A stretch of 39,041 nt of DNA from Allobrachymonas sp. Lineage in GTDB: Bacteria; Pseudomonadota; Gammaproteobacteria; Burkholderiales; Burkholderiaceae_C. Position 1 is the first letter of the stretch; the number at the start of each line of letters is the position of its first letter. Below are positions 1 to 39,041 of the stretch, piece after piece. Where the stretch lies: contig JAUMWT010000021.1 in the NCBI GenBank assembly GCA_030529505.1, forward strand, positions 1 through 39,041, written 5' to 3'. A model generated the notes under the pieces. It saw nothing but the letters and a program-made list of their open reading frames with translations. It had not been told where the DNA came from and did no database searches. A program made the translations under genes and the position numbers.

Positions 1-156
1 CGCACCCTGATCGTCAATGGCTACTGGGGCCAGCGCCTGGGCGATAGCGACCTCTCCCGCCGCGAACGCGAACAAACCCAGCAACTGCGCACGCACTTTG
101 CGCAGCGAGGGCGGGTGTGGGATTTACCTACCGGTAATCACTTAATGAATGGTTAA
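1..156 (+). CDS. C-terminal end of an unidentified protein (partial)
   Basis: An open frame enters from the left edge and ends at TAA (154-156), giving the last 51 residues of a protein. The piece is hydrophilic and rich in Arg and Gln, with a charged helical-looking stretch (RREREQTQQLRTHFAQ) and an ending ...TGNHLMNG. I do not recognise the family, and no motif assigns a function. The AT-rich stretch that follows (157-279) separates it from the next gene. It could be the tail of an intact gene or, given the IS debris to its right, of a truncated one. Confidence 0.45.
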   Translation, partial: RTLIVNGYWGQRLGDSDLSRREREQTQQLRTHFAQRGRVWDLPTGNHLMNG

Positions 157-279
157 GGGATAGAGGAGTGGAGTGATAAAAGCCTCAGACCTCTGACAAT
201 ATATGCATACATTTTTTAAAAATTTTTGTAAAACAGTGCGTAATAAACACGATCTTGTTTGAACCTGAAAGAAGCAGCT

Positions 280-442
280 ATGTCTCAAATTGTGTACGTT
301 CTCACCAATGAAGCCATGCCCGGCATCGTCAAAATCGGTATAACCGAGGCCGATTCCGTGGAATCACGCATGGCGCAGCTCAATGCGCACAGTGGCGTGC
401 CATTGCCTTTTGAGTGCTATTTCGCGGCCGAAGTGGATGCGC
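280..442 (+). pseudogene. GIY-YIG / T5orf172-type nuclease, 5' fragment cut by an IS
   Basis: The ATG at 280 opens a protein beginning MSQIVYVLTNEAMPGIVKIG. The pattern YVLTNEAMPGIVKIGIT, followed by SRMAQLNAHSGVPLPFECYFAAEVD, is typical of the N-terminal half of T5orf172/GIY-YIG nuclease-like proteins, which occur in phage and bacterial accessory genes. About 54 residues are readable. The frame then enters the terminal repeat of an IS3-family element at 443 and continues only as IS-encoded nonsense. The rest of the gene is not found on the far side of the IS, so this is a truncated pseudogene rather than a simple interruption. An in-frame TTG at 259 is a less likely start. The domain assignment comes from pattern recognition and is fairly secure; the function of the intact protein is unknown. 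Confidence 0.65.
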
Positions 443-481
443 AAGCTTCCCCGTCAAGCATACACTTCAAAAGTAGAACTT
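443..481 (+). repeat. IS3 element left terminal inverted repeat
   Basis: This 39-bp arm starts AAGCTTCCCC and ends AAGTAGAACTT. It aligns without gaps to the reverse complement of 1598-1636, with 10 of 10 outer and 11 of 11 inner bases identical and about half of the 18 middle bases matching. Confidence 0.7.
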
Positions 482-1278
482 CCGGCGAGGTGATTGCGGT
501 ATTCGGAGGGGGTGAGATGGCCGAGTGCGTCGTGGGGACGCGCCTGGTTGTATTCGAGCATCCATCCATAGGCGGCTTCGCGCACATCCTCAAGGCGGGT
601 GAACAGGTGTTGATCCAGAACCTCCTCCCGGAACGTCCGGTTGAAGCGTTCGATGTAGGCGTTCTGGTTCGGCTTGCCGGGCTGGATATAGCGGAGGGAC
701 ATGCCGTTGAGCTCGGCCCACTGCACGAAGGCTTCGCCCAGGAACTCGGGGCCGTTGTCGGTACGCAGCACTTGCGGCAGGCCGTGACTCTGCTTGAGCT
801 GCTCGAAGATCCGGACCAGGCGCGCCGAGGAGATGGAGGTATCCACTTCGATATGCATGGCCTCGCGGTTGAAGTCGTCGACGACATTGAAGGTTCGGAA
901 GCGGCGGCCACAGGCCAGCGCATCGGCCATGAAGTCAGCCGACCAGACGATGTCCGGCTGCTTCGGCACATACAGCGGCACGCGCTCGCGCTTGGGCAAT
1001 CGTTGTTTGGCTTTGCGCCGCAGGTTGAGCTGCATGGCGGTGTAGACCCGGTAAATCCGCTTGTGATTCCAGTCTGGCCGCGCACGCGGCAAGACCTGAC
1101 AGCACTTCCAAAAGCCGCGACTGGGACGTGTGGCAACCTGCTCGGTGAGTGCAGCGATGATCTCGGCATCGCGCACTGTCCAGTGCAGCGGCGGTCGATA
1201 CCAGGCGGCTCGTGACAGGCCGACACATTCGCAGGACCGGCTCAGGGGGCGGGCGTGTACCTGGGTCAGATACCGCAC
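454..1278 (-). CDS. IS3-family transposase OrfB (DDE integrase domain)
   Basis: This is the catalytic half of an IS3-family transposase, which cuts and joins the element ends. It carries an N-terminal HTH_21-like region (CVGLSRAAWYRPP) and then an rve integrase core. The DDE triad is visible: D in VWSADFM, D in LRTDNGPEF, and E in NAYIERFNRTFREEVLD. It ends with the family-typical YNQARPHDALGHLTPSEYR. The given start is a GTG, but in this family OrfB is normally made as an OrfA-OrfB fusion by -1 slippage. The frame is indeed open back to the A7 run at 1308-1314, where OrfA ends. OrfB is intact, but because OrfA upstream is frameshifted, a functional fusion is unlikely. Confidence 0.85.
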   Translation of the reverse strand: MRYLTQVHARPLSRSCECVGLSRAAWYRPPLHWTVRDAEIIAALTEQVATRPSRGFWKCCQVLPRARPDWNHKRIYRVYTAMQLNLRRKAKQRLPKRERVPLYVPKQPDIVWSADFMADALACGRRFRTFNVVDDFNREAMHIEVDTSISSARLVRIFEQLKQSHGLPQVLRTDNGPEFLGEAFVQWAELNGMSLRYIQPGKPNQNAYIERFNRTFREEVLDQHLFTRLEDVREAAYGWMLEYNQARPHDALGHLTPSEYRNHLAGSSTFEVYA

Positions 1279-1301
1279 CGCCTCGCGTTTCTGCGTCGGC
1301 C

Positions 1302-1567
1302 CTACAGTTTTTTTGCGATCAAGTCCCTCATCGCTGCGTTGTCCAGTGCCAGCTCGGCATACAGCCGCTTGAGCCTGGCATTCTCCGCTTCCAGATCCTT
1401 GATCCGGCGCAGCCCGGAGGCCTCAAGGCCGCCGTACTTCGACTTCCACTTGTGAAGTCGGCATGCTGATGCCGGACTGCCGACAGATGTCCTTGACGGG
1501 GACACCGGCATCGGCTTGCTTGAGGATGGAGACGATCTGGGTTTTTAGTAAAACGGGACTTCTTCAT
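1302..1567 (-). pseudogene. IS3-family OrfA, frameshifted
   Basis: OrfA supplies the DNA-binding helix-turn-helix and leucine-zipper part of the IS3 transposase. Here the start MKKSRFTK at 1567 is followed by a one-base shift in an A run; TQIVSILKQADAGVPVKDICRQSGIS continues in another frame. A second lesion follows near 1455. The 3' part is again clean (KWKSKYGGLEAS through LYAELALDNAAMRDLIAKKL, stop TAG). The two indels break the gene. The end of the frame overlaps the A7 slippery run (1308-1314) used by this family for -1 frameshifting into OrfB. Confidence 0.8.
1308..1314 (-). other. A7 slippery site for OrfA/OrfB -1 frameshift
   Basis: Seven A residues on the coding (reverse) strand sit at GCA AAA AAA CTG TAG, the end of orfA. 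A -1 slip enters the orfB frame (AAA AAA ACT GTA GGG). This is the standard IS3-family arrangement. Confidence 0.7.
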
Positions 1568-1597
1568 GAAAACTCCTGGCTGGGGAAACAGGCCAGA

Positions 1598-1636
1598 AAG
1601 TTCTACTTATGCAATGTCTGGTGATTGGGGAAGCTT
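1598..1636 (-). repeat. IS3 element right terminal inverted repeat
   Basis: This is the partner of 443-481. Read on the reverse strand it begins AAGCTTCCCC and reaches AAGTAGAACTT 28 bases later, the same spacing as the left arm. Confidence 0.7.
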
Positions 1637-1992
1637 ACGACTGCGATGGCATGCGGTAAACCTTGGCTATCCACCGCGATGTGACGCTTGATGCCCGAGA
1701 CTTTCTTGCCGGCGTCATAGCCCTTCAGGCTTGCTGTATCACTGTTCTTCACGCTCTGAGCATCCACGATCAAGAAGGTGCTGCATACGCTGCGCCCCTG
1801 TCTGTCTCGGGCCGCGCCAACTTGATTTTTTCAAAGCTTGCTCCAGCAAACTTGTGCCTTGTTCATTGATCTGGCTCCAGATCTGGAAGTAGGCATGTAC
1901 GGTGCGCCATTTGGGAAAGTCGCTGGGCAAAGCTCTCCACTGGCAGCCTGTGCGCAGCAGGTACAGCACGGAAAAGATTTTGAACAGGCTCT
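1637..1992 (-). pseudogene. IS5-family transposase remnant
   Basis: Reverse-strand reading gives VLYLLRTGCQWRALPSDFPK, then RTVHAYFQIWSQINEQGTSLLEQALKK. After a frame break it gives NQVGAARDRQGRSVCSTFLI, VDAQSVKNSDTASLKGYDA and GKKVSGIKRHIAVDSQGLPH. This is the N-terminal DUF4096-type domain plus the start of the DDE domain of an IS5-family transposase, closely matching the copy at 38712. The 5' end is abnormal. The terminal repeat AGAGCCTGTTCAAAATCTTTT (reverse complement of 1972-1992) is joined directly to the VLYLL region, so about the first 40 codons are missing. The 3' end is cut off by the IS3 element at 1636. It cannot encode an active transposase. Confidence 0.8.
1976..1992 (-). repeat. 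IS5-type terminal inverted repeat (remnant end)
   Basis: Read on the reverse strand, the end is AGAGCCTGTTCAAAATC. It shares AGAGCCTGTTCA with the ends at 10793, 10963, 35510 and 38671, and marks the outer edge of the IS5 remnant. Confidence 0.65.
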
Positions 1993-2089
1993 GAGTACAG
2001 TGCACAGAGCAATGCCCGAGGAAAACACTCTGTTATGATTTTTTATATAATTCATCCTAATTTTCAATTGATTGCAACCGCAGAAGTAT

Positions 2090-2109
2090 TGATACGCATT
2101 CTTATTCAG
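2090..2109. promoter_or_regulatory. Candidate Fur box upstream of the iron locus
   Basis: In the AT-rich leader (2035-2130) the stretch TGATACGCATTCTTATTCAG resembles a betaproteobacterial Fur operator; the reverse strand reads GAATAAGAATGCGTATCA. It lies about 130 bp before the first gene of a Feo-type ferrous iron locus, where Fur control is expected. The match was made by eye, and the palindrome is imperfect. Confidence 0.4.
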
Positions 2110-2237
2110 TGATATGATTCGCCGCCTGCCATCAATTCCCCGATCCTTATCAGGGTTTGTGAAATGTGATAGTGCTTTTTTCGTCAGTGGCACGCTCAGG
2201 TCAAGCCTGCCGCCCACGTTTTTCTAGGAGATCAGAA

Positions 2238-2561
2238 ATGCAAGTCAGTCAATGGAAAGCCGCTGCCCTGCTGGCAGCCGGTTTGGCAACGGGCACCGCC
2301 ACCTGGGCGCACACCCCGCTGTGCAGCTGCTACGACAACGGTGACGGCACGGTGGAGTGCGAAGGAGGCTTTTCCGACGGCTCCTCGGCCGCCGGCGTTG
2401 TGATGAAGGTGATGGATGCCAGCGGCAAGGTCGTGCTGCAAGGCAAGATGGACAAGAGCAGCACCTATTCCTTCAAAAAGCCGGCCGGCAACTATTCCGT
2501 GCTGTTTGATGCCGGCGAAGGCCACCGCATCACCATCCCCAGTTCAAAAATCAGCAAGTAA
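2238..2561 (+). CDS. Small exported protein of the iron locus
   Basis: This is a 107-residue protein with an N-terminal signal peptide (hydrophobic AAALLAAGLATGTATWA, cleavage likely before HTPLC). The mature part is short and beta-rich. It starts with a Cys pair (CSC), then YDNGDGTVECEGGFSDGSSA, and ends with a compact domain (VVLQGKMDKSSTYSFKKPAG...) that looks like a small Ig/transthyretin-like fold. It is secreted or periplasmic. The ATG at 2238 is preceded by AGGAGATCAGAA, a good ribosome site; an upstream in-frame start at 2166 would put the signal peptide too far in. It sits 33 bp before a DUF4198 protein and upstream of feoAB, so a role in periplasmic metal handling is likely but inferred. 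I cannot name the family. Confidence 0.75.
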   Translation: MQVSQWKAAALLAAGLATGTATWAHTPLCSCYDNGDGTVECEGGFSDGSSAAGVVMKVMDASGKVVLQGKMDKSSTYSFKKPAGNYSVLFDAGEGHRITIPSSKISK

Positions 2562-2594
2562 ACCCTTTCCCAACCACTAGGAACTTATCCCATC

Positions 2595-3392
2595 ATGAAC
2601 AAGAAACTGCTCGCTTCCCTTTCGTCCGCCGCTTTGCTGGCCTTGTCTGCCGGCTCGGCACAGGCGCATTTCCAGTTGCTCTACACGCCAGAGGTGCAGC
2701 TGGAAGATCCCAAAAACGTGCCCGTCAAAATGGTGTTCTGGCATCCAATGGAAAACGGCCACGTCATGGACATGGGGCAGCCCGAGCAGTTTTTCTACGT
2801 CGCCAAAGACGGCAAGGTGGATTTGCGCTAATCGCTCAAGCCCATCACTTTCACGGGCAAAGACAATTCGGCCAAGGCGTTTGAGGCCAATGTCAACATC
2901 CGCCGCAATGGTGACTACATCTTCGTGCTGCAGCCCGCGCCCTACTATGAAAAGAGCGAGGACATCTACATCCAGCAGATCACCAAGTCTTACCTGAACA
3001 AGGGCGGCATCCCTGATGGTTGGGACAAGCCCGTGGGCCTGCCCACCGAAATCGTGCCTTTCAACAAACCCACCAATGTGCTGGCGGGCTCAACCTTCAC
3101 CGGCCAGGTGTTGAGCAAGGGCAAGCCCGCAGCAGGCGTCGAGATCGAGATTGAGTACATGGCTGCTCCTCCTGATGTGCAAACCAACCGGCCTTCGTCC
3201 AAGGGCTCGGCCTCGGCCAAGGGCGGCACGCTCGTGGCGGTGACAGATGCCAGGGGCATGTTCACCTTTGGCATTCCCAAAGAAGGCTTCTGGGGCTTTG
3301 CCGCATTGGGCTCCGGCCCCAAAAAGAAATACAAGGGCAAGGAGCTGAGCCAGGACGCGGTGATCTGGATCCGCGCCGACAAGATGGAGTAA
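2595..3392 (+). pseudogene. DUF4198-type periplasmic metal-uptake protein with in-frame stop
   Basis: The reading frame starts MNKKLLASLSSAALLALSAG with a clear signal peptide ending AQA-HFQLLYTPEV. After 78 codons an in-frame TAA (2829-2831) interrupts it. The same frame then stays open to 3392 (SLKPITFTGKDN ... VIWIRADKME), with no length change. Together the halves look like a full DUF4198 protein, the group that includes NikM/CbtJ-like accessory parts of metal transport; members often sit beside Feo or TonB genes. The lesion is a single-codon nonsense mutation, so it is either a recent pseudogene, a sequencing error, or a read-through case. A shorter product could begin at the ATG at 3159, but it would lack the signal peptide. 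The 3' half has normal codon use. Confidence 0.8.
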
Positions 3393-3445
3393 GGCCCGCT
3401 GCCGATGCAGCATGAAGGACGGGCATTTTTTGCCTGTGCAGTGAA

Positions 3446-3483
3446 GCAAACCTCCGCGTTGCCTCCGGAACGCGGAGGTTTGC
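3446..3483. terminator. Strong hairpin between DUF4198 gene and feoA
   Basis: A perfect 15-bp stem has the arm GCAAACCTCCGCGTT at 3446-3460 and its complement at 3469-3483, with an 8-base loop. No clear T-run follows (GATTTCAAAG), so it may be a weak terminator or attenuator, or a transcript-end stabiliser, lying 20 bases before the feoA start. Confidence 0.55.
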
Positions 3484-3502
3484 GATTTCAAAGGGGCATG
3501 CA

Positions 3503-3868
3503 ATGCAGCCACTCTCCCCAATCAACAGCAGCCAAGTCGCGACCAATCATGCGGGCCGCCCAATTGATCAGGCCAGTCTCCACCCTGCCGATGGCGGCAC
3601 CGCCTGCGACCCAGGCGACCATAAAGCGCCTGCCGCGTCTAGTCAAACTTTGGCCGATGCGCCGATCGGCCAGCACTGCCGCGTACTGGCCGTGGGCGGC
3701 ACGGGGCTGATGCGCCGCCGCCTGATGGACTTGGGCGTGATGCCCGATGCGGAAATCACCCTGCTGCGCGCCGCCCCCTTGAACGACCCCATCGAGATCC
3801 GCGTGGGCAACGCCTTCGTTTCGCTGCGCCGGACAGAGGCCGCCTTGATCGAAGTCGCCGCCCAGTGA
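3503..3868 (+). CDS. feoA: Ferrous iron transport protein A
   Basis: FeoA is a small cytoplasmic SH3-like protein that helps the FeoB iron channel. The 121-residue frame has a typical FeoA domain from about residue 52 to the end: GQHCRVLAVGGTGLMRRRLM, DLGVMPDAEI, PIEIRVGNAFVSLRRTEAAL. The first 50 residues are unusual for the family (most FeoA proteins are 75-90 residues) and rich in Ala, Pro and His; translation might begin further in. The ATG at 3503 is used because it is the first in frame, although no strong ribosome site is seen. It lies 7 bases before feoB, so the two are surely co-transcribed. Confidence 0.88.
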   Translation: MQPLSPINSSQVATNHAGRPIDQASLHPADGGTACDPGDHKAPAASSQTLADAPIGQHCRVLAVGGTGLMRRRLMDLGVMPDAEITLLRAAPLNDPIEIRVGNAFVSLRRTEAALIEVAAQ

Positions 3869-3875
3869 ATCCGCG

Positions 3876-6593
3876 ATGAGCCCCCAACCCATCATGATCG
3901 AGAAAAAAGACAAGCTGCTGGTGGCCCTGGCTGGCCAGCAAAACGCGGGCAAGTCCACGCTGTTCAATGCGCTCACGGGCTTGCAGCAGCACATCGCCAA
4001 TTACCCCGGCGTCACCGTTGACAAAAAAAGCGGCTTTTACAGCCACGCCGGGCTGCGGGTGGAAGTGGTTGATCTGCCCGGCACCTATGCGCTCACCTCC
4101 TTCTCGCCCGAAGAGCGCGTTTCGCGCGACTTCTTGATTGGCGAGCAGCCCGACGTGATCGTCAACGTGGTCGATGCTGCCAATCTGGAGCGCAGTCTGC
4201 TGCTGACCTTTCAGCTCATGGAGCTGAACCGCCCCATCGTGCTGGCGCTGAACATGGTGGACGTGGCGCAGCAACTAGGCCTGACGGTTCATGCCGACAA
4301 GCTGCAGGCGCATCTGGGCATTCCCGTGATCGCCACCGTGGGCAGCAAAGGCACGGGCATCAGAGAGTTGCGCGAAAAAATTGCCGAAGCGGCTGCGGCC
4401 CGGCAGCCCGCACCCAACTTTTCTTACGCCCAGTGGGAAGGCGCGGTGCAGACGCTGGCCGATGAATGGGCGCAACACCCCGAACTGCTGCCCCGCTACC
4501 CGCGGCGCTGGGCCGCCCTGCTGACGCTGGAAAACGACGAAAGCCTGGCGCAGGCCGCCCGCGTATCCGCGCCCGCAGCATGGGCACAGCTGGAGCAACT
4601 CGCGCAAACGCTGCTGGCGCAATACACCCACAACACGGGCCAACCCTTTGCCGACGCCATTCCCCGCCTGCGTACCCAGGCTGCCAAGGCCGCCTGCGCC
4701 GTGGCGGTGGAACGCACCGATCCCAACAAGGTCGGCCTGACCGAACGGGTGGACCGCGTGCTGCTCAACCGCTGGCTGGCGCCGGTGTTTCTGGTGCTCA
4801 CGATCTGGCTGATTTACCAACTCTCGATCGTGCAAGGCTATGAGCTCACCAAAATCACCTGGCCCATTCTGGCGGGCCTGCGCAATCTGGTGGCCTCCTT
4901 CCTGCCCGATGCGGGCTTTCTGGTCGATCCGCAATTGCGCTCCGTCGGCCTGTGGATGGTCGATTCGGCCAACACCCTGCTCAACTACGTGCCCATCTTC
5001 CTGATTCTGTTCGCGCTCATCGCCATCCTTGAAGACAGCGGCTACATGGCCCGCATCGCCTTCATTCTCGATCGCATCCTACACCGCTTCGGCCTGCACG
5101 GGCAATCCACCCTGCCGCTGATTCTGGCGGGCGTGTTCGCTGGCGGCTGCGCCGTGCCCGGCGTGATGGCCACCAAGGGCATACCCGATACGCGCGCGCG
5201 CATGGCCACCATCCTCACCGTGCCCTTCATGAACTGCCTGGCCAAGGTGCCGCTGTACGTGCTGCTGGTCAACATCTACTTCGCGGCCGACAAGGGGCTG
5301 GTGCTGTTCTACATCTCCACCATCACGGTGATTGCCGCACTGCTCGTTTCCAAACTGCTCACCGTGTCGGTGCTGCGCCAAATGGAAACCGCGCCCTTCG
5401 TGATGGAGCTTCCGCACTATCACGTGCCGGGCATCAAAAGCGTGCTGCGCCGCGCGGTGGATCGCACCTGGCTCTACGTCAAGAAAGTGGGCAGCGTGGT
5501 GGTGGCCGTGGCCACGGCGGTCTATCTCTTGCTGCAATTTCCGGGGCTGACGCAGCAGCAAGAACAAGACTACCGCGCCCAGGCCGAGCAGGCCATTGCC
5601 GGCTTCTACAAAGGCATGCGCGGCAACCCCCATCTGGACGCGGTGGATAGCCAGGAAAAGCTCATCGCCCTGATCAACGTCTACAACGACTACCGTGCGC
5701 AAAAGCTCAACGCCTCCGGCCCGGCAGCGGCCGAAAAGGTGGATGCGCAATACGCCGCGAAGTATCCCGATTTCTATCCTTTCTTGCAGCGAGGGGGCGA
5801 TGCCCACGGCAAAAAAGCCGCGCGCAACTTGAAGAAGCTCGACGACACGCGCAAGAACCTGCGCCGCGAAATGAAAGAACTGCGCATCCAGAACAGCGTA
5901 CTGGGCCGCGTGGGCCGCGGGCTGGAAGGCATCACGCAATTCGCCAATTTCGACTGGAAGGTGAACGTGGCCCTGCTCAGCTCCTTTGCCGCGCGCGAAA
6001 GCAGCGTGGCGACGCTGGGCGTGCTCTTCGGGCAAGATGATGAAGAAAACGTCACGCTCGAAGAGCGCATGGGCGAAGAGCAAAAATCCCAAGGCTACGA
6101 TGCGCTGACTGCCACCGCGCTGATTCTGTTTTTTGCGCTTTACCCGCCCTGCCTGGCCACCACCATCATGATCCGCGTGCAAACCGGCTCGTACAAATGG
6201 ATGGTGTTTTCGATGATCTTTCCCACCCTGCTCGGGCTGCTGGTGGCCAGTGGCGTCTACACCATCGGCACGGCGCTGGGCTTGAGCGGCATCCAGGCCT
6301 TCTCGGCCGTGTACTTCATCGCGCTGGGCCTGCTGCTGATCGTGGGCCTGTACCACCGGCGCCAAGCGTCCGGCCATCTGCCCCAGCACCCGGCAGGCAG
6401 ACAGCCAGGCCAACAAGCTGGCGAAGCGGCAAGCTCTGTGGCAGCAGGCGGCGCCACAAGCAGCAGAGCCACAACTGCAACAGGCCATGCAAGCGATGGC
6501 CGGCCGGGCCCCGCATTGGCCGGTCAGCCTGATGATGATCGGCCCGCTGCGCATACGCCCCGCCAAGCGGGGCGCTGCAACTGCTCGAATTGA
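3876..6593 (+). CDS. feoB: Ferrous iron transporter B
   Basis: FeoB is the inner-membrane Fe(II) importer with a G-protein domain. The N-terminal GTPase motifs are clear: GQQNAGKS (20-27), the G2 Thr in NYPGVTVD, DLPG (66-69) and NMVD (126-129). Membrane segments run from about residue 295 to 555 and 690 to 828, with the family Gate signatures GCAVPGVMATKG and NCLAKVPLYVLL. Between about 560 and 685 lies a long charged cytosolic or periplasmic insert (QQQEQDYRAQAEQAIAGFYK ... RRREMKELRIQNS) that E. coli FeoB lacks at this length. After the last membrane helix a 77-residue Ala/Gly/Gln-rich tail ends RCNCSN; it has no recognised domain and may be a read-on. At 905 residues it is longer than the usual 750-800. 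Confidence 0.95.
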   Translation: MSPQPIMIEKKDKLLVALAGQQNAGKSTLFNALTGLQQHIANYPGVTVDKKSGFYSHAGLRVEVVDLPGTYALTSFSPEERVSRDFLIGEQPDVIVNVVDAANLERSLLLTFQLMELNRPIVLALNMVDVAQQLGLTVHADKLQAHLGIPVIATVGSKGTGIRELREKIAEAAAARQPAPNFSYAQWEGAVQTLADEWAQHPELLPRYPRRWAALLTLENDESLAQAARVSAPAAWAQLEQLAQTLLAQYTHNTGQPFADAIPRLRTQAAKAACAVAVERTDPNKVGLTERVDRVLLNRWLAPVFLVLTIWLIYQLSIVQGYELTKITWPILAGLRNLVASFLPDAGFLVDPQLRSVGLWMVDSANTLLNYVPIFLILFALIAILEDSGYMARIAFILDRILHRFGLHGQSTLPLILAGVFAGGCAVPGVMATKGIPDTRARMATILTVPFMNCLAKVPLYVLLVNIYFAADKGLVLFYISTITVIAALLVSKLLTVSVLRQMETAPFVMELPHYHVPGIKSVLRRAVDRTWLYVKKVGSVVVAVATAVYLLLQFPGLTQQQEQDYRAQAEQAIAGFYKGMRGNPHLDAVDSQEKLIALINVYNDYRAQKLNASGPAAAEKVDAQYAAKYPDFYPFLQRGGDAHGKKAARNLKKLDDTRKNLRREMKELRIQNSVLGRVGRGLEGITQFANFDWKVNVALLSSFAARESSVATLGVLFGQDDEENVTLEERMGEEQKSQGYDALTATALILFFALYPPCLATTIMIRVQTGSYKWMVFSMIFPTLLGLLVASGVYTIGTALGLSGIQAFSAVYFIALGLLLIVGLYHRRQASGHLPQHPAGRQPGQQAGEAASSVAAGGATSSRATTATGHASDGRPGPALAGQPDDDRPAAHTPRQAGRCNCSN

Positions 6594-6739
6594 ATGCTCG
6601 CCGGCCCGCCATCAACACAACTCGCTGCAAATGGCATCCTTGCACGGCGGGTTTGGCGTTGGCTGGCAGCATGGCAAACGGCACTTGCGCCAGCCCGCAC
6701 CGCTTTCTCAGCCACACTTCAATTGAAAAGGCACACAGC

Positions 6740-6961
6740 ATGCAACCTACCATCGACCTGAGCCACGAATCAGCCTTCGGCTGGAGCGAATGGGCCATCG
6801 TGCTGGCGGTGCTCGCCATTGCCGGCTTTTATCTGTGGCGCAAAATCTTCGTCAAAAAAGGCTGCGGCTGCTCGGGCTGCGGCAAAGAAAAAAGCTGCGC
6901 CATCAAGCCGCCACAAACACCCCAACAGGTGGACGAAAAGCCTATCGTGTTGCACAAGTGA
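6740..6961 (+). CDS. FeoB-associated Cys-rich membrane protein
   Basis: This is a 73-residue single-pass membrane protein: a hydrophobic helix (WAIVLAVLAIAGFYLWRKIF, residues 18-37) followed by a Cys cluster GCGCSGCGKEKSC and a polar tail. It belongs to the small FeoB-associated Cys-rich proteins that replace or accompany FeoC in many proteobacteria. The cysteines could bind iron or an Fe-S cluster, but this is inferred. It lies 146 bp after feoB in the same direction. The ATG at 6740 gives the usual short N-terminus; an in-frame start at 6590 would add 50 untypical residues. Confidence 0.85.
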   Translation: MQPTIDLSHESAFGWSEWAIVLAVLAIAGFYLWRKIFVKKGCGCSGCGKEKSCAIKPPQTPQQVDEKPIVLHK

Positions 6962-7182
6962 GCGCCTATGAACAGCACCAGCAGCAGCGGATCTTGCCCT
7001 GCTTGCTTGTGGAATGAGCGCCGGTTGCGTGCTGATCGAACTCACACTCACCCGGCTGAAGCGGCAAGGCAAGGCTCGGCCCAATAACAGATGGCGTACC
7101 GCAAGCAGGGCGTTTTGCCCCTTTGCATATCGCACGGATTCGAGCGCTGATCCAGGCGCTGGAAAGCAGCGCAAAGCCGCCT

Positions 7183-8798
7183 TCAGATTTCGACCTTGCC
7201 ACCCAATTCCACCACTGCATTGTTGGGCAATGCCCATGTAGCTGGCCGCGCTGGTGGCCGCGTGGTGCATCTGCGCAAACAGTTTCTTGCGCCAACCCGC
7301 CATGCCTTTGCGGGCGGCTGCAGGCACCACCGTATCGCGCGAGAGGAAGTAACTCATCTGCATGGGATTGAGACTGCATCCCTGCGCCTCCAGCTGTTTG
7401 AGCGCCTGCGGCAGATTCACCTGATCCATGAAGCCGTAGTGCACCTCCACCTGCCAGCAATCGTGCCCCAGCGCGTGGATTTTCAGGCGCTCTTTGGCGC
7501 GGATCCAGGGCACTTCGTGATAGTGCACGGCCACAAACAGGTTCTGCTGGTGCAGCACCTTGTTGTGCTTGAGGTTATGCAGCAAGGCATTGGGCACGGC
7601 CACATCCGGCGTATACAAAAAAACGGCCGTGCCTTCTACCCGCTGCGGCGGTGTGGCAAAAATCGCTTCCAGAAATTCGCCCAACTGCAAGCCATCGCTG
7701 GCCACGCGCTGCGCCGCCATTTGCTGGCTGCCGCGATACCAGGTCAGCATCAGCAAAAACACGATGCCGGCCACCAACAGCGTGAACCAGCCGCCTTCGG
7801 GAATTTTCAGAATGTTCGAGAACAGGAAGAAGCTGTCGATCACCATGAAAAAGCCCGTGATCGCCAAGCCCAGCGCCAGCGGCCATTTTCAGACGTGGCG
7901 CATCACGAAATAGGCCATGATGGTGGAAATGAGCATATTGGCCGTCACGGCAATGCCATAGGCCCCGGCCAGATTGGCCGAGCTGCGAAAGCTCATGATC
8001 ACCAGCACGATCACGCTGAACAGCGCCCAGTTCACAAAGGGAATGCCCCCGTTTCGTGCTCGCTGGTGTGCAGAATCTGCAAACGCGGCAAATAGCCCAG
8101 GTGAATGATCTGCTTGGTGGCGTTGTAAGCGCCAGAAATCAGCGCCTGCGAAGCAATCACCGTGGCCGCCGTGGCCAGCACCACCACGGGATAGAGCGCC
8201 CACTTGGGCACCATCATGAAGAAAGGGTTAGCGGCTGCCTCGGGCTGGCGCAGCAGCAAAGCGCCCTGCCCCAGATAGCACAGCACGAGCGAAGGCATCA
8301 CCACCGAAAACCAGGCCAGTTGGATTGGCTTGCGGCCGAAGTGGTCCATGTCGGCGTACAGGGCCTCGCTGCCCGTCACGCACAGCACCACTGCGCCCAG
8401 GATCAAGAAAGTGGTGCCCGGCTGCCCCACGATGAAGCGCAACGCATGCGCGGAATTGAGCGCAGCCACAATGCCCGGCTGCTGGATGATTTGCAGCAGC
8501 CCCAAAACGCCGATCGTGAGGAACCACAGCAGCGTGATTGGCCCGAAAAAGCGCCCAATGCCCGCCGTGCCTTTTTTCTGGAACAGAAACAGCATCAGCA
8601 AAATCGCCAAGGCAATGGGCAGGGCGTAGGGCTTGAGTGCGGCGGACGCCACCTCCAGCCCTTCCAGCGCCGCCAGCACGGAAATAGCCGGCGTAATCAC
8701 CCCATCGCCATAAAACAGGCAGGCACCCGTGATGCCCAACAGCAACAAAACATAGCGCAGCCGGGGTTTGTCTTCAATCGCCTCGCCTTGAGACTTGG
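7183..8798 (-). pseudogene. kup: Kup-type potassium transporter, decayed
   Basis: Reverse-strand reading shows a KUP-family K+ uptake permease: [54 protein letters not shown], then [15 protein letters not shown] and the C-terminal domain up to NAVVELGGKVEI. Four lesions are visible. (1) The first about 110 residues, including the GDIGTSPLY region, are missing, with homology ending near 8798. (2) A short deletion and frameshift occurs near 8044 (HTSEHETG then a shifted frame). (3) A TGA replaces the Trp in RHVWKWPL (7889-7891). (4) A one-base frameshift near 7225 removes the normal end. The rest is well conserved, so decay looks recent. 6962-7182 and 8799-9004 hold no gene I can support. Confidence 0.88.
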
Positions 8799-9004
8799 GA
8801 CAGGATCTGAACCTTGACTACAGCCGGGCTGGCAGAGAAGACCGGGCTTGGCGCTTTGTCAGCGGCGGATTCGCCATGCCGGGGTCGGGTGTGAGCATGT
8901 TGACAAAGAGCCGTGCGGACAAGGCATGGCGTAAAGGCACAGGTCAAGGCTTGCGAGGGGCTGCGCGTTTGCAGGTTGCAAGAGGAGTGACGGCTCCGTC
9001 CAAG

Positions 9005-9478
9005 CTAGGTGCGGTAAGGGTTTTCAAAACCCAGCTCGGCCAGAATGCGGATTTCTTCGGCCTCCATGGCCTCGGCATCGGCCTCGCTGGTTTCGTGATC
9101 CCAGCCTTGCGCGTGCAGCGCCCCATGCACCAGCAGGTGGGCGTAATGAGCAGTGAGCGTTTTGCCCATATCGGCCGCTTCGCGTGCCACCACATCGGCG
9201 CACAGCACCAGGTCGGCGCACACATGCGGCGCGGCGCTGTAATCGAAGGTGAGCACATTGGTGGCGTAGTCGCGCTGGCGGTAGTCGCGGTTGAGCGTTT
9301 GCCCTTCTTCACTGTCCACGATGCGCACGGTGATTTCGGCCGCTTGCACATCGTTCAGCAAAGCATGGCGCAGCCAGCGCCGCACGCGATGGCGCGGCAA
9401 GGCGGCGCGGTGCTGCGCCACGTCGGCCAAGCGGCCGAATTGCAATGAAAGGCTCAGTTCTGGGCGGGTAGCGGGCAT
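9005..9478 (-). CDS. ybeY: Endoribonuclease YbeY
   Basis: YbeY is a zinc metallo-endoribonuclease needed for 16S rRNA 3'-end maturation and ribosome quality control. The 157-residue protein holds the family signature HGALHAQGWDH, with H118, H122 and H128 as zinc ligands, and the preceding ATNVLTFDY and DLVLCADVV strands. The start MPATRPELSLSLQ at 9478 fits the normal family length; an upstream extension to 9577 has no homology. Neighbours often include phoH and an HlyC/CorC gene, but here the downstream side is the kup remnant and the upstream side a tRNA gene. Confidence 0.93.
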   Translation of the reverse strand: MPATRPELSLSLQFGRLADVAQHRAALPRHRVRRWLRHALLNDVQAAEITVRIVDSEEGQTLNRDYRQRDYATNVLTFDYSAAPHVCADLVLCADVVAREAADMGKTLTAHYAHLLVHGALHAQGWDHETSEADAEAMEAEEIRILAELGFENPYRT

Positions 9479-9610
9479 GCAAATGGCTCCATTGCCTGCA
9501 AAGGTGAGAGCAAGAGGTGGTGTCTCGATGCCGTTTTGGGCTGCAGGCGAAACGGTTGGCATCACCCGGCTCCGCATGGCTTTGGGCGGCGAGATAAGAG
9601 GGATGCAGAT

Positions 9611-9641
9611 AAAAAAACAGCAGCCCGTTGAGGGGCTGCTG
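9611..9641 (-). terminator. Rho-independent terminator after tRNA-Leu
   Basis: Reading in the reverse direction, a GC-rich stem (CAGCAGCCC / GGGCTGCTG with a short loop) is followed by seven T residues (9611-9617). It lies 10 bases past the CCA end of the tRNA gene. Confidence 0.85.
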
Positions 9642-9650
9642 ATTCAAATT

Positions 9651-9737
9651 TGGTGCCGGAAGCCGGAATCGAACCGGCACGGTGTCGCCACCGGCAGATT
9701 TTGAATCTGCTGCGTCTACCAATTTCGCCACTCCGGC
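9651..9737 (-). tRNA. tRNA-Leu (anticodon CAA)
   Basis: The 87-base reverse-strand gene begins GCCGGAGTGGCG and ends TTCCGGCACCA with an encoded CCA. The anticodon stem GCAGA / TCTGC encloses the loop TTCAAAA, giving anticodon CAA (reads UUG). A long variable arm (class II) and the T-loop GGTTCGATTCC are present. The acceptor stem GCCGGAG pairs with TTCCGGC. Confidence 0.96.
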
Positions 9738-9868
9738 AGGAGCAGTAAAATACAAGGCCGCCATTATGGCACAAGCCTTTGTGCTTTTTCGGGCTGTGTC
9801 GTGTCATTGCATGCGCGGCTTTTTTGTGCTTGTTGCCAGCAGCCGCTTTTTCGTGAATGTGCCCTCTC

Positions 9869-10774
9869 ATGCCTTCCCACTACCCCACGATCGAACAATG
9901 CATCGGCCAAACACCGCTGGTGCGGCTGCAACGGCTGGGCGGCGATCTGGCGGCACGAGGCAATGTGCTGCTAGGCAAGCTTGAGGGCAATAACCCGGCC
10001 GGCTCGGTCAAAGACCGGCCCGCGCTGTCGATGATCATGCAAGCGGAGCAGCGTGGCGAGATCCGCCCCGGCGACACCCTGATCGAGGCGACCAGCGGCA
10101 ACACCGGCATCGCCTTGGCGATGGTGGCTGCCATCAAGGGCTACCGCATGATTCTGGTCATGCCCGAGGACCTGAGCCTGGAGCGCGCGCAGACCATGCG
10201 CGCTTATGGGGCGGAGTTGGTGCTCACGGCCCGCAGCGGCGGCATGGAATATGCGCGCGATTTGGCTTTGCAGATGCAGGCCGATGGCAAGGGGCGTGTG
10301 CTCGATCAATTCGCCAATCGCGACAACAGCCTGGTGCATTACGAAACCACCGGCCCCGAAATCTGGCGGCAGACCGCAGGGCGCATCACGCACTTCGTCA
10401 GCGCCATGGGCACCACGGGCACCATCAGTGGCACAGGGCGCTACCTGAAAGAGCAGAACCCGCAAGTGCGCATCGTGGGCGTGCAGCCGGGTGATGGCTC
10501 GCGCATACCGGGCATTCGCAAATGGCCGGCGGCTTACCAGCCCGGCATTTACGAGCCGCAGTGGGTGGACGAAGTGATGGAGGTGTCGCAGACCGAGGCC
10601 GAGGCCATGTGCCGCCGCATGGCGCGAGAGGAGGGCCTTTTCGCTGGCATTTCGGCTGCGGGCGCCTGTTGCGCGGCCTTGCAACTGGCCGAACGCGAGC
10701 GCGATGCCACCATCGTCTTCGTGGTGTGCGACCGGGGCGACCGTTATCTCTCTACCGGGGTCTTTCCTGTTTGA
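9869..10774 (+). CDS. cysM: Cysteine synthase B (O-acetylserine / thiosulfate sulfhydrylase)
   Basis: CysM is a PLP enzyme of fold type II that makes cysteine or S-sulfocysteine from O-acetylserine. The PLP lysine is K48 in NNPAGSVKDRPA. The substrate loop TSGNTG and the phosphate-binding GTTGTISG follow. KDRPALSMI rather than KDRIA, and the 301-residue length, point to CysM rather than CysK. The ATG at 9869 (MPSHYPTIEQCIGQTPLV) fits the family start; a GTG-type start 12 bases upstream is less likely. TusA, another sulfur protein, is encoded 280 bp downstream beyond a MITE. Confidence 0.94.
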   Translation: MPSHYPTIEQCIGQTPLVRLQRLGGDLAARGNVLLGKLEGNNPAGSVKDRPALSMIMQAEQRGEIRPGDTLIEATSGNTGIALAMVAAIKGYRMILVMPEDLSLERAQTMRAYGAELVLTARSGGMEYARDLALQMQADGKGRVLDQFANRDNSLVHYETTGPEIWRQTAGRITHFVSAMGTTGTISGTGRYLKEQNPQVRIVGVQPGDGSRIPGIRKWPAAYQPGIYEPQWVDEVMEVSQTEAEAMCRRMAREEGLFAGISAAGACCAALQLAERERDATIVFVVCDRGDRYLSTGVFPV

Positions 10775-10792
10775 GGGCCGGGCATGGCCCCG

Positions 10793-10963
10793 AGAGCCTG
10801 TTCAAAGCCTTCGCATCGTATGCATTGCTTGGCAAAGGCAATAAATGAGCGTGATCTTTGTCGTACCCCTTGCCAAGACGGGGCCGTCCTGGCTGTAGCT
10901 TGCGCCGGGATCCTGACCATTTGTTGGACTTGCGTACACATGGAAAGACTTTGAACAGGCTCT
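10793..10963. mobile_element. 171-bp MITE with IS5-type ends
   Basis: The ends are 19-bp inverted repeats with one mismatch: AGAGCCTGTTCAAAGCCTT at 10793-10811, and on the reverse strand AGAGCCTGTTCAAAGTCTT at 10945-10963. No transposase reading frame lies between, so this is a non-autonomous element. The outer 12 bases are the same as those of the IS5-family copies at 38671 and 1992, which could supply transposase. I see no clear target duplication. It sits between cysM and tusA. Confidence 0.75.
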
Positions 10964-11056
10964 GAGTGCTTTCGAGTCAAGCGGGTGTCAGGCGGAGATG
11001 GAGCTGGGTGCGAAGGCCTCTGATGACGATCAATCAATCAACAAGGAAGAACAAGC

Positions 11057-11290
11057 GTGACGATGCATGCCGATGCCGAACTCGATGTGCAGGGGCTGCA
11101 TTGCCCCTTGCCGATTCTCAAAGCCAAAAAAGCGCTGGCGGCACTGCCCAGCGGGCAGGTGCTGCGCGTGCTGACGACCGACCCCGGCGCGCCCAGCGAC
11201 TTTGCCGTGTTTGCCAAGCAAACCGGCCACACCCTGCTGCAACAGCAAACCGAAGGAGCTGTCACCAGCCACTGGCTGCGCAAGCGTTAG
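11057..11290 (+). CDS. tusA: TusA-family sulfurtransferase
   Basis: TusA carries persulfide sulfur to tRNA thiolation, molybdenum cofactor synthesis or sulfur oxidation. The 77-residue protein has the family signature with the catalytic cysteine C16 in GLHCPLPILKAKKAL, followed by VLRVLTTDPGAPSDFAVFAK and a C-terminal GAVTSHWLRKR. The ATG at 11057 follows ACAAGGAAGAACAAGCGTG, a fair ribosome site; the next in-frame ATG, two codons on, is also possible. It stands alone between the MITE and the pyrG promoter region. Confidence 0.92.
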   Translation: MTMHADAELDVQGLHCPLPILKAKKALAALPSGQVLRVLTTDPGAPSDFAVFAKQTGHTLLQQQTEGAVTSHWLRKR

Positions 11291-14021
<2,731 letters not shown>

Positions 14022-14033
<12 letters not shown>

Positions 14034-14050
14034 AAAAAACAAATGGCCTG
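14022..14050. terminator. Perfect hairpin across the DUF4328 stop codon
   Basis: The 11-bp arms CAGGCCATTTG and CAAATGGCCTG enclose a loop of seven A. The stop TGA of the preceding gene lies at the arm/loop border. No T-run follows on the forward strand, so it may protect the transcript end or act as a weak terminator. Confidence 0.55.
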
Positions 14051-14229
14051 TGGTGCGGGTTGCGTTGGGCGAGGCAGCGAGTGAAAAAAACAGTCGAATG
14101 CAAGGCCATTGACAACCTTGCCGTCTCCCGCCGGGGCTTGCTGGCATCCCTTTCGGTGGGCGCAGTCAACAGCTTTTAGCCGCAGTGTCCTGGCCGTCCG
14201 GGATGCCCACTGCAAGAAAAGGAACCACC

Positions 14230-15063
14230 ATGCCCGCTGCCACATCTACACCCCCATCTGAAACTGTCCGTACCGCCTTCGATCACGCCAGCGGCCGCAG
14301 CTTGGCCGTGGGCGATGCGCAGCTTTACTTTGAAGAAGCCGGCAAGCCCAACGGCCCGCCCCTGCTGTGCCTGCACGGTGGCTTGGGCGATATGCGCGAT
14401 CTCAACCCCGTGCTGCCCGCCTTGGCCGGGCGCTTTCGCCTGATCGGCATCGACTTTCGCGGGCATGGCCGTTCCACGCTGGGCAACCGGCCGCTGAGCT
14501 ACGCCTTGTACCAGGCCGATGTGCGGGCGGTGTTGCGGCATCTGGGCCTTGCAGCGGCGCGCGTGCTGGGCTTCAGCGATGGCGGCATCACCGCCTTGCG
14601 CTTGGCGGCTGAAGGCGACAGCACGTTCCAGGTGCAGCAACTGGCCACCATCGGCGCGCAATGGCGCTTGCTGGCCGACGACCCCTCGTTGCCCTTACTG
14701 CAAGGGCTCACCTCGGCCGACTGGGCCGGCATGTTTCCCGAGGCGCAGCCGCATTACGAAAAACACAACCCCGCGCCTGATTTTGACCGCCTACTGGCAC
14801 AGGTCAAAGCCATGTGGGCCAACAGCCAAGCGGGCAACTATCCGGGCGAGGCTGTGCGCAGCATCTCCGCGCCCACCTTGCTGATTCGTGGCGATAGGGA
14901 CGAACTGTGCAGCCTGCAAGAACTGGCCGAGCTGCAACAGCGCATCGCCGGTAGCGCGTTGCTGAACCTGCCCTTTGCCAACCATGCGGTGCAGGCCAAG
15001 TGGCCTGACGCTGTTTCCACTTTCCTCAACACTTTTTTCGAGCGTGCGCTCTCACCGACATGA
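14230..15063 (+). CDS. Alpha/beta hydrolase
   Basis: This is a 277-residue cytoplasmic alpha/beta-hydrolase-fold enzyme. The oxyanion motif is [10 protein letters not shown], the nucleophile elbow GFSDGG (S116), and the likely catalytic acid D224 in RGDRDEL and base H252 in FANHAVQ. The substrate is unknown; the closest broad groups are the proline iminopeptidase and haloalkane-dehalogenase-like hydrolases. The ATG at 14230 is preceded by AAAAGGAACCACC, a good ribosome site. Its stop overlaps the kdsA start by 4 bases (ATGA), so the two are translationally coupled. 14051-14229 before it holds no gene. Confidence 0.85.
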
Positions 15064-15917
15064 ATCTCTGTGGCTTTCCCATCGGGCTGGATCGGCCCTT
15101 CTTCCTCATCGCTGGCCCCTGCGTGGTCGAATCCGAACAGCTGCAAATGGACGTGGCCGGGCAGTTGAAAGAAATCACCGCACAGCTGGGCATCCCCTTC
15201 ATCTTCAAAAGCAGCTACGACAAGGCCAACCGCTCCAGCGGCGCCAGCTTTCGCGGCCCGGGCATGGAACAAGGGCTGGAAATCCTGGCCAAGGTGAAGA
15301 AAGAACTGCAACTGCCCGTGCTCACAGACGTGCACACCGAGGCCGAAATCCCCGCCGTGGCCGCCGTGGTGGACGTGCTGCAAACCCCTGCCTTTTTGTG
15401 CCGCCAAACCGACTTCATCCGCGCCGTGGCGCAGTCGGGCAAGCCGGTGAACATCAAGAAAGGCCAGTTCCTCGCGCCCCACGACATGAAAAACGTCATC
15501 GACAAGGCCCGCGCCGCCGCGCGCGAGGCGGGCCTGTCCGAAGACAATTTCATGGCCTGCGAGCGTGGCGCCAGCTTTGGCTACAACAACCTCGTTTCCG
15601 ACATGCGCAGCCTGGCCATCATGCGCGAAACGGGCGCGCCCGTGGTGTTTGACGCCACCCACAGCGTGCAACTGCCCGGCGGCTTGGGGCAAGCAAGCGG
15701 CGGCCAGCGCGAAATGGTGCCCGTGCTGGCCCGCGCGGCCGTGGCCGTGGGCGTGGCGGGCCTGTTCATGGAAACGCACCCAGACCCGAAAAACGCCTTG
15801 AGTGACGGGCCGAATGCCGTTCCGCTCAAGCACATGAAAGTCTTGCTCGAAACCTTGATGGAACTGGATGCGGTAACCAAGCAAAACGGTTTTCTGGAAA
15901 ACCATTTCAGCGCCTGA
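15060..15917 (+). CDS. kdsA: KDO-8-phosphate synthase
   Basis: KdsA condenses phosphoenolpyruvate with arabinose-5-phosphate to make KDO-8-phosphate, the first committed step to the KDO of lipid A-core. The 285-residue protein has the family TIM-barrel motifs [61 protein letters not shown] and [13 protein letters not shown], and ends with [20 protein letters not shown]. It is full length. The start overlaps the hydrolase stop, and the DUF3592 gene starts directly at its stop. Confidence 0.98.
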
Positions 15918-16340
15918 GTGTTGCCAAACGTGGACCCGTTGGTCTATTCAGCCAAGCTGATGGGGTATGGCTTTGCCCTTATCGCCTTGCTCATCATGGC
16001 TTGGGGCGCACTCAGCTTGGGCGTGGCCGTGCACGCCTGGCTGACCGCTGCACGCACACACGGCGAGGTGATTGACTTCGCTGAAAAGCCCGGCCACGAC
16101 AACACTCGCGCGTATTACGCGCCGCTGGTGTGCTTTACCCACGGGCAGCAAATCGTCATCTTTGAAAGCAGTTACGCCTTGCCTTCCCCGCGCTATGCCG
16201 TGGGTGAGCGCGTGCGTGTGGCCTTCAAGCCCCAGAACCCCGAGCAGGCTGAAATACTCGACCCCTTCGTCTTCTTTCTGCCCGGCCTATTCAAACTGGG
16301 CCTGGGCTGGTTGTTCTGGAAGATGGCCTCTGTTTGGTAA
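15918..16340 (+). CDS. DUF3592 membrane protein
   Basis: This is a 140-residue protein with a membrane helix at each end (FALIALLIMAWGALSLGVAV at about 19-38 and FVFFLPGLFKLGLGWLFW near the C-terminus). Between them is a soluble beta-rich domain (GEVIDFAEKPGHDNTRAYYA, PLVCFTHGQQIVIFESSYAL), which is the usual DUF3592 plan. The function is unknown. The start is GTG at 15918, immediately after the kdsA TGA, so it relies on re-initiation. Its place in a kdsA-eno interval is typical for the order, which supports it being real. Confidence 0.8.
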   Translation: MLPNVDPLVYSAKLMGYGFALIALLIMAWGALSLGVAVHAWLTAARTHGEVIDFAEKPGHDNTRAYYAPLVCFTHGQQIVIFESSYALPSPRYAVGERVRVAFKPQNPEQAEILDPFVFFLPGLFKLGLGWLFWKMASVW

Positions 16341-16348
16341 CCTCCGCC

Positions 16349-16750
16349 ATGCCCGCCGCCCCTACGCCCCAGCACACTCCTGCCCCCAAGCCCGCGGTGC
16401 CGAACAGGGCTTTGGCCTGTGCATCCGCCGCATGGCCCTGGCTGCTGGCCCTTGCCCCCTGGTTGCTGGCAGGCGTATACGGTGGTGTATCAGGCGGATG
16501 GGGCGGAGCCCTGGAAGCGCCGCTGGGCATTGCGCTGGCCCCCTGGCTTTTCGTGAGCATTTACTTCACCTTCCTCGATGCTTATCCGGTGTGGGCAGCA
16601 GCCTTCTTTCCGCTGCTGTATGTGGCCGCTTTCGCCGCTATGGCAGTGGGCATCACATGCTGGCGGCGATGGTGGGGCAAGCTGTTGCTGGGCTGGAGCT
16701 ATTTCGCGCTGGGTTGGGTGTGTGCGTTCCAGATATTGGCTGTGACTTGA
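16349..16750 (+). CDS. Small hydrophobic membrane protein
   Basis: This 133-residue protein starts with a Pro/Ala-rich segment (MPAAPTPQHTPAPKPAVP), followed by four hydrophobic segments rich in Trp and Ala (WPWLLALAPWLLAGVYG, LGIALAPWLFVSIYF, WAAAFFPLLYVAAFAAMAV, WSYFALGWVCAFQILAV). I do not recognise a family. It follows the DUF3592 gene by 8 bases, so it is probably co-transcribed and may work with it. 16751-17041 after it contains the eno leader and nothing else I can support. Confidence 0.65.
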   Translation: MPAAPTPQHTPAPKPAVPNRALACASAAWPWLLALAPWLLAGVYGGVSGGWGGALEAPLGIALAPWLFVSIYFTFLDAYPVWAAAFFPLLYVAAFAAMAVGITCWRRWWGKLLLGWSYFALGWVCAFQILAVT

Positions 16751-17038
16751 GACGCTGTTCGCGATCCCCCTGCGGGCGCTTGCATGCTGGCAGCGGGTGG
16801 CTTGCTGCCTTGCCAATCTTGTTCATGGCGCAGCTATGCGCTGCAATGTGCACCTTGCTGCTTGACCGTTTCAGGGCCTTGATCTTTTGATCGGCGGCGC
16901 AAGCGATTTATGATTCAGCCCGACTGTTTCAGGCGCGGCGGTCATGTTGCCCAGCGGCCAAGGCGCGCCGCTGTGGGCGCTGCGATCGCCGCAGCGATGA
17001 TTGATTTTTGTTGATGAACGTTTGATTCAGAAAGGTAA

Positions 17039-18328
<1,290 letters not shown>

Positions 18329-18552
18329 TGCCTTGCCAGCTTGGCTGGTCGGTGCTTGCTTGAGGGTTGGCGGGCACAGCCTGTTTAAACGCTTCAACGT
18401 TTTTGTGCAGGCCGCCCGCTTCAACAACACCAGGCCCGGCGATGCACGCGGGGCTTGGTGAGCAAACCCGCAGGCCTCATCCGCAGCATCCGTCCCATTG
18501 CTTTTGCGCCTTCTTCGTAGCTTGTTTGTGCCCCCTTTTTGATTCACTGGCC

Positions 18553-18831
18553 ATGACCACACGTCCCCTCATCCCTCTGGTTCTGGTGCTGCTGCTGATT
18601 CTGTTGCAGTACAGCATCTGGACGGGGCGTGGCAGCATGGGCCAGGTGGCCGAACTGCAAAAGAACCTGAGCGAACTGCGTGCCAAAAACCAGCAGACCG
18701 AGGCTGACATCCTGCGCCTGCGATCGGAAATTCAAGACCTGCAAGAAGGCTTGAACATCGTCGAAGAAAAGGCGCGCTATGAAATGGGCCTGGTCAAGCC
18801 CAACGAAATCTTCGTGCAGATCACGCACTGA
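18553..18831 (+). CDS. ftsB: Cell division protein FtsB
   Basis: FtsB is a small bitopic divisome protein that pairs with FtsL and FtsQ. The 92-residue frame has a short cytoplasmic N-terminus, one membrane helix (LIPLVLVLLLILLQYSIW, about residues 6-23) and then a coiled coil (VAELQKNLSELRAKNQQTEA, DILRLRSEIQDLQEGLN). It ends with the family motif EEKARYEMGLVKPNEIFVQI. The ATG at 18553 gives the correct length; a longer frame upstream has no membrane logic. The 224 bp between eno and ftsB hold no other gene. Confidence 0.94.
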   Translation: MTTRPLIPLVLVLLLILLQYSIWTGRGSMGQVAELQKNLSELRAKNQQTEADILRLRSEIQDLQEGLNIVEEKARYEMGLVKPNEIFVQITH

Positions 18832-19186
18832 GGGTTGGCTGTTGAGCGCCTGCCAGATCGGCGCAGTGCCCAGTGTGATGGAGTCGCTTCATGCCCAAAA
18901 CAAAGCCGCCATCAGGCGTCTTTTTCGTGCGTTTTTGATTCTTCATGGAGCAGCAGAATCAGCGCAGCCCATGCATTCACTTGAATGCGGCCTTGTTTCG
19001 TGCCTTGCTGCCAGAGCGCTTTGGCGCATTCACGCTCCCATTCCATGACGTGAAAAGGTGGGGCGGTGCCGGCTTGCACGTGGCTGGTGTTCAAACGCGC
19101 CCATCGCCAGCGCCTGTGCCCATGGGTGACTCAAGAAAGGGGCATGCTCGCGTGAGTAACGTGCGCCCGCCCCCAAACGGCTTGCT
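18832..19186. other. 355-bp gap between ftsB and yghU
   Basis: ftsB and yghU converge here. A 60-codon reverse frame (18912-19094, starting MNTSHVQAGTAPPFHVMEWE) is possible but matches nothing I know and lacks a clear ribosome site. No strong terminator is seen. I leave it unassigned. Confidence 0.3.
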
Positions 19187-19978
19187 TCACTTGATCGGCT
19201 GATACTCCTTCACCAAGGCCTTTTGCACCGCCGGGCGCTCGGCAATCTGCCGGGCCCAGCGCAGCAGGTGCGGGTAGCTGGCCGCGTCCAGAAATTCCGC
19301 CGCTTCGTACACCTGATTGAGCACCAACCGCCCGTACCAGGGCCAGATGGCCATGTCGGCGATGGTGTAGGCATTGCCACAGATGTAGGGTTGAATGGCC
19401 AGCTGCTGGTTCAGCAAGTCGAGCTGGCGCTTGGTTTCGAGCGTGAAGCGGTTGATGGGGTATTCGAGTTTGACCGGAGCGTAGCGGTAGAAGTGCCCGA
19501 AGCCGCCGCCCACATAGGGTGCGCTGGCCATTTGCCAGAAGAGCCAGTTCAGGCATTCGGTGCGCAGGGCAGGATCGGTGGGCAAAAAGGCCCCGAACTT
19601 TTCGGCCAGATAGAGCAAGATGGCGCCCGATTCGAACACGCGCTGCGCTTGTGCGCCGCTGCGATCGAGCAGGGCCGGGATTTTGGAATTGGGGTTGATG
19701 GCGACAAAGCCTGAGCCGAACTGATCGCCTTCCATGATGTTGATCTTGAACAGGTCGTAATCGGCCTGCGCGATGCCTTGCGCCAGCAGTTCTTCGAGCA
19801 TCACGGTGACCTTGATGCCATTGGGCGTGCCCAGCGAATACAGTTGCAGGGGTTTGTCGCCCACGGGCAGGGTTTGTTCGAAAGTGGCGCCGGCTGTGGG
19901 GCGGTTGATGGCGGCAAAGCGCCCGCCGCTGTGCTGTTCCCATTGCCAGACTTTGGGCGGTGTGTAGTCTTGTGTCAT
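19187..19978 (-). CDS. yghU: YghU-type glutathione S-transferase
   Basis: This belongs to the nu-class GST group (YghU/YfcG) that binds glutathione and has disulfide-bond reductase activity. The 263-residue protein has the YghU-specific N-terminus (FAAINRPTAGATFEQTLPVG), the thioredoxin-fold glutathione site (LYSLGTPNGIKVTVMLEELL, with the TPNG turn replacing a catalytic Tyr/Ser), NPNSKIPAL and FESGAILLYLAEKFG. The C-terminal helical domain carries YTIADMAIWPWYG. The ATG at 19978 is preceded by GGAGG with 7-base spacing, a strong site that decides the start. Confidence 0.92.
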   Translation of the reverse strand: MTQDYTPPKVWQWEQHSGGRFAAINRPTAGATFEQTLPVGDKPLQLYSLGTPNGIKVTVMLEELLAQGIAQADYDLFKINIMEGDQFGSGFVAINPNSKIPALLDRSGAQAQRVFESGAILLYLAEKFGAFLPTDPALRTECLNWLFWQMASAPYVGGGFGHFYRYAPVKLEYPINRFTLETKRQLDLLNQQLAIQPYICGNAYTIADMAIWPWYGRLVLNQVYEAAEFLDAASYPHLLRWARQIAERPAVQKALVKEYQPIK

Positions 19979-20156
19979 TGCATGTCCTCCTGGTGGATTC
20001 AACTGGATTCGATTTTGGGGTTCAATGATGGGCCGATGGCGGATCGGGCGGCAACAAAAAGCAGGGGAGGCTTTTCAGCGAGCGGTATTTCGCTCGGCAG
20101 AGCGGAGCATCCGCACGAGCTTGAGCGAACGCATATGGCTTTGCTTGCCGCTTGCC

Positions 20157-21161
20157 TCAGTCTGCGCGCAAGCCGTTTTGCCAGCGCCAGGTGCTTTGGC
20201 ACATGTCCTGAATCGTGCGGCTGGCCTGCCAGCCCAGAACTTGGCGGGCCTTGTTAGGGTTGGCCAGGCAGTTGGCTACGTCGCCTGCGCGGCGCGGCAT
20301 GATGCGGTAGGGCACATCCACGCCGTTGGCGGCAGCGAAGGCGGTAATCAGTTCCAGCACGCTGGTGCCTGCGCCGGTGCCGAGGTTGATGGCGTGCCAG
20401 CCCGCCTGCTGCTTCAAAAAGCCCAGCGCGGCAGCGTGTCCCTCAGCCAGATCGCAGGCGTGGATGTAGTCGCGCACGCCGGTGCCGTCGGGCGTGTCGT
20501 AGTCCTGGCCGAAGACTTGTACAAAGGGCCGCATGCCTGCGGCCACCTGGGCGATGCAAGGCATGAGGTTGCTGGGGGTGCCGTCGCAGCGTTCGCCCAG
20601 CAGGCCGCTGGGGTGTGCGCCCAAGGGGTTGAAATAACGCAGGCAGACGATGCGCCAGCTGGGGTCTGAAGCGGCCAGATCGCGCAGGATTTCTTCGATC
20701 TGTAACTTGCTGCGGCCATAGGGGTTGGTGGCGCAAGTGGGGTGGGCCTCGTCGATCGGCAGGTATTGCGGCTGGCCATACACGGTGGCGCTGGAGCTGA
20801 AAACGATGCGGCGCACGCCACAGGCTTGCATCGCTTGCAGCAGGCTGATGCTGCCTTGCACATTGTTGGCGTAATAGGCGATGGGCTGCTCAAGCGATTC
20901 GCCGATGGACTTGAGACCGGCGCAGTGAATGACGGCTTCGGCGCGGAAGCCGCGCAGGGTTTGCGTGAGCAGGGGCGTGTCGCGGATGTCGCCTTGCACA
21001 AAGCCCACGTTCTGGCCGCTGATGCGCTGGATGTGATCCACCACCTGCGCCTGGCTGTTGCACAGATTGTCGAACAGCAGCACCTCGTGGCCTTGTTCGA
21101 GCAAGGTCACGGCCGTGTGGCTGCCGATGTAGCCGGTGCCGCCTGTGAGAAGAACTTTCAT
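20157..21161 (-). CDS. galE: UDP-glucose 4-epimerase
   Basis: GalE interconverts UDP-glucose and UDP-galactose for polysaccharide and LPS synthesis. The 334-residue short-chain dehydrogenase-type protein has the NAD-binding GGTGYIGS (7-14), the catalytic S124 in SSSATVYG, and Y148/K152 in YGRSK. It continues with RYFNPLGAHPSGLLGE, PDGTGVRDYIHACDLAEGH and INLGTGAGTSVLEL, and ends near the typical length. No lesion. It stands upstream of yghU in the same direction, with 178 bp between; a functional link is not implied. Confidence 0.96.
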   Translation of the reverse strand: MKVLLTGGTGYIGSHTAVTLLEQGHEVLLFDNLCNSQAQVVDHIQRISGQNVGFVQGDIRDTPLLTQTLRGFRAEAVIHCAGLKSIGESLEQPIAYYANNVQGSISLLQAMQACGVRRIVFSSSATVYGQPQYLPIDEAHPTCATNPYGRSKLQIEEILRDLAASDPSWRIVCLRYFNPLGAHPSGLLGERCDGTPSNLMPCIAQVAAGMRPFVQVFGQDYDTPDGTGVRDYIHACDLAEGHAAALGFLKQQAGWHAINLGTGAGTSVLELITAFAAANGVDVPYRIMPRRAGDVANCLANPNKARQVLGWQASRTIQDMCQSTWRWQNGLRAD

Positions 21162-21384
21162 GATGCGTGTGCTTGGGCGATGAAGGTGGGTGCGACGGGT
21201 ATCTCTTGTTGGCAGATCGGCGGGCAGCCCTGTCGATCGGTCTTTTCGATTCGCCCCATGCGCATGGGCGCCCAGGGTGGTTTGCGGCCTATTCTATGCA
21301 GGGCCAGCGGCTGAAAGAGGCGGCATGCGTGCATCGTTGGCCGCCTGCGTCGTCCGTGCCGCTTGCATGGCAGGGGGCGATGGC

Positions 21385-21420
21385 AAAAAACAGGGCGAAC
21401 GCCTGCTGGCGTTCGCCCTG
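21385..21420 (-). terminator. Rho-independent terminator of the potF-like gene
   Basis: A perfect 13-bp stem (CAGGGCGAACGCC, loop TGCT) is followed, on the reverse strand, by six T (21385-21390). It lies 27 bases after the stop of the polyamine-binding protein gene. 21162-21384 toward galE holds no gene I can support. Confidence 0.9.
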
Positions 21421-21446
21421 GGGGTGCGCGTGGCAGGTGTGCCCGA

Positions 21447-22595
21447 TCACTTGCCTTTCTTGAACTCGGTGAAGACGCTGTTCATGGCCTTGCGCGCTTC
21501 GTTGCTGAAGCTTTCGGGCGCAGCCATTTTGCCCAGGTCTTCATCGCTCAGGAAGGTGGATTTGTCGGCCACCATTTCGGGCTTGATGAATTCCTTGGCG
21601 GCCTTGTTGGCCACCGGGTAGGCGATTTCGTTGGTGAGCGAGGCCGACACTTCGGGGCGCAGGAAGTAGTTGATGAAGGTCTGCGCATTCTCGGGGTGCT
21701 TGGCGTCTTTGGGAATGGCCAGATTGTCGAAGAACAGAATGGCGCCGGTGGCAGGCACCAGGGCTTCGATCTGCACGTCAGACTGGTTCTCCACCGCGCG
21801 GTTGCGCGCGATGTTGATGTCGCCCGCCCAGCCGATGGCCGCACAGGCCTTGCCGCTGGACAGATCGTCAATCATCGTGCTGGAGAAGATGCGCACGTCC
21901 GGGCGCACCTTGGCCAGCATCTCGCCCGCGGCCTTGTAGTCGGCCGGGTCGGTGGAATAAGCAGGTTTGCCGATGTAGCGTAAGGCCGAGGGCAGGATCT
22001 CAGACGGCGCATCCAGATAGGCGATGCCGCAGGACTTGAGCTTGCCGGTGAATTCGGGGTTGAAGACCAGATCCCAGGCATTGGCGGGCATGGGTGTGCC
22101 GGCCAGGGCTTTTTCTACCGCCTTCTTGTTGATGCCCACGGTCACATAGCTCCAGCCCCAGGGCACGAGGTAGTCGTTGCCGGGATCCACCTTGTCCAGC
22201 TTGGACATGATGGCCGGATCCAGATTGGCCAGATTGGGGATTTGCGCCTTGTCGAGCTTGCGCAGCAGGCCCGCTTCGATCTGGGTCTTGGCGAACACCG
22301 AGCCGGGCACCACCAGGTCGTAACCCGAATTGCCCGCGATCAACTTGGCGTTGAGCATTTCGTTGTTTTCAAACGTCTGGTAGTTGACCTTGATGCCGGT
22401 TTCCTTCTCGAAATCGGCCAGCAGGTTTTCGGGCATGTAATCGGGCCAGTTGTAGAAGTTCAGCACCTTGGGTTCTTGCGAGCCGCTGTCAGCCGCATTG
22501 CCTGTTGCCTGCGGCGCGTTGCCGCCCTGTTTGCCGCCGCACGCTGCCAGCAACAGCGCGCTGGCTGCTGCGATCAAAAAGTGTTTTGTGTTCAT
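21447..22595 (-). CDS. potF: Polyamine (putrescine/spermidine) ABC transporter binding lipoprotein
   Basis: This is a periplasmic substrate-binding protein of the PotD/PotF family. It is a lipoprotein: MNTKHFLIAAASALLLAACG, with the lipobox LAAC and C19. The mature part has the family's LNFYNWPDYMPENLLADFEK, GYDLVVPGSVFAKTQIEAGL, WGWSYVTVGINKKAVE, ACAAIGWAGDINIAR and AILFFDNLAIPKDAKHPENA. The 382-residue length is usual. No permease or ATPase gene lies beside it, so partners must be elsewhere. The ATG at 22595 is chosen because it starts the signal peptide; a longer upstream frame does not. Whether putrescine or spermidine is bound cannot be told. Confidence 0.9.
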   Translation of the reverse strand: MNTKHFLIAAASALLLAACGGKQGGNAPQATGNAADSGSQEPKVLNFYNWPDYMPENLLADFEKETGIKVNYQTFENNEMLNAKLIAGNSGYDLVVPGSVFAKTQIEAGLLRKLDKAQIPNLANLDPAIMSKLDKVDPGNDYLVPWGWSYVTVGINKKAVEKALAGTPMPANAWDLVFNPEFTGKLKSCGIAYLDAPSEILPSALRYIGKPAYSTDPADYKAAGEMLAKVRPDVRIFSSTMIDDLSSGKACAAIGWAGDINIARNRAVENQSDVQIEALVPATGAILFFDNLAIPKDAKHPENAQTFINYFLRPEVSASLTNEIAYPVANKAAKEFIKPEMVADKSTFLSDEDLGKMAAPESFSNEARKAMNSVFTEFKKGK

Positions 22596-23159
22596 CGCCA
22601 CACACCTTGAAGAAAAAAAGAAGTTGACAAGCCACGAACCGCACCGGCCCGCGTACGAAGCAAACGCCAATGGCACATGCCCCAACAGCGCGTGCCGAAG
22701 GCACGGGGGGTCGGCCGCGCGCAGCGCATTGTAAGGGCAGGTTTTGGGGTGTTGGGCCGCTTGTTGCGGGCTAGGCAATGGGGGTTTTTACGGGTGGTTT
22801 TGCCTGTGAGGGCGTAGCCGCCCGCCGCCTTGGCGATAGCTGGATGCATCAAGGGGGGCTAGTTGCCCAAGGGCTGTTGAAGAGCGATCAAGCAACGATC
22901 AAACGGCGGCGTGATGCAAGTGGTTGGAAGCGTGGGCCTTGCTGCGAATCGACAGACGAGTACAGCAGATGGGCGTAGCCGATGCAAGCGTGTGCGTGAA
23001 TTGCCAAGTGCAAGGATAGGAGCAACGCCCGCCTGTGTTGTTGGGCGGTGGTGCCTGTTATCGCCCCGTTGAATCAGGCGCACTTGCCATGCACGCCAGC
23101 AACAGCACGTATCAAGGCCAGCTTGTGCACAAATGCGTTGCTGAGGCCGCACTGGAAAG
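22596..23159. other. 564-bp gap between potF-like gene and ubiB
   Basis: I see no supportable gene. It contains the leader of the potF-like gene on the reverse strand, with a small perfect hairpin at 22691-22705 (CGTGCC / GGCACG) and a TACAAT-like -10 (reverse strand, near 22731). 22780-23159 has normal composition but no coherent frame and may be a decayed remnant. Confidence 0.4.
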
Positions 23160-24743
23160 TTAGAAAAACGCCCAACCGTTCAGCAGGCGTTGCAGCAGCG
23201 CGATGGCCGTGATGCCCGCCACAAAGCCCGCCGCGCCGTACAGCAGGCGTTGCAGCAGGGCATTGGTTTGGCGTTGCTCGTTGATCAGCTGCTTCAATTC
23301 CTCGCTGTGGGCCTGCGCTTGGGCGCCCTGCTTCAGATAGTCGTGCAACAGCACGGGCAGCTGCGGCAGGACTTTGAACAGCTGCGGTGATTGCTTTTGC
23401 CATTCGCGCAGCAGGCGGCGCGGGCCGACTTGCTCCATCATCCATTTCTCAACGAAGGGGCGGGCGGTGGACCACAGATCCATTTCAGGATCGAGCTCAC
23501 GGCCCAGTCCCTCAACGTTGAGCAGGGTTTTTTGCAGCAGCACCAGTTGCGGCTGGATTTCAACGTTGAAGCGGCGCGAGGTTTGGAACAGGCGCATCAG
23601 CACCAGGCCCAGCGAGATTTCGCGCAGGGGCCGCTCGAAACAAGGCTCGCACACGGTGCGCACGGCGGCTTCCAGCTCTTCCACGCGGGCGCCCGCTGGC
23701 ACCCAGCCGGATTCAAGGTGCAGTTCGGCAATGCGGCGGTAATCGCGCTTGAAAAAGGCCATGAAGTTCTGCACCAGATAGGCCTTGTCGAATTCGGTGA
23801 GCGAGCCGACGATGCCGAAGTCCAGCAGAATCAATCGCCCGAAGGTGGCGGGGTCGGTGCTCACCTGGATGTTGCCCGGGTGCATGTCGGCGTGGAAAAA
23901 GCCATCGTGAAACACCTGGGTGAAAAACACCTTCATGCCCTGGGTGGCCAAGGCGCGCGTATCCAGCCCCAGCGCTTGCAGACGCGCGATCTGGTTGATG
24001 GGCACGCCCTGCATGCGCTGCATCACGATCACTTCTTGCGCGCACAAGTCCCAATACATTTCGGGGATCAGCACCCGCTCGCTGCTGGCCGCGTTGCGGC
24101 GCAGTTGCGCGGCGTTGCCTGCTTCGCGCATCAGATCGAGTTCGTCGTGCAGGTATTTGTTGAATTCTTCGACCACCGCACAGGGCTTCAAACGGCGTGC
24201 ATCCACGCCGCCCACGCGTTCGATCCAACCTGCCATCCAGCGCATGAGGCTGATGTCTTTTTCCATGACCGGCAGCAAGTCGGGGCGCAGCACTTTCACC
24301 GCCACCTCGCGGCGTTGGCCTTTGCGGTCAATCAACGCGGCAAAGTGCACTTGCGCCACCGATGCGCTGGCCACTGGCTCGCGCTCGAATTGCACGAAGA
24401 GTTGATCCAGCGGCTGGCCGAAGGCGCGTTCGATGGTGGCAATAGCCACTTCGGCCGGAAAAGGCGGCACGCGGTCTTGCAGCTTGGTGAGTTCGGCGGC
24501 GATGTCGGGCGGCAGCAGGTCGCGCCGAGTGGAGAGAACCTGGCCGAATTTGACGAAGAGCGGGCCCAGCTTTTCCAGCGCCATGCGCAGGCGCTGGCCG
24601 CGTGGCGCATCCAGATTACGGCCCAGCGTGATCAGGCGGCCCAGGGTGCGCAGGCCACTGTGCGGCGCAGATGACAGCGCCAGCTCGTCCAGCCCGTAGC
24701 GAAAAAAAATCCAGAAGATATAGGTACCGCGCAGCAGTTTCAT
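23160..24743 (-). CDS. ubiB: Ubiquinone biosynthesis protein UbiB
   Basis: UbiB is an atypical kinase/ATPase of the ABC1/ADCK family needed for ubiquinone synthesis. The 527-residue protein has the family KxGQ motif (KFGQ, 65-68), [10 protein letters not shown] in the Ala-rich loop, the invariant lysine in [16 protein letters not shown] (284-291) and LDFG. Two hydrophobic helices at the C-terminus ([16 protein letters not shown]) anchor it in the inner membrane. It is the last gene of ubiE, Tim44-like, ubiJ, ubiB, starting 6 bases after ubiJ ends, so the two are co-transcribed. Confidence 0.95.
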
Positions 24744-24749
24744 GCAGGT

Positions 24750-25463
24750 TTACTCCGGCTGGCGTGGGGGTGGCGGATGGATGGCGGTAGGGCCTGCGGG
24801 ATCAGCCGATGCGGGCATGTGGTACCCACTCTGGCTGCGCTGATCGGGCGGTGGCGCGGTGGATGGGTCATGCGTCGTGCTGTAGTCATCAGCCGCTTCG
24901 CCCATGTGCGGCTGGGTACTGGGCATGGGCGCGATGCGATCCACAAAGCCTTGCAGCGCTTGCCGCACTTGGCGCAGCACCTGCACGGTGCGCTGGGCGG
25001 CCGGTTCGCCGATCAGTCGGGCCAGGTCGGCCTCGCTGTCCCAGCGGACGTTGTCGGCCAGCCAATGCACGGTGTCGGCCAGTTCCGTATCGCCGCTGAT
25101 GTGCACTTGCGGGCGCTGGCCTTGCACGGCCTGGCGCGCCAGTTGCATGGCGCTGTCGTCCACTTGCAGGAGCAGGTGTTCGCGCAGGCTGTCGTCGGCC
25201 AAGGCAAACAGGCCCGCGGGCGTGATTTGCAGGCGCAGCGTCAGATTGTTCCAGCGGGCGAGCACCACCTTGTCTTGCTGGGCCAGCAGGCGTTGCTGCG
25301 CGGCCGGGTGTTGTTGCAACACGTGGTTGATGAGCAGCAACAGGCGGTTGCGGATTTCGTGGCTGAGCCATTCGGGCGCAGCGGGCAGCTTGGGCGCGCC
25401 GATTTTGTCGCGCGCCGCGCCGAGCAGATCCGAGAGGAATTGGAAGGGGTCGGTGGGGTTCAT
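24750..25463 (-). CDS. ubiJ: Ubiquinone biosynthesis accessory factor UbiJ (SCP2 domain)
   Basis: UbiJ is a soluble lipid-binding scaffold of the Ubi complex. The 237-residue protein has an SCP2-like lipid-binding domain (about residues 25-125: LLLLINHVLQQHPAAQQRLL, LTLRLQITPAGLFAL, VHISGDTEL) and then the family's conserved LADNVRWDSEADLARLIGEP. The last 60 residues are a low-complexity Pro/Ser/Thr tail beyond the E. coli length (201). The ATG at 25463 (MNPTDPFQFLSDLL) is taken because the upstream extension falls in a repeated element. ubiB follows 6 bases on. Confidence 0.88.
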   Translation of the reverse strand: MNPTDPFQFLSDLLGAARDKIGAPKLPAAPEWLSHEIRNRLLLLINHVLQQHPAAQQRLLAQQDKVVLARWNNLTLRLQITPAGLFALADDSLREHLLLQVDDSAMQLARQAVQGQRPQVHISGDTELADTVHWLADNVRWDSEADLARLIGEPAAQRTVQVLRQVRQALQGFVDRIAPMPSTQPHMGEAADDYSTTHDPSTAPPPDQRSQSGYHMPASADPAGPTAIHPPPPRQPE

Positions 25464-25523
25464 CGGGGCATTCTCGCTGATGGTGGGGAGCAGGCGCAGC
25501 GCGTGGCGCTTGCCGCAAGCGGG

Positions 25524-25878
25524 CGGTCTGGGGTCAATCGAACTGCTGGGCTGCTTGGTGGATGCAGAAAACGCAGAAGTCATGCAAAGGGCAGCGAAAT
25601 TTCAAAGAAGGCGCAGAAGTTGGCTCATCAAGAACGGCTGGTTCCGTGCCCCCATTTGTTTGCCATGCCGCGATGCGCTCGCCCCATCACACAAAGACAT
25701 CAAAAGCACTCTGCGAATCTCTGCATCCTCTGTGCCTCTGCGGTGAAAACGGCTTGAAAAACTTCTGCGGCTTTGGCGAAATCTCTGCGCCTTCTGCGTC
25801 GTTTGCGTCCTGATTCAAACCTTGCCATATCCAAGCTCCATATCTCAACGCCTCGCGTTGGGATTGTGAACAGGCGCT
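25524..25878. mobile_element. Palindromic repeat element, copy 1 (one end lost)
   Basis: About 355 bp here match 36681-37003 along most of their length. Shared landmarks are CGGTCTG, GCAGAAAACGCAGA, TTGGCTCATCAAGAACG, CTCTGCGAATCTC and GGCTTTGGCGAAATCTC. The interior is a large imperfect inverted repeat of CGCAGA/TCTGCG units. The end at 25857-25878 reads AGCGCCTGTTCACAATCCCAAC on the reverse strand, an IS5-like terminus; the opposite end is missing. No real protein is encoded. Its last base (25878) is the third base of the TAA stop of the Tim44-like gene. Confidence 0.75.
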
Positions 25879-26543
25879 TACTGCAAAGGCTGCACGGCGG
25901 CCACGCGCCAGCGCGCCTCGGGCATGTGGCGCGATTGCGCCATCTCCCAAATCTCGCGAAACGGCGTGGGGGCTTGCGTGGGCGCTTCACGCACCATGCC
26001 CGAAAACTCCACGCTGGCCCAGTGTTCAACGGCGGTGGATTCGCGGCTGAGCAGGCGCGCTTCCAGCACCACCAGTTCGGCCGCGTGCGGGCTGGGGCCT
26101 TGCTCTTCGCGTTCTTGCAGGCGCTCGCCCAGCAGTTCGGCCATCTCCGGCGTGAGCATGGCGCGCAGGCGGGGCACATCGGCGGCGTCCCAGGCGCGTT
26201 GCATCTCGATGAAGCAGGCACGCATCTGGGCGATGAGGGCGTCTTCTTCGTTGTGCGCCTGCACTTCGTGATCGATTTCGTTTTCCACTTCAGCCACCAC
26301 GTTGGCGGGGGCCGAATCCCACAGCCGCGCGGCCGAATCGTTGCCCACCTTGCTCGGGTTGTAGCTGCGTGGCGCGGCGGGCGCTTGGGGCGTGGCCGCC
26401 GACAGGGGCGGCACGGGTGGCGCGGCGGGAGTGGCTGGATTGCTGGGGGCTGGCTGCGTGGGGCGCGCGCGCATGGCGAACCACAGGGCGGCCAGCACGC
26501 CCGCCACGACCAGGATCAAAGCGACGATTTGCCAAGTTGTCAT
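25878..26543 (-). CDS. Tim44-like domain membrane-anchored protein
   Basis: This 221-residue protein has one N-terminal membrane helix (WQIVALILVVAGVLAALWFA), a Pro/Ala-rich linker (residues 27-60) and a Tim44-like C-terminal domain (about 95-221: MRACFIEMQRAWDAADVPRL, RAMLTPEMAELLGERLQERE, WRVAAVQPLQ). Such proteins are regularly found between ubiE and ubiJ/ubiB in Burkholderiales; a role near the Ubi complex or in membrane quality control is inferred from position only. Its stop TAA is completed by the terminal base of the repeat element copy 1. Confidence 0.85.
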   Translation of the reverse strand: MTTWQIVALILVVAGVLAALWFAMRARPTQPAPSNPATPAAPPVPPLSAATPQAPAAPRSYNPSKVGNDSAARLWDSAPANVVAEVENEIDHEVQAHNEEDALIAQMRACFIEMQRAWDAADVPRLRAMLTPEMAELLGERLQEREEQGPSPHAAELVVLEARLLSRESTAVEHWASVEFSGMVREAPTQAPTPFREIWEMAQSRHMPEARWRVAAVQPLQ

Positions 26544-26655
26544 GATTGTTCTTTCAAAGCTTGCCTACGATTTCAACACTGCCATCCCGAAGCGGCCATT
26601 CCAGCACGCCGATCCCAACACGCCGGTCCCAACAGGGCGATCCCGATGGCGTGAA

Positions 26656-27387
26656 TCAGCACTTGATGCCCACGTGCAGGGCCACCAGGCCCGCGCTCAG
26701 ATTGTGATAGTCCACATGGCCAAAGCCCGCGTGGCGCATCATCTGGCGCAGCGCCTCTTGATCGGGGTGCATGCGAATCGATTCGGCCAGGTAGCGGTAG
26801 CTGTCGGCATCGCCCGCCACCCATTGCCCCAGCTTGGGCAGCACCTTGAAGCTGTACCAGTCGTAGGCTTTTTGCAGGGGCGCGGCCACGCGCGAAAACT
26901 CCAGCACCAACAGCCGCCCGCCCGGTTTGAGCACACGGCACATTTCCTGCAGGGCGCGGTCTTTGTGCGTCATGTTGCGCAGACCGAAGGCCACGCTCAC
27001 CAGGTCGAAATGGTTGCTGGCAAAGGGCAGGGCTTCGGCATCGCAGGCCACGCTGGGCAGCACCAGACCCTTGTCGAGCAAGCGGTCGCGCCCCGTTTGC
27101 AGCATGGCCAGATTGATGTCGCTGTGCACCACCTGGCCGCTGGGCCCCACCTTGCGGGCAAAGGCGCGGGCCAAGTCGCCCGTGCCGCTGGCGATGTCGA
27201 GCACCCGCTGGCCCGCTTGCAGATTGGCCACCAGCACGGCGTAAGCCTTCCATGCCCGGTGCAGGCCGCCGGACATGAGGTCGTTCATCACATCGTATTT
27301 GGACGCCACCGAATCGAAGACGCCGCGCACGCGCTGCGCTTTTTCGCTTTCTTCAACGGTTTCGTAGCCGAAATGGGTTTGGGGCAT
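26656..27387 (-). CDS. ubiE: Ubiquinone/menaquinone C-methyltransferase
   Basis: UbiE uses S-adenosylmethionine to methylate the C2 position of the quinone ring. The 243-residue protein starts [20 protein letters not shown], has [19 protein letters not shown], the SAM motif [10 protein letters not shown] (62-71), [14 protein letters not shown] and [20 protein letters not shown], and ends [18 protein letters not shown]. All family motifs are present. The ATG at 27387 ([11 protein letters not shown]) is preferred to an upstream in-frame ATG at 27417. It is the first gene of the ubi run; 112 bp with repeated GGCGATCCCAA-like segments separate it from the Tim44-like gene. Confidence 0.97.
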
Positions 27388-27591
27388 GGTCACAACACCT
27401 TTTGCATGGGATGGCACTTGCTGTTTGTGTGATGCGGGCTATTGTCGCTGATCGCTATGCGCGTGATGACGGCACGTGCCAATTAGGCAACGTGGCTTGA
27501 GCCAAAAGGCAACATGGCTGATGTGGGGTGCAAGAAGTGAACGACGATCAAGTCGTTCAAATGGGCGGCGTCGGGATGTGGAACCTAGAGT

Positions 27592-27672
27592 CGGTCGTGC
27601 AGGGCGTGGGCGATGGTGCCCAGGTCCACGTATTCCAGTTCGCTGCCAATGGGCACGCCGCGTGCCAGGCGC
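27592..27672. repeat. Duplicated 3' end of recR (outer copy)
   Basis: These 81 bases repeat 27833-27913, the true end of recR, in the same direction with one mismatch. Read in reverse, it encodes the recR C-terminus again ([19 protein letters not shown]) and ends at its own TAG. 27673-27832 between the copies is unlike either. The rest of 27388-27591 holds the ubiE leader and no gene. Confidence 0.85.
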
Positions 27673-27825
27673 AGGCTATCGCGGTTTGGTCGACGCTTTT
27701 TTGTCAGCGTTTGCCGTGGGCGTTGACCTGCAGGGCGCAGTGCGGCGCATTCTTTGCGGCTGTGTGTGTTGGCGGGGGGCAGGCTGCCTTGATGGCACTG
27801 CAGGCCGCCGGGGGATGCGGTGGCT

Positions 27826-28410
27826 TCAGCGCCGGTCGTGCAGGGCGTGGGCGATGGTGCCCAGGTCCACGTATTCCAGTTCGCTGCCAATGGGCACGCC
27901 GCGCGCCAGGCGCGTCACGGCCAGGCCACGCGCCTTGAGTTGTTCGGCCAGCACGTGGGCCGTCATCTCGCCAGCGGCGGTGAAGTTGGTGGCCAGAATC
28001 ACCTCTTGCGCCACGCCGTCGCCCGCGCGTTGCAGCAGTTGCTGCACGCCAATATCGCGCAGGCCCACGCCATCCAGCGGGTTGAGTTTGCCCATGAGCA
28101 CGAAGTACAGGCCGTTGTAGGCCAGGGTGCGTTCCACGGCGGATTGGTCGGCGGGGGTTTCCACCACGCAGAGCTTGCTGCGGTCGCGCGCCGGGTTGCT
28201 GCAGGTGGCGCACACCTCTTGCTCGGTGAAGGTGTGGCAGAGCTGGCAGTGGCGGATGTGGTCAACCGCGTGCACCAGCGATTGCGCCAGTTGGCGCGCG
28301 CCGGCGGGGTCGTGCTGCAGCAGGTGGTAGGCCATGCGCGCGGCCGATTTGGCGCCCACGCCGGGCAGGCGGCGCAGGGCCTCGATCAAGTTGTCCAGAG
28401 CGTGGGCCAC
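27826..28410 (-). CDS. recR: Recombination mediator RecR
   Basis: RecR works with RecO and RecF to load RecA on gaps. The 194-residue protein has the helix-hairpin-helix ([20 protein letters not shown]), the four-Cys zinc site C55, C58, C67, C70 ([16 protein letters not shown]), the Toprim domain ([17 protein letters not shown] ... [15 protein letters not shown]) and the C-terminal Walker-like and helical region ([20 protein letters not shown]). The start is GTG at 28410. The gene follows ybaB by 48 bp, and a C9T7 tract lies between them (reverse strand). Its 3' end is partly duplicated downstream. Confidence 0.96.
27833..27913. repeat. Duplicated 3' end of recR (inner copy, within recR)
   Basis: Partner of 27592-27672 at a distance of 241 bp; it lies inside the 3' end of the intact recR frame. 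Confidence 0.85.
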
Positions 28411-28428
28411 GGCGCGCGGTGCAGCAGG

Positions 28429-28444
28429 AAAAAAAGGGGGGGGG
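28429..28444 (-). other. Homopolymer tract C9-T7 in the recR leader
   Basis: On the reverse strand nine C then seven T lie 18-34 bases before the recR GTG, in the 48-bp ybaB-recR gap. Such tracts vary in length by slippage and here fall in the region of the ribosome site. No other clear Shine-Dalgarno sequence is visible. Confidence 0.6.
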
Positions 28445-28458
28445 TGGAAAGCGATCGC

Positions 28459-28794
28459 TCAGAAGGGGAACTTCATGCCGCCAGGCAGGCCGGGCATGCC
28501 AGCGGGCATGAATTTGGCCATGTGCTCGCTGCTGGTTTCTTCGGCTTTGCGCACGGCGGCGTTGAAGGCGGCGGCCACCAGGTCTTCGAGCATGTCTTTG
28601 TCTTCAGTCAGCAGGCTGGGGTCGATTTCCACGCGCTTGACGTCGTGCTTGCAGGTCATGGTGACTTTGACCAGGCCTGCGCCCGATTCGCCGCTGACTT
28701 CGATCAGGGCCAGATCATCCTGGGCTTTTTTCAGATTGTCTTGCATGGCCTGGGCTTGCTTCATCAGGCCGGCGAGTTGGTTTTTGTTGAACAT
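28459..28794 (-). CDS. ybaB: YbaB/EbfC nucleoid-associated protein
   Basis: YbaB is a small DNA-binding protein, a dimer found between dnaX and recR in most bacteria. The 111-residue frame has the family pattern [20 protein letters not shown], the long helix, [40 protein letters not shown] and NAAVRKAEE, then a Met/Gly/Pro-rich end. The ATG at 28794 gives the right length; the longer frame to 28830 is not supported. dnaX lies upstream in the same direction. Confidence 0.94.
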
Positions 28795-28967
28795 GGTGTG
28801 GGGCTCCAGCAAAAAGAAGTCAAAAAGCAATCAAGAAAGATGGGGCGTGAAAAGAAGCGGTTGCTTGCAGCCGCTGCGGGCATTGATCCAATCGCCAGCC
28901 CATCCAGAGCGTGGCTGGGCTGCGCACACTCGCTTCGCAGCGATGGCCCGGTGAGCCCGCGCGGTTT

Positions 28968-31076
28968 TCACGCCGCTGGCGTGCCGGGCGCAGCGGGTGC
29001 AGCCTTGGCATGGCCCACGCTGCCTGGCACGATGCGGGCGCCAAAGTCGCGCATCATAGCCTGCACAAAGGGGTGGGCGGCAAAGGCTTGCTCGGCCGCT
29101 TGCTGTTTTTGCGCGCGCAAGGCGGCTTGCCGCAGCGCCGGGCAGTCCACCACGCGGCCGTATTCGATTTGCAGGCGCACGGGCTGGCCGGTGTGCGCGG
29201 CCAGGGCTTGTTCCAGCTTTTTGCGGCTGGGCTCGTGGTTGAGCGATTCCTGCTCCACCCGCAGCACCCATGCGGCAGGGGCAGTGTCTGCCGCGCTTGC
29301 GGCGGCATCGGGTTGTTGCATCAACTGGCTTTGCAGCAGCAGTTCGCGTGCCAGGGCGGTGATGCCGCCTTCGCCGCACAGGGCTTGCGCCAAGGCGTAC
29401 CAGGCATCGCCCAATTCGGTGGGCACCAGGCGGCGTTGTGATGGGCTGGCTGAGCCCTCTTCAGTGGTTGCGGGTGCAGGGGCAGGGCGTGGCGGGGACT
29501 GTGGCTCGGGCTGCTGGCGCACGGGCAGCACCAGATCGGCGGCCACGGGCGTGGCGCTTGCGGCTTGATGAGCTGGCGTTTGCGGCGCTGTGCAAGCGAG
29601 TGCTGCCTGAGCGGGTTCGCTGGGCAGATCCTCCCAAGGTGGTGGCTCTGCGACAGCTGGCGTAACTGGTGCCGCAGGGGATGCGGGCGCCGTGTTATCG
29701 GGGGCCGTGCTTGATTCAGCAGCCGTTGCAGCTGCTGCTGGTGCTGACCCAGCGTGTGCGCTTGGGGCGCTGGCCCTTGCGGCTACGCGAGATGCGGCCT
29801 GAGATGGAGGGGCAGTTGCTGCGGCCCCTGATTCAGCCGCGTTGGCAGGCTGGGCCGCCAGTGCTGGGGCCGATGCAGCGGCAGCAGGTGCGGCCGAAGG
29901 AGTCGTTGCAGCAGGCGCTGGCGCAGATGGCTTTGGGGCGCTAGCAGCTGTTTTCAGCGTTTTTTTTTCAGCCGTGGGCTTGAAGGCCAGCAGGCGCAGC
30001 AGCACCATGCTCAGGCCTGCGTATTCGTCGGGGGCCAGGCCCAGCTCGTCGCGGCCATGAATGCAGATGCTGTACAGCAGCTGGGTTTCGTCCGCAGGCA
30101 GGGTGGCGGCCAGGCGGGCCACTTCGGCGGCGTCGGGGTCGGTTTCGTCCACGGCCATGCCAGGCACAGCTTGCTGCACGGCCATGCGCTGCAGGATGCG
30201 GGCCATGTCTTCGAGCGTGCTGGCGGCCGAAAGGCCCTGGGTTTGCAAGGCTTGCACGCCAGCCATGATGCGTGCGGCATCGCCTTGCGCCAGTGCATCG
30301 ATCAGCCCCAGCACATGGCTGCTATCGACACTGCCCAGCATTTGGCGCACGGCAGCTTCTTGCACGCCCTGACCGCCCGCAAAGGCGATGGCCTGGTCGG
30401 TGAGCGAAAGCGCATCGCGCATGGAGCCGCGCGCGCCACGCGCCAGCAGGTACAGGGCCTTGGGATCGGCCGTGATCTGCTCGGCCTGCAGCACCTGCTG
30501 CAAGTGCGCGGCAATGGTTTCGGGCACCATGGGCCGCAGATTGAACTGCAGGCAGCGGCTGAGGACGGTGACGGGCACTTTCTGCGGATCGGTGGTGGCG
30601 AGCACGAACTTGAGGTATTCAGGCGGCTCTTCCAGCGTCTTCAACATGGCGTTGAAGGCCGTGTTGGTGAGCATGTGCACCTCGTCGATCATGAAGACCT
30701 TGAAGCGCCCCTGTACCGGCTTGTAAACGGCCTGTTCGAGCAGGCCTTGCACCTCGTCCACGCCGCGGTTGCTGGCGGCGTCCAGCTCGGTGTAATCCAC
30801 GAAGCGGCCCGCATCAATGGCCGTGCAAGCCGGGCACTGGCCGCAGGGCGTGGCAGTGATGCCGCCTGTGCCATCTGCCCCCGTGCAGTTGAGCGATTTG
30901 GCCAGAATGCGCGAGATGGTGGTTTTGCCCACGCCGCGCGTGCCCGTGAACAGATAGGCGTGGTGCAGGCGCTGCTGTTCCAGCGCGTGGGTGAGAGCTT
31001 GCACCACATGCTCTTGCCCCACCATTTCTCCAAAATGACGGGGACGGTATTTGCGGGCCAGCACCAGATAAGACAT
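28968..31076 (-). CDS. dnaX: DNA polymerase III subunit tau/gamma
   Basis: DnaX is the clamp-loader ATPase. The 702-residue tau form starts MSYLVLARKYRPRHFGEMVG, has the Walker A GTRGVGKT (45-52), the zinc cysteines C64, C78, C81, C84, the Walker B region FMIDEVHML and the sensor LATTDPQKVPVTVLSRC. Domain III ends near residue 365. A long Ala/Pro-rich linker (about 370-560) leads to the tau-specific C-terminal domain. At codons 370-373 the message has nine A in a row; both other frames stop within 1-6 codons, which would give a gamma-like 373-378-residue form. The start is fixed by homology; the long upstream extension is spurious. Confidence 0.96.
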   Translation of the reverse strand: MSYLVLARKYRPRHFGEMVGQEHVVQALTHALEQQRLHHAYLFTGTRGVGKTTISRILAKSLNCTGADGTGGITATPCGQCPACTAIDAGRFVDYTELDAASNRGVDEVQGLLEQAVYKPVQGRFKVFMIDEVHMLTNTAFNAMLKTLEEPPEYLKFVLATTDPQKVPVTVLSRCLQFNLRPMVPETIAAHLQQVLQAEQITADPKALYLLARGARGSMRDALSLTDQAIAFAGGQGVQEAAVRQMLGSVDSSHVLGLIDALAQGDAARIMAGVQALQTQGLSAASTLEDMARILQRMAVQQAVPGMAVDETDPDAAEVARLAATLPADETQLLYSICIHGRDELGLAPDEYAGLSMVLLRLLAFKPTAEKKTLKTAASAPKPSAPAPAATTPSAAPAAAASAPALAAQPANAAESGAAATAPPSQAASRVAARASAPSAHAGSAPAAAATAAESSTAPDNTAPASPAAPVTPAVAEPPPWEDLPSEPAQAALACTAPQTPAHQAASATPVAADLVLPVRQQPEPQSPPRPAPAPATTEEGSASPSQRRLVPTELGDAWYALAQALCGEGGITALARELLLQSQLMQQPDAAASAADTAPAAWVLRVEQESLNHEPSRKKLEQALAAHTGQPVRLQIEYGRVVDCPALRQAALRAQKQQAAEQAFAAHPFVQAMMRDFGARIVPGSVGHAKAAPAAPGTPAA
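29960..29968 (-). promoter_or_regulatory. A9 slippage site in dnaX (gamma form)
   Basis: Nine A at GAA AAA AAA ACG (codons 370-373). A -1 shift gives AAC GCT GAA AAC AGC TGC TAG and a +1 shift gives CGC TGA. The place in the gene (end of clamp-loader domain III, before the linker) is where E. coli and Thermus make the short gamma form. Confidence 0.6.
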
Positions 31077-31283
31077 GGGGCTGCATTCTAAGGGGCGGGT
31101 GGGGGCATCGCTGATGCGAGCTATGAATGCGGGGCCCTGCTGCCGGGCGATTGGGGAAGCGCAAGGGTGCATGCGCGCACCGGCCCTTGGTTGCTGGAGA
31201 TCTTGTTGTGGGTCAGGCTGTGCCGGGCTGAGCTTTGTGCCTACACTGTGTCCGTTTGATGTTTGTTTTGAAAGGAGGCGAAG

Positions 31284-31679
31284 ATGCAATTGGGCTACAC
31301 CATTGTTTATGTGCCAGATGTGGCGCAATCGCTGGCGTTTTTCGAGCAGGCGTTTGGTCTGAAGCGCCGCTTCTTGCACGAATCGGGCGAGTACGGTGAG
31401 CTGGAAACAGGCGCGACAACTTTGGCCTTTGCTTCTCTGGCAATGGGCCGATCCAACTTGCCCCAAGGCTTTGTGGCGGCCAGTGAATCGGCACAGCCTT
31501 TGGGATTTGAAATCGCCTTGGTCACGCCCGATGTGGCATCGGCCCATGCGCAGGCGCTGCAAGCGGGTGCAACAGACATCAAACCGCCCGAAGCCAAGCC
31601 GTGGGGACAGACCGTGGCTTATGTGCGTTGCCCCGATGGGGTGTTGGTGGAACTGTGCTCGCCCCTGCAGGCGGGATGA
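31284..31679 (+). CDS. VOC-family (glyoxalase/bleomycin-resistance fold) protein
   Basis: This 131-residue protein consists of a single pair of beta-alpha-beta-beta-beta modules of the vicinal oxygen chelate fold: LGYTIVYVPDVAQSLAFFEQ, AFGLKRRFLHESGEYGELET, ALVTPDVASAHAQALQAGAT and YVRCPDGVLVELCSPLQ. The closing Glu in VELCSP is a usual metal ligand, and a Glu in the first half (GELETG) could be another. The substrate is unknown; it may be a lyase, dioxygenase or binding protein. A strong ribosome site (AAGGAGG, 31272-31278) decides the ATG at 31284. It is divergent from dnaX, with 207 bp between, and 58 bp before greB. Confidence 0.85.
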   Translation: MQLGYTIVYVPDVAQSLAFFEQAFGLKRRFLHESGEYGELETGATTLAFASLAMGRSNLPQGFVAASESAQPLGFEIALVTPDVASAHAQALQAGATDIKPPEAKPWGQTVAYVRCPDGVLVELCSPLQAG

Positions 31680-31737
31680 GTCAAGAAAATCCGCAGCCGC
31701 CAACGAGTCGCCCGTATTGAAATAAGCCCAGCACACC

Positions 31738-32301
31738 ATGAGCAAAGCCTTTACCAAAGAAAGCGATCACGACAACGATGAAGCGCCAGACGCCGCGCCG
31801 GCCTTGCCCGGTGGCGTCAAGAACTACATCACGCCGCAGGGCTATGCACGGCTGCGGGCCGAGTTGATGCAGTTGATTGATGAAGAGCGCCCCAAGGTGG
31901 TGGAGGTGGTGCACTGGGCCGCCAGCAATGGCGATCGATCGGAAAACGGCGACTATCTGTATGGCAAAAAGCGCTTGCGCGAAATCGACCGGCGCATTCG
32001 CTTTCTCACGCAACGGCTGGAACGTGCTGAAGTGGCTGACCCCAGCGTGCACCATGGCAGCGACCAGGTGTTTTTTGGCGCAACCGTCACGTATGCCAAC
32101 GAGGCGGGTGAAGAAAACACGCTGACCATTTTGGGCGTGGACGAGGTGGACAACTTGCAAGGCCAGGTCAGCTGGGTGGCGCCTATCAGCCGCGCATTGC
32201 TGCGCAGCCGCGTGGGCGATGTGGTGAACTTGCAAACGCCTGCGGGCGTGCAGGAGATAGAGGTGCTGGATGTACATTACCCTGCGCCGGGCAAGGCATG
32301 A
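31738..32301 (+). CDS. greB: Transcription elongation factor GreB
   Basis: GreB rescues backtracked RNA polymerase by helping it cleave the transcript. The 187-residue protein has a 25-residue acidic N-terminal extension, the coiled-coil hairpin (GYARLRAELMQLIDEERPKV, ASNGDRSENGDYLYGKKRLR), whose tip acidic residues (GDRSENGDY) reach the active site, and the C-terminal FKBP-like domain (FFGATVTYANEAGEENTLTI, GVDEVDNLQGQVSWVAPISR). YLYGKKRLREIDRRIRFL marks GreB rather than GreA. The ATG at 31738 is the first start in the frame. Confidence 0.95.
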   Translation: MSKAFTKESDHDNDEAPDAAPALPGGVKNYITPQGYARLRAELMQLIDEERPKVVEVVHWAASNGDRSENGDYLYGKKRLREIDRRIRFLTQRLERAEVADPSVHHGSDQVFFGATVTYANEAGEENTLTILGVDEVDNLQGQVSWVAPISRALLRSRVGDVVNLQTPAGVQEIEVLDVHYPAPGKA

Positions 32302-32556
32302 GCATCGGGTGCGTACAAAAAAGAGCCAGTACGAAACGAAAAGGACGAAACAAGTAAACCGCGGACATGCCGGCCGCGCCAGCCGGATCAGCCTGTGGCG
32401 AAGCAGGCGAGCCACTTGGGCAGCAGGAGAAGCAAAGGCTGAATGAGTGGGCCGATGCTGCCGACACGACACAAACCCAGGCCTTGGCGTGGTTGGCATG
32501 GCATGGCCTCACTGCTTGCCAAGCGGCGCGCACTTTCTTTGTATGACACACATCAA

Positions 32557-32590
32557 AACACCCGCTCAGCGAGGGCTGAAAGCGGGTGTT
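32557..32590. terminator. Bidirectional terminator between greB and rho
   Basis: A 10-bp stem (AACACCCGCT / AGCGGGTGTT) with a 14-base loop lies between the convergent greB and rho genes. On the reverse strand (rho) it is followed by TTTTGATG, a weak U-tract. The rest of 32302-32649 holds no gene I can support. Confidence 0.6.
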
Positions 32591-32649
32591 GTGTTTGAAG
32601 CCGGAGCCGATGAAGCTGCGGCAGGAAGGCGCTGTTGGGGTCAGCCCCG

Positions 32650-33912
32650 TCAGCCCCCCTTGCGCATCATGTCGAAAAACTCGAGGTTGTTTTTGGTGGC
32701 CTTCATGCTCTTCAAGACCAGCTCCATCGCCTCGATTTCGTCCATGTTGTACATGAACTGGCGCAGGATGCGCGACTTTTGCAGGATGTCGGGCGGCAGC
32801 AGCAATTCTTCGCGGCGCGTGCCGCTGCGGTTGAGCTGAATGGCCGGGAACACGCGCTTTTCGTACAGGCGGCGGTCCAGATGGATTTCGCTGTTGCCCG
32901 TGCCCTTGAATTCTTCAAAAATCACTTCATCCATGCGGCTACCGGTGTCGATCAGCGCAGTGGCGATGATGGTGAGCGAGCCACCTTCTTCGATGTTGCG
33001 CGCTGCGCCGAAAAAGCGCTTGGGGCGGTGCAGGGCGTTGGCGTCCACCCCGCCCGAGAGCACCTTGCCGCTGCTGGGCACCACGTTGTTGTAGGCGCGG
33101 GCCAGGCGCGTGATGGAGTCGAGCAGGATGACCACATCCTTTTTCAGCTCGACCAGGCGTTTGGCGCGCTCGATCACCATTTCGGCCACGTGCACATGGC
33201 GTGTGGCGGGCTCGTCAAATGTGGAGCTGATGACTTCGCCGCGTACGCTGCGCATCATTTCGGTCACTTCTTCGGGGCGTTCGTCCACCAGCAGCACCAT
33301 CAGGTGCACGTCGGGGTAGTTGGCGGTGATGCTGTGGGCGATGTGCTGCATCATCACCGTTTTGCCGCTCTTGGGCGGGGCCACCAGCAGGGCGCGCTGG
33401 CCCTTGCCGATGGGCGCGATGATGTCGATGATGCGGCCGGTGATGTTTTCTTCCGATTTGATGTCGCGCTCCAGCCGCATCTGCTCTTTGGGAAAGAGCG
33501 GCGTGAGGTTTTCAAACATCACCTTGTGCTTGTTGGCCTCGGGCGGCAGGCCGTTGATTTTGTCGAGCTTGTTCAGCGCGAAATAGCGCTCGCCGTCTTT
33601 GGGCGTGCGCACTTCGCCTTCGACCATGTCGCCCGTGTGCAGATTGAAGCGGCGCACTTGGCTGGGGCTGATGTAGATGTCATCGGTGCTGGCGGTGTAG
33701 CTGCTGTCGGGGTTGCGCAAAAAGCCAAAGCCATCAGGCAGCACTTCAAGCACGCCATCGGCAAACACCTGCTCGCCCATCTTGGCGCGCTTTTTGATGA
33801 TGGCGCTCATCAGCTCCTGCTTGCGCAGGCGGCCGGCGTTTTCAATTTCAAGCTCTTCGGCTTGCTTGAGCACTTCGGAAACGTGCAGAACCTTGAGTTC
33901 GTTCAGATGCAT
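32650..33912 (-). CDS. rho: Transcription termination factor Rho
   Basis: Rho is the hexameric RNA helicase that ends transcription. The 420-residue protein starts [20 protein letters not shown], has the RNA-binding cold-shock-like domain ([39 protein letters not shown]), the P-loop APPKSGKT (178-185), the Walker B region [16 protein letters not shown] and the R-loop [20 protein letters not shown]. The length matches E. coli (419). The ATG at 33912 is chosen by homology; a frame extends far upstream without family similarity. A TATAAT -10 candidate lies about 210 bp upstream. Confidence 0.98.
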
Positions 33913-34634
33913 AGGGGCAGAGGTTACAGAACATGAAAAAGGATCACCCCGGCGCCCTGGATGCAAACGCATCGCCGTATTCGTGCATGACGCAGATGGA
34001 TTGGAAAAGCGGGGAAGGGGTGGGAGGTGAGAAAGAAGGCCGGCGCGGGCGGTACAGAAAAAGCCCGTGTGTCTGTGGCGAGAGAACGCTGGCCGGCAGC
34101 GGCGTTCCGCAAAATTGGCGGCATTATAGACATGAATGGCTGTTGGCTGGGCGCGCGTTGATCGCCCGTTTTTTCGAGCCGCAGCGTGTGGCCCGTGGCT
34201 GCGGTTCGGGGCGGCCAAATGGTCTTGGCCCGTTCCGATCCGGGCGGCTGGGCTGGATGTGCCAGCCGTGTGCGCGCAGAAGCGCAGGGGTTGCAGCAGG
34301 GCCGCAGGCGCATGTTCTGGCAGCGAGGGGGTGCTGGGCGCAATGTTGCTGGGGTGTGAAGGCCGCCTGGGGCATGGCTGGTGTTGAGCGCCGTCCCCTT
34401 CAGTTCATGCGGTCTTCGCGGCCCTTCGCGGGCATTGGCTTCATCCGTCAGTGGCTGGCGCGTTGGCCGATGCAAATCCAGTTGCGAATTCAGTCGCAAA
34501 AGCAGCTGCAGTTGCATGTGGCGTGCCCGCCACCGCCAGCAGCGCATCTGGCCTGTGTGGCTCATGCGTTTCGCGCGGCTTCCGCTTCTGCCTGCATCCT
34601 TCCTACAATCAGCCACGTTGAACAAAGGCCTGCC
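33913..34634 (-). promoter_or_regulatory. 722-bp gap: rho leader with a candidate -10 box
   Basis: On the reverse strand TATAAT occurs at 34123-34128 in GTCTATAATGCCGCC; no good -35 is seen. It would give rho a leader of about 200 bases, and Rho genes are often autoregulated through such leaders. The GC-rich remainder (34140-34634), up to the start of the forward yciO-type gene, holds no supportable gene; open frames in it are strand shadows. Confidence 0.4.
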
Positions 34635-35270
34635 ATGTCACAGATCATTTCGCTGCACCCCGTCAATCCGCAAGCCCGCGCCATCCAGCAGGCGGTGGCT
34701 TGGCTCGCCAAGGGTGAGGTGCTGGCCGTGCCCACTGATTCGGGCTATGCCCTGGTGTGCCACATCGACGACAAGGCCGCCAGCGACCGCCTGCGCCAAT
34801 TGCGCGGCGTGGATGCCAAGCACCACCTCACCTTGCTCTGCCGCGACTTGAGCGAACTGGCCAACTACGCGCGGGTGGACAACCGCCAGTACCGCCTGCT
34901 CAAGCAAGGCACGCCGGGGGCTTTTACCTTCATCCTTGAAGCAACCAAGGAAGTGCCGCGCCGCCTGAGCCACCCTTCGCGCAAAACCATTGGCCTGCGC
35001 GTGCCGCAGCACACGGTGCTGCAAAGCCTGCTGGAGGCGCTTGGCCAGCCCGTGCTGGGCACCACGCTGATCCTGCCCGGCGACGATGCACCCTTGTACG
35101 AGGCCGAAGAGATCGAAGCCGCCTTGGGCAAACAACTGGCCGCGATCGTGGATGCCGGCCCCTGCCCGCACATGCCCACCACCGTGGTGGACTTGACCGA
35201 AATGGGCAAGGGTGGTGATGCCGTGCTGGTGCGCCAGGGCGCGGGCGACTCGGCCGTGCTGGGCTTGTAA
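34635..35270 (+). CDS. YciO/YrdC/Sua5-family L-threonylcarbamoyladenylate synthase-like protein
   Basis: This is a 211-residue YrdC-domain protein. YrdC and Sua5 make threonylcarbamoyl-AMP for the t6A tRNA modification; the YciO branch has the same fold and weaker or unclear activity. Visible motifs are EVLAVPTDSGYALVCHIDD, LRQLRGVDAKHHLTLLCRDL, GTPGAFTFILEATKEVPRRL, SHPSRKTIGLRVPQH and a C-terminal TTVVDLTE. The pattern DAKHHLTLLCRDLSELANYA fits YciO-type proteins more than TsaC. The ATG at 34635 follows AACAAAGGCCTGCC. It converges on thiD across an IS5-end fragment. Confidence 0.88.
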   Translation: MSQIISLHPVNPQARAIQQAVAWLAKGEVLAVPTDSGYALVCHIDDKAASDRLRQLRGVDAKHHLTLLCRDLSELANYARVDNRQYRLLKQGTPGAFTFILEATKEVPRRLSHPSRKTIGLRVPQHTVLQSLLEALGQPVLGTTLILPGDDAPLYEAEEIEAALGKQLAAIVDAGPCPHMPTTVVDLTEMGKGGDAVLVRQGAGDSAVLGL

Positions 35271-35389
35271 GCAATCCTCTTCAAGGCAAAGGCGCGTGCG
35301 GCCTTCTTCCACATGCTGCTTGAAGCAGGCCTCGTCGACGGGCAGCAGGCGAACCGTTGCGTGGTCAAGCTTTTGCGTTTTCCTTGAAT
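35271..35389. other. Short unassigned stretch between yciO-type gene and IS5 fragment
   Basis: A reverse frame here reads as a protein-like piece (LLPVDEACFKQHVEEGRTRL then CLEEDCL), but it lacks start and context. It may be the relic of a gene cut by the IS5 fragment. I cannot name it. Confidence 0.25.
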
Positions 35390-35510
35390 TTTGCGGGCCT
35401 GCTCCAGAATGGGAAGGATCTGTTTGAACTGCTCAGGGCTGATGTCACTGGGTAGGCTCTTTGGCGCATGGCCTCAGTATGCACCCAGCAAAAGATCGTG
35501 AACAGGCTCT
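35390..35510 (-). mobile_element. IS5-family 5' end fragment (121 bp)
   Basis: Reading in reverse from 35510, the sequence starts AGAGCCTGTTCACGATCTTT and continues past an ATGCGCCAAAGAGCC start. It matches the full copy from 38671 for about 120 bases, to GCAGGCCCGCAAA, then stops abruptly. A one-base deletion breaks the transposase frame after nine codons. No right-hand end is found. Its first two bases (AG) complete the TAG stop of thiD. Confidence 0.85.
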
Positions 35511-36360
35511 AAGCCTGCTCGTTCCAAGGCCGCGTCTGCATGGGCTGCGGATCAAAACCGTGGTTGACCGGCCCGTGCCCCTGCCCCACGCGCACATTCG
35601 CGCCAGCGGCTAGCGCCCCCCGCAAATAAACGCGCCCGCGCTGCACGGCTTGCAGCATGTCGCAACCCAGGGCCAGATAGCAGGCGATGGCGGCCGAGAG
35701 CGTGCAGCCCGTGCCGTGGGTGTTGCAGGTGTCGATGCGCGCATCGGTGAACACATGCTCGCTGCCATCGACCAGCACCAGCACATCGCTCAGCGCATCG
35801 CCCGCTAGGTGCCCGCCCTTGAGCAGCACGGCCGATGCACCACGCTTTTGCAGGCTGCGCGCGGCGGCGAGCATGCCGGGCACGTCGTTGATTTCTTGCT
35901 CGGCCAGCAATTGCGCCTCGTGCAGATTGGGCGTGATGAGCTGGCACAAGGGCGCCAGTTCTTGCAGCAGCACGGATGCGGCGCTGTGTTCCATCAAGGT
36001 GCAGCCGCTGGTGGCCACGACCACAGGATCCAGCACCACGGGTTGCAGGCGGTGGGCGCGCAGGGCATCGGCCACGGCGCGGATGCTGGGCACGTCAGGC
36101 ACCAAGCCGATCTTGGCGGCGTCGCAGCCCACGTCGCCCACGGCCGAATCGATCTGCGCGCGCAGCAGCTCGGGCGTAACGGGCGTGATGGCTTGCACGC
36201 CCGTGGTGTTTTGCGCAATCACGGCGGTGATGGCCGACATGCCGTAGCAACCCAACGCAGCAAAGGTTTTGAGGTCGGCCTGCATGCCCGCGCCACCGCT
36301 GCAATCGGTGCCGGCAATGCTCAAGAGGCGGGGGTAGGTCAAGCGTGGTTCAACAGGCAT
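35509..36360 (-). CDS. thiD: Hydroxymethylpyrimidine/phosphomethylpyrimidine kinase
   Basis: ThiD phosphorylates HMP and HMP-P for thiamine synthesis. The 283-residue ribokinase-fold protein has LLSIAGTDCSGGAGMQADLK (substrate site), AVIAQNTTGVQAI, VVLDPVVVATSG, LITPNLHEAQLL, VLLKGGHL and the anion hole THGTGCTLSAAIA. The C-terminus ends VGQGHGPVNHGFDPQPMQTRPW plus four residues. The stop TAG uses the first two bases of the IS5 fragment, so the original end may have differed slightly. No TPP riboswitch is visible upstream. Confidence 0.94.
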   Translation of the reverse strand: MPVEPRLTYPRLLSIAGTDCSGGAGMQADLKTFAALGCYGMSAITAVIAQNTTGVQAITPVTPELLRAQIDSAVGDVGCDAAKIGLVPDVPSIRAVADALRAHRLQPVVLDPVVVATSGCTLMEHSAASVLLQELAPLCQLITPNLHEAQLLAEQEINDVPGMLAAARSLQKRGASAVLLKGGHLAGDALSDVLVLVDGSEHVFTDARIDTCNTHGTGCTLSAAIACYLALGCDMLQAVQRGRVYLRGALAAGANVRVGQGHGPVNHGFDPQPMQTRPWNEQA

Positions 36361-36632
36361 GGCGATGTCTCCTCAAGAAGCCGTTCGGTGTTTTTCGATG
36401 GCCGGGGCGCAAATCAGGCGAATAAGCAGTGGCGGCAAGGCGCTGATGCAATTCAACCCCGCACTATCTTGGCAGGCCTTGGCACCAGCTCTCAAGCGCC
36501 TTTGGAGCAACTCCGCATTTTCGATGGGCTTGCCCGCTTCAAGGTCAAACAGGCCGTTTGCAAACAGGCTGCGGCGATTATGCAACCGCCCAGCGCCCAC
36601 TTGCCGCAGCAGCATCGGTTCACGCTTTTTTC
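36361..36632. other. Gap upstream of thiD, no gene seen
   Basis: This 272-bp stretch holds the leader of thiD (reverse). A reverse frame (36373-36615) has no recognisable family. No TPP riboswitch core or clear promoter was found. With the adjoining repeat element it makes up the gene-free 36361-37106. Confidence 0.35.
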
Positions 36633-37003
36633 AGAAGCTGTTCAAAGCCCCAACACGAAGCGCTTGAAAATGGATGCGATCGGTCTGTGATCAATCAAAC
36701 TGCTGGATGGACGCAGAAAACGCAGAGGTCACGCAGAAGGCGCAGAAACTTCAAAAGAAGGCGCAGTAGTTGGCTCATCAAGAACGACAACCTACGTGCC
36801 CAGGCTGTTTGCTACGCCGCGATGCGTTCACATGACACAGACAACCAAAGAACTCTGCGAATCTCGGTGCCCCCTCTGTATCTCTGCGGTGAAAACAGCT
36901 TTGACAAACTCTGCGGCTTTGGCGAAATCTCCGCGCCTTCTGCGTCCCGATTCAGACCTTGCCATACCCAAGCGCCCCACGTTGGGATTTTGAACAGCTT
37001 CTC
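36633..37003. mobile_element. Palindromic repeat element, copy 2 (371 bp, both ends)
   Basis: It is bounded by 22-bp inverted repeats with two mismatches: AGAAGCTGTTCAAAGCCCCAAC at 36633-36654, and AGAAGCTGTTCAAAATCCCAAC (reverse strand) at 36982-37003. The interior is a fold-back made of CGCAGA units on one side and TCTGCG units on the other. No transposase is encoded. The ends share CTGTTCA with the IS5-type ends in this window. It lies between the divergent thiD and nikR genes, 103 bp before nikR. Confidence 0.8.
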
Positions 37004-37106
37004 AGGGCTGCTTGGCGCCCAGCGCCCGCCCGCGCCAGCGCATCTGCCCAAGGGCGGCAATATGCCTGTATGATTTTGGAAATTTTTCTTGCTTCGGAGT
37101 TCAGAC

Positions 37107-37592
37107 ATGGAACGCTTCACCATTTCCCTGGAAGAGAGCCTGGCCCAACAGTTCGACCAGTTGGTTGTGCAAGCCGGTTACCAAAACCGTTCGGAAGCCG
37201 TGCGCGATCTGCTGCGCCAGAAGCTCACCGAAGTCAACCTGCAAAACGATCAGGCCAAATTCTGCGTGGCCAGTCTGTCCTACGTTTACAACCACCACGG
37301 CCGCGATCTGGCCGAGCGCCTGATGCAGATCCAGCACGAGTATCACGACATCGTGGTGGTCGTCACCCACGTGCATCTGGATCATGACAACTGCCTCGAA
37401 ACCACGCTGCTGCGCGGCCCCACGGCGGCCGTTCGGCGCTTCGGCGAGGCCGTGATGGCCGAACGCGGCGTGCGCCACGGGCAAATCAACATCGTGCCCG
37501 TGAGCCTGGAAGAAAGCCATGCCCACGGCCACGACCACGCCCACCCGCACGGCCACTCCGCCGGGCATATGCATGTGATTCCCGAGACCTGA
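37107..37592 (+). CDS. nikR: Nickel-responsive regulator NikR, His-rich tail
   Basis: NikR is a ribbon-helix-helix repressor that senses Ni(II) and controls nickel uptake. The 161-residue protein has the RHH domain (MERFTISLEESLAQQFDQLV, residues 1-45) and an ACT-like metal domain with the nickel ligands H77, H88, H90 and C96 (THVHLDHDNCLE), exactly the E. coli set shifted by one. A C-terminal tail from about residue 138 alternates His with Ala, Gly, Asp and Pro (nine His in 20 residues), which the E. coli protein lacks. No nickel transporter, urease or hydrogenase gene is in this window. The ATG at 37107 follows a weak GGAG. Confidence 0.95.
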   Translation: MERFTISLEESLAQQFDQLVVQAGYQNRSEAVRDLLRQKLTEVNLQNDQAKFCVASLSYVYNHHGRDLAERLMQIQHEYHDIVVVVTHVHLDHDNCLETTLLRGPTAAVRRFGEAVMAERGVRHGQINIVPVSLEESHAHGHDHAHPHGHSAGHMHVIPET

Positions 37593-37648
37593 TGCCGGCC
37601 CCGGCTGCGGCGAGCGCACCCCTGCCGCAACCGGGCCAACCCTCCCCG

Positions 37649-37682
37649 CACTGGCAGGCCCACGCGCTTGCCAGTGTTTTTT
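37649..37682 (+). terminator. Rho-independent terminator after nikR
   Basis: An 8-bp stem CACTGGCA / TGCCAGTG with a 12-base loop is followed by six T (37677-37682). It is 57 bases past the nikR stop. Confidence 0.8.
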
Positions 37683-37757
37683 CTGCCCAAGCCGCTTGTG
37701 AGCGTCCCGGCATCTGCCAACGGCCACCACAATGCCGCGGCCCTTTCGCATCCATGC

Positions 37758-37785
37758 CTTGAAACGCCCTGTTTCAACCTCAGTT
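37758..37785 (+). promoter_or_regulatory. Candidate sigma-32 heat-shock promoter of grpE
   Basis: CTTGAAA (37758-37764) matches the sigma-32 -35 consensus exactly. After 13 bases, CCTCAGTT (37778-37785) resembles the CCCCATnT -10. It lies about 175 bases before the grpE ATG. grpE is heat-shock controlled in proteobacteria, which supports the call. The rest of 37593-37961 holds nothing else I can support. Confidence 0.55.
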
Positions 37786-37961
37786 AATCAGGCAGGATGA
37801 CACTCTGGCGGCCAGCCAGGCCCGCCTGATTGCCCCGGCCAACCGCTTGCGTCGCTTCATCACGAGCAGCACCCACAACCAGCCAAGCCCTGCTGACGGG
37901 CTGCGCTTTGATCGGGCTGCATCTTTGTACTGACCAACCCCTCTGATTCCTGGACGCCTCC

Positions 37962-38498
37962 ATGAACCAAGACCATACCCCCGAACACGACGTGACCGAT
38001 TCCGATCTGGCCGCCCAATCCGCAGAGCCTGCAGCCGACGCCACCAGCGCCGATGATGTGCAAGCCCAGTTGCAACAGCTACGCGACGACTACTTGCGCG
38101 CCCAGGCCGAGGTGCAAAACACCCGCCGCCGCGCCGAAGAGGATGTGGCCAAAGCGCGCAAATTCGGCATCGAAAGTTTTGCCGAGCACCTGCTGCCCGT
38201 GATCGACAGCCTGGAAGCGGCGCTGAACGTTGAAAACGCCACGGCCGAGCAATTGCACGAAGGCAGCCAGGCCACATTGCGCCAGTTGCTTTCGGCGCTA
38301 GAGCGCAATAAGGTCGTGCCCATTGCCCCGGCGCAGGGCGAGCGTTTCGACCCCCATCTGCACCAGGCCATCAGCGTGGCGCCTGCGCCCGATGGCGTGA
38401 GCCTGCCGCCCAACAGCATCGTGACCGTGCTGCAAAAAGGCTATCTGATTGCCGAGCGCGTGCTGCGCCCGGCGCTGGTCACCGTCACGGCGGCCTGA
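37962..38498 (+). CDS. grpE: Nucleotide exchange factor GrpE
   Basis: GrpE releases ADP from DnaK in the heat-shock chaperone cycle. The 178-residue protein has an acidic, disordered N-terminus, a long coiled coil ([40 protein letters not shown]) and the C-terminal beta domain with the family signature ([11 protein letters not shown], then [20 protein letters not shown] plus VTV). It is full length. In most relatives dnaK follows grpE; here 170 bp later an IS5-family element begins, so the partner is either beyond it or elsewhere. 38499-38670 holds no gene. Confidence 0.96.
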
Positions 38499-38711
38499 TC
38501 GGGGTTGGCGCGGCCGCATTCCGCCTTGCACCTGCGTTTAGCGCCGCTGCGCTTTTGCTTCCTGCCCCCGAGCAGGGCCGGGCGGCGTGTGAGGACTGGC
38601 GTTGCGGCTGATGCGGCACTTCTTGTTGCACAGCGTGGTTCAGCGGCGCAACCACCATGCGCCCGCCCTTAGAGCCTGTTCACGATCTTTTGCTGCGTGC
38701 ATACTGAGGCC

Positions 38712-39041
38712 ATGCGCCAAAGAACCTACCCCAGCGACATCAGCCGTGAGCAGTTCAAACAGATCCTTCCCATTCTGGAGCAGGCCCGCAAACGCACCAA
38801 GCCTCGCAGCGTGGATCTGTACGAGGTGTTTTGTGCCGTGCTGTACCTGCTGCGCACCGGCTGCCAGTGGAGAGCTTTACCCAGCGACTTTCCCAAATGG
38901 CCAACGGTACATGCATACTTTGCCAAATGGAGCGAAGTGAATGCTGAGGGGGTGAGCCTGCTTGAGCAGGCTTTAAAAAAATCAAGTTGGCGCGGCCCGA
39001 GACAGACAGGCGCGCAACGCATGCAGCACCTTCTTGATCGT
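38712..39041 (+). CDS. IS5-family transposase, N-terminal part (partial)
   Basis: The N-terminal half of the transposase is open from ATG 38712 to the window edge (110 codons): MRQRTYPSDISREQFKQILP, then YEVFCAVLYLLRTGCQWRAL, PSDFPKWPTVHAYFAKWSEV. This is the DUF4096 domain of IS5-family enzymes. After LLEQALKK at the A7 run (38975-38981) the frame reads SSWRGPRQTGAQ, which is not family sequence. The proper continuation NQVGAARDRQARNACSTFLI is in another frame. Thus a full enzyme needs a +1 (or -2) shift at the A run. The same break is in the remnant at 1824-1829. Confidence 0.85.
   Translation, partial: MRQRTYPSDISREQFKQILPILEQARKRTKPRSVDLYEVFCAVLYLLRTGCQWRALPSDFPKWPTVHAYFAKWSEVNAEGVSLLEQALKKSSWRGPRQTGAQRMQHLLDR
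38975..38981 (+). other. A7 run at the frame change of the IS5 transposase
   Basis: GCT TTA AAA AAA TCA is the last in-frame stretch; the catalytic half is in the frame reading AAT CAA GTT. It may be a programmed frameshift site of the element. Confidence 0.5.

Follow-up and report, generated by a model that had tools for sequence, protein, structure and literature searches.

A hairpin core between exchangeable IS5-type ends, probably a MITE-like passenger of several transposases, in Allobrachymonas and related genomes

Short elements of an Allobrachymonas genome carry a single hairpin core which, in our reading, is probably a MITE-like passenger moved in trans by several IS5-type transposases, with its ends exchanged along the way. 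This reading, drawn from comparing sequences, takes its start from a window of 39,041 nt, by which we mean the whole stretch of DNA analysed. The passengers, of ~160-370 bp and without a protein product, usually have a bulged hairpin core of ~87 nt as their body. According to the proposed mechanism, an IS of ~838 bp that has GAGCCTGTTCA ends and duplicates TNA would find these ends on the passengers too. IS5-family transposases would move these passengers in trans, and the core would either be handed between sets of ends or be captured repeatedly. The hairpin itself may be under selection, helping the element to persist or to move as a folded single strand. The 370-bp element at the right of the window would be a short element of the commonest kind (class A) in which a different repeat took the place of the core's centre, the whole then spreading as one element.

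The preliminary description of the window had reported eight inward-facing ends with a common terminal pattern, and this observation of shared ends is real. All eight ends are exact matches to AGMRSCTGTTCA (Table 1), against none for the reversed pattern, and allowing up to one mismatch gave 13 matches in the window compared with 1.64 expected from shuffles (largest 6). Seven of the eight coordinates first given were right, and the one given as 37003 should read 37002. In the whole genome (2.39 Mb), exact AGARSCTGTTCA was found 278 times and its reversed pattern never, while eight same-genus genomes, some of them incomplete, held 0 to 13 copies each; this Allobrachymonas genome is therefore unusually loaded. 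The ends also face each other in pairs elsewhere in the genome: a relaxed search at distances of 60-600 bp returned 90 pairs, nested and spurious pairs counted in, in 806,303 bases, and 0 in the reversed sequence. This sample comprised the window and 39 other stretches of the genome, a 40th stretch (C73) being handled apart. The ends vary between GAGCC, GAACC and GAAGC.

Table 1. Elements, target duplications and exact terminal-pattern matches located in the window
Feature	Position	Strand	Remarks
IS copy, end fused to IS interior	1640..1991	-	blastn of IS to window; IS positions 157-487 at 1971-1640
Internally deleted class B element without conserved core ("171-bp MITE")	10794..10962	+	class B model 1-47 at 10794-10840 and 154-280 at 10835-10962; imperfect target duplication CGA/TGA
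Class C copy, left-truncated, without left TIR	25494..25877	+	right end GCGCCTGTTCA; nhmmer model positions 15-371 at 25494-25876; blastn similarity from 25524
Left-end fragment of the IS at 38672	35390..35509	-	inverted repeats 97% to 38668-38792
Left TCA of target duplication, 370-bp element	36631..36633		
Class C non-autonomous element, 368 bp (the 370-bp element of the text)	36634..37001	+	TIR GAAGCTGTTCA at both ends; class A-type outer arms
Right TCA of target duplication, 370-bp element	37002..37004		
Left end of an IS5-family IS with the first transposase frame (DUF4096), truncated at the contig end	38672..39041	+	TIR GAGCCTGTTCACGATC
Exact AGMRSCTGTTCA match	1981-1992	-	
Exact AGMRSCTGTTCA match	10793-10804	+	
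Exact AGMRSCTGTTCA match	10952-10963	-	
Exact AGMRSCTGTTCA match	25867-25878	-	
Exact AGMRSCTGTTCA match	35499-35510	-	
Exact AGMRSCTGTTCA match	36633-36644	+	
Exact AGMRSCTGTTCA match	36991-37002	-	
Exact AGMRSCTGTTCA match	38671-38682	+	

At the left of the window (440-1640), a pair of 42-nt inverted repeats, 76% complementary, encloses a minus-strand ORF with integrase-core (rve) domains; this is probably an insertion of IS3 type within or next to the IS5 copy at 1640-1991.

The passengers of this genome fall into several classes. Class A, the commonest (~160-199 bp), accounts for 92 non-overlapping HMM loci of the 806-kb sample, partial ones included; 56 of the 92 are full length, and 54 of these 56 measure 158-199 bp. 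Its copies are short, numerous and dispersed, have no coding capacity (judged from length alone), and have a bulged hairpin as their body. Class B is a long form of ~280 bp, and the core motif TGCAAGGCGC...GCAACGCnGCAG is common to long and short forms. The window's 171-bp MITE corresponds to class B without model positions 48-153. Class C, to which the 370-bp element belongs, is 347-374 bp long and joins the outer arms of class A to a middle rich in CGCAGAG. A further element type was found at C99:31154. The window had been thought to hold two unrelated interiors captured between the same ends. The class A arms and the class B deletion rule this out for the window, where the palindromic element is a short form whose middle was exchanged and the MITE a long form with a deletion. 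The idea of capture survives for the CGCAGAG middle. In same-genus genomes, CGCAGAG/CTCTGCG repeats were seen standing alone, without IS5 ends (L366, L367); the middle of class C resembles these free-standing repeats and does look captured.

The leading A of the end pattern is target sequence and the element starts at the G of GAGCCTGTTCA, as shown by the flanks and by the counts of exact duplications. Exactly matching 3-bp flanks of the relaxed pairs were mostly TTA, TCA, TAA or TGA, often within C-TNA-G. Exact 3-bp duplications were present in 25 of the 90 relaxed pairs (shuffled mean 8.7, max 19) and in 23 of the 56 full-length class A copies (shuffled mean 6.6, max 15), a proportion which suggests that many class A copies are old or rearranged. 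Among 13 of the 21 class C loci (L031-L051), five, the window's own copy included, had both ends and an exact TNA duplication, with duplication entering the end-picking score, and one right end carried 3 mismatches. A filled site could be set against an empty one: a class A element at C73:1339-1511 is nested in the second frame of an IS copy with a clean TCA duplication, and the flanks joined across it match at 78% over 138 nt an IS copy in C95 that is uninterrupted there. At the locus of the 370-bp element in the relative G001, the element is absent and the intergenic DNA around it does not align.

The same IS copy, C73:908-1921, has the terminal sequence at both ends. Without the nested element it would measure about 838 bp, and it consists of a first frame followed by the interrupted second one. 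Its transposase belongs to NF033580 (IS5_3), the right halves of the copies L070 and C73 scoring 143.5 and 129.7 bits (cut-off 110) and the window's left part alone 93 bits, and has the domains PF13340 and PF01609. The start or parts of the window transposase matched 17 places in the genome. Of these, 12 lie no more than 60 nt from the end of a contig, which is what repeats collapsed in assembly should give. The IS and the class A passengers of this genome have GAGCCTGTTCACGATC ends in common and both have the TNA duplication, and their shared sequence is limited to the outer ~11-17 bp. The placing of IS5 copies and short non-autonomous elements under one end family thus agrees with both ends and duplication, and cross-mobilisation of the passengers by an IS5 transposase would account for it. 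The further suggestion that one transposase moves all of them oversimplifies, given the three end variants and the occurrence of the core, elsewhere, between ends of another IS5 subgroup.

Clean IS copies were recovered from other genomes. That of L303 (genome G300) is 848 bp long with GAACCTGTTCA at both ends and TAA/TAA duplicated, and that of L309 is 847 bp long with GAACGTGTTTACGATC ends and TTA duplicated; the transposase frames overlap in L309 and L310. The IS of L320 measures 1171 bp and has GGCAACGCTGA ends, a 4-bp TTAA duplication and one 320-aa ORF assigned to NF033581, for which a search of solved structures gave no match. As partner IS for GGATCCTCTGCA-type ends, only one similar end was found, beside a contig-cut transposase (L319). 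Other DUF4096 IS copies, of 860-870 bp with GAGCGGCTAACAAAAC-type ends and a TNA duplication, were noted at L290, L292 and L299. An origin of the core from an IS interior, as an internal-deletion MITE, was rejected, since the core model finds nothing inside the IS of L303, L309, L310 and L320. The two matches of the model at L097 are class A elements, and those at L320 lie outside the IS, at the end of the locus.

We then considered the core across the family. A class A copy matched 131 of 399 family genomes (own included) and 61 of 141 genera, with only about positions 43-124 covered in many of the matches listed; 268 of the 399 genomes gave no match, including the five same-genus genomes listed (G002-G006). 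In other genomes the core lies ~40 nt inside differing terminal repeats. The exact core pattern was found in at least 111 stretches, for example of Acidovorax, Comamonas, Ottowia, Simplicispira, Xylophilus and Polaromonas. The loci analysed (L119-L227) were 29 family loci and 80 of these pattern loci, with copies near a locus edge dropped; 82 of 99 elements had recognisable ends, the other 17 being dropped, and 47 of the 82 had a length of exactly 161. Results showed two sets of ends. A TNA-type set (n = 28) has GAGCC/GAGCG-TGTT ends; 18 of its elements duplicate 3 bp (shuffled 5.7, max 11) and 1 duplicates 4 bp. A YTAR-type set (n = 54) is bounded by GGnnnCnCTGnA ends, and here 24 elements duplicate 4 bp (shuffled 4.2, max 11) and 2 duplicate 3 bp. 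The two sets match the IS of two IS5 subgroups, NF033580 and NF033581. Homology of the core within the family and the existence of two end sets are well supported.

Both end sets are present on a single complete chromosome (G228, one contig, 4.57 Mb), where 11 stretches were examined with an end scan that favours ends with a duplication. L392 and L393 end in GAACGTGTT and duplicate TGA and TAA, and L387 ends in GGAACCTCTGCACGAATC and duplicates CTAG. Without a clean duplication, L386, L389 and L396 have ends like GGAACCTCTGCACGAATC or of GGCGACGCTGA type, and L391 and L394 have ends of GAnCCTCTT type; the scan gave no clear ends for L388, L390 and L395. Class B of the Allobrachymonas genome aligns with long forms of ~265-270 bp from G228, G072 and G995. 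More end types surround the core in G054 (L421, L422) and G995 (L413, L418), namely TGTGGTGTTTCG and GAGCCTGTCGGACTTAA, both with CTAG duplicated. At L147, L154, L171, L211, L220 and L222, the core adjoins a GAAATCGGGCGATTT-like module without a matching right end; the module probably belongs to the long form. Carriage of the core by phages or plasmids was rejected: no viral contig had the exact core pattern, one short-form query matched 0 of 50,697 phage records and 4 of 72,556 plasmids, none over 80% of the query, and a class-level query matched no plasmid.

The core tree (87 columns) requires 8 changes between the end sets, and its starred branches force 3, compared with ~24 changes for shuffled labels; a single TNA clade was not rejected (AU p 0.338). 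If the cores are homologous, ends have been exchanged at least once, and repeated exchange appears likely from the tree.

The hairpin is strongly supported by covariation. RNAalifold on 71 elements gave 43 pairs, 34 of them changed on both sides. In the non-terminal stems (29 pairs), 95.1% of pairs were standard, against 82.3% in shuffled alignments, and covariation scored 0.342, compared with 0.113 (sd 0.006) after shuffling and no more than 0.090 after sliding, the structure being favoured over the slid versions as it was derived from the same alignment. An exact 22-nt pattern in the right core arm had served to find the loci of 43 of the 71 aligned elements, so that the constancy of that arm (helices 3 and 4) is partly by construction; helices 1 and 5, which covary, and the motif TGCAAGGCGC of the left arm are not covered by this pattern. 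A number of core columns that are unpaired show no or almost no variation. In 69 of 71 elements the better fold is that of the strand with GCAACGC, and departures from pairing favour G-U over A-C by 72 to 34, although these counts are not independent events. This strand asymmetry points to a folded single strand of RNA or DNA. One could go further and see in the hairpin core the evolving unit itself, whose drivers switched many times across the class while its bulges and 161-bp frame were kept, the core acting in mobility or as an RNA; we put this forward tentatively, as somewhat less probable than its opposite.

The same structural data bear on a neutral origin of the hairpin, in which symmetry would arise by template switching during replication and an old core would be carried by whatever IS5 ends are available. 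Many bacterial MITEs are palindromic, and the stems covary most strongly in the arm between core and terminal repeat, which suits such an origin. However, template switching should perfect the arms, yet unpaired core columns stay near-invariant across the 71 elements (in the right arm partly by construction), the left-arm motif lies outside the search pattern, and one strand folds better in nearly all elements. We consider a purely neutral hairpin unlikely. Slightly less probable still is a core that serves the host as a functional RNA, terminator or processing site and that transposon ends merely spread. The strand asymmetry, the strong covariation and the presence in many genera agree with such a use, but the 268 family genomes without a match, close relatives among them, do not. 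Rfam lends it no support either: at the gathering score its single match in the window was a tRNA, and the four core loci, searched with E up to 1, gave one match, of 22.5 bits against a gathering score of 40, so that a known RNA family was rejected. An integron attC or REP-type site was set aside after inspection by eye.

Outside the family, a covariance model of the core, with rough E-values from a short calibration, matched 70 of 369 genomes of the taxonomic class at E 1e-4 (own included) and 54 of 272 genera. We took 28 loci, of which 23 were checkable. Terminal repeats (at least 11/12) stood in the expected place in 9 of the 23, against a permuted control of 8% on average and 22% at most, and were missing from the other 14, some of which look by eye like longer composites. 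That these matches are chance hits of a loose hairpin model is improbable: rough E-values, the 14 loci without repeats and the lack of repeats outside the class would fit it, but 299 of 369 genomes have no match while others have 10 or more, the repeats exceed their permuted control, and G072 and G995, of other families of the same order, show ends with duplications round the core. In a sample of the phylum, 38 of 398 genomes matched, 23 of them labelled outside the class; terminal repeats were in place at 4 of 16 readable loci, all of the own family or order, and at 0 of 8 readable loci outside the class. The reach of the core beyond the class is therefore unproven, and the matches there suggest it weakly at best. 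In three genomes of one genus outside the class (L376, L378, L383), a core-like hairpin flanks a gene at what seems to be a common site, and may have been inherited there.

The usual view of MITEs is that they are degraded copies of a single transposon. Here a core lasts through dozens of genera although its ends and duplication change, which suggests that the long-lived lineage can be that of the passenger rather than of the driver, and that the folded form matters. Many intergenic palindromes of Comamonadaceae and relatives may also come under a single description in this way. A core with exchangeable ends is new, while IS5-type passengers in themselves are of a known kind. Among open-licence papers, judged by title or the start of the abstract, we found no published description of the core or of end exchange, and literature matches to the 11-letter GAGCCTGTTCA look by title like chance.

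Compared with known groups, the IS with TNA duplication resembles IS427 in part. IS427 members measure 832-865 bp, have two overlapping frames with a frameshift motif and, in the table of the paper concerned, have duplications mostly of 2 bp (PMC3281130). Overlapping frames are present here (L309, L310) and a 2-bp duplication is not, so that, going by that table, the 3-bp TNA duplication keeps our IS from being filed in IS427. A three-nucleotide site is given for one IS427-classed element and is also named as a feature of IS1031 (PMC2516522). The IS1031 group has one ORF, unlike the IS described here; with two frames and a 3-bp TNA duplication, the latter fits neither group cleanly. The IS5 group proper has a YTAR target, and the IS of L320 agrees with it in length, ORF, TTAA duplication and NF033581 assignment; what sets it apart is that it lies in another genome, where it would drive the core as a second transposase. 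TIMEs are reportedly Tn3-derived miniature non-autonomous inverted-repeat elements able to build mosaics. Their ends are of Tn3 and not IS5 type, and we know of no core that they have in common with class A. REP/REPIN palindromes and Correia elements are abundant palindromic intergenic repeats as well, and differ, compared by description, in their ends and mobilising enzymes. The closest likeness is to the IS5-family MITEs, which are also short, without ORF, present in many copies and bounded by IS5-like terminal repeats with a target duplication. A typical MITE belongs to a single IS, from which it arose by deletion; here, in contrast, the IS copies tested contain no core, and one core lies between the ends of two IS5 subgroups with duplications of different length.
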